64,000 bases of DNA from Prochlorococcus marinus str. MIT 0919 (GTDB taxonomy: Bacteria; Cyanobacteriota; Cyanobacteriia; PCC-6307; Cyanobiaceae): positions 868,001 through 932,000 of the forward strand of contig NZ_CP114779.1 of assembly GCF_027359375.1 (NCBI RefSeq). Reading direction: 5' to 3'. This document shows, piece after piece, positions 1 through 64,000 of this stretch. The stretch's first letter is position 1, and every line of letters begins with the position of its first letter. The translations under genes and the position numbers were made by a program. The notes below the pieces were generated by a model. It made no database searches and was not told where the DNA came from. It was given only the letters and a program-made list of their open reading frames with translations.

Positions 1-636
1 CTTTCCTTCTGCTAGCAATTTAATTTGTTCAGCCTTGCACGAACCATCAATAACGCCCATTCCAGTCGTTAATGCATAAGCTCTTTGCTCCCCAGTCCCA
101 TGAGTATCATCTCCAATTGAATATGCCACTTTTGCCATTGCAATTGTATCTTCTCTAGTAATACCAAGCTCCTCACTTCCTTCTTTAATAAACACACCTG
201 CTAAACAATCAGCCTGTAATTCATGGTTAGGTACTGGCAGTCTAATGCCATAAGCATTTTGAACTGCATGAGCAAATTCATGAGCAACTACATATGCAAC
301 AGCAGAAGGGCCAAACTCTTCTTCAAAACCTTTAAGTTGGGATGGAACTAAAAATATCGTATTTGTACTCCCGCAATAGGAGCTCCCTCCTACTTCTTCG
401 CCACTGAGATACGAACCACATCCACCATAAACTATTCTATTTGCTGAAATTGAGATTACTTGAGGAGGGTTGCTTGTAATCCCCTCATTTGCTTCCCAAG
501 CTTGTATAAGAAATGATGTGGTCTTTTCTATTTGCTCATATACCTTTGCGTTTTTTATTTTGTCAAAAGTGTTTGCAGAGATCTCCAGAGGGAAAGAACA
601 TATTAAAAATATTGAGATCATTAATGGCTTAATCAT
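1..636 (-). CDS. Putative secreted zinc metallopeptidase (YpfJ-like), C-terminus cut by window edge
   Basis: The minus-strand frame is open from an ATG at 634-636 to base 1 without a stop, giving 212 residues; the 3' end lies outside the window. Residues 1-21 form a signal peptide (hydrophobic ISIFLICSF, likely cleavage after ISA). The zinc site HEFAH is at residues 119-123, and HELQADC at 138-144 supplies the distal Glu ligand; a GTGEQRAYA stretch follows near 180-188. This HExxH plus ELQADC layout is that of the neutral zinc metallopeptidase family typified by YpfJ. Two Cys pairs (73/88 and 144/200) could form disulfides, fitting an extracytoplasmic enzyme; this is inference. It starts 37 bases after the end of the minus-strand TPR-CHAT gene and could be cotranscribed with it. 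The substrate is unknown. Confidence 0.8.
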   Translation of the reverse strand, partial: MIKPLMISIFLICSFPLEISANTFDKIKNAKVYEQIEKTTSFLIQAWEANEGITSNPPQVISISANRIVYGGCGSYLSGEEVGGSSYCGSTNTIFLVPSQLKGFEEEFGPSAVAYVVAHEFAHAVQNAYGIRLPVPNHELQADCLAGVFIKEGSEELGITREDTIAMAKVAYSIGDDTHGTGEQRAYALTTGMGVIDGSCKAEQIKLLAEGK

Positions 637-673
637 AAAACAAATCTAGATTTCTCCAATAATAATATTTTTC

Positions 674-3600
674 CTACCATTTAATTGGTCTCCAGTCTCC
701 ACTTAATTGAAACGCTGCCCAAACATAAGGATGCCTATAACCAGGAATGGAGTGATTTCTAAATTCTTTTTGAGTTGCCGCCAAAGCATCTGCTCGTCCC
801 TCTCCTGCTTTGAGCTTTTGATAAAACTTTTTCATAAAGGATGCTGTTGCTCGATCATCTACTTTCCATAGAGACAACAAACTAGACCTTGCACCTGCTA
901 CAGCAATGGCACGTTTGAGACCATAAACACCTTCTCCAGATTGGATATCACCTTGACCTGATTCACATCCTGAGATGACTACTAATTCAGTCCCTTGCCA
1001 ATCAAGCTTGGTAACTTCTAACGCTGTTAAATACCCATCGTCTTTAGGGTTGGCTTCTGGTTCATTGGCACCAGCTAAAACAACGCCACTTCTTAGTAAT
1101 GGATTTTCATTTTCCGGAATTCTTCTAACTTCACTAGCGCCCAATAAAACAGATGCGATTTCATTTTCTCCTTTTTCTTGATCAGCTCGGAAATAAGCAT
1201 GACTAGCAATATGTAAGATCTTGGGTGCTTGTTGTTGTTCTTGTACTGCTAAAGCTGTTGCTTTGTTCTTGGTTAATAGTTGAGCCTTGGTGAGCTTGGC
1301 AATTGTTTTGCCTTCTTTAGCAGTTCCAGGCAATGGAGACCAAATTAAAGAACCTAAATCACCAGAGCGTTGTTGAGATGGACCACTAGCAATCAGCTCA
1401 GACTCTTGTTTACGTGGAAAGTCTTTACTTAAATTGAATGCTGGATTAGCCACAACCAGTGGTTTTTGTTTTGTTGGTTTTGAGGCTTTCGCTAGATCTA
1501 GTAGTTCACGGCCAGTCGTGAGTAGACGTATATCAATAGCCTCGCCGAGGAGTTGATCATTTTTATGAGAACTCAGTGCAGCAAAAGGAATACGGTTGAG
1601 TTCTGCATCAGGTGAAAGAAATAACGTCTCTGCATCGCCCATCGCTTTGGTCAAAGGTTTGACAACTAAAGCACCAACTTCGTTCCATAACTCTTGTGCA
1701 TCTGCTAGACCTTGTTCTGATCCAACCAAAGCTTGTTGAATTTTTTGTTCTATTGGAGTAGCCAGGCCTAAATCAACACTTTCAATCTCTCCATTTGGTT
1801 TAAGAAGAAATGCCTGATAACGTGCCTCGCCCCAATTCTTAACCTCTATGGCGTCATCATGATTATCAAATTTAAAAGGTCTAAACTTTTGATATTCAAT
1901 TAACACTGAATTAGAAGGCATTACCTTTGCAACCTCTGATGTTTCTATGATTCGCGCTTTCATTTCTGGCAATAAGTTATAAAGCTTGAGTTCAATCCTC
2001 TCTTTTTCATTGTTAAGTTCCTTGATCATCTGAGCATCCTTCACCCTTTTAGAAGCAAGTATATTTGTTACCCTTTTTATTCTTTCTGCAAGTGGGAGAT
2101 GTGGTCCATCTAAAGAAGCGAACCGACTTTGTCTTCTTTCTATTTCTTCAAGTAATCCATGCCTATTAATCCGTGCAAAAAATGCCAAGTCCTTTCCATT
2201 TGGATGAATATTCGAGGCTGAAAAAATAGCCGCATAAGATATTCCTAAAGTATCTACAAAACTATTCCTTTTCGACAATGGAATATATGGCGCTTGTTCT
2301 TGTATTTGGATAAATTGCATTCTTAAACTTCTACGTAAATAATGATCAGCTTGCTCATAATCTTTATTATTAAAATGAGCCATTGCAAGATTTATTATTG
2401 GTTGAATCAAGATTGAGGCTGATTTTCCGTATAATTTTTCATAACGCTTAACTGACTCTCTAAGCAGTGGGAGTGCTTTTTCGTTCTTACCTTGCCACCA
2501 ATATGCTGAACCCAAGCCTCCAATCAAATATGGATCAGTATTTTGAGCCCCAGATTGATTTTTTTGTCTATTATATAGACGTTTTAGTATTTTCTCTGCC
2601 TTAAGAAAATCATTCTGCTTAAAAGCAATAGATGCCAATGAAATTTGACCATTTAAGGTCATGGGCTTGATAAGTTCCTTTGCCTTTTTAAATTCTTTTA
2701 AATCTATATATGTATTAATTAATAGGTTTATGGCGTTTGCATAATAGTAATCATTATCTTTTTTTATTGCAGACAAAATTCTTATTGATTCCTGAAGTCC
2801 TTCAACTGCTTTCAAGTCATTCCCATAAAATAAATTCAATCTAGCCTGACTATAAAGAATAATCGCTGCAGCATATGTATGCTTTTTTTCATTGTAATTT
2901 GCTTGAAGCTTTAATTGATTTATTAAATTTGGTATTTCTACATAATTATCATTATAAAAGTATAAATATAGAATAGCTCCTGTCGTATGTACTATTTCGT
3001 CTGAATTACCTATTTCCAGAACTTTTTTATAATCAATAATAGCTCCATCAAAATCTCCCAATGCTTGCTTACAATAGGCTCGATTCTGAAAAGAATTGGT
3101 GAATGTGGGGTCAATCAAAATAGCATTAGATTGATCCTCAATGCAACCTACGAAGTCTTCTAAACTTATTTTTGAATGTCCACGATTGTTGTAGAGGAAA
3201 GGATTATTTGGATTTAATTCAATCGCTTTAGAAAAATCATCTATTGCTCCTTCAAAATCTTCGATAATATTCTTTGTATGCCCACGATTCCAGTATGAGT
3301 TAGGATCATTTGGATTTAATTTAATCGCTTTAGAATAGTCTTCTATTGCTCCTTTAAAGTTTCCTAAAATACCTTTTTCATGTCCTCTAAATTGATACAA
3401 TTGATCTTCATTAGGGTCCAAATCGATTGCTTTAGAGTAATCACTTATTGCCCCTTGATGATCTCCTAGGCTTGCTTTATTACTTGCACGACTAGAATAG
3501 TAAGAAGTTTCTTCAGGTTTTAATTCAATCGCTTCAGAATAGTCTTCTATTGCTCCTTGATGATCTCCTAGTTGCTGCTTGTTGTATCCACGAACTGAGT

Positions 3601-4369
3601 AGTAATAAGCTTCTTTAGGTTTTAATTTAATAGCTTTAGAGTAATCCTCTATTGATCCATGGTGATATCCCAAACTCAACTTGCTATAGCCACGAGCTGA
3701 ATAATAATTAGCTTCTTCAGGTTTTAATTCAATCGCTTTCGAATAGTCGTCTATAGCATCTTTATCATCCTTTAGCTCTGCCTTGTTCGTTCCTCGAGCA
3801 TAATAAGAATAAGATTGATTTGGGTTAATTTCAATTGCTTTAGAATGATCATCAATAGCACCTTGATGATCATTTAGAAGTGATTTGATATATCCACGAT
3901 TATTGTAGGGTGCATAATTTTTGGGATTTATTTCTATAGCTTTTGAGTAATCATCTATTGCACCTTTCGAGTCTCCAAGTTTTTGCCTAGTTTTTCCACG
4001 ATTAAAGAAACTCCAATAGAAAGAATCAGCATTAAGTTCAATTGACTTAGTGTAATCAGCTAAAGCGCCTAAAAAGTTTTTCTGATCAAACTTGATGATT
4101 GCACGGTTATGATATGCCTGCCAAACGCTAGGATCAAGCTCAATTGTTTTGTTGAAATTCTCTAGGGCGCCAGGATAATCCCCTGAATTTAATTGTTCTA
4201 GTCCTTGATGCAGGTAATAATCTGCACTTTCTTTCGGGCTTTCTGAAGAAATAAACACTTCAGGGATTACCTCTGCTACAAAGGCGCCATCCATTGCCAC
4301 TGGAACTAGCAAAGCTGCAATCAGTACTAAGCGACGCATACCGGAAAATGTCTTATTGAAGTGTGGCAT
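674..4369 (-). CDS. TPR-CHAT domain protein (caspase-like protease fold), predicted exported or membrane-anchored
   Basis: A 1231-residue protein. Residues 11-35 (MRRLVLIAALLVPVAMDGA...) are hydrophobic and look like a signal peptide or anchor. About 12 TPR units of the 34-residue type follow (core GAIDDYSKAIELNP) to about residue 450, then further helical repeats to about 690. The C-terminal third is a CHAT domain (caspase/HetF-associated with TPR). The candidate catalytic His is H1057 in IASHAYF and the Cys is C1135 in ISGCESG; the domain ends with WAAFQLSGDW. CHAT domains are clan CD-like cysteine peptidases, but the substrate here is unknown. The paralog at 5775-9065 starts at the equivalent of Met11, so the true start may be at 4339. 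Its CHAT half is about 90% identical to that paralog apart from a 20-residue insertion near residue 1070, while the TPR parts are of different families. Confidence 0.85.
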   Translation of the reverse strand: MPHFNKTFSGMRRLVLIAALLVPVAMDGAFVAEVIPEVFISSESPKESADYYLHQGLEQLNSGDYPGALENFNKTIELDPSVWQAYHNRAIIKFDQKNFLGALADYTKSIELNADSFYWSFFNRGKTRQKLGDSKGAIDDYSKAIEINPKNYAPYNNRGYIKSLLNDHQGAIDDHSKAIEINPNQSYSYYARGTNKAELKDDKDAIDDYSKAIELKPEEANYYSARGYSKLSLGYHHGSIEDYSKAIKLKPKEAYYYSVRGYNKQQLGDHQGAIEDYSEAIELKPEETSYYSSRASNKASLGDHQGAISDYSKAIDLDPNEDQLYQFRGHEKGILGNFKGAIEDYSKAIKLNPNDPNSYWNRGHTKNIIEDFEGAIDDFSKAIELNPNNPFLYNNRGHSKISLEDFVGCIEDQSNAILIDPTFTNSFQNRAYCKQALGDFDGAIIDYKKVLEIGNSDEIVHTTGAILYLYFYNDNYVEIPNLINQLKLQANYNEKKHTYAAAIILYSQARLNLFYGNDLKAVEGLQESIRILSAIKKDNDYYYANAINLLINTYIDLKEFKKAKELIKPMTLNGQISLASIAFKQNDFLKAEKILKRLYNRQKNQSGAQNTDPYLIGGLGSAYWWQGKNEKALPLLRESVKRYEKLYGKSASILIQPIINLAMAHFNNKDYEQADHYLRRSLRMQFIQIQEQAPYIPLSKRNSFVDTLGISYAAIFSASNIHPNGKDLAFFARINRHGLLEEIERRQSRFASLDGPHLPLAERIKRVTNILASKRVKDAQMIKELNNEKERIELKLYNLLPEMKARIIETSEVAKVMPSNSVLIEYQKFRPFKFDNHDDAIEVKNWGEARYQAFLLKPNGEIESVDLGLATPIEQKIQQALVGSEQGLADAQELWNEVGALVVKPLTKAMGDAETLFLSPDAELNRIPFAALSSHKNDQLLGEAIDIRLLTTGRELLDLAKASKPTKQKPLVVANPAFNLSKDFPRKQESELIASGPSQQRSGDLGSLIWSPLPGTAKEGKTIAKLTKAQLLTKNKATALAVQEQQQAPKILHIASHAYFRADQEKGENEIASVLLGASEVRRIPENENPLLRSGVVLAGANEPEANPKDDGYLTALEVTKLDWQGTELVVISGCESGQGDIQSGEGVYGLKRAIAVAGARSSLLSLWKVDDRATASFMKKFYQKLKAGEGRADALAATQKEFRNHSIPGYRHPYVWAAFQLSGDWRPIKW

Positions 4370-4434
4370 CGATACTTGGAATCAGTTCAAAAAACTGGAA
4401 CTACAAGAAGGTATTCAAATAAAAATTTGCATTT

Positions 4435-4671
4435 TTGATTTTGAAATTACTCAAATCATTTCTCTCTTCCAGTCTTTCAGTTGCTTGTCTAATAGGCCTA
4501 GCAACACCTTCTTATGCAGGTACTTGCATTGAAACTTCTCCTGGAATAACGAAGTGCTGGTCCAGCAACGGTGGCTCTTCTACTACTATTGAAACAAGTC
4601 CAGGTGTCTATAACTATTATGGGACCGATTCCAAAGGCAATTCAACTAGAGAAACATATATTCAGTGGTGA
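4435..4671 (+). CDS. Small secreted peptide of unknown function with duplicated ETSPG motif
   Basis: A 78-residue frame starting at TTG (4435; a second TTG lies at 4441). Residues 1-28 are a good signal peptide: basic start, hydrophobic SLSVACLIGLA, and an SYA cleavage site. The mature part is about 50 residues, rich in Ser, Thr and Gly, with two Cys. It contains an internal repeat, IETSPGITKCW and IETSPGVYNYY. I do not recognise the family. It is transcribed divergently from the minus-strand TPR-CHAT gene, with only 65 bases between them. Its last codons and stop run into a duplicated copy of the 3' end of the other TPR-CHAT gene. The non-ATG start and short length make it less certain than its neighbours, but the clean signal peptide argues that it is real. 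Confidence 0.6.
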   Translation: MILKLLKSFLSSSLSVACLIGLATPSYAGTCIETSPGITKCWSSNGGSSTTIETSPGVYNYYGTDSKGNSTRETYIQW

Positions 4672-4840
4672 TTAGAGACCAATTAAGTGGTGATTGTGGA
4701 ATCACCTTTCCTCTTCCAATACTGATTAGATAGATTAAAGAAAAGAGATGGAAGAATGAGGTTTCATTCCAACTCCATTCCAACCATCGAGTATCGCTAA
4801 GATTACAGACTATGACTGAACCTAACTACTGGCTAATGAA
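4661..4840 (+). repeat. Duplicated segment: tail of TPR-CHAT gene, spacer, and 5' end of EVE gene
   Basis: Bases 4661-4840 align without gaps to 9033-9212 (constant offset 4372). From 4679 to 4840 I count about four mismatches in 162 bases. The segment carries the sequence encoding the last residues of the CHAT protein (RPIKW plus stop), the whole intergenic spacer and the first nine codons of the EVE gene. Homology stops abruptly after the ninth EVE codon. This is a dead copy left by a duplication or recombination event. Confidence 0.9.
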
Positions 4841-4853
4841 CAAATGCATTTGA
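4812..4853 (+). pseudogene. 5' fragment of EVE-domain gene (first remnant)
   Basis: The ATG at 4812 begins MTEPNYWLM, matching the start of the intact EVE protein at 9184 (MTEPSYWLM). The frame then diverges and ends at a TGA after 13 codons. The match includes the upstream spacer, so this is a duplicated gene start and not a chance resemblance. Confidence 0.8.
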
Positions 4854-4889
4854 GTGAGGGAAAACGATTGCAAGGAATTTGCAAAATCC

Positions 4890-4910
4890 ATTCACACACT
4901 ATTCACACAT
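4890..4910. repeat. ATTCACACA direct repeat pair (copy 1)
   Basis: Two ATTCACACA units sit 11 bases apart just after the first EVE remnant. Related copies occur at 5547-5568 (two units, 11 bases apart) and 5670-5678 (one unit). Copies 1 and 3 each follow an EVE remnant and a CAAGG-containing stretch, so the motif belongs to the duplicated debris. Function unknown. Confidence 0.6.
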
Positions 4911-4912
4911 TT

Positions 4913-5395
4913 TCAAAGGAAAGAAGGGTCTAAAAGTGATGGTCTATAAGAAAGTAAGAAAGGTCTTTGTTCACTCTTAACTGCAGTAATTACATCTTCT
5001 CCTGTGTGCCAAATCCATTGTTGTTGAGGCGATCTTCCGTCAACATCAACGCTTGTTCCAACAGGAGGACCAAAACGATGTCTTAAGCCCGCCAATACTT
5101 CCGTCATGTTTTCATAGTCCATTTCATAAGCAAGCTGTTTTAACCCATCCTTGTCTTCAACACGAACACGAAGACTATTCACAGGTAACCCGCTCATCTG
5201 AAAATCTCTAACTTCAAAAAGACCCCTATTTAAATCTTCTTGAACAGGAGTCAAGGAAACTCCAAGATGGCTCTCTACACTTGAGAGATCCATCCCCCAC
5301 GACAAACCTTCAACACAAGCCATCACAGATTTAGGCGTTAATTGAATAAACAAAAGCAGAACTGCTATAGCAACGTAACTAAAAACCTTCATCAT
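4913..5395 (-). CDS. Predicted secreted protein of unknown function
   Basis: A 160-residue protein with an N-terminal signal peptide (MMKVFSYVAIAVLLLFIQL, probable cleavage after VMA). The mature domain begins with GLSWGMDLSSVESHLGVSL. A W-G-M-x(5)-V-x(3)-L-G pattern of this kind is common in small periplasmic or envelope proteins, but I cannot name the family. It contains Trp, Arg and Pro-Pro (RFGPPVG) and no obvious catalytic motif. It lies between duplicated debris on both sides and is flanked by the two TPR-CHAT genes, on the same strand as the first one. With the 78-residue peptide and the metallopeptidase it makes this a cluster of exported proteins. Confidence 0.7.
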   Translation of the reverse strand: MMKVFSYVAIAVLLLFIQLTPKSVMACVEGLSWGMDLSSVESHLGVSLTPVQEDLNRGLFEVRDFQMSGLPVNSLRVRVEDKDGLKQLAYEMDYENMTEVLAGLRHRFGPPVGTSVDVDGRSPQQQWIWHTGEDVITAVKSEQRPFLLSYRPSLLDPSFL

Positions 5396-5546
5396 CTAAA
5401 TGCGATTGCGTCTTTCTCCAAAAGAAACTAGTCGGATTTAGAGGAGAAGCCTATGTTTTATGAGCTATCAAACTTAAAATGGTCAAAACCTCCTAATGGG
5501 GAAAAGCCCTCGCTAACTGATCTCTTTAAAAGCCAGTAGCGATCTC

Positions 5547-5568
5547 ATTCACACATTATTCACACACC
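5547..5568. repeat. ATTCACACA direct repeat pair (copy 2)
   Basis: Two ATTCACACA units 11 bases apart, as at 4890-4910, here placed before an EVE remnant. TTATTCACA inside it resembles the E. coli DnaA box, but the AT-rich background and the presence of only a few copies make that unsafe. Confidence 0.55.
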
Positions 5569-5591
5569 GCAATTCCTGTAGATCCCTTGAT

Positions 5592-5633
5592 ATGAATGAA
5601 CCTAACTACTGGCTAATGAAGTGTGAACCTTGA
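5592..5633 (+). pseudogene. 5' fragment of EVE-domain gene (second remnant)
   Basis: The ATG at 5592 begins MNEPNYWLMKCEP and then stops. It aligns with MTEPSYWLMKSEP of the intact EVE protein at 9184, so this copy reaches four codons further than the remnant at 4812. It is the third copy of this gene start within 4.4 kb. Confidence 0.75.
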
Positions 5634-5774
5634 TTAATAGCAAGGTATTAGAAGAAATCTCAAAAATCTATTCACACATTTTCTCTAACCCAAAATTGCA
5701 CTGATGCATTCAATAAAACGTCCAAGGCAAAAATCACTAAATTAAAGAAATAACTGCAAAGATCTCAATACCTG

Positions 5775-8700
5775 ATGCGCCCTTTTGCCCTAGCTCTAGC
5801 TTTGCTAATGCCAGTGGCAATCGATGGTGCATTATTAGCTGATGTTGTTCCTGAAGTACTGATTGCTGAGAAGAAAGAAGAGTTAGGTCTTGATGACCTT
5901 GATCGACTTACAAAAGAAGCTGAGGAAGCAGAAGAAGCTGGTAACTATCAAAAAGCCTTAGATATTTTGGAGAAGATTCTTGCCATAGAGAAAAAGGAGT
6001 TGGGGGTTGAACATGCAGATGTAGGTGGAACACTTACTTGGCAAGGGTGGATCTACCTTGAGCAAGGTAAATACGACAAGGCCAAGCCTCTTTTATTGCG
6101 AGGTTTAGAGATTACCGAAAAAACCCTCGGTCCAGAACATCCATATACAGCAACTACACTAATTAACTTGGCTTTGCTTTATAACAACCAAGGCCTGTAT
6201 AGCAAAGCAGAACCGCTTTATTTGAGAGCTTTAGCGATTGCTGAGAAAACCCTCGGTCCAGAACATCCAGATACAGCAAGGAGCCTCAATAACTTAGCTT
6301 CGCTTTATAAGAGTCAAGGTTTGTATAGCAAAGCAGAACCGCTTTATCTCCGAGCTTTAGCGATCTATGAAAAAGTACTCGGTCCAGAACATCCATATAC
6401 AGCAACGAGCCTCAATAACTTGGCTGCGCTTTATCAGGAGCAAGGCCTGTATAACAAAGCAGAACCGCTGTACCTAAGAGCTTTAGCGATTAGAGAGAAA
6501 ACCCTCGGTCCAGAACATCCATCTACAGCAAGGAGCCTCAATAACTTAGCTTCGCTTTATAAGAGTCAAGGTTTGTATAGCAAAGCAGAACCGCTTTTCT
6601 TGAGAGCTTTAGCGATCGATGAAAAAACCCTCGGCCCAGATCATCCAGATACAGCAAGGAGCCTCAGTAGCTTGGCTTTGCTTTATGAGAATCAAGGTTT
6701 GTATAGCAAAGCAGAACCGCTGTATTTGAGAGCTTTAGCGATCTATGAAAAAGTACTCGGTCCAGAACATCCATATACAACAACGAGCCTCAATAACTTG
6801 GCTTCTCTTTATGGCAACCAAGGTTTGTATAGCAAAGCAGAACCGCTTTTCTTGAGAGCTTTAGCGATCAAAGAAAAAGCACTCGGTCCAGAACATCCAG
6901 ATACAGCAACCAGCCTCAATAACTTGGCTTTGCTTTATAAGAGACAAGGCCTGTATAGCAAAGCAGAACCGCTGTACCTAAGAGCTTTAGCGATTAGAGA
7001 GAAAACCCTCGGTCCAGAACATCCATCTACAGCAAGGAGCCTCAATAACTTAGCTTCGCTTTATAAGAGTCAAGGTTTGTATAGCAAAGCAGAACCGCTT
7101 TTCTTGAGAGCTTTAGCGATCGATGAAAAAACCCTCGGCCCAGATCATCCATCTACAGCAACGAGCCTCAGTAACTTGGCGAATCTTTATGTGAGTCAAG
7201 GTCTATATAGCAAAGCAGAACCGCTTTTCTTGAGAGCTTTAGCGACTAGAGAGAAAACCCTCGGTCCAGAACATCCAGATACAGCAAGGAGCCTCAATAA
7301 CTTGGCTTCTCTTTATGGCAACCAAGGTTTGTATAGCAAAGCAGAACCGCTTTATTTGAGAGCTTTAGCGATCAAAGAAAAAGCACTCGGTCCAGAACAT
7401 CCAGATACAGCAACCAGCCTCAATAACTTGGCTGTGCTTTATGTGAGTCAAGGCCTGTATAACAAAGCAGAATCACTTCTTAAAAGGAGCCTAAAAGCAA
7501 GTCTCACATTGATTCAACGAGAAGCTCCTTATTTGATTCTTTCCGAACGACAAGCTTTTCTTGAGTCTAATCACAATCCCTTTAAACTCTCGCCTTCATT
7601 AGCTAAGAAGACAAAAGCTGGCTTAAAGCTGGCCTTATTCTCAAGGCTCAACCGACAAGGTTTATTAGAAGAACTCGAAAGACGTCAATCTCAATTAGCT
7701 AGTTTGCCAGGACCTCAACAAGCCATTGCTCAAGAATTACGGCTCGTCACACAACAACTTGCATCGAGGAATTTAAATGATGAGTTACGTCAAACTCTCA
7801 GCAAAAGGAAAGAGGATTTAGAACGCAAACTTTATCGTTTACTGCCAGAGCTAAAACCCCGTATTGTTGGAGTTAACCAGATCGCTAAAGCGATTCCTCG
7901 CAATAATTTGTTAGTCGAATATCAACGATATGAGCCATTTGATGGCACAAAACCTGATGGTGAGGAATGGGAAGAAGCTCGCTATCTAGGTTTAATCCTG
8001 AATCGTAAAGGGGAGATAGAAGCTATTGATTTAGGCCTTGCCGAACCTATAGAAGAAAAGACCCAACAAGCATTAACAGCTTCAGAACAAGCTTTAGCAA
8101 ATGCTCAGGAGTTATGGAAGGAAGTTGGAGAATTAGTTATCAAGCCTTTAGCAGAAGCAATCGGTGATGCTGAGACATTATTTATTTCTCCAGATGCAGA
8201 ACTCAACCGTGTTCCTTTTGCAGCACTCAGTTCTCATAAAGATGATCAATTACTCGCTGATGCTGTCAACATACGTCTACTAACAACTGGCCGTGAACTA
8301 CTAGATCTCGCTAAAGCATCAAAAGCAACAAAACAAAAACCACTGGTTGTGGCTAATCCGGCATTCAATTTAATTAAAGACTTTCCACGCAAACAAGAAT
8401 CTGAACTGATTGCTAATAGTTCATCCCAACAACGTTCCGGTGACCTTGGTTCGTTGACTTGGTCTCCATTGCCTGGAACTTCTAAAGAAGGAAAAGCCAT
8501 TGCCAAACTCACCAAAGCCCAACTATTAACTAAGAACAAAGCAACAGCTTTAGCCGTGCAAGAACAAGAAGCACCTAAGGTCTTACATATTGCTAGTCAT
8601 GCTTACTTCTTACCAGATCAAGAGAAAGGAGAAAACCCATTGCTAAGAAGCGGCATTGTTTTAGCTGGTGCAAACGAACCAGAATCGAACCCTGATGATG

Positions 8701-9065
8701 ATGGTTATCTCACTGCCTTAGAAGTCACCAAGCTTGATTGGCAAGGTACTGAATTAGCAGTGATCTCTGGTTGTGAATCAGGTAAAGGTGATATCCAATC
8801 TGGGGAAGGTGTTTATGGTCTTAAACGTGCAATCGCTGTAGCAGGTGCAAGATCAAGTCTTCTCTCGTTATGGAAAGTAGATGATCGAGCGACAGCATCC
8901 TTTATGAAAAAGTTCTATCAAAAACTCAAAGCAGGAGAAGGCAGAGCAGATGCTTTAGCTGCAACCCAACAAGAATTTAGGAATCACCCCATCCCTGGTT
9001 ATAGACATCCTTATGTCTGGGCAGCATTCCAGCTCAGTGGTGACTGGAGGCCAATTAAATGGTGA
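5775..9065 (+). CDS. Kinesin-light-chain-type TPR-CHAT domain protein, predicted exported or membrane-anchored
   Basis: A 1096-residue protein. Residues 1-25 (MRPFALALALLMPVAIDGALL) are hydrophobic and match residues 11-35 of the minus-strand paralog. From residue 56 there are twelve 42-residue TPR units of the kinesin-light-chain type (GLYSKAEPLYLRALAI, LGPEHP, SLNNLA), then a degenerate thirteenth. A helical linker runs to about 800. The CHAT domain follows, with candidate catalytic H942 (IASHAYF) and C1000 (ISGCESG), and the protein ends with WAAFQLSGDWRPIKW. The CHAT half is about 90% identical to the paralog at 674-4369. The near-identical repeats suggest recent expansion. The target is unknown. 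An EVE-domain gene starts 118 bases downstream on the same strand. Confidence 0.88.
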   Translation: MRPFALALALLMPVAIDGALLADVVPEVLIAEKKEELGLDDLDRLTKEAEEAEEAGNYQKALDILEKILAIEKKELGVEHADVGGTLTWQGWIYLEQGKYDKAKPLLLRGLEITEKTLGPEHPYTATTLINLALLYNNQGLYSKAEPLYLRALAIAEKTLGPEHPDTARSLNNLASLYKSQGLYSKAEPLYLRALAIYEKVLGPEHPYTATSLNNLAALYQEQGLYNKAEPLYLRALAIREKTLGPEHPSTARSLNNLASLYKSQGLYSKAEPLFLRALAIDEKTLGPDHPDTARSLSSLALLYENQGLYSKAEPLYLRALAIYEKVLGPEHPYTTTSLNNLASLYGNQGLYSKAEPLFLRALAIKEKALGPEHPDTATSLNNLALLYKRQGLYSKAEPLYLRALAIREKTLGPEHPSTARSLNNLASLYKSQGLYSKAEPLFLRALAIDEKTLGPDHPSTATSLSNLANLYVSQGLYSKAEPLFLRALATREKTLGPEHPDTARSLNNLASLYGNQGLYSKAEPLYLRALAIKEKALGPEHPDTATSLNNLAVLYVSQGLYNKAESLLKRSLKASLTLIQREAPYLILSERQAFLESNHNPFKLSPSLAKKTKAGLKLALFSRLNRQGLLEELERRQSQLASLPGPQQAIAQELRLVTQQLASRNLNDELRQTLSKRKEDLERKLYRLLPELKPRIVGVNQIAKAIPRNNLLVEYQRYEPFDGTKPDGEEWEEARYLGLILNRKGEIEAIDLGLAEPIEEKTQQALTASEQALANAQELWKEVGELVIKPLAEAIGDAETLFISPDAELNRVPFAALSSHKDDQLLADAVNIRLLTTGRELLDLAKASKATKQKPLVVANPAFNLIKDFPRKQESELIANSSSQQRSGDLGSLTWSPLPGTSKEGKAIAKLTKAQLLTKNKATALAVQEQEAPKVLHIASHAYFLPDQEKGENPLLRSGIVLAGANEPESNPDDDGYLTALEVTKLDWQGTELAVISGCESGKGDIQSGEGVYGLKRAIAVAGARSSLLSLWKVDDRATASFMKKFYQKLKAGEGRADALAATQQEFRNHPIPGYRHPYVWAAFQLSGDWRPIKW
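5940..7451 (+). repeat. Tandem 126-bp coding repeats (12 units, in frame)
   Basis: Twelve in-frame units of 126 bases encode the 42-residue TPRs of the gene above. Units 3-12 (from 6192) are nearly identical at the DNA level; units 1-2 are more diverged. Units 5-8 and 9-12 resemble each other in order (signatures REKT, DEKT, variable, KEKA), which points to block duplication of about 504 bases. Copy number is likely to vary by slippage or unequal recombination. Confidence 0.9.
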
Positions 9066-9183
9066 TTGTGGAATCACCTTTCCTCTTCTAATCCTGATTA
9101 GATAGATTAAAGAAAAGAGATGGAAGAATGAGGTTTCATTCCAACTCCATTCCAACCATCGAGTATCGCTAAGATTACAGACT

Positions 9184-9645
9184 ATGACTGAACCTAGCTA
9201 CTGGCTAATGAAAAGCGAGCCTGATGCTTACAGCATCCAAAACTTGAAAGAAGAACGCGAAACATTGTGGGATGGGATTAGGAACTACCAGGCAAGAAAC
9301 TTTATGAGAAAGATGAAAGCTGGAGATATTGCTTTCTTCTATCACTCAAACTGCAAGCCACCTGGGATTGTTGGGTTAATGGAAGTTACAAAAATAAAAT
9401 TAATTGACCCCACACAATTTGATAAAAGTTCAAAATACTTTGACCCAAAGTCTTCGCCTGAAAACCCTCGATGGGATTGCGTAAAGTTGAAATATTCTTG
9501 TACATTTAACGAAAAGTTAACACTTAAAGAAATTGGCGAAAGGTTTAGTTCAGAAGAAATACTTCTTGTTAGGAAAGGGAATAGATTGTCAATTATGCCA
9601 GTAGAGAAACAAATCGCTAAAAAGCTATTAAAATTATTGACTTGA
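9184..9645 (+). CDS. EVE domain protein (PUA-like fold)
   Basis: A 153-residue single-domain protein. It opens with YWLMKSEPDAYSI and continues with LWDGIRNYQARNFMRKMKAGD and FYHS; these are the hallmarks of the EVE family (thymocyte nuclear protein 1-like). The EVE fold is related to PUA and YTH domains and is thought to bind modified bases in nucleic acid. Length is normal for a stand-alone bacterial EVE protein. Most copies are of unknown role; some are fused to or encoded with defence enzymes. It follows the TPR-CHAT gene on the same strand and its 5' end has been copied twice into the upstream gaps (4812 and 5592). Whether it works with the CHAT proteins is open. Confidence 0.85.
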   Translation: MTEPSYWLMKSEPDAYSIQNLKEERETLWDGIRNYQARNFMRKMKAGDIAFFYHSNCKPPGIVGLMEVTKIKLIDPTQFDKSSKYFDPKSSPENPRWDCVKLKYSCTFNEKLTLKEIGERFSSEEILLVRKGNRLSIMPVEKQIAKKLLKLLT

Positions 9646-9665
9646 TCAAGTATTTCTTCGGATAC

Positions 9666-9953
9666 TTAATGAGCACTTCCTTCTGAAGAGAAAGAATTTA
9701 CAGCAAACATATTATCAATATATAAACGAGTTACTGGTCTTGAATTAATACCATTTTGCACAAGAAATCCAGCAAGGGCAGCTTGAATTAATCGATATTG
9801 ATCCCAATTAGGATATTTTTCAATGAATTTGTTCATGGCATTTTTCAAAGGCAAAGGTATTTCTGACTGAAAACTAATGATCGAGTCATCTATTGCGCAA
9901 GGCTCGTCCATACAATTTTGGGGTGGGCAGGTGTTGAAGCGATCGTTTTGCAT
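9666..9953 (-). CDS. DUF2811 family protein
   Basis: A 95-residue protein. The central part (SFQSEIPLPLKNAM, KFIEKYPNWDQYRLIQAALAGFLVQNG) matches what I know of the cyanobacterial DUF2811 family. The N-terminus holds a short extension with Cys residues (CPPQNCMDEPC), which could bind metal but may be merely poorly conserved. No biochemical function is known. It converges on the EVE gene with 20 bases between stop codons, and a weak 6-bp hairpin (9648-9653 with 9662-9667) lies across that junction. Confidence 0.75.
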   Translation of the reverse strand: MQNDRFNTCPPQNCMDEPCAIDDSIISFQSEIPLPLKNAMNKFIEKYPNWDQYRLIQAALAGFLVQNGINSRPVTRLYIDNMFAVNSFSSEGSAH

Positions 9954-10269
9954 TTCACAGTTTTGACTAATGCAACTAGTTCCTCACAAAGTTACTAAAA
10001 CGTCAATAGGTGGCTTCACAGGAAAGTCTCCCTCTGTCTCAATACAAGACTTTATTCTAGGACAGGAGTTTAAGCTCAACTTAAGATCCAATGGGTCGAT
10101 TCGTTAGCCGGTAGCTATATGGAATCAAGAAAAACTACTAATAATTCTTTTTTCCACAGTTTTGAGCTGTATCAATAAAGTTTGCTATTAATCTGTGGAA
10201 ATAATGTGTAATTAACCAATTGCCCTGTGGCAAGGGGAGATAAAAATTAATCATTTACTAATGTAATTT
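9954..10269. other. 316-bp gap with a DnaA-box-like inverted repeat
   Basis: No protein gene is apparent in the gap between DUF2811 and DUF1818, both on the minus strand. It contains a 9-bp inverted repeat, TTTCCACAG at 10151-10159 and CTGTGGAAA at 10193-10201, separated by 33 bases. The left arm forms TTTTCCACA (10150-10158), which matches the DnaA box used in cyanobacteria as I recall it; the right arm has one mismatch. It should also contain the DUF2811 promoter. A small RNA is possible but I see no known family. Confidence 0.45.
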
Positions 10270-10644
10270 TTACTGGGAGTCCCACATTTTTCTCATGGCC
10301 GATGTAACAACTTCCGCTATTGGATTAGGCCAGCCACCTTCAAGAGATCTGAAAGTTGGGTGATCCTGCTGGAGAATGAATTTCAAGCTCCAAGCCTCTT
10401 TTGTTCCATTAAGGCAGACCCACCAATGACAACGTTCTAACTCCAATGAAATAAACTCTTCAGCCATCAACTGAATTTCTAACGCCTTAAATTGATCAAG
10501 CAAGTCAGTAATTATTGATTGCAGAGAATCCCACTCTTCTTGGGAAAGTTCAAAAGCCCAATTTTCACCAGCTATTAAAAAAGAATAAATTTCCCTAGAA
10601 GTATCCCAAGCCAATCTCCAGCCAAATCCTTCCCGACGAATCAT
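10270..10644 (-). CDS. DUF1818 family protein
   Basis: A 124-residue protein opening with [14 protein letters not shown] and containing repeated aromatic positions (FSFLIAG-type, [28 protein letters not shown]). This is the pattern of the cyanobacterial DUF1818 family. No function is known. Its ATG overlaps the stop codon of rpoZ by four bases, so the two are probably translated from one message. A link to transcription is suggested only by this position. Confidence 0.8.
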
Positions 10645-10868
10645 CCTGGCAATAAATCGGGCTGATCTTGTTCATCACTTAATTCAACAATTGCTCTTTG
10701 GACAGGCTTTACAGCTGATTCCTCAAGAAGGCCGTCAAAATCATCAAAACGACGCTGCTTAGCCCTAAAAGCTATACGAACGGTAGTTAAATATCTATTG
10801 CTAGCCTGACGGATCAAGCTCTCTCCTCGCTTGGCAAGATCTTTCGAATCGATTCCTGATCTAATCAC
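10641..10868 (-). CDS. rpoZ: RNA polymerase omega subunit
   Basis: A 75-residue protein with [20 protein letters not shown] near residue 22-41 and [13 protein letters not shown] near the C-terminus, which are typical of cyanobacterial omega. Omega helps assemble and stabilise RNA polymerase, binding beta-prime (rpoC1 and rpoC2 lie at the right end of this window). The start is GTG at 10866-10868. It overlaps the DUF1818 gene downstream by four bases. The Hsp70-like gene on the opposite strand begins about 70 bases away, so the two share a short divergent promoter region. Confidence 0.9.
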
Positions 10869-10935
10869 AAATGTTTTTAATACTAAATTTAGTTTAAGCG
10901 AGAACGAACCTCCTAATCAAAAATTAATTATTTCA

Positions 10936-12555
10936 ATGGCATTAGAAAACAATCAATCTCTTTCATCAATTGAAAGTACATCCCGAGAGAGAGGAACCCT
11001 TGCCATAGATCTTGGAAGCTCTACAACTGTTGTAGCTTTTCAAGGGAAAAACGACCAAGCCATAAAGCTAGTTGATCTCAACCCTATAAGTCGAATCCCT
11101 GGGGAAGTGCCAACCCTGATTTGGATGTCACCAAAAATAGAAAAACAAGTTTTATTTGGTCATCAGCTTCAACAAGTAAGTATCCATGAAAAAATAAACC
11201 CTTACTTTATTTGTGACTTTAAGCGTTGGATTGGAGCCCCAATCAAACCAAATAATTGGAATTGTCATTTATTACCAGAAGAAGCCGGTGAATTATTTTT
11301 AAAAGAAATATGGTCGAGGATACCTAATCAATTTGATATTGAAAGGCTTGTTTTAACAGCACCTATAGAGACCTACAAAAATTATAGGAAATGGCTTTAC
11401 AAAGTTTGCAGGCAATTAAAAGTTAAGGAAATCGCATTAGTTGATGAACCAACTGCAGCAGCTATTGGAGCTGGGCAAACTGGAGGTGCAAAGTTGTTAG
11501 TAATGGATATTGGAGGAAGTACTATTGATATATCAATGGTTTTGCTAGAAGGGGGCGAAGGCTATTCTGAACCAATTGCCCAACTTCTTCGTTTTGATGG
11601 CAAAGATTTAGGAGAAGAAAGTAAACAAGTCCTTCGCTGTGCAAAAGTTATTGGTAAAGCTGGAGTTCGATTAGGAGGAAGAGACTTAGACAGATGGATT
11701 ACAAATCATCTTCACCCTGACTGTCAAAACAATGAAATTTTTCTAAATGCTGCAGAAATATTAAAATGCAAATTAAGCGATGAAAGCTTATCAGATACAA
11801 AAACTATTACTGAAAAAGTTATGCTAAGTGAACAGGATGATTGTAAGGAAATGAGTCTGAGCAGGGTTGAATTAGAAGATCTAATTATCAGTAAAGGACT
11901 TCTAAAAGTTCTAGACAATGTTTTAGAAAAGACCCTCGCTAAAGGACGTTCAAATGGTTGTGAACTTGAAGATTTATCAGGAGTAATTATTGTAGGTGGA
12001 GGTGCAAAGATGCCACTTATTAAACGTTGGTTTCAAAAAAAAATACTCCCAGCTCAATTACTAACGCCACCGCCTATAGAAGCTGTTGCAATAGGCGCAT
12101 TAAGCCTTACTCCTGGTGTAAGCATTAAGGATATCCTAACTAAAGGTGTTTGTTTAAGATGCTGGGAACAGAAGTCCAAGAAACATATCTGGCACCCTCT
12201 TTTTCTTCCAGGGCAACCCTGGCCCACATCCAAACCACTAGAAATTATTCTTGCATCAAGTAAAGAGAATCAAGAGGAAATAGAGTTGAGAATTGCGGAC
12301 TATGATTCGGATGGCAGCAATGAGATTGTTTATATAAATGGAATGCCCACGATAAAGGAAACGTCTAGTGAAGTAAGCCAGGTGCCCTGGGAATCAACTC
12401 CTTTGTTAATTCAATTACGTTCTCCAATTAATAGTGGTGAAGACTGTATAAAATTAAATTTTAGTATTGATTATAATTGCAATTTATTGGTTGAAGTCAT
12501 TGATATCAAAGATGGAGAGCTAATAGTAAAAGAAAATCTTGGAGTATTAAGATAA
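10936..12555 (+). CDS. Hsp70-like (DnaK family) protein
   Basis: A 539-residue protein from the ATG at 10936; an upstream frame to 10831 would overlap rpoZ and is rejected. It has the ASKHA ATPase elements: IDLGSSTTVVAF (phosphate 1), ALVDEPTAAAIGAG (connect), VMDIGGSTIDISMV (phosphate 2) and VIIVGGGAKMPLI (adenosine). After about residue 395 comes a shorter, diverged C-terminal region (about 145 residues) with a CLRCWE motif, where canonical DnaK has its substrate-binding domain and lid. So it is a DnaK relative and not the main DnaK. Chaperone activity is inferred. Its partner is unknown. Confidence 0.85.
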   Translation: MALENNQSLSSIESTSRERGTLAIDLGSSTTVVAFQGKNDQAIKLVDLNPISRIPGEVPTLIWMSPKIEKQVLFGHQLQQVSIHEKINPYFICDFKRWIGAPIKPNNWNCHLLPEEAGELFLKEIWSRIPNQFDIERLVLTAPIETYKNYRKWLYKVCRQLKVKEIALVDEPTAAAIGAGQTGGAKLLVMDIGGSTIDISMVLLEGGEGYSEPIAQLLRFDGKDLGEESKQVLRCAKVIGKAGVRLGGRDLDRWITNHLHPDCQNNEIFLNAAEILKCKLSDESLSDTKTITEKVMLSEQDDCKEMSLSRVELEDLIISKGLLKVLDNVLEKTLAKGRSNGCELEDLSGVIIVGGGAKMPLIKRWFQKKILPAQLLTPPPIEAVAIGALSLTPGVSIKDILTKGVCLRCWEQKSKKHIWHPLFLPGQPWPTSKPLEIILASSKENQEEIELRIADYDSDGSNEIVYINGMPTIKETSSEVSQVPWESTPLLIQLRSPINSGEDCIKLNFSIDYNCNLLVEVIDIKDGELIVKENLGVLR

Positions 12556-12574
12556 AAGAATTGGCCAAAAATCA

Positions 12575-13132
12575 CTATTTAGAGATTTCCTTAGTCAAAA
12601 AGACACCTTCTTCTCCATCAACTTCCATTAATTTCAATTCAATAGATTCCTTTCGACGAGTTGGCACCTTTCTCCCACAAAAATCTGGCTGAATAGGGAG
12701 TTCTCTATGCCCTCTATCAACCATAACTAAAAGCATGACTTTTTGAGGCCTTCCCCAGGCCTGAAGAGCCTCCAGAGAAGCCCTGACAGTCCTGCCTGTA
12801 AAAATCACGTCGTCTATTAAAACAACCTGACGATCTTGCAAGCTGGAAGATATGTCAGTTGATCGTGCCATTCTTGTACCTATACGAACCAAATCATCAC
12901 GATGAAAAGTTGGGTCAATAACCCCTTGCTCTATTGAATGCCCAACTTTTGCTTTCAATTCCTTGCCAAGAACTTTTGCCAACTGAACACCCCTAGTGGG
13001 AATTCCCAGAAGCACAAGGTCTTTAGTATCTGAAATATTTTCAATAATTTCAGATGCAAGCCTGGATAGTGTTCTTGCCAACTCTTCTTGAGAAAGAATT
13101 GCAATCTTCTCTTGTTTTGCTGAATCAGCCAT
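12575..13132 (-). CDS. pyrR: PyrR: pyrimidine regulator / uracil phosphoribosyltransferase
   Basis: A 185-residue protein with the phosphoribosyl-pyrophosphate signature VVLIDDVIFTGRTVRAS around residues 103-119, IPTRGVQLA near 46 and an IEQGVIDPTFHRDDL loop typical of PyrR. It converts uracil and PRPP to UMP; in many bacteria it also binds pyr mRNA to cause attenuation. No pyr biosynthesis gene is adjacent, so RNA-binding regulation here is uncertain. It converges on the Hsp70-like gene and is divergent from gpmI. Confidence 0.9.
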   Translation of the reverse strand: MADSAKQEKIAILSQEELARTLSRLASEIIENISDTKDLVLLGIPTRGVQLAKVLGKELKAKVGHSIEQGVIDPTFHRDDLVRIGTRMARSTDISSSLQDRQVVLIDDVIFTGRTVRASLEALQAWGRPQKVMLLVMVDRGHRELPIQPDFCGRKVPTRRKESIELKLMEVDGEEGVFLTKEISK

Positions 13133-13292
13133 TGAGACTAGGTCGTAAGTATAATTTTATGCCCAAAAAATTGAAAAGTGCATTTAATTGAATTCGCAAA
13201 AGCTGACGGAAGTTAATAGAAATAGAGCCTCTGGCCAACAAACAAGTAATTTGATACTAAGGCTCACCCTGACAGGCACTAAGCCCTAGCCA

Positions 13293-14915
13293 ATGCCGAA
13301 GATTAGTTCCTCCTCAAATATCAGGTCAGGACCAGTTGCACCTGTTGTTCTGGCAATTCTTGATGGATGGGGATATAGCAAAGAAAACAAGCATAATGCA
13401 ATTCAAAATGCTGCTACTCCAGTCATGGATGCCTTATGGCATGCATATCCTCATACATTAATAGAAGCAAGTGGTGCAGATGTAGGCCTTCCAAATTCGC
13501 AAATGGGCAACTCAGAGGTAGGTCATCTCACAATTGGTGCTGGACGAATTATCCAGCAAGAACTTGTCAGAATTAGCAATATTGTTCGAGCGAAAAAGCT
13601 TTCTCAAATAAAGACTCTTCAAAAACTTGCAAGTGTTTTACGAGAAAACAACAAAACACTTCATGTAATAGGCCTTTGTTCTGATGGAGGTGTTCATAGT
13701 CATATCAATCACCTGTGCGGCCTTTTAGATTGGGCAAATGATGAAAAAATCCCCAAAATTTCAGTGCATGCTTTTACAGATGGAAGAGATACTCCCGCTA
13801 AAAGTGCCCAAAAATATTTAAAAGCTATTAATCAAAAAATAGAATCCTCTGAGGTCGGTGAATTAACAAGCCTATGTGGTCGTTATTGGGCAATGGATCG
13901 AGATAATCGCTGGGAGAGGACACAGAAAGCTTATGAATTGCTAACAAACCCAAATCTTCCAGTCAGTGATTTATCAACTGATGAATTAATTGCTCAAAGC
14001 TATTCAAATGGCATTACCGATGAATTTCTTGAGCCAATACGTTTAAAACCCTCTTACATCCAAGATGGGGACGGAGTAATAATGTTCAATTTTCGTCCTG
14101 ACAGAGCAAGGCAATTAATCAAGGCAATTAGCACTCCGGATTTCGATTTGTTCGAGCGAAATGACAAGCCCAAAGCAAACGTTCTTACTTTCACTCAATA
14201 TGAAGCCGAACTACCAGTATCAGTAGCTTTCCCACCTGAATCTCTTGATGACCTTCTTGGGCAGGTAGTTTCAAATCATGGATTGCGACAATTTAGAACT
14301 GCTGAGACCGAGAAATACCCTCATGTCACATATTTTTTAAATGGAGGAATTGAGAAACCCTTGCCTGGTGAAGATCGACATTTAGTACCTTCTCCGCGAG
14401 TGGCAACATATGATTTATCTCCTGCAATGTCTGCAGACCAATTAACTGATAGCTGTACAAAAGCTATCGAAAGCGGCCTTTACTCTCTGATAGTAATTAA
14501 TTACGCAAATCCAGATATGGTTGGTCATACTGGGGTAATGAAAGCAGCCCAGGAAGCAATTAGCAAAGTTGATAGCTGTGTGGGACGTATTCTTGATTCA
14601 ACAGGAAAAATGAGTGGAACGCTTCTAGTAACTGCAGATCATGGTAATGCTGAAGTCATGCAAGGGGCCGATGGTCAACCTTGGACTGCCCATACTACTA
14701 ATCCAGTACCGGTAATTATTGTCGAAGGAGAAAAACGGAAAGTAGCTGATGCAGGGAACCAAATTAGATTAAGGAAAGGAGGTGGGTTGGCAGATATTGC
14801 TCCAACTATCTTGCAATTATTGTCTCTACCTAAACCAAAGGCTATGACAGGATCATCGTTAATTGAGACAATAGAAACCCCTAAGTTTTCCTCTCGTATA
14901 CCTCAACATGCTTAA
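13293..14915 (+). CDS. gpmI: 2,3-bisphosphoglycerate-independent phosphoglycerate mutase
   Basis: A 540-residue glycolytic enzyme that interconverts 3- and 2-phosphoglycerate. It shows the alkaline-phosphatase-superfamily features: [10 protein letters not shown] near the N-terminus, the phosphoserine motif [14 protein letters not shown] around residue 71, [17 protein letters not shown], and the metal-binding [10 protein letters not shown] and [10 protein letters not shown]. Length is typical. secG follows after 10 bases, so the two are likely cotranscribed. Confidence 0.97.
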
Positions 14916-14925
14916 AATCTGAATC

Positions 14926-15156
14926 ATGCTTATTTCAATTGTTACTTGGATGTGGGTTGCCAGTGGTCTTCTATTAGTTTTCCTTGTTTTATTACATAGT
15001 CCGAAAGGTGATGGAATGGGTGGCCTTGCTGCAAGCGGGAGCTCAATGTTTTCAAGTGCTAGCAGTGCAGAAGCAACTCTAAACAAAGCTACTTGGACAT
15101 GTTTGATTATATTCTTAGGTCTTGCAGTTACATTAAGTGCAGGTTGGCTTAAATAA
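14926..15156 (+). CDS. secG: Preprotein translocase subunit SecG
   Basis: A 76-residue protein with two hydrophobic segments (residues about 3-22 and 51-73) around a Gly/Ser-rich loop (HSPKGDGMGGLAASGSSMFSS is its conserved region). This is the SecG pattern, part of the SecYEG export channel. It begins 10 bases after gpmI. Confidence 0.93.
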   Translation: MLISIVTWMWVASGLLLVFLVLLHSPKGDGMGGLAASGSSMFSSASSAEATLNKATWTCLIIFLGLAVTLSAGWLK

Positions 15157-15188
15157 AAAACATATTTGTGATTAAATATCAATAATAA

Positions 15189-15461
15189 ATGCGATTTTAC
15201 ACGTCAAGGGTATTCATCATATTTCTCATAATAGGAGTAACAAATCACAGCCAATTATATGCAAGTTTAAGGAAATGTGAAATCAAATATGGTGAAGAAG
15301 ATAGTTTAAAAAGCTTAAATGAAAAATTTCTCGAAAAGAATATAAATAACTTAGTCAAAGAGAAAGGAATCCCAGAATGCTATCAGATAGGCGTAGAGCA
15401 TACAAAAGAAAGGGAGCCTATTTTAAATAAGCCTATTTATGCTTGCTGTTTAAATTTTTAA
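15189..15461 (+). CDS. Possible small secreted protein, unknown
   Basis: A 90-residue frame with a hydrophobic N-terminus (VFIIFLIIGVTNHSQLYA) that could be a signal peptide. The mature part is Lys/Glu-rich with Cys at 29, 63, 86 and 87. I recognise no family. It starts 32 bases after secG on the same strand. The coding case rests on the ORF length and the signal-like N-terminus only. Confidence 0.45.
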   Translation: MRFYTSRVFIIFLIIGVTNHSQLYASLRKCEIKYGEEDSLKSLNEKFLEKNINNLVKEKGIPECYQIGVEHTKEREPILNKPIYACCLNF

Positions 15462-15491
15462 TTAAAGAATATATAACACTATTTATTAAAG

Positions 15492-15514
15492 AGGACTGGG
15501 GGAAACCCAGTCCT
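15492..15514 (-). terminator. Second hairpin downstream of groEL
   Basis: A perfect 9-bp stem, AGGACTGGG (15492-15500) with CCCAGTCCT (15506-15514), and a 5-base loop. On the minus strand it is followed by CTTTAATAAAT, so it is a weak rho-independent terminator for minus-strand transcription; on the plus strand no T-run follows. It may back up the terminator at 15664-15689 or end a short RNA. Confidence 0.55.
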
Positions 15515-15663
15515 AAAAGCCAGAAAGTCTTGATTATTGATGTTGAGGCAATAAATAATAAAAATATCTCTGTATACGCAGAAAGCTTGCTATTACTAAA
15601 GAATTGATATCCAAACGTAAGAAAATGGAATGTTTCAAATATCTTATGGGTAAGCAATGAAAA

Positions 15664-15689
15664 AGGGACAGAGTGAAAACCCTGTCCCT
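15664..15689 (-). terminator. Rho-independent terminator of groESL
   Basis: An 8-bp perfect stem, AGGGACAG (15664-15671) with CTGTCCCT (15682-15689), lies 37 bases past the groEL stop. On the minus strand the stem is followed directly by TTTTTC, the expected U-run. Confidence 0.85.
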
Positions 15690-15725
15690 CATTGAAATTG
15701 ATGTTTTGATTAAACGATTTTGCAA

Positions 15726-17402
<1,677 letters not shown>

Positions 17403-17425
17403 TTAGCTTTTAGAAGCTGTGAATG

Positions 17426-17737
17426 TTAGTTGACGACTGCAAGAATGTCTTTCTCAGACAAAAGTACATATTCATCACCACCGATTTTTATATCAGTGCC
17501 AGCATATTTGCTATAAAGAACTTTGTCCCCAACACCAACCTCAGGGGCCTGTCGAGAACCGTCTTCATTACGTTTACCTGGTCCAACTTGGGCAACTTCC
17601 CCAACTTGTGGTTTTTCTTTTGCCGTATCGGGAAGCAAAATTCCACCAGCAGTTTTCTCTTCTGATTCAGAGACTTTTACAAAAACACGATCTCCAAGGG
17701 GCTTAACAGTGGAGACGCTGAGAGATACAGCGGCCAT
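17426..17737 (-). CDS. groES: Co-chaperonin GroES (10 kDa)
   Basis: A 103-residue protein with [11 protein letters not shown], the mobile loop [12 protein letters not shown], and the C-terminal [19 protein letters not shown]. This is the typical GroES sequence. It caps GroEL, encoded immediately downstream on the same strand. It is divergent from atpD, with about 230 bases between the start codons. No CIRCE element (TTAGCACTC inverted repeat) is visible upstream. Confidence 0.97.
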
Positions 17738-17856
17738 TAATTAATTAATTCAGGATCAAGAACAGTGCACAAAGCACACATACTGGAACGAGTTTTTCTC
17801 GAAACGGTATGGTCAACAACATATTCACTGAAGCGGCCAGTCGACTACTACTGTTC

Positions 17857-17879
17857 TGTGCGGTTGACCGAACCGCACA
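17857..17879 (-). promoter_or_regulatory. K-box-like palindromic operator upstream of groES
   Basis: A perfect inverted repeat with 9-bp arms, TGTGCGGTT and AACCGCACA, and a 5-base spacer lies 120 bases upstream of groES. Read on the minus strand, 17858-17873 is GTTCGGTCAACCGCAC. This fits the K-box consensus of cyanobacterial groE promoters as I recall it (GTTCGG-N2-A-N-CC-N2-AC). No T-run follows, so it is not a typical terminator. Confidence 0.65.
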
Positions 17880-17933
17880 ACATATAGCCCCTGCGAAGTG
17901 GTAGTCTTGCGCCGCTTAGGAAGATTTGCTTAA

Positions 17934-19433
<1,500 letters not shown>

Positions 19434-19463
19434 TAAATAAAGCCCAAACAGGCCAAGGTTAAA

Positions 19464-19484
19464 GGCTACTTATTTTTAGTAGCC
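19464..19484 (+). other. Intergenic hairpin between atpD and atpC
   Basis: A 7-bp perfect stem, GGCTACT (19464-19470) with AGTAGCC (19478-19484), has a T-rich 7-base loop and sits in the 101-base gap between the beta and epsilon genes. No T-run follows. It may be an mRNA-stability or processing element that sets the beta/epsilon ratio; this is inference. Confidence 0.45.
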
Positions 19485-19534
19485 CCTCTCTAAGGTCCAA
19501 AACCACTGAAACTTCTCCCCCAATTGCTATCCAG

Positions 19535-19942
19535 ATGTCTTTAAATGTTCGAGTGCTTGCCCCAGATAAAAGCGTCTTTGACGATACTGCAGAAGAAGTC
19601 ATTCTTCCTAGCACTACAGGGTTATTAGGCATATTGCCTGGTCACATATCTATGGTTACAGCCATAGATATTGGAGTGCTGAGAGTTCGAAAAGATGGTG
19701 GTTGGGACTCTATTGCTCTAATGGGTGGTTTTGCAGAAGTGGAAGCTGATGAAGTAACTGTTTTAGTTAATGCTGCAGAACTTGGAGATGAAATCAATTC
19801 CAGCATCGCTGAAAAAGAATTTGAACAAGCTCAAAGCAAAGTTAATCAATTAGAAGGACAAGACAATTCAACTGAAAAAGTAAAGGCCAAGGAAAGTCTA
19901 AATCGAGCTAGAGCAAGAGTTCAGGCATCTAAATCAATCTAA
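19535..19942 (+). CDS. atpC: ATP synthase F1 subunit epsilon
   Basis: A 135-residue protein with LNVRVLAPDKSVFD, the LPSTTGLLGILPGHISM stretch and GGFAEVEADEVTVLV, the beta-sandwich of epsilon. The C-terminal helical part is charged and shows the usual cyanobacterial divergence. It is the regulatory stalk subunit that limits ATP hydrolysis. It follows atpD on the same strand after 101 bases. Confidence 0.95.
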   Translation: MSLNVRVLAPDKSVFDDTAEEVILPSTTGLLGILPGHISMVTAIDIGVLRVRKDGGWDSIALMGGFAEVEADEVTVLVNAAELGDEINSSIAEKEFEQAQSKVNQLEGQDNSTEKVKAKESLNRARARVQASKSI

Positions 19943-19997
19943 AAAAATATAATTCTTCTTTCCTTTGTTGCCAGAAGCAGTAATAGATCAAAATAAT

Positions 19998-20474
19998 TTA
20001 AGCAGTTCCGCAGAAGGTAACTTCTGGAAATTTAACTTTTGCTTCTTCAAGTGTTTTGCCTTTGCCTTCTTCTTGCCAATAATTAATTACTTCAGTTGCT
20101 TTATTTAAAATTTCTACCCTCTCATTATCAGTAATCCAAGCTTTTTCTTCAAGATCTGTTTTTAATGTTTCCCATGCGTCTTCTCTAGGCCAGAAGAAGT
20201 AAGCCGTAAGAGGGCTAGGACCACCTCCAACAATTTGATCTACTGCTAATGCAACATTATCTGGCAACCAAAGAATCTTTAATAAAAATCTTCCTTCATC
20301 TGCTTTAGGTGTTTGGCCCGAAGGGACGCCATCAGCATCAAAAGTTGCTGAAGCAAGAGCTTCAGCAGCCCCTAGCATCCCTGGCCTACCAGCTTTGGGT
20401 TGTTGATCACTTCCCCCAGTTGCAGAAGCTGTCTGACCATCTTGATCAGAAGTAATTCCATCAGAAACCGTCAT
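19998..20474 (-). CDS. Probable 30S ribosomal protein PSRP-3 (Ycf65 family)
   Basis: A 158-residue protein. The N-terminal 55 residues are low-complexity and probably disordered (Gly, Ser, Gln, Asp). The conserved domain follows: [61 protein letters not shown]. This is the PSRP-3/Ycf65 signature of cyanobacteria and plastids, a small-subunit protein bound to the plastid-type ribosome. The long N-terminal extension is unusual compared with plastid Ycf65 (about 100 residues). It converges on atpC. Confidence 0.88.
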
Positions 20475-20539
20475 TTCAAAAGTTTATACGTCTAACAATC
20501 AACTAACCTACCAGCATTAGATCCTATAAATCATTTTGT

Positions 20540-21334
20540 TTGGACTTAAAAGGACTCATTCTCTTTGACATTGATGGTGTAATCCGTGATGTTTCTTCCA
20601 GCTATCACCTTGCTTTAAAGAAAACTGTAAATAGTTTTTGCGGCTGGGAACCATCCCATAAAGATATTGATTCTTTAAAGTCAGAAGGCTGCTGGAATAA
20701 TGATTGGGACGCTAGTTTAGAACTTATTAAACGATATGTTCAAAAGAAAAAGCTCTCCACAAAACTGCCAGAAAGACAAAGCATTATAAAAATATTCAGT
20801 GATTTTTATTTTGGGAAAAATCAAGGTGATGACCCGTTCTTGTGGGAAGGATTTATTAAAGATGAACCACTCTTAGTGGAACCAAGTCTTTTTAAGGGGC
20901 TAACAAAAAACAATATAGGGTGGGGATTTTTCAGTGGAGCGGAGCCTCCATCTGCAAAATACGTATTAGAAAGTAGGCTTGGCCTCAAAAATGCACCACT
21001 GCGAGCTATGGGAGATGTCCCTGACAAGCCTGATCCAACTGGATTAATTGAACTGTCGCAAGAGATTTATGGCATGAATTTAGGATCTAACGCACCTGTG
21101 ATTGGCTATCTTGGTGACACAGTTGCAGATGTTTTAACTGTTAAAAGAGCACGTAAGGAAATTCCCACTCAATCATTTCTGAGCATTGCTATAGCACCAC
21201 CACACCTTCATCAACCTGAAAACCTTTCTTTTAGATTGCAATATGAAAGCCAATTAAAGCAAGCCGGGGCAGATATCATCCTTAAATCATCACAAGAAAT
21301 TTTAAAATGTCTTTTAAAGCAATGGCAGGAATAA
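20540..21334 (+). CDS. HAD-superfamily hydrolase (TIGR01548-like)
   Basis: A 264-residue protein starting at TTG (20540). HAD motif I is LFDIDGVIRD near residue 8-17, with both Asp residues present. Motif IV is GYLGDTVADV near residue 192. The long cap region between (SEGCWNNDWDASLELI) resembles the cyanobacterial TIGR01548 group, as far as I remember it. The substrate is unknown. It ends eight bases before the convergent pepP gene. Confidence 0.8.
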   Translation: MDLKGLILFDIDGVIRDVSSSYHLALKKTVNSFCGWEPSHKDIDSLKSEGCWNNDWDASLELIKRYVQKKKLSTKLPERQSIIKIFSDFYFGKNQGDDPFLWEGFIKDEPLLVEPSLFKGLTKNNIGWGFFSGAEPPSAKYVLESRLGLKNAPLRAMGDVPDKPDPTGLIELSQEIYGMNLGSNAPVIGYLGDTVADVLTVKRARKEIPTQSFLSIAIAPPHLHQPENLSFRLQYESQLKQAGADIILKSSQEILKCLLKQWQE

Positions 21335-21342
21335 AAAAGAAT

Positions 21343-22662
21343 TTATTGCTCCATTGCATCAACTGATTTCAAAGCACCGGAGCTTAAAACCTCTGGCTCT
21401 GTATTAGTTACCAACACATCATCTTCAATACGAATACCTATTCCCTTCCAACGATCATCAATAATTGGTTGATTCTCAGAGACAGGGATTCGATCACTTA
21501 TATACAATCCAGGTTCCACAGTTAATACCATGCCTTGCTCTAGGACTACTTCATAATCACCAAGCCGATATGCACCAACATCATGTACATCAAGACCAAG
21601 CCAATGCCCTGTTCGATGCATATATAGATGCCTATATGAACCTTGTTCAATAATAGAATCTACATTTCCTCTTAATAAACCAATTTCAATTAGTCCTTCA
21701 ACCAAAACTCTTACTGCAGTCAAATGAACTTTATCGGTATCATTGCCGACAAGAACAGCATCAATAGCAGTTTGTTGAGCAGCTAAAACTATTTCATATA
21801 AAGCTCTTTGTTCACCATTAAATTTTTTCCCAACCGGGAAAGTCCTCGTTATATCACCATTGTAGTAGTCAACCAAAGAACATCCTGCATCTATTAAAAG
21901 AAGGTCTCCTTCTCTAAGTGGTGAATTGTTGGAGGTGTAATGCAAAATACATGCATTTTCACCTCCAGCAACTATTGATCCATACGCTGGTCCTCGCGCT
22001 CCTAGCTTTAAAAAATATTGTTCAATGAGGGCTTGTATTTCTCGTTCATTCATTCCAGGCTTAGTAAATTGACGTGCTAATTCATGGGCATCACTTGATA
22101 TTTGTGCTGCTTCGCGCATCCTTGTCAGTTCCCAAGGGTCTTTACGAAGCCTTAATCTGTGAAGTATGGCGCAAGGGGGTGCAATTGACTGCGGGGCAAA
22201 ACCACTTCTAGGTGCTTTATCTAAAAGCGCAGACCAGGCCTTAAGCACAACAGGTTCAGTTTTGTGATGCCTACCTATACGAAAAGCAAGCGATTTAGCC
22301 CCTTGAAGGTATTGCTCCAAAAGGCTATGGAACTCTTCTAATGAGTGAGCAACATCAACACCAAAATGTTGCAGCACCCCTTCCACTCCCCATCGCATGC
22401 CATTCCAAACTTCAATAGAAGGGTCTTTGGGCTCAACAAATAAAACATATCTTTCTCCTAAAGGTCTATTTGGTAAAAATAATGCGACAGCATTAGGCTC
22501 ATCAAAACCGGTTAAATACCAAAAATCACTATCTTGCCTGAATGGATATTCACAATCCGCATGATGAATAACTGTGGAAGCGGCTGGGATAATTGCCGCT
22601 CTGTCACCCAATTCTGCAAGAAAGCGATCCCGTCTTTCCTTGAAAACCAACTGATTAGTCAC
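21343..22662 (-). CDS. pepP: Xaa-Pro aminopeptidase (M24B)
   Basis: A 439-residue metallopeptidase. The N-terminal domain (RRDRFLAEL, FRQDSDFWYLTGFDEPNAV) is of the PepP type. The metal ligands are visible: Asp residues in LLIDAGCSLVDYYNGDITRTF, His in MHRTGHWLGLDVHD, Glu in LTVEPGLY and Glu in GIRIEDDVLV. It removes N-terminal residues preceding proline. Length is typical. Confidence 0.95.
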   Translation of the reverse strand: MTNQLVFKERRDRFLAELGDRAAIIPAASTVIHHADCEYPFRQDSDFWYLTGFDEPNAVALFLPNRPLGERYVLFVEPKDPSIEVWNGMRWGVEGVLQHFGVDVAHSLEEFHSLLEQYLQGAKSLAFRIGRHHKTEPVVLKAWSALLDKAPRSGFAPQSIAPPCAILHRLRLRKDPWELTRMREAAQISSDAHELARQFTKPGMNEREIQALIEQYFLKLGARGPAYGSIVAGGENACILHYTSNNSPLREGDLLLIDAGCSLVDYYNGDITRTFPVGKKFNGEQRALYEIVLAAQQTAIDAVLVGNDTDKVHLTAVRVLVEGLIEIGLLRGNVDSIIEQGSYRHLYMHRTGHWLGLDVHDVGAYRLGDYEVVLEQGMVLTVEPGLYISDRIPVSENQPIIDDRWKGIGIRIEDDVLVTNTEPEVLSSGALKSVDAMEQ

Positions 22663-22765
22663 GAGAAAGTATTCATTATTAGTTATCTAGGATGGCAGGA
22701 CATAGAACTTAGTGGAAAAATAAAGTTCAAAAGATTCTTCACCTTTTTGAAGGTCACCACAAGGC

Positions 22766-23752
22766 ATGAGTCCTGACATCCTATTACTAGCAATTCTTGT
22801 TGTAGTTATAATAATTGGCTCAGCATTGTGCTCAGGAGTAGAAGCTGCTTTTTTAGCTGTCAACCCTTTGCGAGTTCATGAGCTTGCAGCGAGAGCCAAG
22901 CCAGTGAGAGGTGCCAAAAGATTAGCTAAGCTTCGTTATCGACTTGGAAGGACACTGACTGTTCTAACAATTACTAACAATGGTTTTAATATTTTTGGAA
23001 GCTTAATGCTAGGCAGTTATGCAACATTTGTATTTAAGGGTGGTCTAGCTCTACCATTATTTTCATTTAGTTTAACTATTCTAGTATTGCTATTAGGTGA
23101 AATACTACCAAAATCAATAGGAACAAAACTTGCCCTGCAAGTGTCTCTAGCAAGTGCACCTTTCCTTAATTTTCTAAGCGTATTAATGCGCCCTGTGCTC
23201 ATTCCACTAGAGCAATTATTGCCAGTCATCACAACCGAGAGCGAAATCAGTACTGACGAAGAAGAAATTAGACAAATGGCCAGGATCGGCTCTCAAAAAG
23301 GATATATAGAAGCCGACGAAGCTGCAATGATATCCAAAGTATTCCAATTAAATGATTTAACTGCAAGAGATCTAATGACTCCCAGGGTGGCTGCTCCAAC
23401 ACTCGATGCCTCAGTGAACTTAGGAGAGTTAAGATCTACTTTAATAACAAATCATGCTGAGTGGTGGGTAGTGCTTGGGAAAGAAGTGGATAAAGTAGTT
23501 GGTGTTGCAAGTCGCGAACGTCTACTAACTGCATTATTAGAAGGAAATAGCCAACTCACACCAAAAGACATCTCTGAAAAAGTAGAGTTTGTCCCTGAAA
23601 TGATACGCGTGGATAGATTACTTACTAATTTCACGAAAGATAAAAATGGAGTAAGAGTTGTCGTGGATGAATTCGGTGGTTTTGTTGGCTTAATTGGAGC
23701 AGAGGCTGTCTTGGCTGTTTTGGCTGGTTGGTGGAGAGAGTCAAGTTCATGA
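22766..23752 (+). CDS. CNNM/CBS domain membrane protein (CorC/HlyC family)
   Basis: A 328-residue protein. The DUF21/CNNM membrane domain occupies residues 1-140 (LLLAILVVVIIIGSALCSGVEAAF, later GEILPKSIG and APFLNFLSVLMRP). The Glu/Asp-rich linker EEEIRQMARIGSQKGYIE leads to a CBS pair (MTPRVAAPTLD and FTKDKNGVRVVVDEFGGFVGLI). Members are linked to magnesium or cobalt transport, but the ion is not predictable here. It lacks the C-terminal CorC/HlyC domain, so it is on the short side. The stop overlaps the ATG of the next gene by four bases. Confidence 0.85.
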   Translation: MSPDILLLAILVVVIIIGSALCSGVEAAFLAVNPLRVHELAARAKPVRGAKRLAKLRYRLGRTLTVLTITNNGFNIFGSLMLGSYATFVFKGGLALPLFSFSLTILVLLLGEILPKSIGTKLALQVSLASAPFLNFLSVLMRPVLIPLEQLLPVITTESEISTDEEEIRQMARIGSQKGYIEADEAAMISKVFQLNDLTARDLMTPRVAAPTLDASVNLGELRSTLITNHAEWWVVLGKEVDKVVGVASRERLLTALLEGNSQLTPKDISEKVEFVPEMIRVDRLLTNFTKDKNGVRVVVDEFGGFVGLIGAEAVLAVLAGWWRESSS

Positions 23753-25071
23753 GACCTTCCCCATCCACTGTCCAACTTTGCGAATTACTCCTTAAGAAAT
23801 GGAGAGATCAAATTAATTTGAACAATTTTGAAAAAACACACTTAGCAGGAGAATTAAAAGCTCTCGATCGTCAGCTGATTCGCTTATCAAATAAACACCT
23901 TAGAATCTCAGCATTTGGGAGAGTCGGTGTTGGCAAGTCAAGCTTATTAAATGCATTACTGGAAAATAATATTTTTCCCACAGATGTAGGGCATGGATGT
24001 ACTAGAACAATGAAGAGTGCTCTATGGCCTCAAAATATTAAAAGCCTAAAAACGATTGAATTAGTAGATACCCCTGGTATTGACGAAATAGCTGCCAACG
24101 GGAGAGCGCGCTTGGCTTCCCGAGTTGCCTTAAATAGTGACTTGGTTGTTTTAGTGCTAGATAGTGACCTGAGTATTATTGAGTTGGATGCGATAGAGAC
24201 TCTCCTCCTAAGTGGTAAGCCACTTTTAATAGTTTTAAACAGGTGTGATCAATGGAAGTCGGATGAAGCAAAGCAAGTTGTTCATAGCATTAAAAGTCGA
24301 CTACCTAAGAATGCAAAAGAACTAATTATTGAAGTTGTTGCAGCAGCACCTCGCAAAGCTCAAATCCAGTCTGACGGTCATATCAGGAGCAAACAATGTC
24401 CTCCCAAAGTTGCACCATTAAAAGATACGTTACTTCGCATTCTAGAAAAGCAAGGTGACTTGCTATTAGCCCTTAATGCACTTAGACAGGCTGAAAGCTT
24501 CTATCATTCACTAAAAAGTGGAAGGCTACAAAGGAGAAAAGAAGCCGCACAAACTTTGATTGGAAAATTTGCAACAATTAAGGCATCTGGAGTAGCAGCA
24601 AACCCGCTATTAATGGCTGATCTAGCGACTGGTGTCGCATTAGATACTGCCCTTATCATCCAACTCAGCAAATTATATGGATTGCAATTAAAAGGTCCTT
24701 CAGCAAGAAAATTATTACAGCATCTGTCTATACAAAATACATTCTTAGGAGGGGCTCAGATAGGAATTCAAGTCACGCTAAGCATCATACGCCATCTCCT
24801 TGTAATAGGAGCACCTCTTACTGGTGGACTAAGCTTAATATCAACAGCACCAGTAGCCTTAGCCCAAGCTGTAATTGCCGTTCACACAACTCAATTAACA
24901 GGACGTCTCGCAGCAAAAGAGTTCCTAAGAGGAAGTCAATCTAAAGAAGCTCAGCCCAGCTCAATCATAAGATGTCTAATAAGAAAAGACCCACAAGTAA
25001 GGAACTGGATCAGTAATTGGCCCGGTATTCAAAACAAAGACCAGATGGTTATAAGAACTCTCCTACCGTGA
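23749..25071 (+). CDS. Era-like GTPase with C-terminal DUF697-like region
   Basis: A 440-residue protein starting at the ATG at 23749, which overlaps the upstream stop (ATGA). GTPase motifs: G1 GRVGVGKSS near residue 63, G2 probably in the GHGCTRT segment, G3 VDTPGID and G4 NRCD. The C-terminal half has hydrophobic stretches (LLMADLATGVALDTALIIQL, LVIGAPLTGGLSLI) resembling the DUF697 membrane-associated region. The role is unknown. It lies in a CNNM-GTPase-nadD-nadE run of overlapping genes. Confidence 0.8.
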   Translation: MRPSPSTVQLCELLLKKWRDQINLNNFEKTHLAGELKALDRQLIRLSNKHLRISAFGRVGVGKSSLLNALLENNIFPTDVGHGCTRTMKSALWPQNIKSLKTIELVDTPGIDEIAANGRARLASRVALNSDLVVLVLDSDLSIIELDAIETLLLSGKPLLIVLNRCDQWKSDEAKQVVHSIKSRLPKNAKELIIEVVAAAPRKAQIQSDGHIRSKQCPPKVAPLKDTLLRILEKQGDLLLALNALRQAESFYHSLKSGRLQRRKEAAQTLIGKFATIKASGVAANPLLMADLATGVALDTALIIQLSKLYGLQLKGPSARKLLQHLSIQNTFLGGAQIGIQVTLSIIRHLLVIGAPLTGGLSLISTAPVALAQAVIAVHTTQLTGRLAAKEFLRGSQSKEAQPSSIIRCLIRKDPQVRNWISNWPGIQNKDQMVIRTLLP

Positions 25072-25640
25072 ATCTGTGCATTAGTCCGATTGCATTACTT
25101 GGCACAAGTGCTGATCCACCGACATATGGACACGAAGTCCTTTTAAAAAGTCTTTGCTGTTTATTCCCTAAAGTTGTGACTTGGGCTAGTGATAATCCAA
25201 TGAAGGAACATTATGCATCGCTAAATACAAGACATCATCTACTAGAAATACTAGTCCAAGAGCTAAAGTTACCACAAGTAGAAATTAGACAAGAATTAAG
25301 TAGCCCTCAAACAATCAAAACTTTGGAAATCGCAAGTGAGTCTTGGCCAAAATCTGACCTCGTTTTCATTATCGGCAGTGACCTGGTTGGCCAGATTCCA
25401 AAATGGTTTAAGGCTAAAGAGTTACTTGTCAAAGCTCGTCTTGGGATTGCACCACGAGAAGGTTGGCCTGTTAATCAGGATGACTTGAAGGTACTTAGAA
25501 GCATGGGAGCTGAAATTGATATATTACCTCTAAAAATTCCAGCAACAGCTAGTTCGGACATCAGGGTCAAACCAGATGTTTCACAAATTCCACAAGCAAT
25601 ATTACCTATTATTCTTCAAGAAAAACTTTATGGCTTATAA
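25068..25640 (+). CDS. nadD: Nicotinate-nucleotide adenylyltransferase
   Basis: A 190-residue protein starting at GTG (25068), which overlaps the upstream stop as GTGA; an in-frame TTG at 25017 would give a longer overlap and is less likely. GTSADPPTYGH near residue 11 is the nucleotidyltransferase GxxxPxxxGH motif. FIIGSDLVGQIPKW and the SSDIR motif near the C-terminus (ISTxxR-like) support NadD. It makes deamido-NAD from nicotinate mononucleotide and ATP, directly before nadE, which uses the product. Confidence 0.88.
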   Translation: MNLCISPIALLGTSADPPTYGHEVLLKSLCCLFPKVVTWASDNPMKEHYASLNTRHHLLEILVQELKLPQVEIRQELSSPQTIKTLEIASESWPKSDLVFIIGSDLVGQIPKWFKAKELLVKARLGIAPREGWPVNQDDLKVLRSMGAEIDILPLKIPATASSDIRVKPDVSQIPQAILPIILQEKLYGL

Positions 25641-25649
25641 GGTCAGGAT

Positions 25650-27362
25650 ATGAGACTTGCTATAGCACAACTCAACCCGGTCATAGGTGACTTAAAAGGT
25701 AATAGCGAAATGATATTGGATGCATGCCTAAAGACATCTCAATCAAACATTAACCTTTTAGCCACACCAGAACTTTCATTATGGGGTTACCCACCTAGAG
25801 ATCTACTCCTCAACCCTCAGCTTTTGGACGATCAATGGTGCATACTGGATAAAATCGTTGACGTTATATCAAAAGAAGTTCCTACTTTATCTTTACTCGT
25901 TGGGATTGCTGAGCCAACACCCGACATGCAACTTCCAAAACTTTTTAATTCAGTCGCACTTCTACAAAGGACAGGTTGGGAAATTGTTGCAAGGAAGCAA
26001 CTACTTCCTTCATATGATGTATTTGATGAAAGAAGATACTTCCGATCATCAACAACACCTGGGACCTTCAAGCTCTCAGTCAAAAATAAGATTTGGCATA
26101 TAGGACTAACCATATGTGAGGATCTTTGGGTTGAAGAAAGTCTTCAAAACGAGCGAATTAAAGGACCGGACCCAATTACTAAATTAATAAGCTCCAATGT
26201 AGACATGCTATTAAATCTTTCTGCATCGCCATTTAGTCACAAGAAAGAGTTTCTGCGTCATAAATTAGCGGCCAAAGCAGCTGAAAGACTTCATTGTCCA
26301 GTTGTTTATGTCAACCAAGTTGGTGGTAATGATGAACTTGTTTTTGATGGAGCAAGTTTTGTAATGAGCCCTCAAGGGGAAGTAATCTTCTCATTACCCA
26401 GATGTAAGGAGGGTACAGAGGTTTGGGAACCTAGTTTAAATCAAAAAAGTGTATATGAAGACCCAATACATGCCCAGGAAATGCTCTTAAAGATGCTTGT
26501 CCTAGGAGTAAAAGATTATGCACAAAAATGTGATTTCAACAGTGTCTTAATTGGACTAAGTGGAGGTATAGACTCAGCATTGGTAGCAGTAATTGCCACA
26601 GCGGCATTAGGGAGCAAGAACGTTTACGGAGTCTTGATGCCTTCACCCTTCAGTTCAGATAATTCTATCAAAGATGCTCTTGATCTCGCAGAAAGACTAG
26701 GGGTAAAAACAACAACAATTCCTATAACACCTATTATGAAAAGATACGACTATTCACTAGAGGAATCATTAGGAGAAAAGCCAACTGGTTTAACAGCAGA
26801 GAATCTACAAGCTCGTATTAGAGGAACAATCCTTATGGCGATTGCTAATGAGCAAAAACACCTTCTTCTTGCAACAGGAAACAAGTCAGAGCTTGCAGTA
26901 GGTTACTGCACACTTTATGGAGATATGAATGGTGGACTTGCAGTCATAGGTGATCTTTATAAAACAAGTGTATTTAATTTGTGCAGGTGGATTGATAGTG
27001 AAGCTGCATCTGCTTGCAAAGAAAATTTGGGCCTTCCTAACAGCAAGGAACTAATTGGCAAGGCAATTCGTTTAAAACCCCCCAGCGCCGAGCTAAGACC
27101 AGATCAACTAGACAGTGATTCATTACCCGACTATACAATTCTTGATCAAATTCTCAAAGCTTTAATCGAAGATCGTTGCAGTCTTAAAGAGCTTTTAAAG
27201 CAAGGCTTTAAAAAAGATTTATTAATAAAAATACAAAAGTTGTTAAAACAATCTGAATTCAAAAGACGTCAAGCGCCTCCAATGTTAAAAGTCAGCCGTC
27301 AAGCTTTTGGCAGTGGTTGGAGAGTGCCAATAGCCGCGACATATTCAAAAAAGGATCTGTAA
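25650..27362 (+). CDS. nadE: Glutamine-dependent NAD+ synthetase
   Basis: A 570-residue two-domain enzyme. The N-terminal nitrilase-type amidase has catalytic Glu in TPELSLWGYPPRD, Lys in RKQLLPSYDVFDERRYF and Cys in TICEDLWV. The C-terminal synthetase has the P-loop LIGLSGGIDSALV near residue 303 and ATGNKSELAVGYCTLYGDMNGG. It converts deamido-NAD to NAD using glutamine and ATP. The last few codons (YSKKDL plus stop) appear to be read from the neighbouring alanine dehydrogenase remnant in another frame, so the natural C-terminus may have been lost in a deletion. Confidence 0.95.
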   Translation: MRLAIAQLNPVIGDLKGNSEMILDACLKTSQSNINLLATPELSLWGYPPRDLLLNPQLLDDQWCILDKIVDVISKEVPTLSLLVGIAEPTPDMQLPKLFNSVALLQRTGWEIVARKQLLPSYDVFDERRYFRSSTTPGTFKLSVKNKIWHIGLTICEDLWVEESLQNERIKGPDPITKLISSNVDMLLNLSASPFSHKKEFLRHKLAAKAAERLHCPVVYVNQVGGNDELVFDGASFVMSPQGEVIFSLPRCKEGTEVWEPSLNQKSVYEDPIHAQEMLLKMLVLGVKDYAQKCDFNSVLIGLSGGIDSALVAVIATAALGSKNVYGVLMPSPFSSDNSIKDALDLAERLGVKTTTIPITPIMKRYDYSLEESLGEKPTGLTAENLQARIRGTILMAIANEQKHLLLATGNKSELAVGYCTLYGDMNGGLAVIGDLYKTSVFNLCRWIDSEAASACKENLGLPNSKELIGKAIRLKPPSAELRPDQLDSDSLPDYTILDQILKALIEDRCSLKELLKQGFKKDLLIKIQKLLKQSEFKRRQAPPMLKVSRQAFGSGWRVPIAATYSKKDL

Positions 27363-27688
27363 TCGTAGATGTAGCTATAGACCAAGGCGGTTGTGTAGAG
27401 ACAAGTATAGAAACTACGCATACAAACCCTACAAACAGTATTCATGGAGTTGAACATTATGCGGTTGGGAATATGCCTGGCGCAGTATCTTTCACTTCCA
27501 CTAAAGCTCTTGAAAGCGTTACCCTTCCTTATATCCTAGGGATTGCAGGTCGAGAGCTAGAGAGTGCACTGACAGAGCATACTGAACTACTCTCAGGCTT
27601 AAACACCATAAATGGTTCAGTGAGTCACCCTGGGGTGGCAAAAGCTCTAAATATCCCCGTTAGGCATCCGATGTCATGTTTAAAATGA
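27345..27688 (+). pseudogene. Alanine dehydrogenase remnant (C-terminal third)
   Basis: The frame from about 27345 gives KKGSVIVDVAIDQGGCVETS, GVEHYAVGNMPGAVSFTSTKAL and TLPYILGIAG, which match the C-terminal part of alanine dehydrogenase (normally about 370 residues). Only about 115 residues remain; the N-terminal two-thirds, including most of the NAD-binding domain, is absent. The remnant overlaps the end of nadE by 18 bases. The frame is still open to a natural stop, so decay is recent or the fragment is retained by chance. Confidence 0.85.
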
Positions 27689-27698
27689 AAATCAAGTC

Positions 27699-28835
27699 CT
27701 ATTTAATTGGCCTTCTTAACGATTGAATAGCTATACCTTCACGTAAACCACTTATCAACCCAGCTGCTTCCAAATAATTATTTGCTGTATAAATTATCGG
27801 ATTATTCGCAACTTGATTTAAGGTATCCAAGCCTAAAGAGCTTGCAGTCACATTCAGGACTCCTCGATTAGAAACAACTATCAGCGGAATATTTCTTTCA
27901 ATACATGCCAAAACTGCAGCTCCACCAAGGGCACCGTCAGGAGCAATAACAGCACCTACATGATCAATACTAATTAAATCTCTACCAAGGCAACTATCTA
28001 TCCCTTGCGTTCTATCAATCTCTACCAGGCTAGGTGCACGACTTAGACCAACTAAAACACAAGGCAAAAATGTATGGCCCAACTCTTCAGCAGCAGATCT
28101 AGGGTCTACAAAGTTTTCCAACGGCAATGCATTTAAAGCAGGTGCATGAGCACATGGGAGATTTAAATGTTTAACCAACAAGTGACTAATAATTGCCTCC
28201 GCCCCCGCAAGTGGGTCTACTCCTTTACCTTTTCGATATGCCTCTAAATCTTCACTGTCTAAATCATCAGGGAATCGAGTTACGACTGCTATTGCAGTTG
28301 CGCCTTGACTCTTTAACTTGTCTCCTGCTCTTAACAAGGAGTCAGGATTCTCTATCCCCCCCCAGCTTGAACCACTAGTCCCTTGAGTTAAAGAGATCCC
28401 TAAAGGATTATCAGTAATTAATATAGGTCCTATATCTATCCCCAAACTAGTTTTGCATGCATCGACAACTTGCAAATGACGTTCCCTCAAATCCTTTTCA
28501 ATCCCTTTGTCTAATATCAAACCAAGCTTTTGTTTTCGCACAGGGTTTAGAAGTACCTCTCCTGTAGCAAAACGATCTATTGCATATCCCTCTACATACT
28601 GGATCCGTCTATCAGACCAATACAGAGTAGCCCCATTCATAACGTTCGGATGCGTTATTAGACAGCCACTCGCAGATGCTAATAACCGAGCGTAAGGGAT
28701 TGCATCACCAGCGTAGCCACCAATCGAGCACCCTATCCCAGTTGGGATGAGTAACAATGAAGGCATTGAAGCTGTAACCGATGAGATGTGAAATTCAGAA
28801 TGTCTCTGCATTACCTTTAGATACCAAGAAATCAA
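27699..28835 (-). CDS. DUF3326 family protein
   Basis: A 378-residue protein with LLIPTGIGCSIGGYAGDA, LITHPNVMNGATLYWSD, GLILDKGIEKDLRERHL, NPLGISLTQGTSGSSWGG and SIDHVGAVIAPDGALGGAA. This is the pattern of the cyanobacterial and plant DUF3326 family. The Gly-rich motifs suggest nucleotide or cofactor binding, but no function is known. The family usually begins near MPSLLLIPTG, so Met24 (28766) is an alternative start. Its listed ATG overlaps the stop of the upstream 64-residue gene by four bases. Confidence 0.85.
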   Translation of the reverse strand: MISWYLKVMQRHSEFHISSVTASMPSLLLIPTGIGCSIGGYAGDAIPYARLLASASGCLITHPNVMNGATLYWSDRRIQYVEGYAIDRFATGEVLLNPVRKQKLGLILDKGIEKDLRERHLQVVDACKTSLGIDIGPILITDNPLGISLTQGTSGSSWGGIENPDSLLRAGDKLKSQGATAIAVVTRFPDDLDSEDLEAYRKGKGVDPLAGAEAIISHLLVKHLNLPCAHAPALNALPLENFVDPRSAAEELGHTFLPCVLVGLSRAPSLVEIDRTQGIDSCLGRDLISIDHVGAVIAPDGALGGAAVLACIERNIPLIVVSNRGVLNVTASSLGLDTLNQVANNPIIYTANNYLEAAGLISGLREGIAIQSLRRPIK

Positions 28836-29026
28836 ATAATGATAACTACTGCTTCAATATCTAATTCACAACCCTCCTTGGTATTACGTGTATGTTTAAC
28901 GTTAGTGATTGCCCAGCGTAATGGCTCACCTTCTTTATTGATTAAATTTATTAGATACTCTCTCAAATCAGAGATTGGCAAATTATTTGGCCATTTAACT
29001 GAGAATTCTAAAGTTTGAAGTCTCAC
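28832..29026 (-). CDS. Conserved-looking small protein, unknown
   Basis: A 64-residue protein starting at GTG (29024-29026), preceded by an AGAAGG-type ribosome binding site. It contains RLQTLEFSVKWPNN, a W-A-I-T-N-V stretch and an acidic-hydrophobic C-terminus (CELDIEAVVIII). I do not recognise a named family. It lies 33 bases after atpG (gamma) and overlaps the DUF3326 start by four bases, so both may be cotranscribed from the ATP synthase operon. Confidence 0.7.
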   Translation of the reverse strand: MRLQTLEFSVKWPNNLPISDLREYLINLINKEGEPLRWAITNVKHTRNTKEGCELDIEAVVIII

Positions 29027-29059
29027 CTTCTGATGTTTATGAAAGTTACAAATGTAGCC

Positions 29060-30010
29060 TTAAGAACTTGCACCACCAACAACCTCAAGGATTTCCTGAG
29101 TAATAGCAGCCTGTCTTGCCTTGTTATAAGTAAGGTTTAGGGTTTTTGCTAACTCTTTAGCATTGTCACTTGCATTATTCATAGCAGTCATCCTGCTAGC
29201 CAACTCTGAAGCTGCAGATTCCTGAAGTGCACGTAGTAATTGATTTTGCAAATAAAGCGGTAACAAAGAATTTAAGAGTTGATCTGGACTTTGCTCGAAA
29301 AGCACATCGGAAGGAAGCTTTGGCTGTTCATTAGAAGGGGCTGCATCCTTCTCAATAACCAAGCGACTATCTTTGGTAGTCAATCTAAAAATCTCATCGT
29401 CTTCCTCAGCTATACCTTGAGGATCTAATGGTAAAAGAGTTTGAACTACAGGGTTACAACTAACTAAACTTACAAACTTGGTATAAATAACCTCGACTCT
29501 GTCTGTACTTGCGGAGAGGAATTCAGCCAAAACTTCACTTGTAACAGATTCAGCATCTGTAGATGTAGGTACTTGTTCTAGATCCTGAAATGAAGCGCGT
29601 ACTTTATACTGAGAACTACGGTTTTGAAAGTAAGTAATTGCCTTTCTACCAATGAGAACCAAATCAGGTAGATAACCCTGATTTTTTAATTCGTTATAAC
29701 GTTGTTCTGTCCGTTTAATTATATTTGTATTATAGCCTCCACATAACCCTCGATCACCAGTAACTGCAAGTAAAGTGATTTTTTTCACCTCACGAGTTTG
29801 AAGGAGAGGGGAATCAGCTGTTTCAAACTGCATCCGAGATTGAATGTTTTCAAGGACCCTCGCCAAGCGATCAGCGAAAGGACGACTTTTCAAGACCTGA
29901 TCCTGGGCCCTTCTAACCTTGGCAGCTGCAACCAAGCGCATTGCCTCTGTAATCTTCCTTGTGTTTTTGACAGAAACAATTCTGTCTCTAATCTCCTTAA
30001 GGTTTGCCAT
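29060..30010 (-). CDS. atpG: ATP synthase F1 subunit gamma
   Basis: A 316-residue protein with the N-terminal [20 protein letters not shown], the [11 protein letters not shown] motif and the C-terminal coil [17 protein letters not shown]. The roughly 40-residue central insertion (about 190-235) is characteristic of cyanobacterial and chloroplast gamma. The Cys pair of the plant redox switch is absent, as in cyanobacteria. It forms the rotating shaft. It is the last subunit gene of the operon, 30 bases after atpA. Confidence 0.97.
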
Positions 30011-30040
30011 GAATAGGAATCTCCTTGATTACCGAAAGGA

Positions 30041-31558
30041 TTAAACAGTTGCCAACATCGAGGACTTAACCTCGTTGATGGATTCTTTAAGAACAGCCTC
30101 GATTTCTTCATTCAGCTTTTTCTCTTTAAGCACTTGGGTTATAAAATCTGGCTTACTGGTTTTTAGGTATTCACGGAGCTCACTTGCAAACTGTGTTACC
30201 TGTTCAACAGGCACTTCATCAATCAAGCCTTTAACACCTGCATATACAACTGCAACCTGTTCTGCAAGGTTAAGAGGTGCAAACTGAGCTTGTTTCAAAA
30301 GCTCTCTTAAACGCTTACCTCTTCCTAATTGTTTTTGTGTGGCTTCATCAAGATCAGAAGCAAACTGAGAGAAAGCTGCCAATTCATCAAATTGAGCCAA
30401 CTCAAGCTTCAGAGTACCTGCAATCTTTTTGATAGCTTTTGTCTGAGCTGCACCGCCTACCCTACTAACAGAAATGCCAACATTAATTGCTGGTCTTAAA
30501 CCCGAGTTAAACAAATCTGCACTGAGGAAAATCTGACCATCAGTAATTGATATCACATTGGTTGGAATATAAGCCGAAACGTCCCCTGCTTGTGTTTCGA
30601 TTATAGGAAGCGCAGTCATCGACCCACTCCCCATGTCATCAGAAAGCTTGGCAGCTCTCTCAAGCAAACGACTATGACAATAGAAAACATCTCCTGGATA
30701 TGCCTCACGACCTGGTGGGCGACGCAAAAGCAAGGACATTTGACGATAAGCTTGTGCCTGTTTAGTTAAGTCGTCATAGATTACTAATGTTGCTTTCCCT
30801 TGATACATAAAATGTTCAGCAATAGCAGCTCCTGTATAAGGGGCTAAGTACTGCAATGCTGCAGCTTCCGAAGCACTAGCATTAACAACAATTGTGTAGT
30901 CAAGTGCGCCCCTCTCACGCAAAACTTCAACTACTTGAGCTACAGAAGCGGATTTCTGCCCAACAGCTACATACACACAAACAACATCTTGTCCTTTTTG
31001 GTTGATAATAGTGTCTATAGCGATTGCTGTTTTACCTGTTTGACGATCTCCAATTATTAATTCACGCTGACCTCTACCAATAGGAATCATTGCATCAATA
31101 GAAGTTATTCCAGTTTGCATTGGCTCATGAACAGACTTTCTTTTAATGATCCCAGGAGCCAAAGACTCAATTAGCCGAGAGTCACTTGTTGCTATATCAC
31201 CATTGCCATCAACTGGTTGTCCAAGAGGGTTGACTACTCTGCCCAGCATCGCTTGTCCAACTGGAACTGATGCAATCTTGCCAGTAGATTTGACGGTACT
31301 TCCTTCTTGAACACCTAAAGCCTCACCCATGAGGACCGCTCCAACATTGTCATCTTCTAGATTCAGAGCAATACCTTCAGTCCCATCTTCAAATTCAACT
31401 AATTCACCAGCCATTACCTGTTCAAGGCCATAAATTCTTGCTATACCGTCTCCAATTTGCAGAACTGTTCCTACATTACTAACAGAAACAGACTTATCGT
31501 AATCAGCAATCTGTTTCTTCAGGATTGAGCTGATCTCGTCGGGGCGTATTGAAACCAT
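30041..31558 (-). CDS. atpA: ATP synthase F1 subunit alpha
   Basis: A 505-residue protein. The P-loop is [11 protein letters not shown] near residue 170, and [12 protein letters not shown] at the start and the [20 protein letters not shown] segment are diagnostic. It is the non-catalytic nucleotide-binding F1 subunit. It follows atpH (delta) by 70 bases. Confidence 0.98.
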
Positions 31559-31628
31559 GGTTGGAAGATGAAGAAGGGGGAATAAGGAATGGGAAAAGAA
31601 TTGAAAGCTGGTACAGAGAGTTAGTTCA

Positions 31629-32180
31629 CTAGCTTACCCGTGCTAGTGAAAGGCCCATTCGACGGACCTGACCAGAAAGGCTGGCATCAATAACCTTTGA
31701 ACCAACTCTTACTACAAAGCCACCAATCAACGCCGGATCGATTTTTAAATTGAGTTCCAAGTTATCAGTACCAGCAATAGCTTGAACCTTTTTAAGAATT
31801 GCAGCCTCTTGCTCTTCATCCAGAGCAGTTGCAGAAGTAACTGTCGCAAGAGCTATGTTGCGTTGTTCACGATAGAGCTCTAACAATCTTTCAAGAACAG
31901 CATCCAAAAAACCAATACGTTGACGTTCAGCTAATAATTTTAAGAAATTCAAGAAAGACGATGTGACTTTGCCAGAGAAAATCTTCTCCAAAGCTACTTT
32001 TTTAGACTCAATTTCAAGTACTGGGGAAGCCATTGCCTCCCTTAACTCGGGAGAATCATTCCATATTTGCAAGATAGCTTTAGCTTGAGAAATGACCTTT
32101 TTAACTTCTTTGCTGCTCTCTGCAACTTGAAGAAAGGCCTCAGCATATGGAGTAGTGATCGTATTTAGAAGAGGCATCAA
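31629..32180 (-). CDS. atpH: ATP synthase F1 subunit delta
   Basis: A 183-residue protein with the delta pattern: [11 protein letters not shown] at the N-terminus, [20 protein letters not shown] in the middle and [21 protein letters not shown] near the end. It links F1 to the peripheral stalk. Its start overlaps the stop of the b subunit gene by four bases. Confidence 0.95.
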
Positions 32181-32692
32181 CCCTTACCTATATTTTGAAT
32201 GGATTGGCTAATGAATTTTGCCTGTGCATCTTCATCAAGCTTTTGAGGAAGAGATGCTAATGCCTTTTCAATAGCAAGTTTTGCGGCTTCTTTTCTCAAT
32301 TGAGCACTAACCCTTGTTGCCTCAGAATTAAGGTCAGAAGCTGCGCCTTGTTTGATTCGAGCCATTTCTTCAACAGTTCGCTTTTCACTGTCCAAACGAA
32401 TGGCTTCTGCACGCAATTGACAATCACTGCGAATCTTTGAAGCTTTTTGCTCAGCTGATTGAAGTTCTTCCTTAGCTTTAAGAAGCGCTTTTGATGCTTT
32501 TGTTAAACGCTCTTCGGCATCTTTTATATCTGCCAAAATTCCTGCTCGTCGTCTTTCTAGAATCCCTCCTAAAAAACCCGGAAGGAATTTATAAAGTCCA
32601 AAAATAACAACTGCCAAATTAAGGATATTTGTCTCAAACAAATTAAGATTGAGACCAAATCCTTCAGTTGCGAGAAGTAGAGAAGAAGTCAT
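32177..32692 (-). CDS. atpF: ATP synthase Fo subunit b
   Basis: A 171-residue protein with one membrane segment ([18 protein letters not shown], about residues 25-42) and a long charged coiled coil after it. Together with b' it forms the cyanobacterial peripheral stalk. Its ATG overlaps the b' stop by four bases, and its own stop overlaps the delta start by four bases. Confidence 0.95.
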
Positions 32693-33150
32693 TTTGATGC
32701 CAATAATCGTTCAACTATCAAATCTCCAAGCTTTTCTGAATCAGATTGAAGTTGATTTAATGCAGATTCTCTTTGAGAATCTATTGCTCGTCTTGCTTCT
32801 TCCCTTGAAGCATTGGCTTCTGCTGTAGCCAAAGCAAGTGCTTCTTTATAAAGATTTTCCGAATCAGTTTCAGCCTCATTAATTACTGCCTGGGCAGCTT
32901 GACGAGCTTCTTTAAGTTGACTCTTCAAATCTGACTCAAGCTTTTCTACTTGAGAGAGTTTGTTTTTAGCCTCTGCCAAACTAGAAAGCACATAATCCTC
33001 CCTCTCTTCAACAACCTGTCCTACAGGCTTAAAGAAAAGTGCATTGAGAATGAATGTGAGGAGAACAACCTGAACAGCCATCAGAGGGAGGGTTGCATCG
33101 AAGTCAAATAGACCTCCCTCACTAGCACCAAACAGAAGCAAACTTGTCAT
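32689..33150 (-). CDS. atpG2: ATP synthase Fo subunit b'
   Basis: A 153-residue protein with a membrane segment ([18 protein letters not shown]) followed by [13 protein letters not shown] and a long coiled coil. A separate b' beside b is typical of photosynthetic organisms. The symbol is a convention (also called atpG or atpF'). It lies 87 bases after the c subunit gene. Confidence 0.93.
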
Positions 33151-33237
33151 ATAGCAGGGGGCTAGCTAGCTATTACAGCGAGCCAGAAAACGTAGTTAAA
33201 CTTTTTAAAAAGGGAAGAAAGTCAAATTAGATTTTCT

Positions 33238-33510
<273 letters not shown>

Positions 33511-33650
33511 TTACTAAGCGCATAAAGAATTGAACCGAGAGTTTATACCTGCGAGGGTAAATCTCATAGTTCATATTGATAGGTCAGAAAGAATTCAGAC
33601 CTGCTTGCAAGGGGTTTGCCAGAATTTTCATGAAGTTCTGGCAATAAAAA

Positions 33651-34376
33651 TTAATGGTGTTCTTCTACTGCTTCACCAATGTAGTAAGCAGCAAGAGTTG
33701 CGAAGATCAGGGCTTGTATAGCACTTGTAAACAAGCCAAGGAACATCACAGGAACTGGTAGAACAAGTGGTACTAGAAAAACTAGTACTGCAACAACTAA
33801 TTCATCTGCCAAAATATTCCCAAATAAACGGAAAGAAAGCGAAAGGGGCTTAGTAAAGTCTTCCACAATCTTAAATGGCAGCATTATTGGAGTTGGATGA
33901 ACGTAATACTCGAAGTAACGCAGTCCTTTGTTGCTCAATCCCGCATAGAAATAGGAAAGAGAAACTAAAAGAGCCAATGCAACAGTGGTATTTATATCAG
34001 CAGTTGGGGCTCCTAGTTCTCCGCTTGGAAGACGAATAAGTCTCCAAGGGACTAAAGCTCCTCCCCAATTGCTCACAAAAATGAACAAAAATAGGGTGCC
34101 AATAAAAGGCATCCAGTCTCGATAAACTTTTTCTCCTATCTGAGTTCTTGCTAAATCACGTATGTAATCCCATAGAAACTCAAGAAGATTCTGAACACCT
34201 TTAGGATCACGTTCCATTTTCTTGGTGCCAATAACTACAAGAGTAAGTAATGCACCAATAAGGAGCCAAGAAGTCATGAAAACTTGGCCGTGAATTCTGA
34301 GATTTCCCAGTTGCCAATAGAGGTGTTGACCCACCTCTAATTCAGCAAAAGGTAGAAAGAATATCGAGGAACCCAT
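33651..34376 (-). CDS. atpB: ATP synthase Fo subunit a
   Basis: A 241-residue membrane protein with [44 protein letters not shown] (the essential Arg lies in SFRLFGN) and [18 protein letters not shown]. It provides the proton half-channels. It is the second gene of the operon, 86 bases after the ATP synthase protein I gene. Confidence 0.97.
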
Positions 34377-34462
34377 TGCGATTGGAATTAAAAGCCGCTA
34401 CAGCGGAATTTGTGCTCTTGATCAAGCCTTCAAGCCAACAAAAATAAAGAATCAGAAACCTC

Positions 34463-34945
34463 TCAAGCTCTAGGCTCGAGAAGAAATTGAATTATTAAAG
34501 ACGGCTTATAAAGCAAAAAACCTAACAAGGATGGTAATAACTCTAGCTGAGGCAATCTGGTGACTGCCAAGAAAAGTATTACTGGGACAAGTAACTGAAA
34601 GTTGCTAACTGAAGTTGAACCCACACCGAGACGGCCAATACTGCGAGCAAGCAATCGCAAGTAAAGCAATCCAGACAATGCACCTATCAAAAGGCTGATA
34701 GAGCTATGAAATCCAACAAAAATGGTCGTCAAGCAAACCGAAATGGCTGTGGCGACAAGAGTTAACTTGAATACGCGGCGTTGAAGCTGAACATACTCAT
34801 TAGTTGCACCTTTTAAAGAGTTCTTCGAAGGTGCAGAACTAGTTACTGTCTCATTTGTTTCGCTGACTTCCATATGCTTTTGCACTTCAGATGCCCCTCC
34901 TGATGGAGGTTTATTTAAAGTCTTAAGCAGTGGAGATACCAGCAA
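34463..34945 (-). CDS. atp1: ATP synthase protein I (Atp1-like)
   Basis: A 160-residue protein. The first 50 residues are hydrophilic and Ser/Thr-rich. Four hydrophobic segments follow (TLVATAISVCLTTIFVG, ISLLIGALSGLLYLRLL, LLVPVILFLAV and the C-terminal LLPSLLGFLLY). The size, segments and first-gene position of the atp operon identify the poorly conserved assembly factor Atp1/AtpI. An internal Met (about residue 25) is an alternative start. Confidence 0.8.
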   Translation of the reverse strand: MLVSPLLKTLNKPPSGGASEVQKHMEVSETNETVTSSAPSKNSLKGATNEYVQLQRRVFKLTLVATAISVCLTTIFVGFHSSISLLIGALSGLLYLRLLARSIGRLGVGSTSVSNFQLLVPVILFLAVTRLPQLELLPSLLGFLLYKPSLIIQFLLEPRA

Positions 34946-35325
34946 AGGTTCTTATGCTTCAAAGGCCCGCGGAATCTACCATGCAGCAGGTATAAATACG
35001 CCTTTTGAGGTACCAGATCATCCAAAAATTTTATTTCAATGAGATGGTTTTTACCGAATGGGAGGCTTTTAACCAGTTGCAAAGAGCATTTAGATAGTGG
35101 ATAAATTGCTAAAATTCAATCCCTGAAAAAATTCCTATAAGCAAAATATAAACTTGACCGTTACAATTGAAAGCTAGGCATTCCAAGCTAAAAGTTAACG
35201 AAAATAATTTCCCAAAATTAGTTTTTACATTTTTTGAATCCAGAGTAAAGCCACATTTCCTTATAAAAAGACTTGGCAGATTGGCTATTAAACGGCTCAA
35301 TAGGTAAAACTATTTTTCTCAACCT
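34946..35325. other. 380-bp divergent gap between the atp operon and ftsW
   Basis: No credible gene is seen. The left part should hold the atp operon promoter (a TATTTATAC stretch on the minus strand near 34990-35000 is a possible -10) and the right part the ftsW promoter. A 63-codon minus-strand frame at 35109-35300 lacks any family features and is probably spurious. Confidence 0.4.
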
Positions 35326-36564
35326 TTGAGAAGTCAGTCTATAAAAACTGTCAATCCTAAACAAGTCGTATATAGGACTTCAAATGGAGCAATATTGCCA
35401 AAAAGAAATAAAGTTTCCCTATTGCAAAGACTGCTACCTATCCCTTGGGATATTTGGCCAGCTGAAGCAAGATTATTATTAGCATTAGTTGGGTTTTGGA
35501 GTGTTGCAGGTCTTTTAATTCTTGGTTCAGCAAGTTGGTGGGTAGCAAATAAAGAAATGGGAGATGGAACTTATTTTGTAAAACGCCAAATTATATGGCT
35601 CTTTACAAGTTGGGGTATTGCTTGGGTAGCAATTTCAATAAATCTAAGGAGATGGCTCAAACTTTCAAGAACCTGTTTGTTAATTTGCTTGTTTTTAGTA
35701 GTTGCAACACTTTTCTTTGGAAGTACGGTAAATGGTTCCTCTAGGTGGCTAATACTTGGACCAATCCGATTACAACCGTCTGAATTAGTTAAACCTTTTG
35801 TAATCCTTCAGGCTGCAAATATTTTTGCGCAATGGAAAAGAATTCACACAGATCAAAAAATCTTCAGTTTTGGAATATTTGGAGGATTGATTTTATTAAT
35901 ACTTAAACAGCCAAATCTCAGTACAGCGGCACTTATAGGAATTTTGATTTGGCTCATGGCTCTTTCAGCAGGGGTAAAATTCAGGTCCTTATTTACAACA
36001 GCCTTACTAGGTGGGGCAATGGGTTCATTAAGTATTTTTATAAATGAATATCAAAAACTAAGAGTCATTTCCTTCTTAAATCCATGGCAAGACGCTGAGG
36101 GGAATGGATATCAACTCATACAAAGTCTTTTAGCAATTGGCTCAGGTGGATTCTTTGGAGAAGGGTATGGACTGTCAACACAAAAGCTTCTTTATCTTCC
36201 ATTCCTAAGTACAGATTTCATCTTTGCAGTTTTTGCTGAAGAGTTTGGTTTTATTGGCTCAGTGATGATGATTTTGTTCTTCTTATTAATTGCATTTATA
36301 GGGTTACGAATATCGCTCCGTTGCCGAAACAATTATTCAAAGCTGATTGCAAGTGGATGCAGCACACTGCTTATAGGTCAAGCAATTATGCATTTAGCAG
36401 TAGCTTCTGGTTCCATGCCTACAACTGGTCTTCCTCTCCCACTGATTAGCTATGGTGGCAATTCGTTAATTTCAAGTCTATTAATTAGCAGCTTATTAAT
36501 TAGATGCGCCCTAGAATCCACAGGGCTCATAGGTGGGTTGGAAATCAAGAAGAAACTTAGCTAA
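35326..36564 (+). CDS. ftsW: Cell division protein FtsW (SEDS peptidoglycan glycosyltransferase)
   Basis: A 412-residue membrane protein with about ten hydrophobic segments after a basic 45-residue N-terminus. Diagnostic SEDS motifs are SRWLILGPIRLQPSELVKP (near residue 140), NPWQDAEGNGYQLIQSL, FAEEFGFIG and PTTGLPLPLISYGGNS near the C-terminus. FtsW polymerises septal peptidoglycan. The start is TTG at 35326; no ATG or GTG lies near the start of the conserved part. Confidence 0.92.
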   Translation: MRSQSIKTVNPKQVVYRTSNGAILPKRNKVSLLQRLLPIPWDIWPAEARLLLALVGFWSVAGLLILGSASWWVANKEMGDGTYFVKRQIIWLFTSWGIAWVAISINLRRWLKLSRTCLLICLFLVVATLFFGSTVNGSSRWLILGPIRLQPSELVKPFVILQAANIFAQWKRIHTDQKIFSFGIFGGLILLILKQPNLSTAALIGILIWLMALSAGVKFRSLFTTALLGGAMGSLSIFINEYQKLRVISFLNPWQDAEGNGYQLIQSLLAIGSGGFFGEGYGLSTQKLLYLPFLSTDFIFAVFAEEFGFIGSVMMILFFLLIAFIGLRISLRCRNNYSKLIASGCSTLLIGQAIMHLAVASGSMPTTGLPLPLISYGGNSLISSLLISSLLIRCALESTGLIGGLEIKKKLS

Positions 36565-36609
36565 TGGGCATTCAAAATCTATTAATGTAAAAAAAAACCT
36601 CAAAAAAGA

Positions 36610-37332
36610 ATTATTAATTTCCTAAACCTTGCCATCTCTGACCTTGCTCAGAACAGTGAGCTAATCATTCGAAATGGCTTAAATGAGTCAACACCTCTAA
36701 TTTTAGTAATAATATTTTTCAGTGGTCTTTTAACTAGCTTAGGGCCTTGCTCGTTATCGCTATTACCAATAACAGTTGCATATTTAGCTGGTTTTAAAGG
36801 TAAGCAAAAACCATATCAACGAAGTTTAATTTTTTCTAGCGGAATTGTTTTCTCTTTAGTAATCCTTGGAAGTCTTAGTGGTCTTTTTGGGAAAATTTAC
36901 GGGCAACTACCTGAGGGGTTCAATGTTTTAGTTGCTCTAGTGGCAATTTTTATGGGCTTAAATCTTCTAGGAGTTGTCAAATTAAGACTTCCAAATGGGC
37001 CAAATCCAGATAAATGGGCGAAGCATATACCTCCACCTCTTGCTCCCATGGCTGCTGGTATTGCCTTTGGATTAGCTGCCTCGCCATGCACTACTCCAGT
37101 ATTAGCTGTTTTATTAACTTGGATAGCTCAAAATGGAACACCTCTAAAAGGAATTATTTTCCTTGCATGTTTTGGTTCAGGCCAAGTGATGCCACTTCTT
37201 TTGGCAGGTACTGTTGCTGGGAGTATTCCAAAATTATTAGCACTACGTCCTATAAGCCAATGGATCCCTGCAATCAGTGGAGTGATTTTTCTAACTACTG
37301 GGTGTTTGACTCTGGCAAGTAGGTTGATCTAA
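36610..37332 (+). CDS. ccdA: Cytochrome c biogenesis protein CcdA (start uncertain)
   Basis: About 240 residues with six membrane segments. The redox Cys pair is in GLLTSLGPCSLSLLP and GLAASPCTTPVLAVL, as in CcdA, which passes electrons across the thylakoid membrane to keep apocytochrome c reduced. Conserved sequence begins by about 36616 (NFLNLAISDLAQNSEL). Yet between the stop at 36583 and the GTG at 36940 the frame has no ATG, GTG or TTG; 36610 is an ATT codon chosen as the most likely start. An ATG at 36564 is out of frame. A rare start codon or a frameshift (near the A-run at 36589) is possible. ccs1, its functional partner, follows after four bases. Confidence 0.8.
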   Translation: MINFLNLAISDLAQNSELIIRNGLNESTPLILVIIFFSGLLTSLGPCSLSLLPITVAYLAGFKGKQKPYQRSLIFSSGIVFSLVILGSLSGLFGKIYGQLPEGFNVLVALVAIFMGLNLLGVVKLRLPNGPNPDKWAKHIPPPLAPMAAGIAFGLAASPCTTPVLAVLLTWIAQNGTPLKGIIFLACFGSGQVMPLLLAGTVAGSIPKLLALRPISQWIPAISGVIFLTTGCLTLASRLI

Positions 37333-37336
37333 ATAG

Positions 37337-38626
37337 ATGAAAGGACTAATAAGAACTCTTAATTGGTTATCGAGCCTCAAAGTTGCCATTTTACTTTTAT
37401 TTGCAATTGCATTAACAAGCACTATTGGAACGGCAATCCCTCAAGGGGAGTCAACACAAAGCTATATAGAAAATTATAATAAAACTCCCTGGCTAGGATT
37501 GATCAAAGGGGAGCTTTTACTATCACTTCAATTAAATCATGTCTACTCAAGCTATTGGTTCTTAGTATTACTTGCTTGGCTTGGAATTGCTTTAATCATA
37601 TGCAGCTTAAGAAGACAATTACCAGCACTCAAGGCAGCCTTGAATTGGGTTGACTACAAAAAGCCTAACCAAATAGAAAGATTAGCAATCTCAAGAAAAA
37701 TAACTCTTAATCAGAATTCTTCTTCACTTAAAAATCTAAAAGAGTATTTAACTAGTCAAGGGTGGAATATTCAAGACAACAATAATAGAATTGCTGCTAG
37801 AAAAGGAGTTTTAGGAAGGTTTGGCCCTCCTTTAGTTCATTTAGGATTAATATTTCTAATGATTGGAGCTAGTTATGGAGCCATTCAAGGTAAACGCATA
37901 GAAAACTTTGTAATACCTGGGAGATCAATAGATTTGATAAGCCCTGATGGAGAAAGCAAATTAAAGATTCAATTAAAGAAGTTTGAAATTGAAAGATCAC
38001 CAAATGGGCAACCAGAGCAATTTCTATCTTCGCTTGAGTTAAATGATAAATTTGAAAATAATGTTCTTAGCAAGCAAATAAGTGTTAATCATCCCTTGAG
38101 ATACAAAGGTTTGACAATATATCAAGCTGATTGGTCGCTAGCAGCTGTATATACACAATTTGGGAATAGCCCCAAGATACAACTTCCCTTACAATCAATT
38201 CCAGAAATTGGAGAGCAAGTATGGGGTTTATCTTTGCCAGATAATGACAATGCAAACAAGCAAATACTTCTGACAGTTTCAAATGAAAAAGGGCCCGTAA
38301 GCTTTTTTGACCAAGAGGGAAATCTTATAAAGCAAATGACGCCAGGTGGCAAGCCTGAAATGGTTAATGGGCTAGATATAAATATAATAGATATTTTGCC
38401 AACTAGTGGGTTACTTATAAAATATGATCCTGGAATACCATTGGTATATTTAGGTTTTGCAATAACAATGATTGGCTCAATAATGAGCATAATATCAACA
38501 AAATTACTTTGGATAATAGTTGAGGAAAGTAATAGGTATTTATATATTGGAGGTCTCAGTAACCGTAATATTTCTGGATTAGAAAATGAATTTATTACAC
38601 TTATAGAAGCAATACAAAGGCAATAA
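37337..38626 (+). CDS. ccs1: Cytochrome c biogenesis protein Ccs1 (ResB family)
   Basis: A 429-residue protein with membrane segments near residues 12-32 ([20 protein letters not shown]), 70-85 and 160-180 ([18 protein letters not shown]). A large lumenal domain follows ([18 protein letters not shown]), then a last segment near 370-395 ([19 protein letters not shown]). This is the ResB/Ccs1 layout. With CcsA it ligates haem to c-type cytochromes. It starts four bases after ccdA, so the two are one operon. Confidence 0.93.
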
Positions 38627-38627
38627 A

Positions 38628-39050
38628 TTATTGCCCTTGCTTCACACCATGACCAATTCTAATAGTTGTATGAACGTTACCCCTAGGGCTGAAATCTGCT
38701 TCTAAATGCATCCAAGTTGGCTCACATGAAGAGACTAAATCATCCAAAATTTTATTAGCAACTTCTTCATGAGAGATTTTCTTGTCACGATAGCTATTAA
38801 TATAGAGTTTAATTGATTTAAGTTCTATAACCTTGCTATCTGGTTGATAGTCAAGTCTTAAAATTGCAAAGTCTGGGTAGCCAGAGAAAGGACATTTGCA
38901 GGTGAATTCGGGTAATTCAATGGAGATATTGTAAGTTCGTCCTTTCCTAGGGTTCGGAAAAGTTATTAGATTTGCATTATTGATTGCCCTTTCACCGTAA
39001 AAAAGGTTGTCTATATCTGATTGTTGATTGGGCAATTTTCGTTTGGTCAA
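38628..39050 (-). CDS. queF: NADPH-dependent 7-cyano-7-deazaguanine reductase
   Basis: A 140-residue protein of the short (unimodular) QueF type. The active Cys is in [13 protein letters not shown] and the substrate-recognition Glu in [15 protein letters not shown]. It reduces preQ0 to preQ1 in queuosine biosynthesis for tRNA. Its stop is one base from the end of the convergent ccs1 gene. Confidence 0.93.
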
Positions 39051-39155
39051 GCTAATAAATCAAATATAGATTCATATTAAAAAAGAAATCGGTAACATCA
39101 ATAACAAAAACAAATCCTATTAGCCCCCCTAATAGAGATATAAATTTTTTTCTGC

Positions 39156-40563
<1,408 letters not shown>

Positions 40564-40624
40564 ATCTTCATAAAAGCAAACATGAAACGGAATAAAAACT
40601 GTAGAAGTAAGGGAATTTTCAAAA

Positions 40625-40921
40625 TTGCCTAGAAGATCTACTTATGCAATAGAGAAAAATGTGTCTAAAGATCGCACCAAGCCATCAAATTTGAGGAGTT
40701 GTACCAAATACAACCATCTCAGATTGCTGCCTGGAAAGCAAAGTACCAAGATACTTGACTTGCTTCCACCTGGTAGTTTTGTAAAACTAAAAAATCAGCC
40801 ACATGATTTGCCTCCTTTTGAAATTATCAATTGCAAAGGAGGCAGGTGCTTAGTGAGACAACAATCATGGGGGAAATATGTTCATTGGGAAGTTGATCAT
40901 CACAGACTGAAGTCAGCTTGA
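40625..40921 (+). CDS. Small basic protein of unknown function
   Basis: A 98-residue protein from TTG (40625), with SCTKYNHLRLLPGKQSTKI, LLPPGSFVKLKNQP, PPFEIINCKGGRCLVRQQSW and HWEVDHHRL. The Trp/Gly/Arg pattern looks like a small beta-rich domain. From general memory similar short proteins occur in picocyanobacteria, but I cannot name a family. It precedes purB by 44 bases on the same strand. Confidence 0.7.
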   Translation: MPRRSTYAIEKNVSKDRTKPSNLRSCTKYNHLRLLPGKQSTKILDLLPPGSFVKLKNQPHDLPPFEIINCKGGRCLVRQQSWGKYVHWEVDHHRLKSA

Positions 40922-40965
40922 TCAAAAAGGTCTAAATTCAGTACTTATTAAAACTCTATAAAGCT

Positions 40966-42261
40966 TTGATTGATCGCTACACACTGCCGGAAATGGGAAA
41001 TATTTGGACAGATGATGCCAAATATCAAACATGGCTAGATGTTGAGCTTGCCGCTTGCGAAGCAAATTGGAAGCTTGGGGAAATTCCTGATATTGCAATA
41101 AAAGAAATACGTGAGAAAGCAAGCTTTGATAGCAGAAGAATTCTTGAGATAGAATCAGAAGTTCGTCATGATGTAATTGCTTTCCTAACGAACGTAAATG
41201 AATTTGTTGGAGACTCAGGGCGATTTATTCATGTTGGAATGACAAGTAGTGATGTTTTAGATACTGGCTTAGCATTGCAATTAAAAAGCTCAACAAAGTT
41301 ATTGATCCAAGAAATAAAGAGTCTAAAAAATGCAATTCAATTAAAACTAAAAAGTCACAAGCAAACTCCAATGATTGGTCGCTCCCATGCCATCCATGGC
41401 GAACCAATTACTTTTGGATTTAAACTGGCTGGTTGGTTAGCAGAAACCAACCGCAATTTAATACGGCTGGAAAGACTGGAAAACGATATTTCTGTAGGAC
41501 AAATCAGTGGGGCGATGGGTACTTATGCAAATACAAATCCTCAAATAGAAAAGCTTACATGCGAGACACTAGGTCTAAAAGCTGATACAGCAAGTACACA
41601 AGTTATCTCAAGAGATAGGCATGCAGATTACGTTCAAACTATTGCCCTAGTAGGATCTTCATTAGATAGATTTGCAACTGAAATAAGAAATTTACAGCGG
41701 ACTGATTTACTCGAAGTAGAAGAAAGTTTTGCAAAAGGCCAAAAAGGAAGCTCTGCTATGCCACATAAAAGGAATCCCATACGTAGCGAACGTATTAGTG
41801 GTTTAGCTAGAGTACTTAGGAGTTATGTTTTAGCAGCATTAGAAAATGTTGTTCTTTGGCATGAAAGAGATATTACTCATAGCTCTACTGAAAGAATGAT
41901 GCTTCCAGATGTTTCAATAACACTTCATTTTATGTTGAGGGAAATGACTGAAGTAATTGATGGACTTGGCGTTTACCCTGCAAACATGCGTATGAATATG
42001 AATATTTACGGAGGTGTGGTATTTAGTCAACGGGTTCTGTTAGCACTTATAAATAGTGGTCTCACTAGAGAAAAAGCCTATCAACTAGTTCAAAAGCACG
42101 CCCATTCTGCCTGGAATACTGAGTCAGGTGACTTTCGCGCTAATCTTGAAAATGATGATGCAATTACAAAAATGCTTACTACAGAAGAATTAGATAAGTG
42201 TTTTAGCACTAAATTGCACCAGGCTAATCTTGATACTATTTGGAATAGACTAGACGTTTAA
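40966..42261 (+). CDS. purB: Adenylosuccinate lyase
   Basis: A 431-residue enzyme of the fumarase/aspartase superfamily, beginning at TTG (40966) with IDRYTLPEMGNIWTDDAKY. It has GRSHAIHGEPITFG and the signature SSAMPHKRNPIRSE near residue 260. It acts twice in purine synthesis, making AICAR and AMP with release of fumarate. fumC, which uses fumarate, follows on the same strand 65 bases later. Confidence 0.96.
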   Translation: MIDRYTLPEMGNIWTDDAKYQTWLDVELAACEANWKLGEIPDIAIKEIREKASFDSRRILEIESEVRHDVIAFLTNVNEFVGDSGRFIHVGMTSSDVLDTGLALQLKSSTKLLIQEIKSLKNAIQLKLKSHKQTPMIGRSHAIHGEPITFGFKLAGWLAETNRNLIRLERLENDISVGQISGAMGTYANTNPQIEKLTCETLGLKADTASTQVISRDRHADYVQTIALVGSSLDRFATEIRNLQRTDLLEVEESFAKGQKGSSAMPHKRNPIRSERISGLARVLRSYVLAALENVVLWHERDITHSSTERMMLPDVSITLHFMLREMTEVIDGLGVYPANMRMNMNIYGGVVFSQRVLLALINSGLTREKAYQLVQKHAHSAWNTESGDFRANLENDDAITKMLTTEELDKCFSTKLHQANLDTIWNRLDV

Positions 42262-42326
42262 AAACATCAATGCTATTCAGCAATTATGTACCTTTTTGAA
42301 AAGACTATCTACTACTCAAAAAATAT

Positions 42327-43727
42327 ATGTCCATGCCATCCCGAGTAGAACATGACAGCATTGGGGCAATTGAAGTCCCAACGAATGCATTGTGGGGAGC
42401 TCAAACTCAAAGGTGTCTACTAAATTTTGCTATTGGACAAGAGAAAATCCCTTTAAATCTTATATTTGCCTTAGCAAAGATCAAGCTGTCATCGTCAATA
42501 GTAAATAATCGTCTCGGTCTTATAAGTGATAAGAAAAAAACATTAATTATCCAAGCATGTACTGAAATACTAAAAGGGAAGCATAATTCTCAATTCCCTT
42601 TAAAGGTTTGGCAAACAGGTAGCGGCACACAAACTAATATGAACATAAATGAGGTTATTAGCAATATTGGTGCAAGGGCTACCGGCAACCCCTTAGGGAG
42701 CCATATACCCCTGCATCCGAATGATGATGTTAATTGTTCACAATCAACTAATGATGTATTCCCATCAGCTATTCATATAGCTACTATTGAGGAGATTAAA
42801 GCCAGCTTAATACCTGAACTAGAGAGCCTAATCAAAGTACTAATCCAAAAAAGTATTGCTTGGAGTGACATCATCAAAATTGGTCGTACTCACCTTCAAG
42901 ATGCTGTCCCTCTATCCCTGGGACAAGAGGTATCAGCCTGGCAAAATCAATTAGATACTGCAAAGAATCGAATAGAAACAAGCCTAAGTGAACTCTATTC
43001 CCTTCCATTGGGTGGTACGGCAATAGGGACTGGATTAAATGCTCCTAAGTATTTTGATAAAGAAGTTGTATCTGAAGTTTCACTATTAACTAATTTACCC
43101 TTCAAGCCCGCAAAAAATAAGTTCTCAATTATGGCTAGTCACGATGGCTTAGTCAATACAATGAGTCAACTAAAACTGCTAGCAGTATCACTCTTAAAGA
43201 TTGTTAATGACATTCGTTTGCTTTCTTGTGGTCCTCGAGCGGGCTTGGCTGAGCTAAAGCTCCCTGAGAATGAACCAGGAAGTTCTATCATGCCTGGGAA
43301 AATCAATCCAACCCAATGCGAAGCGATGTCAATGGTATGCATGCAAGTCATGGGTTTGGATTCTGCCGTAACTATGGGTGGTAGTGGTGGTCAGCTACAG
43401 ATGAATGTCTACAAACCATTGCTGGGCTTCAATCTTCTAACAAGCATTCGATTACTAAACGATGCTTGCCAAAGTTGCAGGAAATTCATGCTTGAAGGCC
43501 TTCAAGCAAACGAATCAAGAATAGACAATGATCTAAATCAATCACTAATGTTAGTAACAGCTTTGTCCCCCAAGATTGGATATGAAAAAGCTTGCAAGAT
43601 TGCACAATTCGCACACAAGGAAAACGTAAGTTTAAGGGAAGCAGCTATCGAACTTAAATATGTCAGTGCAGATGAATTTGACGAGTTAGTTAATCCAAAA
43701 TTAATGGCAAATCCACATTCTGATTAA
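42327..43727 (+). CDS. fumC: Class II fumarase
   Basis: A 466-residue enzyme converting fumarate and malate. It has ALWGAQTQRCLLNF, GSGTQTNMNINEVISNIG, SQSTNDVFPSAIHIA, IGRTHLQDAVPL and the superfamily signature GSSIMPGKINPTQCEA near residue 315. Placement after purB suits removal of the fumarate made by adenylosuccinate lyase; this is inference. It ends five bases before the convergent helicase gene. Confidence 0.96.
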   Translation: MSMPSRVEHDSIGAIEVPTNALWGAQTQRCLLNFAIGQEKIPLNLIFALAKIKLSSSIVNNRLGLISDKKKTLIIQACTEILKGKHNSQFPLKVWQTGSGTQTNMNINEVISNIGARATGNPLGSHIPLHPNDDVNCSQSTNDVFPSAIHIATIEEIKASLIPELESLIKVLIQKSIAWSDIIKIGRTHLQDAVPLSLGQEVSAWQNQLDTAKNRIETSLSELYSLPLGGTAIGTGLNAPKYFDKEVVSEVSLLTNLPFKPAKNKFSIMASHDGLVNTMSQLKLLAVSLLKIVNDIRLLSCGPRAGLAELKLPENEPGSSIMPGKINPTQCEAMSMVCMQVMGLDSAVTMGGSGGQLQMNVYKPLLGFNLLTSIRLLNDACQSCRKFMLEGLQANESRIDNDLNQSLMLVTALSPKIGYEKACKIAQFAHKENVSLREAAIELKYVSADEFDELVNPKLMANPHSD

Positions 43728-43732
43728 AAGCA

Positions 43733-46435
43733 CTATTTTGATGAGCTAATTCTTTCAGTAGCAGGGTTGTACGCATCCTTGTTCCCACCATCTATTAGAA
43801 GATCTTCTGCATCACACACAGGAAAACGATTTACTGCTTTTAACGCTTGTCTTGCATTATTTCTTAGTTGCTTGCTAATAGCCTCACAATGAGGCACTTG
43901 TGACAATAAATCAATAGTACGTCGAATAATTCGTACGATATCTCCTTCATCCAGAGAAGTATTAGCAATTAAGTCTGTCCAATGTACTCCATTCGCCCAA
44001 GCTTCAATCAAGCCCATTAATGTTGACTCCCACCAAAGCGGTATATCAATGTGCTTTTGTTTCTGTTGAAGAGTTAATTCCCGACGTATTCCCGCCAGAT
44101 CATTTAAAGCCTCTATAGATTGACTCGAAGCAGAGTAACCACTCCACAAATCAGGGCGATTAACATCTGTACTAATTGCTTCTAAAACAGCTGCAAGAGC
44201 TGATGGTTTCAACTCATCTAAATGCCCACTCATTAAAGATAGACCTAGCCATAGTTCATTATCCCCTCTTAAAGAGGCAACTGTTCTGCCTATTTCAGTA
44301 GAGTCATATTCATCTAAACATCCAAAATGCTGAAGAATCTCCATTAAAGCAAGAAAAGTATTCCAATGCCTACTAGCACGATGTGCTATTAATTGTTGTC
44401 GATTGTTTATCTCCAATTCCAACTCATTCATACGTTTGCGATGTTTTTTTAATTTTTTACGATCTCCCCATTTATGTGCTGGGAGCAATTCCAATTCTTC
44501 TTCTAATGTTTTAACAAGCTTTGCTTGGGAAAGAACCTCACCAGCTAAATCATACTGAGGGGTTCTCATATCATGAGACTTGGAAACCGTTTTGATTGCG
44601 AATGCCAATTGAGAACTCTCTTGATTCCCATGAGTGATTTCATTTAACTTCCAAAGACTAGGGCAATCACAGGTACTCACTTCTAGACAAGTTAATTCTG
44701 CATGCAGGCTCACTACAGATTTACAGGAGATTAAAGTCCAAACATTTTCATCTGTGAGGCATAAAAGCAATGGAAATTGACCAGGTCCATTTTGTTTTTT
44801 AACGATCACAGCAGGTGTAATACGTCCATGAAAAGGAGGTGCTTTCAAAGTTACAAGTGAGCCTATACTTGCAAATTGCAAAGCCAACGTAAGCTCATTA
44901 GCTAGAATTTCTGCTGCTTGCTTCTGAAGAATGCGCAGGAGTCGCCTTTCTTCCTTAAGGTGACCTTTTCTTTTCTCATAAGTTTCGAAGTCATTCCAAG
45001 GAATCTCTCCAGCAATTTCTTGTAATTTTTCTAACTGCTTTTTCAACTCCTCCACTATCGCTTCATCCTCAACCAAATCTAAGCCCGCCAAATAATGTCC
45101 AAAGCTTCTTTGAACTAACTCCTTTGATTTGTCGAGATCGTATCTTTGCAAAAGGTTAAGAACCATTCCATAACTAGGCGTAAATTGACTGACCAAAGGA
45201 TCAGCACGACTAGTAGCTAATTGACCTGCTTCTCGAACTCCTTCAAAACGGCTTTGTACTGTTACAACATCTCCACGCGAGTCAAGGCCTCTCCTCCCTG
45301 CCCGGCCGGCCATCTGCAGGAATTCACTCCCCATTAGTTGACGATGCCCATTCTCTGTTCGTTTAGAAAGCACAGAGATAACTGTGCTGCGTGCTGGCAT
45401 GTTAATCCCTGCAGCTAAAGTCTCAGTTGCAAACACAACCTTAATTAATCCTTGCTGAAAAAGCTCTTCTATCAACTCCTTCCAAGCTGGCAAAACACCT
45501 GCATGGTGTGAAGCAATCCCCCGAAGTAAAGCCTCTGAATGAATACCTTCACGGACAGCCTCTGAATTAGTCCTTACATATAAATTAAGACGTTCTTGAA
45601 TCGCTTGCTTCTCCTGAACATTTACCAAGGAGGTGGATCCCAATTCTTGAACAGCTTTATCGCATCCACGTCTACTAAATATGAAATAAATTGCTGGAAG
45701 CATTTGTCTTTCAGCAATTTTTTTAATTACGAATTTTAAAGGTGGTGATTCAGGTTGAGGTGGCTTTGAAAAACGACTCTTCCTTTTGTGAGCTTTTGAA
45801 GGGCGCCACACCTTGCAATTTGGATGCAAACCAGTGCCATTATTATTTAGCAGTGGATGTAAACCTTTCGCACTACAGAAACTGAACTCCAATGGTACAG
45901 GTCGAAAATCACTAAAAATTAATTCTGTTGGGCCATGAACTTCTTCTATCCAATCTGTAAGTTGACCAGCATTCTCGACAGTGGCAGAGAGCGCAACAAG
46001 CTGAATAGTAGAGGGGCAATGAATAATTGACTCTTCCCATACAGTACCTCGTTGAGAATCATTCATATAATGACACTCATCCAACACCACTGTTTCAACA
46101 TCCAGGAGAGGGTCAACATCGTCATTAATTTCTGCATAAAGCATGTTGCGAAAAATCTCAGTAGTCATCACAACAACCGATGCTTCTCTATTCATGCTTA
46201 GATCACCTGTCATCAGCCCAACATTCTCTGGGCCAAATTGATTTCTAAAGTCTCGAAGCTTCTGATTTGAAAGTGCTTTTAAGGGGGTTGTATAAAAAAC
46301 TTTTTGACGATGAGCAATAGCCCGATGAATAGCATATTCACCAATCAATGTTTTTCCAGAACCAGTAGGAGCACTCACCACTACTGAATGACCTTGATTT
46401 AAAGCATCGATAGCCTCTAACTGGAAATCATCCAA
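43733..46435 (-). CDS. Ski2/Mtr4-like DEAD/DEAH-box RNA helicase with DSHCT-type C-terminus
   Basis: A 900-residue protein from TTG at 46435. Motif I is SAPTGSGKT near residue 22, Ia is TTPLKALSNQK, II is VLDECHY near residue 116, III is LSATV and VI is QMAGRAGRRG. The C-terminal half with the helical region resembles Ski2/Mtr4 (DSHCT). In cyanobacteria the family is poorly characterised and probably acts in RNA processing. Conserved FPFEL lies just upstream of this TTG in the same frame, so the true protein starts further 5' (see findings). Confidence 0.92.
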   Translation of the reverse strand: MDDFQLEAIDALNQGHSVVVSAPTGSGKTLIGEYAIHRAIAHRQKVFYTTPLKALSNQKLRDFRNQFGPENVGLMTGDLSMNREASVVVMTTEIFRNMLYAEINDDVDPLLDVETVVLDECHYMNDSQRGTVWEESIIHCPSTIQLVALSATVENAGQLTDWIEEVHGPTELIFSDFRPVPLEFSFCSAKGLHPLLNNNGTGLHPNCKVWRPSKAHKRKSRFSKPPQPESPPLKFVIKKIAERQMLPAIYFIFSRRGCDKAVQELGSTSLVNVQEKQAIQERLNLYVRTNSEAVREGIHSEALLRGIASHHAGVLPAWKELIEELFQQGLIKVVFATETLAAGINMPARSTVISVLSKRTENGHRQLMGSEFLQMAGRAGRRGLDSRGDVVTVQSRFEGVREAGQLATSRADPLVSQFTPSYGMVLNLLQRYDLDKSKELVQRSFGHYLAGLDLVEDEAIVEELKKQLEKLQEIAGEIPWNDFETYEKRKGHLKEERRLLRILQKQAAEILANELTLALQFASIGSLVTLKAPPFHGRITPAVIVKKQNGPGQFPLLLCLTDENVWTLISCKSVVSLHAELTCLEVSTCDCPSLWKLNEITHGNQESSQLAFAIKTVSKSHDMRTPQYDLAGEVLSQAKLVKTLEEELELLPAHKWGDRKKLKKHRKRMNELELEINNRQQLIAHRASRHWNTFLALMEILQHFGCLDEYDSTEIGRTVASLRGDNELWLGLSLMSGHLDELKPSALAAVLEAISTDVNRPDLWSGYSASSQSIEALNDLAGIRRELTLQQKQKHIDIPLWWESTLMGLIEAWANGVHWTDLIANTSLDEGDIVRIIRRTIDLLSQVPHCEAISKQLRNNARQALKAVNRFPVCDAEDLLIDGGNKDAYNPATERISSSK

Positions 46436-46643
46436 TTCAAATGGGAAGATTTCTTGAGGATCAAGAATCTTATTAACGACGTCGCCTGAAGTCGTAACAC
46501 TCCCCCTGAACTCATTAATCTAATCTTAGTGAGCTAAGAGCAATTATTCTAATTGAATTATTCCAAGAAGATTAAGGTATCCAAATACTAAATTTGAATT
46601 CATCCATTGAAACGGGTAATGCCTTTGACATCAAACTAAAAAA

Positions 46644-47774
46644 ATGTACAAAATCCCTCCATCAAGAATTCGAAAGCTAAGGACCCTTGCTCTAGGAAAG
46701 AACTCAACAGAATTAACCACCATCTATCCTGACAAAGAAAAAACTACTCTTATTGACCTTGCAAGTAATGACTACCTGGGCTTAAGTCGGCACCCAAATG
46801 TCATTGAAGCAGCCAACAAGATCATGAAATCTGAAGGGGTTGGTTCTGGTGGTTCGCGTCTTTTAACTGGAAGTAGACCAATACATTTAGAGCTTGAAAA
46901 TGCATTAAGCGAATGGTTACAGCGAGAATCGGTTCTCCTTTTCCCAAGTGGATTCCAAGCAAATATTGCAGCTGTTACTGCATTGACAGATCGGAACAAA
47001 ATAGTAATAGCAGATCGTTTGATACATCATTCTTTATTAGTTGGTGTACAAGCAAGTGGGGCAAGACTGAAACGATTTATCCATAATGATATGAATCATC
47101 TAGAAAGAATTCTTAAAGAGCATATTGATCAGAATCCTTTAGTACTCACGGAAAGTCTTTTCAGCATGGAAGGGACTACTGCTCCAATAAAGAAAATTTC
47201 TAACTTATGCAATCAATACAATGCGAATCTGATAGTTGATGAAGCTCATGCTCTTGGGGTTATGGGATCTAAAGGACGGGGTTTATGCTTCGAGATTTCA
47301 GAACCAGTAAAGATCATTAGTGGAACATTTGGGAAAGCCTTTGGCAGTGGTGGAGCATTTTTAGCAAGTAACAAGTCAATTAGAGATATTCTTATTCAAA
47401 CTAGTGGGGCGTTTCGATATACAACAGCACTTGCTCCTCCATTAGCAGCGGCGGCATTGGAAGCTTTGAATTTAATTAAAAAGAATCCACATTGGGGACA
47501 CCTTCTCCAAAAAGAATCTCAAAATTGGCGAAAGGCTTTAGCAAAACAAGGGTGGAACACACCCCCTGGCAGTGGACCAATACTCTCGTTAATTATTGGA
47601 GAAGATAAACTTACTCTTGAATATCAAGATAAATTAGAAACAAGAGGTCTACTAAGCTTTGCGATAAGACCCCCTACTGTTCCAGAAGAGACATCACGCT
47701 TAAGACTTGTACTAAGAAAAGATCTCCCGTCAGACACTCTTGAAAAGCTATTGTCTTCACTAGGCTCAAAATGA
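46644..47774 (+). CDS. bioF: 8-amino-7-oxononanoate synthase
   Basis: A 376-residue PLP enzyme of the alpha-oxoamine synthase group. It has LASNDYLGLSRHPNV, GSGGSRLLTGSRPIHLELE, VDEAHALGVMG and the PLP-binding SGTFGKAFGSGGAF. It joins pimeloyl-ACP and alanine in the first dedicated step after the pimelate stage of biotin synthesis. It overlaps the bioK start by four bases. Confidence 0.95.
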   Translation: MYKIPPSRIRKLRTLALGKNSTELTTIYPDKEKTTLIDLASNDYLGLSRHPNVIEAANKIMKSEGVGSGGSRLLTGSRPIHLELENALSEWLQRESVLLFPSGFQANIAAVTALTDRNKIVIADRLIHHSLLVGVQASGARLKRFIHNDMNHLERILKEHIDQNPLVLTESLFSMEGTTAPIKKISNLCNQYNANLIVDEAHALGVMGSKGRGLCFEISEPVKIISGTFGKAFGSGGAFLASNKSIRDILIQTSGAFRYTTALAPPLAAAALEALNLIKKNPHWGHLLQKESQNWRKALAKQGWNTPPGSGPILSLIIGEDKLTLEYQDKLETRGLLSFAIRPPTVPEETSRLRLVLRKDLPSDTLEKLLSSLGSK

Positions 47775-48481
47775 AACAAGTAATAGCTATGCATGGCTGG
47801 TGCAGTGATAGCAATAAATGGGCAAAGTGGAAACCTTATTTCATTGCAAATAAATGGTTTTGGCAAAGTGGAGAAAGAGGCTACGGGCAAAGGAAGCCTT
47901 TAAATCCATCATGGGTTAACGACACTTGCAAAGGCATGGATACAAAGAGAGTCCTAATTTGCCACTCTCTAGGTACACATCTCATCTCAAAGGAAATATA
48001 TAGTAAAGCTACAGATATTGTTTTATTAAATAGTTTTAGTCGCTTCCTCCCCACCGGTAAAGAGAACCGGGCCTTGAAAATAGGCTTGCTTGGCATGCAA
48101 AAGCATTTGGAGCAGTCCTCAATGAACACAATGCTTTTATCTTTTTTAGAAAAAGCTAATAGTCCTCATTCAATAAACCAAATACCTGAAGGACCAATCC
48201 AACAGGGAATCACAGATGAAGGGAAAGCAAGACTTCAATCAGACTTAAACTTACTAATTAATACGAGTTCTTTACCAAAAGGATTATCAAAGAATGTAAA
48301 GGTTCTTGTGATTAATGGAGATCAAGATCGCATTTTGCTGCCCATAACTATAAATAATCTGTTAAAAGATCTCAATAAATACCTCAACAAAGAACCTGAA
48401 AATTGGACTATAGAGGGGCAAGGACATTCAATCATTTCATCAGACTTAATAATAAAAGTAAGAGCTTGGTTGGAGTCTTAA
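47771..48481 (+). CDS. bioK: Pimeloyl-ACP methyl ester esterase, BioK-type alpha/beta hydrolase
   Basis: A 236-residue alpha/beta hydrolase. The nucleophile Ser is in ICHSLGTH near residue 65, the Asp in INGDQDRI near 190 and the His in EGQGHSI near 218. It lies between bioF and bioC with four-base and two-base spacing, the place of BioK, a BioH substitute known in Synechococcus and Prochlorococcus. Its role is to free pimeloyl-ACP from its methyl ester. Confidence 0.88.
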   Translation: MKQVIAMHGWCSDSNKWAKWKPYFIANKWFWQSGERGYGQRKPLNPSWVNDTCKGMDTKRVLICHSLGTHLISKEIYSKATDIVLLNSFSRFLPTGKENRALKIGLLGMQKHLEQSSMNTMLLSFLEKANSPHSINQIPEGPIQQGITDEGKARLQSDLNLLINTSSLPKGLSKNVKVLVINGDQDRILLPITINNLLKDLNKYLNKEPENWTIEGQGHSIISSDLIIKVRAWLES

Positions 48482-48483
48482 AA

Positions 48484-49242
48484 ATGGGGAAAGACTTGCA
48501 TAGCAATATTATTAGAAACTTTGAGGAGGCATCCGATAATTACAACCAATCTGCTGTTATTCAAAAAATATTTGCACACAAGCTAGCGAAGCAATGTTTA
48601 CATCAAAATATCAATCCAGGAATTTGGCTTGATCTGGGTTCCGGGACAGGTTTATTAGCAGATATCTTAGAGGATTTACACCCTAGCCAATTAGTTATTA
48701 GAGTAGATGGAGCAAAGGAAATGCTTGAACAACATTCTCCTCAAAAGCAACTAAAGCTGTGGGATCTTGAATTAGGCCTACCAACAAACTTATCAAGATC
48801 TCCAAATCTAATTGCCTCTAACTTTGCACTCCATTGGCTAACCGAACCCAGAGTAAAAATTCAGCAATGGTTCTCTGCTTTAGCACCTGGCGGTTGGCTA
48901 GCGATTGCTCTTCCAGTCAAAGGGTGCTTCCCAGAATGGCATGCTGCGGCAAAGTCAGCGAAAGTAATCTGTACCGCAATGAACTTCCCTTCAAGCATTT
49001 CACTAGCCAATGCTATCCCAACCGAAAATATTCGATTTAACGAATTAGAAAGGTATACTCAAACAGAGGTTGAAATTGCTTCATTATTAAAACCAATAAT
49101 AAAAGTAGGAGCTCACACAACCCCAAAGAAGTCTCTTAAAATTAGTCATTGGCGAAGGCTATATAATAATTGGCCAAAATCTACCCACTCTAATAAGCCA
49201 CAGCTCACATGGTTAGTACAAATACTTTTGGCTCAAAAATGA
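48484..49242 (+). CDS. bioC: Malonyl-ACP O-methyltransferase
   Basis: A 252-residue SAM methyltransferase from the ATG at 48484, two bases after bioK. It has WLDLGSGTGLLADIL (SAM motif I) near residue 46, and SNFALHWLTEPRVKIQQW, PGGWLAIALPVKGCFPEW, which are typical of BioC. It methylates malonyl-ACP to disguise it for fatty acid elongation to pimeloyl-ACP methyl ester. Its stop overlaps the bioD ATG. Confidence 0.9.
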   Translation: MGKDLHSNIIRNFEEASDNYNQSAVIQKIFAHKLAKQCLHQNINPGIWLDLGSGTGLLADILEDLHPSQLVIRVDGAKEMLEQHSPQKQLKLWDLELGLPTNLSRSPNLIASNFALHWLTEPRVKIQQWFSALAPGGWLAIALPVKGCFPEWHAAAKSAKVICTAMNFPSSISLANAIPTENIRFNELERYTQTEVEIASLLKPIIKVGAHTTPKKSLKISHWRRLYNNWPKSTHSNKPQLTWLVQILLAQK

Positions 49243-49889
49243 ATTCAAAGCCTCCTCATCTCATCATTTGTGGCACTGGAACTGATGTGGGGAAGACAAT
49301 AGTTAGCAGTCTCTTTGTACAGGGTTTAGAAGGTATTTATTGGAAACCAATTCAAAGTGGACTAGAAGGTGGTGGGGACACTAAAAGAATATGCGATCTG
49401 TTAAACCTCCCTAAAGAAAGATATTTGCCAGAGGCCTATAAATTTAAAGCTCCCGTTTCGCCTCATTGGGCTGCAGAAAAAGAAAATCAATTAATCCACC
49501 AAAGCAAATTAACACTACCTTTGAGTAACAAACCCCTAATTATTGAAACTGCAGGAGGCTTGATGGTCCCTCTCAATCGTCAATTACTTCAAATTGATCA
49601 AATTAAAAAATGGGATTTACCAATAGTACTGGTTGCAAAGAGCGGGCTTGGGACTCTGAATCACACATTGCTTAGTATTGAGGCATTAAATAAGCGCAGC
49701 ATTCCAATCTTAGGTCTTGTTCTCAATGGGCCTTCACATGAAGACAACCCAAAAACTTTAAAGCAACTAGGCAATATCCCTGTTCTCGCTGAATTACCTC
49801 AATTCAAAACCGTCTCTCCAGAAGTACTTCAAAAAGAATGGCTCAGACAAGATATTGGAACTTGCCTTAGAAATCTGCTAGAGAAATAA
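49239..49889 (+). CDS. bioD: Dethiobiotin synthetase
   Basis: A 216-residue P-loop ATPase starting at ATG 49239, which overlaps bioC by four bases. IICGTGTDVGKTIVS near residue 8 is the P-loop, WKPIQSGLE binds substrate and ETAGGLMVPL is the conserved loop. It closes the ureido ring of dethiobiotin. An in-frame ATG ten codons upstream is less likely. Confidence 0.95.
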   Translation: MNSKPPHLIICGTGTDVGKTIVSSLFVQGLEGIYWKPIQSGLEGGGDTKRICDLLNLPKERYLPEAYKFKAPVSPHWAAEKENQLIHQSKLTLPLSNKPLIIETAGGLMVPLNRQLLQIDQIKKWDLPIVLVAKSGLGTLNHTLLSIEALNKRSIPILGLVLNGPSHEDNPKTLKQLGNIPVLAELPQFKTVSPEVLQKEWLRQDIGTCLRNLLEK

Positions 49890-50027
49890 TTTTAGCTAAT
49901 AATTAAGAGGTAAAAACATTTGAAGAACTACTAGTATCAATAGAGAGCTCTTCACATAACTCTAAAAAGGTTAGGAACATACTGCTCTGCCCCTTGAAAT
50001 CAACTTAAGAATCTAATTAACTCAACA

Positions 50028-51299
50028 ATGACTAGCTGGGATGAAAACATCTGGCCACCATTTACACAAATTGCATCTTCGACACCCCAGAGGCGAGTAC
50101 TAAGTGGTAAAAATGCGCTCCTAGAACTAGAGGGGCAGCCATCAGTTATTGATGCGATAAGTAGTTGGTGGGTAACACTTCACGGACATTCAAACAAATA
50201 TGTCGCAAATGCAATTGCCGAGCAAGCCAAGCAACTAGAACAAGTCATTTTTGCTGATTTCAAGCATCCTCAAGCTGAAAGACTGGCTAAAAGATTGGGA
50301 AATTTAACCGGCCTCCAAAGATTGTTTTTTTCTGATAACGGTTCAACTGCTGTTGAAGTAGCTCTTAAGATCGCTTGCCAATATTGGCAAAACAAAAATG
50401 AGCCAAGGCATCAAATCATTGCTTTTGAAGGCGCATACCATGGCGACACTTTTGGAGCCATGGCAGTTGGAGAGCGTAACTTATTTAATGAATCATTCGA
50501 AGATAAGCTATTCCCCGTTAGCAGAGTCCCATGGCCAGCGACATGGTGGGGAGATGCAGATGTTGAAAAAAAAGAAAATAATGTCATTGAATCTCTAGAA
50601 CGACTATTACAAAAACCTACTGCTGCCGTAATTCTTGAACCCTTAGTACAAGGTGCTGGAGGTATGGCAATGGTGAGAGCAGAGTTTCTAAAAAAAGTTG
50701 AAAAAGTTGTCAAAGAATCAAAAGCACTTCTTATAGCTGATGAAGTAATGACGGGGTTTGGTAGATGTGGCAGTTTATTTGCATCCCATCGTGCAAATAT
50801 ATCACCTGATCTCATGAGCCTTTCAAAAGGATTGACTAGTGGTTTCTTGCCAATGGGGGTCACGATGGCGAAGGAGGAAATTTTTCAAACATTTATAGGC
50901 GAAGACCCACGTCTAACATTTTGGCATGGCCATAGTTTTACAGCTAACCCTTTAGGGTGTGCTGCTGCTAATGCAAGTTTAGATCTTCTGGAAAAAACTC
51001 CCTTGGCCTACACCAGCTTTGAATCACGCCACTTACCTCATTTACAGAAATTAGTCTCTACTCCAAAAGTAACAAAACCCAGACTTACCGGGACTATTGC
51101 TGCTTTTGACATCAAAGCCAACGGGAGAGGAGGCTATTTAAATGCTGCGGGGAAAGCCTTAAAAAAATACGCACTAGATCATGATGTATTTATTAGACCT
51201 CTTGGTAATGTTGTATACCTCCTCCCACCGCTTTGTATTAGTGATTCACAATTAGAAAAGTGTTATACAACTATCGAGAAAGGTCTTGAGGAGCTCTAA
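50028..51299 (+). CDS. bioA: Adenosylmethionine-8-amino-7-oxononanoate aminotransferase
   Basis: A 423-residue class III PLP aminotransferase: WDENIWPPFTQIASS at the N-terminus, SSWWVTLHGHSN, SDNGSTAVEVALKIA, LIADEVMTGFGRCG, and the PLP Lys in SLSKGLTSGFLPMG near residue 270. It follows bioD after 138 bases with no overlap, so it may have its own promoter. With bioF, bioK, bioC and bioD it completes the pathway to dethiobiotin; bioB is not in the window. Confidence 0.96.
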   Translation: MTSWDENIWPPFTQIASSTPQRRVLSGKNALLELEGQPSVIDAISSWWVTLHGHSNKYVANAIAEQAKQLEQVIFADFKHPQAERLAKRLGNLTGLQRLFFSDNGSTAVEVALKIACQYWQNKNEPRHQIIAFEGAYHGDTFGAMAVGERNLFNESFEDKLFPVSRVPWPATWWGDADVEKKENNVIESLERLLQKPTAAVILEPLVQGAGGMAMVRAEFLKKVEKVVKESKALLIADEVMTGFGRCGSLFASHRANISPDLMSLSKGLTSGFLPMGVTMAKEEIFQTFIGEDPRLTFWHGHSFTANPLGCAAANASLDLLEKTPLAYTSFESRHLPHLQKLVSTPKVTKPRLTGTIAAFDIKANGRGGYLNAAGKALKKYALDHDVFIRPLGNVVYLLPPLCISDSQLEKCYTTIEKGLEEL

Positions 51300-51307
51300 G
51301 TTAAATC

Positions 51308-51574
51308 TTATGGTCCTTGCTTCAAGGCATCTTCCACATCTTGCCTTGAAAGACCATAAGGAAATCCAAATTGACTTTTTTGCTCACCTTTAATCCAAAT
51401 TACACGTAATTCATCTTGCCCAACCTCTATCTCTGCTGACCATTGCGCGAAGACCCAAAACCAAATGCAAGGGTCTTCCTCACTTTTTGTAGCACCAAGC
51501 TCAGAGAGCCAAAATTCTAAAGCTCCTAAAGAATGTTGATTCAAAGGGGTTTTAGCTGGGGGAAGTGAGAGCAT
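51308..51574 (-). CDS. DUF3143 family protein
   Basis: An 88-residue protein with TPLNQHSLGALEFWLSELGA, WSAEIEVGQDELRVIW and FGFPYGLSRQDVEDALKQGP, which fit the cyanobacterial DUF3143 pattern. No function is known. It overlaps the upstream J-domain gene by 23 bases, so the two are very likely cotranslated. Confidence 0.8.
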   Translation of the reverse strand: MLSLPPAKTPLNQHSLGALEFWLSELGATKSEEDPCIWFWVFAQWSAEIEVGQDELRVIWIKGEQKSQFGFPYGLSRQDVEDALKQGP

Positions 51575-52058
51575 ATCTAGGTCTCAAAGGAGTAATAACA
51601 ATCAAAGATTCTTGAGTACTAAGCCAGCTGGGATGAACTTGTAATTCCCGGCCATTAACTAAAGCAAACCCTACACCTAAGAACAAACTAATTAAAAGAG
51701 CTGCACACAAAAGAAATAAGGAAAGCAACTCACCACCAGATAAGCTCCTCCGAGGGGAAGTTTCGAATTTCTTCGTAGTAGAAAGCTTAGATAACAATCC
51801 TGGGAAATTAGTAGAACTGACTTGTGCCAAGTTTTCATGACGAAGGATTCGGTCATAATTTTCCCTTCGTTTAGGATCTGACAACAATTCATAAGCCTTA
51901 TATACCTCTTGGAATTTTCGCGCTGCTTCTTCGACTGGTAACAAAGTAGTATCAGGATGCAACTCTTTACTTAATCGATAAAAAGCCTTCCTCAAAGTTT
52001 GAGGATCAGCTGATGGAGAAACACCCAACAATTCGTAATAGCTACCAGAGTGAATCAA
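51552..52058 (-). CDS. J-domain protein with membrane segment
   Basis: A 168-residue protein. Residues 5-70 are a J domain with the HPD motif in LHPDTTLLP and YELLSDPKRRENYD. A single membrane segment follows at about 112-133 (LLSLFLLCAALLISLFLGVG). The short tail is presumably on the other side of the membrane. It would recruit an Hsp70 to the membrane; the partner is unknown. It is not a full DnaJ, as no Cys-rich or C-terminal domain is present. Confidence 0.85.
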   Translation of the reverse strand: MIHSGSYYELLGVSPSADPQTLRKAFYRLSKELHPDTTLLPVEEAARKFQEVYKAYELLSDPKRRENYDRILRHENLAQVSSTNFPGLLSKLSTTKKFETSPRRSLSGGELLSLFLLCAALLISLFLGVGFALVNGRELQVHPSWLSTQESLIVITPLRPRYALTSPS

Positions 52059-52114
52059 AGCCTTATGTATGACATATTTAATTTACAAGCATGAAATGAA
52101 ATCGCATTTTATTT

Positions 52115-52855
52115 ATGCCCATTAAGGACAATTACTCAAATAAAGCCTGCTTCATCTGGGATACAATCAACTGGGTACCATCCTCAAAGCAATTTCAACA
52201 GTTTCTTCAACTGCAATCTCATTTACAAGAATGGAATAATTCTATCAATCTAACCCGTCTTCTTTATGGAAGTGACTATTGGGTCTCACAAGTTATTGAT
52301 AGTCTATGGCCTATAAAAAATGAATTGCAAACAACATCATCTAAAAAAATTGTTGACATCGGAACAGGTTGCGGTTTCCCCGGGCTGGCAATTGCAATAG
52401 CTTTGCCATATGCGGATTTGACTTTGGTAGATTCAACTAGTCGAAAAACAAAAGTACTTCAATCCATTGTAGATTCACTTGGATTAAGAGAAAGAGTACG
52501 TATTAGAACGGAAAGAGCAGAAATCACAGGGCAAAATGCTTGCTGTAGAGAATTTTATGATATAGCGGTTGCCAGAGCCGTATCGTCCGCTCCTATCGTA
52601 GCCGAATATCTAGTTCCACTTTTAACATCAACTGGTGAAGCAATCCTATATAAAGGGCAGTGGAGCCAAAGTGATCACAACGACCTAAACAGCGCTCTCA
52701 AGCATTTAAAGGCAAAGATAACAAATATAGAAAGCATTTATCTTCCTGAAGAGAAAGGAGTTAGACATGCAATCACACTCATGAGTGTAGAAAAATGTCC
52801 TTTAAATTACCCTAGATCAATTGGAATACCAGCAAAAAGGCCGTTAGGTACCTGA
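52115..52855 (+). CDS. rsmG: 16S rRNA (guanine-527-N7) methyltransferase
   Basis: A 246-residue GidB-type methyltransferase: QLQSHLQEWNNSINLTRLL, then SAM motif IVDIGTGCGFPGLAIAIALP near residue 77, and DIAVARAVSSAPIVAEYLVPL. It methylates G527 in 16S rRNA. Its last 12 bases overlap the convergent aldo/keto reductase gene. Confidence 0.95.
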   Translation: MPIKDNYSNKACFIWDTINWVPSSKQFQQFLQLQSHLQEWNNSINLTRLLYGSDYWVSQVIDSLWPIKNELQTTSSKKIVDIGTGCGFPGLAIAIALPYADLTLVDSTSRKTKVLQSIVDSLGLRERVRIRTERAEITGQNACCREFYDIAVARAVSSAPIVAEYLVPLLTSTGEAILYKGQWSQSDHNDLNSALKHLKAKITNIESIYLPEEKGVRHAITLMSVEKCPLNYPRSIGIPAKRPLGT

Positions 52856-54049
52856 TAATCTTTTTATAGAATCACCTCCCAAATGATATTTTAATTTGCG
52901 TAGCAAATTAGGAATTTCATCTTGCCAAGGACTTCTATATAAAGCCTCTTTTAAATCATTTTCACAAACCTCTTGGTCTAAATGGTCAGCATTAGCTCCT
53001 GGAAACCAATGATTAGCTTGACCTAACAACCTGTAACGGGTTTTAGCATAATTTTCCATCCCCCATGATTCCATAAGGTTATAAAGCCAAAGCAGCACAG
53101 GTATATTAATTTCCCCTGGGGTTTCATTCCAGCTTGGCAAGCCTACTTTCCATGTGGAAAGCCATTTGCTACCCAATGCCACTCTAGAAGCATAAAGTAG
53201 ACGTTTTTGAATTATTGGGATCAATTCCATAGATGTATTTAGCAAATCAACTGCTTCTAAATGCTTTTTAAAATTTGCAGGGCTATCTACTCCTATGCTA
53301 ATCGTATGAATTCGTTTATCTTGCAAACAAAAAAGGTCATTAAAGACAATTGGATGCAATGGGGAACATAATTTTAAAAGGTCTGGAGATGGTGAATGTA
53401 GGTGACCACCCTTATCAGTAGGACTAATAATAAATACTCCTAAATCCAATTTATTAGCAGCTTTAATTGCAGGTTCATTATCTTGAAAAATAAAATACCA
53501 ATGCAGGTTTACGTAATCAAATTCGTTAGTCTCAATAGCTTTAATAATTAAGTCCGTCGCAGCATGCGTCGAAAATCCAACATGACCTATTAACCCTCTA
53601 GATTGCCATTTTCGAACAACCTCTAGGCATCCACCAGGCCTGATTGTCTGATCTAAATGTTCATCAAGGTTTAGACCATGTATAGCAAGTAAATCAATCC
53701 TCTTACAGTTTAATTTCTGAAAACTCAACTCTAGTTCTCGCTCAAATTCACTAGCATCATCTCTCGGTGGGATTTTTGTTTGAATGATACGTTCTGAGTC
53801 GTCAACTTTCTGCATTGCCAAACCCAATTGAAGCTCAGAACTTCCATAGTGCCTAGCTGTTTCTATATGGTGCAAGCCATGTGCCTTAGCATGTTCTAAT
53901 ACAGCCTCCAATTCCCATTGATTTTTATTTTCTATTGCATTAATCGATAAATCCGTCCAGCTCTGCTGAAAACGCATCCCACCTACAGAAAGGATTGGCA
54001 TATTTATCTGAGTACGTCCAAAACGTCTTGTTGGTACTTTGATCTGCAT
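52844..54049 (-). CDS. Aldo/keto reductase family protein
   Basis: A 401-residue protein. The N-terminal 280 residues are an aldo/keto reductase barrel: GGMRFQQSW, IETARHYGSSELQLG (catalytic Tyr in HYGSSE), IQTKIPPRDD, AIHGLNL and VGFSTH. The C-terminal 120 residues are a helical extension without Cys clusters. Substrate unknown. It follows the ferredoxin gene by 13 bases, which suggests shared electron transfer, but no iron-sulfur motif is in the reductase itself. Confidence 0.85.
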   Translation of the reverse strand: MQIKVPTRRFGRTQINMPILSVGGMRFQQSWTDLSINAIENKNQWELEAVLEHAKAHGLHHIETARHYGSSELQLGLAMQKVDDSERIIQTKIPPRDDASEFERELELSFQKLNCKRIDLLAIHGLNLDEHLDQTIRPGGCLEVVRKWQSRGLIGHVGFSTHAATDLIIKAIETNEFDYVNLHWYFIFQDNEPAIKAANKLDLGVFIISPTDKGGHLHSPSPDLLKLCSPLHPIVFNDLFCLQDKRIHTISIGVDSPANFKKHLEAVDLLNTSMELIPIIQKRLLYASRVALGSKWLSTWKVGLPSWNETPGEINIPVLLWLYNLMESWGMENYAKTRYRLLGQANHWFPGANADHLDQEVCENDLKEALYRSPWQDEIPNLLRKLKYHLGGDSIKRLSGT

Positions 54050-54062
54050 TAATCAAAATCTA

Positions 54063-54449
54063 TCAATTGCTCGAAGGCTGCACCCGCCTTGAAATTTTTG
54101 GAAGCATTCCTAAGGGATGTACACCATTTTCTTCCAACTTTGCTCGTAAATCATCTAGTTCTTCAAATTTAACCCAATGAATACAATTTACGGGGCAAGT
54201 ATCTATCGCCTCTTGAATAACCTCTGTAGTATCTCCATCCTGACGAAAAGCCCTTGCTCTCCCCATAATGCTTTCCATTGCAAATGTATTAGTCGCAACT
54301 GAATTGCAATAAGTACAACCTATACAAGTTGATTCATCAACCCATACAGCTTTTGTGCGAAGCTTCCCTCCCAGGATGGGTTCTCTACCATTTATAGAGG
54401 GATCCTCGAAAACCTTTACCTCAAAAGCTATCGAAGAATTATTAGTCAA
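54063..54449 (-). CDS. Ferredoxin-like protein with a 4Fe-4S site
   Basis: A 128-residue protein. Cys42, Cys45 and Cys48 (CIGCTYC) with Cys85 (CPVNC) form the ligands of one cluster; Cys89 is extra. After the first three Cys the usual fourth (CP) is missing, so a second cluster is unlikely. The C-terminus is Arg/Pro rich. The family is a plant and cyanobacterial ferredoxin group of unknown role. It lies between Ycf35 and the aldo/keto reductase on one strand. Confidence 0.85.
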   Translation of the reverse strand: MTNNSSIAFEVKVFEDPSINGREPILGGKLRTKAVWVDESTCIGCTYCNSVATNTFAMESIMGRARAFRQDGDTTEVIQEAIDTCPVNCIHWVKFEELDDLRAKLEENGVHPLGMLPKISRRVQPSSN

Positions 54450-54458
54450 GAGTTAAGC

Positions 54459-54851
54459 TTAAGAGTCCCAGCGTGTAACAACTATTTCAATTGAACCATC
54501 AACATTATTCTTTGTTTCTGCTACTTCAAATCCTTCTTCAGCTGTTGCGGTGAGTACTGTTGTTAAAGCATATTGTTGAGTTAATTTTGCTAAAAACCTA
54601 TCTACGGGAATTTGCTGTTTCCAAAGATCTAAATCTGTTACTAGTTCATAAGCTTTTGAAGTTTCATTCCAACGAAAACCTATATCACCGCCATGAGGCA
54701 TTTGAATTGACATTTGAGCCTTCACTGTTTGGCCTCTATAGCCTCTAACAAGCTGTTCTCCCTCTTGCGGGACATATCCAAGATTATGGAGTGCTTGAAG
54801 CAAGGGCTCTCTTTTACGTAGCTGAGTTTTGACAGTACTGAAGTGGGACAT
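54459..54851 (-). CDS. ycf35: Ycf35 / DUF1257 family protein
   Basis: A 130-residue protein: MSHFSTVKTQLRKREPLL, ALHNLGYVP, GGDIGFRWNETSKAYELV and QQYALTTVLTATAEEGF. This is the Ycf35 (DUF1257) pattern of cyanobacteria and algal plastids. Function unknown. It overlaps the stop of the DUF2997 gene by one base (TGATG). Confidence 0.88.
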   Translation of the reverse strand: MSHFSTVKTQLRKREPLLQALHNLGYVPQEGEQLVRGYRGQTVKAQMSIQMPHGGDIGFRWNETSKAYELVTDLDLWKQQIPVDRFLAKLTQQYALTTVLTATAEEGFEVAETKNNVDGSIEIVVTRWDS

Positions 54852-55054
54852 CAGGAGATCTCTAGTGAAATTGACTGAGATTGAACTTCTTCTTCAAGAT
54901 AAGCCTCTGCTTTCAGAGCTCGATTTTCAACGCTGCCAATTGCAGCCTCGATCCTCTCTGTCAACTGATTACATGACTTTCCAACCACTCCATCAACCGA
55001 TTCTTCAACAACGCCATCTTGACGAATTCGAAATCGCAAAATGCGCTGAGGCAT
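54851..55054 (-). CDS. DUF2997 family protein
   Basis: A 67-residue protein with FRIRQDGVVEESVDGVVGKSC, a pattern I associate with DUF2997, and an N-terminal RILRF. Function unknown. It is the first gene of the DUF2997-ycf35-ferredoxin-reductase group, with translational overlap to ycf35. Confidence 0.78.
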   Translation of the reverse strand: MPQRILRFRIRQDGVVEESVDGVVGKSCNQLTERIEAAIGSVENRALKAEAYLEEEVQSQSISLEIS

Positions 55055-55142
55055 GCATCAGAAAATGAAGGTACTAAATGCTATATAAAATGGGTCAAAG
55101 TAGTGAGTTCATTTGTAACATCGAAATATTAAAAATCACAAA

Positions 55143-55952
55143 TCAAAACAAACTCCTTTCCTCAAGGGCCAATTTTACTCGAGCCTGAACCTCAGGTGTA
55201 TCTATTTGCTCCAATACAACTCGAGCCTCATCTCTAACAGAAGCTTCCGAATCATTAAGCAAAGAGAAAATTAAAGCATCCATGAATTCAACCTTGAAGT
55301 TTTCAGAAATTAGTTCATATAATCTCCCAAGTGACCAAATACAATTACTTCGCACAACTGGTTCATCATCAATCTTCAAGCTTATTAATAACTCAGTCAC
55401 AACTTCAGTGGCATTAGCAGTAGAACTTAAGCCAACTTCAGCTAAAGAGCTAGCCGCCCATAAACGTACAGCTGCTATATCTGTTTTTAAAGAATTAATA
55501 AGAGGCTTCATGACTGGTGCATTTGAATAATTACCCAAACTCCATGCAGCAGCCTTCCTTACATATGCATTCTCGTCTTTCTCTAAGAGTTCAAGAAGAA
55601 TATTCACTGCACGAGCTGAAGGGTTCCTACCAAGGGCATAAACAGCGCTCATCCTCTCCACTGGACAAGGTTCTGACAATAAAGGTACTAACAAAGGCAA
55701 AGACCTGGGATCTCTGTGCTCGCAAAACACTCTTAATCCCTGTAAACGTTCTTCATGACCTTGTTGCAACCATTTAAGACCTGCTTCACAATCATTTGCA
55801 ACTTTTGCTTGATCTGAATCTAGAGCATCTAAATCAATATCATCCAAAGGATCCCCTTGAAGTTCAGCTGCTAATTCTTTAGCAAGGACTTCCGGATCAA
55901 TGGTCATTTTCAAAAGACCATCATCATTCAAGTTGAAATTCTCTTGAGTCAT
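55143..55952 (-). CDS. HEAT-repeat protein
   Basis: A 269-residue all-helical protein built from about five HEAT/PBS-lyase-type repeats: LPLLVPLLSEPCPVERMSAVYALG, AYVRKAAAWSLGN, AAVRLWAASSLAEVG, PVVRSNCIWSLGRL and ASVRDEARVVLEQ. The acidic N-terminus (about 60 residues) is probably disordered. Such proteins scaffold others; in cyanobacteria some are bilin lyases, but no bilin-lyase-specific feature is seen here. Confidence 0.85.
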   Translation of the reverse strand: MTQENFNLNDDGLLKMTIDPEVLAKELAAELQGDPLDDIDLDALDSDQAKVANDCEAGLKWLQQGHEERLQGLRVFCEHRDPRSLPLLVPLLSEPCPVERMSAVYALGRNPSARAVNILLELLEKDENAYVRKAAAWSLGNYSNAPVMKPLINSLKTDIAAVRLWAASSLAEVGLSSTANATEVVTELLISLKIDDEPVVRSNCIWSLGRLYELISENFKVEFMDALIFSLLNDSEASVRDEARVVLEQIDTPEVQARVKLALEERSLF

Positions 55953-55978
55953 AAATTCATTCTAAAAGTCTTAGCAAC

Positions 55979-56104
55979 TCAACCAACTGGTGCGGGAGCA
56001 AGCATGTCACCAGGAAGCCAAATCCGAGCACTTACGGCCAAGAAGGCCACTGCAAATAGACCTACAATTAGTATTGGCAAGATTGTTGAACGAAGAAAAC
56101 TCAC
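55979..56104 (-). CDS. 41-residue single-pass membrane protein
   Basis: A GTG at 56102-56104 starts a 41-residue frame ending at TGA 55979-55981. The peptide has one membrane segment (TILPILIVGLFAVAFLAVSA) and the tail RIWLPGDMLAPAPVG. The same-strand gap between the HEAT-repeat gene and the symporter gene otherwise has no gene. From general memory, a similar IWLPGDMLAPAP ending occurs in small picocyanobacterial proteins; I cannot confirm it here. It may be a small thylakoid or plasma-membrane subunit. Confidence 0.65.
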   Translation of the reverse strand: MSFLRSTILPILIVGLFAVAFLAVSARIWLPGDMLAPAPVG

Positions 56105-56155
56105 AATTGAAATACATTTTCAACCATTTTGCTTCAATCTTAGAAATATCCAAAC

Positions 56156-57919
56156 TTATAATTTAAAAAAAGTTCTTCTAAATAGATTTCTATTGGTAGA
56201 AACAAGACAAAAACCACACACTATTAACCCAATCCAACCTCCCCTTTCCTGATGTAGCAAGAAAGACCCTGACGCAAAAAGAGCACCAAAAAGTATTCCA
56301 ATACTCATAAGAAAGCTTATAAATAAATCTTTTAGAGAATCAACTGGTTCAACATTTAACTTCCTTCGTAAGACCTTCCATCCAGGTCCTGGTGGTTTAA
56401 CTTGGATTACAAATTTTTCTAAAACCTCATCTGATTCTGGGGGGGTTAACATCATCGTCATTAACCAAATAATTGCTGTAAATCCAGTTGTAAAAAGCAG
56501 TTTGACGCCATAGTCTTCTATCCTGAAAATTGGGACTATGGATGTTGTAAGTCCTACAACAAAACCAGATATCATTGCTGCCAATTCGGCTATCGCATTA
56601 ACCCGCCACCACAACCACCTCAGGACAAGCACAACTCCTGGACCAGTTCCAATAGCTATTACTAAACGAAAAATAGTTCCGATACTGTCACTTATTAAAG
56701 CGGTAAGAATGCCTAAAGCAAGCAACATGCAACTAGTTATTTGGCCTAAAAAAAGCAATTCTTTTGGCCGAGCTGATGGTCTTAAAAACCGTTGATAAAG
56801 ATCATGCGTTAAGTAACTTGCTCCCCAATTAATTGAAGTGCTCACAGTACTCATAAACGCTGCCACCAGTGACACAACTACTATCCCCAATATGGCTGGA
56901 GGCAGATATTGAACTGCAAGCGTGGGATAACTCATCTCCCAGTCCTGTTGCGCTGGAAGAAGCACAATCGCACCAAGAGCAACGATAATCCACAACCAAC
57001 TTCTCACTAGATAATTGACAACTAGAAATACCCATCCTGCAAACTTTGCTTGTTTCTCATCTTTAGTGGCAAGCAATCTTTGAACAAACTCTCCTCCCCC
57101 ATCACTGCGTCTAAAACTCCACCATTGCAAAGCAATAAATGCTGAAAACGTTGAGACACTCATACCAGCTCCACCAATCCATTCAAAACGGTTTTCTGTC
57201 CATCTCCAAGGGAAAATCGAGAGTAGTTCGGGCCTTTCTAAATCTTTAAGTTGAGATAGCATTTGTCCCATCCCTCCTGAAGCATGAATCACTACAAAAG
57301 CAAGTGCAAATGCACCTATGAGAGCTAAAATCAATTGAATAAAGTCATTAACAACAACAGCCCATAACCCTCCAACAACTGTATAAACAAGCAATAGTGT
57401 TGCTACAGCAATAAGGAAAAGCAGAGTGTCACTGATGGGTCCAAATACAAGATGACCATCTACTATTCCTAATGCTTCTGCAACCTTACGTATAGCCAAG
57501 AATGCATAGCCAATGCCTATACAATTAATTGGTATAGCAAGTAAAAAAGCCTTGACAGCTCGCAAACATGCTGCAGAGGAGCCCCCATACCGCAGCTCTG
57601 TAAAAGCCGCATCAGTCATTACACCAGTACGCCTCCACAAAGGAGCAAAGACAATAGTCATGGCGATATGAGCAAAGCCAAAACTCCACCATTCCCAATT
57701 ACCAGGGAGTCCTCGAGTCCCAACAACTCCAGCCACATAAAGAGGAGTATCAATTGAAAAAGTAGTCGCTGCCATCGAAGCACCCGCTAGCCACCCTGTC
57801 AAACTGCGGCCTGCAACGAAATAATCAGTATCAGAACGATTTTTATGGGAAAGCCCTACACCCAATATTAAAGTGATTACTAAATAGCCAAAAAGAATTA
57901 ACCAATCAATGAATGCCAT
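56156..57919 (-). CDS. Sodium:solute symporter family protein
   Basis: A 587-residue membrane protein with about 13 hydrophobic segments. Features of the SSS family: DYFVAGRSLTGWLAGASMAATTFSIDTPLYVAG near residue 31, WRRTGVMTDAAFTELRYGG and YTVVGGLWAVVVNDFIQLIL. The substrate cannot be assigned. The C-terminus carries extra segments after residue 480. Confidence 0.88.
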   Translation of the reverse strand: MAFIDWLILFGYLVITLILGVGLSHKNRSDTDYFVAGRSLTGWLAGASMAATTFSIDTPLYVAGVVGTRGLPGNWEWWSFGFAHIAMTIVFAPLWRRTGVMTDAAFTELRYGGSSAACLRAVKAFLLAIPINCIGIGYAFLAIRKVAEALGIVDGHLVFGPISDTLLFLIAVATLLLVYTVVGGLWAVVVNDFIQLILALIGAFALAFVVIHASGGMGQMLSQLKDLERPELLSIFPWRWTENRFEWIGGAGMSVSTFSAFIALQWWSFRRSDGGGEFVQRLLATKDEKQAKFAGWVFLVVNYLVRSWLWIIVALGAIVLLPAQQDWEMSYPTLAVQYLPPAILGIVVVSLVAAFMSTVSTSINWGASYLTHDLYQRFLRPSARPKELLFLGQITSCMLLALGILTALISDSIGTIFRLVIAIGTGPGVVLVLRWLWWRVNAIAELAAMISGFVVGLTTSIVPIFRIEDYGVKLLFTTGFTAIIWLMTMMLTPPESDEVLEKFVIQVKPPGPGWKVLRRKLNVEPVDSLKDLFISFLMSIGILFGALFASGSFLLHQERGGWIGLIVCGFCLVSTNRNLFRRTFFKL

Positions 57920-57963
57920 AAATTTGTTTAATTACCCATGAGGTAAAGCTTGATTAAGAAAAG

Positions 57964-59183
<1,220 letters not shown>

Positions 59184-59247
59184 TTAATTTGTGATAGCTA
59201 CAATTAAGTTAAGGTTAAAACATAGTTTTAATGCCTATTCAATTTTC

Positions 59248-63366
<4,119 letters not shown>

Positions 63367-63394
63367 TTAATTGAGAAGATGGATTAAAAAGAAT

Positions 63395-64000
63395 TCAAGC
63401 TGTTGCTATAGCATCAAAAATCGTATGATTCATGACCACACGGCCAACAGTAGTTAGGACAAATCTACTGATTAGAACCCCTTTCTCATCTAAACGGTCA
63501 CGCTTTAAAGGCCATTGTTGGATTGAAGTTCCATCTTGCAGTTTTTCAGAATGAGTAGGCTCTATATTCTCATCGTCATCCTCAACTTCACCATTAAATC
63601 TGACCCATACCCAATCATGCAAATGAATTCTTCTATCTTCAAAAGCATTGATGACATCTTCTAGTGCTGCAAAAGTTTTTGATTGATTACCAAACTCAGG
63701 CTTCGGTGCATCAGGCTGAATAGCTGTCAAGTAATAAGAACCTAAAACCATATCCTGAGAAGGGGTCACAATCGGTTCTCCGGTTGCTGGTGAAAGAATG
63801 TTATTACTAGCAAGCATTAACATCCGAGCCTCAGTTTGCGACTCAATTGCTAAAGGGACATGAACAGCCATTTGGTCACCATCAAAGTCAGCATTAAAAG
63901 CAGGACAAACTAATGGGTGAAGCTGAATAGCTCTGCCATCAACTAATTTAGGTTCAAAAGCTTGAATTCCAAGTCTGTGCAAAGTTGGTGCTCTGTTTAA
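63395..64000 (-). CDS. rpoC1: RNA polymerase gamma (RpoC1), C-terminal part, cut by window edge
   Basis: The frame is open through the right edge (base 64000) and stops at 63395, so about 200 residues are seen. It contains [15 protein letters not shown] and the catalytic metal site [16 protein letters not shown], then [32 protein letters not shown]. This is the N-terminal half of bacterial beta-prime; the 5' part lies outside. It is followed by rpoC2 after 49 bases, as in all cyanobacteria. Confidence 0.97.

Follow-up and report, generated by a model that had tools for sequence, protein, structure and literature searches.

TPR-CHAT genes of Prochlorococcus as probable cargo of a polar cassette array at the start of an EVE-domain gene

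Chromosomal integrons and SCC-type tandem cassettes are polar arrays of small cassettes that are added at one gate. The means by which genes enter and leave the streamlined genomes of Prochlorococcus are an open question, and the known routes involve elements directed at tRNA genes. As summarised in PMC10872708, the tycheposons (Hackl et al. 2023) are cargo-carrying Prochlorococcus elements with a tyrosine recombinase, which lie at seven tRNA genes and remodel genomic islands. A divergent tyrosine integrase was also found in islands of Prochlorococcus and Synechococcus, near tRNA-Phe or tRNA-Cys, with the mechanism stated as not known (Flamholz et al., PMC10187409), and the additive island fGI-2 of the Methylophilaceae is marked by recurring 20-nt tRNA-Lys ends (PMC10872708). 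Our literature search found no report of an EVE-domain integration site in Prochlorococcus; the main tycheposon paper or its supplement may mention one.

The locus described here lies in a stretch of 64,000 nucleotides (G000:C1:868001-932000, hereafter the window) of a complete genome of 1,716,770 bases. It is like integrons and SCC-type cassettes in forming a polar array of small cassettes with one gate; however, it has no foldable attC and, in G000, no adjoining integrase, and its gate lies inside the 5' end of a conserved gene. The tycheposons, as far as that summary describes them, are likewise integrative cargo elements of Prochlorococcus with a tyrosine recombinase, whereas the present array sits at the 5' end of a protein gene and not at a tRNA gene, and its units, which go down to 0.8 kb and a single gene, form a long polar array; the recombinase families are here set side by side by description only. 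No tRNA gene was found in the window or in the regions L069, L070, L071 and L120. A divergent tyrosine integrase in picocyanobacterial islands is common to this locus and to the elements of Flamholz et al., with linkage to tRNA-Phe or tRNA-Cys there and to EVE here, and that integrase family may include the EVE-linked one as a branch. With fGI-2 our locus shares recurring direct repeats of a gene end that mark serial additions of variable cargo, but the repeated end is a tRNA 3' end in fGI-2 and a protein gene 5' end here, accompanied by arm pairs and a site-linked integrase. We consider it very probable that the locus is a polar array of site-specifically integrated cassettes, with its gate at the 5' end of the EVE gene and with TPR-CHAT genes as cargo. 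Its parts within the window are as follows.

674-4369 (-): TPR(34-aa)-CHAT gene 1 (g1), 1231 aa; signal-like N-terminus; CHAT His/Cys motifs HIASHAY and VISGCESG
4435-4671 (+): small secreted-type ORF, 78 aa; its end and stop fall within the CHAT-tail remnant
4662-4840 (+): remnant junction, made up of the final codons of a CHAT gene, a tail of 120 nt, a right-end sequence that contains arm pair CATTCCAAC x2, and the first 30 nt of EVE
4811-4840 (+): copy of the EVE 5' end that forms the left end of cassette B; core TACTGGCTAATGAA at 4827
4827-5620 (+): cassette B, a single gene flanked on each side by arm pair ATTCACACA x2 and, outermost, by the core
4913-5395 (-): cargo gene of cassette B, a secreted-type 160-aa protein
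5591-5620 (+): copy of the EVE 5' end; junction of cassettes B and C
5775-9065 (+): TPR(42-aa, KLC-type)-CHAT gene 2 (g2), 1096 aa; sole gene of cassette C (5607-9212)
9108-9183 (+): type 1 right-end sequence ahead of EVE, which includes arm pair CATTCCAAC x2 and occurs at 92-96% identity in many genomes
9184-9645 (+): intact EVE-domain gene (PF01878), whose first ~30 nt hold the putative integration core; proposed gate of the array

The TPR-CHAT pair and the histories of its modules

The first-pass annotation had described g1 and g2 as a pair with related N-termini, a common CHAT half and different TPR arrays, together forming a large inverted repeat, and both reading frames lie exactly where it had placed them. 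The two architectures were recovered by Pfam and by sequence period, as TPRs recur every 102 nt (34 residues) in g1 and every 126 nt (42 residues, kinesin-light-chain-type) in g2. The inverted repeat consists of three arm pairs (676-1108/8631-9063, 87% identical; 1164-1239/8560-8635; 1232-1846/7956-8570), and the kinship of the N-termini was also borne out, both being signal-like, with 60 nt common to the 5' ends of the genes at 80% identity. A near-identical leader (ALALLMPVAIDGALLAEVVPEVL in G131) stands ahead of 34-residue TPRs in G131 and ahead of 42-residue TPRs in g2 and G035. Both proteins match PF12770 (E~1e-73; 247 and 250 bits, Pfam cut-off 24) and carry the motifs HIASHAY and ISGCESG; judged by curated score and His/Cys motifs, they would belong to the CHAT peptidase family and are predicted to be proteases. 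A PDB sequence search with the CHAT half gave no match at E 0.01, and PADLOC returned a generic TPR model only, with no defence family matched.

The CHAT halves had been put at about 90% identity, which holds for the last ~310 residues (~90% aa, ~87% nt when the coding regions are aligned as DNA) and fails for the ~200 residues that precede them, where identity is ~45% aa and third codon positions (~40%) are saturated, at background. The middles and the CHAT halves, whose equal divergence had been named as a sign against module exchange, are thus not equally diverged. Within CHAT, third-position identity between g1 and g2 is mostly 62-84%; set against the gene of the same architecture in G053, the values are 64-78% within the genome and 38-56% to G053 (first part of CHAT), so that the pair is closer within the genome than to G053. 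The high identity of the C-terminal stretch and the saturation just before it define a sharp boundary, and because third positions change across it from these values to near background, the boundary at g1 residue ~880-920 reads as a change of history, for which selection alone would be insufficient.

Trees were built for three segments (pre-CHAT, CHAT-N and CHAT-C), with AU tests on protein and DNA, and they conflict. In the pre-CHAT tree a clade of g1 and g2 was rejected (AU p 1.1e-8 for protein, 1.1e-7 for DNA), and g1 clusters with other 34-residue-TPR proteins (G131, G210, G019 and G228). In the tree of CHAT-N (the first half of the domain) g1 has g2 as its sister (94/94), and a grouping of g1 with the 34-TPR genes of G131 and G210 was rejected (p 6e-5). 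The CHAT-C tree gave no resolution because this segment is very alike across all genomes. These comparisons support real module exchange, in which the CHAT and TPR/pre-CHAT modules would differ in history. The module exchange proposed in the annotation is thereby upheld, but its confinement to the pair is not: over the last ~140 residues g2 and its G131 counterpart are 86-96% identical (third positions 72-78%), and since this likeness between genera about equals that within the pair, exchange probably extends beyond the pair. An inversion of the intervening segment by recombination between the CHAT halves and a diversified target recognition, both also proposed in the annotation, are hypothetical.

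A local inverted duplication of one TPR-CHAT gene, in which the TPR part diverged while gene conversion kept CHAT alike, would agree with the sister relationship of the CHAT-N halves and with a third-position identity that exceeds the between-genome value. We nevertheless regard such an origin as unlikely: the pre-CHAT part of g1 belongs with the 34-TPR proteins of other genomes (p 1e-7 against g1+g2), which indicates that neither gene began as a complete copy of the other, and the homology ends at the CHAT stop codon, with flanks that are not shared. We prefer to see g1 and g2 as cargo carried into an integration hotspot, at which related genes would arrive and recombine. Among the matches listed from a search of 400 family genomes, the g1/g2 arrangement is found in no other genome. 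A second CHAT pair, in AG-349-C08 (L067), has CHAT stretches ~70% identical over 584 nt, and recent homogenisation is not evident in it.

CHAT genes of this type often have companions. In G053, whose CHAT half is 70% identical, a core copy is followed by genes for a DnaB-like ATPase, hyp438, hyp404 and the TPR-CHAT protein; the site that heads this group (G053:C1:71447, L197:5447) is a secondary core-arm site far from EVE. The same two companion families accompany TPR-CHAT genes across picocyanobacteria: they lie near CHAT genes in L067, L157, L161, L162 and L163, and those of G000 (408 and 438 aa) are at L069:14372-16907 (genome 864372-866907), 1.8 kb from g1. The same region holds a 588-aa gene (L069:10537-12303) with a pilin-like start and dense 12/18-nt repeats that code for its low-complexity part. 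Hyp438 was found in eight of nine searched genomes that encode this type of CHAT protein, against none of three that do not, and relatives of the companions adjoin CHAT genes in two larger cyanobacteria. Neither family received a convincing Pfam, PHROG or NCBIfam name, and their predicted structures (mean pLDDT 67.5 and 69.6) had no PDB match at E 0.001. The closest described protein is Csx29 of Craspase, a TPR-CHAT protease (PMC10028731, PMC9729208), which likewise joins TPR repeats to a CHAT domain that has His/Cys motifs. Unlike Csx29, g1 and g2 have a signal-like N-terminus, their companions are two unnamed families, and no Cas7-11 partner is nearby, as the 29 kb around the pair hold no ORF of its size except the CHAT genes. 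Our guess is that the TPR-CHAT proteins and their companions form a regulated, exported caspase-like protease system, which might have a role in defence or stress.

Repeated EVE starts and the cassettes between them

Within the window, the first 30 nt of EVE (at 9184) are repeated at 4811 and at 5591, and there are further copies upstream of the window. The segment 4662-4840 is a direct repeat of 9034-9212 (96% identical); the annotation had listed neither this repeat nor the EVE-start copy at 5591-5620. The repeat unit measures ~150 nt and comprises a direct-repeat pair with an 11-bp period, the EVE start with core TACTGGCTAATGAA, and a second such pair; the first arm pair lies ~45-65 nt before the core and the second ~60-80 nt after it. 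Arm sequences differ between sites (CATTCCAAC, CCATCCACA, ATTCACACA, TATTCAAAC, TACCCAAAC and TACTCTAAC) while both halves agree within a site, as would be expected of arm-type integrase sites. No conserved secondary structure or consensus fold was predicted from an alignment of 26 repeat copies, and attC-like folding was therefore rejected.

The copies are strongly biased in strand and position. Across the whole G000 genome the core pattern has four matches, all at the EVE locus, and a profile search added ~12 further copies, spread across 35 kb of upstream sequence and without exception on the EVE (+) strand. When EVE-start copies were sought upstream of EVE at 49 loci, EVE-strand copies were present in most Prochlorococcus-like genomes and absent from Synechococcus-like genomes. 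A profile search of 12 whole genomes found copies in 11 and arrays in ten, and in these ten genomes 126 of the 136 copies (EVE start excluded) cluster on the EVE strand in the 104 kb that precede EVE, compared with ~3% expected. Copies also decay in a polar manner, their score dropping with distance from EVE (rho -0.49, p 5e-9; negative in 10/10 genomes). In the regions examined, successive junctions are a median of 2.4 kb apart (quartiles 1.2 and 4.6). The same-genus genomes found for G000 were G001 and G002. One core copy, at L131:11297, keeps ~140 nt of EVE and is a truncated EVE pseudogene inside the array, and in another genus a broken CHAT gene remnant (L166, G153:C8:81481-81756) lies ~10 kb upstream of EVE.

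Cassette B is found elsewhere at 97% identity (G005, G047 and G051), 92% (G042) and 85-90% (G013, G123 and G033), in each case outside the genus of G000; where comparable, the EVE genes of these genomes are 71-75% identical to the EVE gene of G000 over the aligned part. Matches that reach the cassette edges start at TACTGGCTAATGAA or no more than a few bases from it (L202 and L203; L205 slightly to the left) and end after TACTGGCTAATGAA (L200, L201, L203 and L205), and their flanks differ from genome to genome. Where both are on one contig, the copies lie ~0.1 to 52 kb upstream of EVE on the EVE strand. This sharing with exact edges is the strongest evidence that the cassettes are mobile units. 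The 160-aa cargo protein matched nothing in Pfam, PHROG or NCBIfam.

Elements carry direct core repeats at both ends. Arm pairs at the two ends of one element match in 9 of 21 cases (3.4 expected, p 0.001), while arms at one junction match in only 1 of 18. The best single case is a 9.4-kb element in G210, which reads core, TACTCTAAC x2, an integrase gene close behind, cargo, TACTCTAAC x2, and core with EVE. An ArsR gene directly precedes EVE in L073 and L074, and at least one cassette lies between the two in L071, L072, L130 and L131. Compared with L073, L130 has 12 kb inserted between ArsR and EVE, next to a 3.3-kb flank that is 98% identical; we rejected these loci as a clean empty-site pair since the likeness of the flanks breaks down over the ~75 nt next to the core, and regard them as an insertion polymorphism only. 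A block of pstS, an MFS gene, GAPDH and ArsR lies between two core copies in three regions (L071 12426-17602, L072 6977-12155 and L131 5049-10227; 94-98% identical between genomes) and may itself have moved as a cassette.

In G002, a tyrosine-recombinase-like gene (L070:4143-5654) matches a PHROG integrase (E 2e-16), with Pfam PF00589 below the cut-off. Its relatives of at least 59% identity, or their fragments, lie 0.4-27 kb upstream of EVE on the EVE strand in 13/13 genomes that have EVE and the integrase on one contig, whereas distant relatives (25-48% identity) are located elsewhere than EVE. Members of the EVE-linked clade retain the box-II Arg and the Tyr but carry Ser where box I usually has Arg (TGMSPEE). 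The recombinase gene is inside the element in G002, G210 and others, and some genomes hold fragments only. G000 has no gene of this subfamily, and its sole PF00589 gene (390 aa, a weak Phage_integrase match) is at 1.68 Mb, 0.8 Mb off; current mobility at its EVE locus is therefore no more than possible. Viral contigs yielded no relatives of the EVE-linked integrase or of the CHAT half, and no free or circular form of the element.

The similarity between upstream copies and the EVE copy has a right limit mostly +13 to +28 nt from the core start, and in nearly all cases 13-30 nt from it, whatever its leftward extent, and left limits that vary from -1 to -399. Together with the 100-400 nt that some junctions have in common with the EVE junction (G000 872827, L130 13247 and L121 10092), these variable left limits indicate that homologous recombination also shapes the array. 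Such long shared stretches, and the lack of an EVE-type integrase in G000, are what would be expected if the array had grown by RecA-mediated recombination, with circular or linear DNA carrying the EVE 5' end entering in Campbell fashion and no site-specific recombinase taking part. We think this improbable, however, as many junction pairs have only 20-60 nt in common, which is short for efficient RecA exchange, the right limit is nearly fixed at the core, arm pairs match within elements, and the integrase is linked to the site in all 13 genomes. An origin unrelated to integration, in which regulatory leaders or transposable repeats were copied out of the 5' region of EVE to places between genes, would suit copies that are intergenic and in many cases decayed, but is hardly credible in view of their single strand, clustering upstream of EVE and polar decay, the cassette edges at the core, the integrase linkage and the absence of conserved secondary structure.

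Proposed growth of the array and its meaning

Based on these results, we propose that small integrative cassettes accumulate here in a polar array and that g1 and g2 lie at the end where this array grows. Insertion would be site-specific, into the first codons of EVE, with the crossover within TACTGGCTAATGAA (codons YWLMK); the right end of the element would supply EVE with a fresh 5' end, consisting of upstream sequence, start codon and first codons, and the old 5' end would stay at the element's left end. Later insertions would again take place at the intact EVE start, so that older cassettes and their decaying core copies would be displaced upstream. The crossing would be performed by a tyrosine recombinase made by some elements, and cassettes that lack one, including those of the window, would rely on a recombinase supplied in trans. 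TPR-CHAT genes would be cargo both here and in other islands, often with two companions and a DnaB-like ATPase gene, and because such genes would arrive repeatedly, related CHAT genes could recombine to give a common CHAT domain on different TPR arrays.

A broader proposition, which we find about evenly balanced, is that Prochlorococcus has in this locus an integron-like gene-capture platform, with a single gate at the EVE start, site-matched recombinases that are partly supplied in trans, single-gene cassettes passed between genera, and an EVE promoter and N-terminus that are replaced at each insertion. The EVE core offers a concrete, testable recombination site, and the array would explain the co-occurrence of TPR-CHAT genes with a common catalytic domain and dissimilar TPRs. 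With cassette borders that can be read from the sequence and one-gene units shared between genera at 97% identity, an array whose gate is a single protein gene would constitute a record of gene flow.
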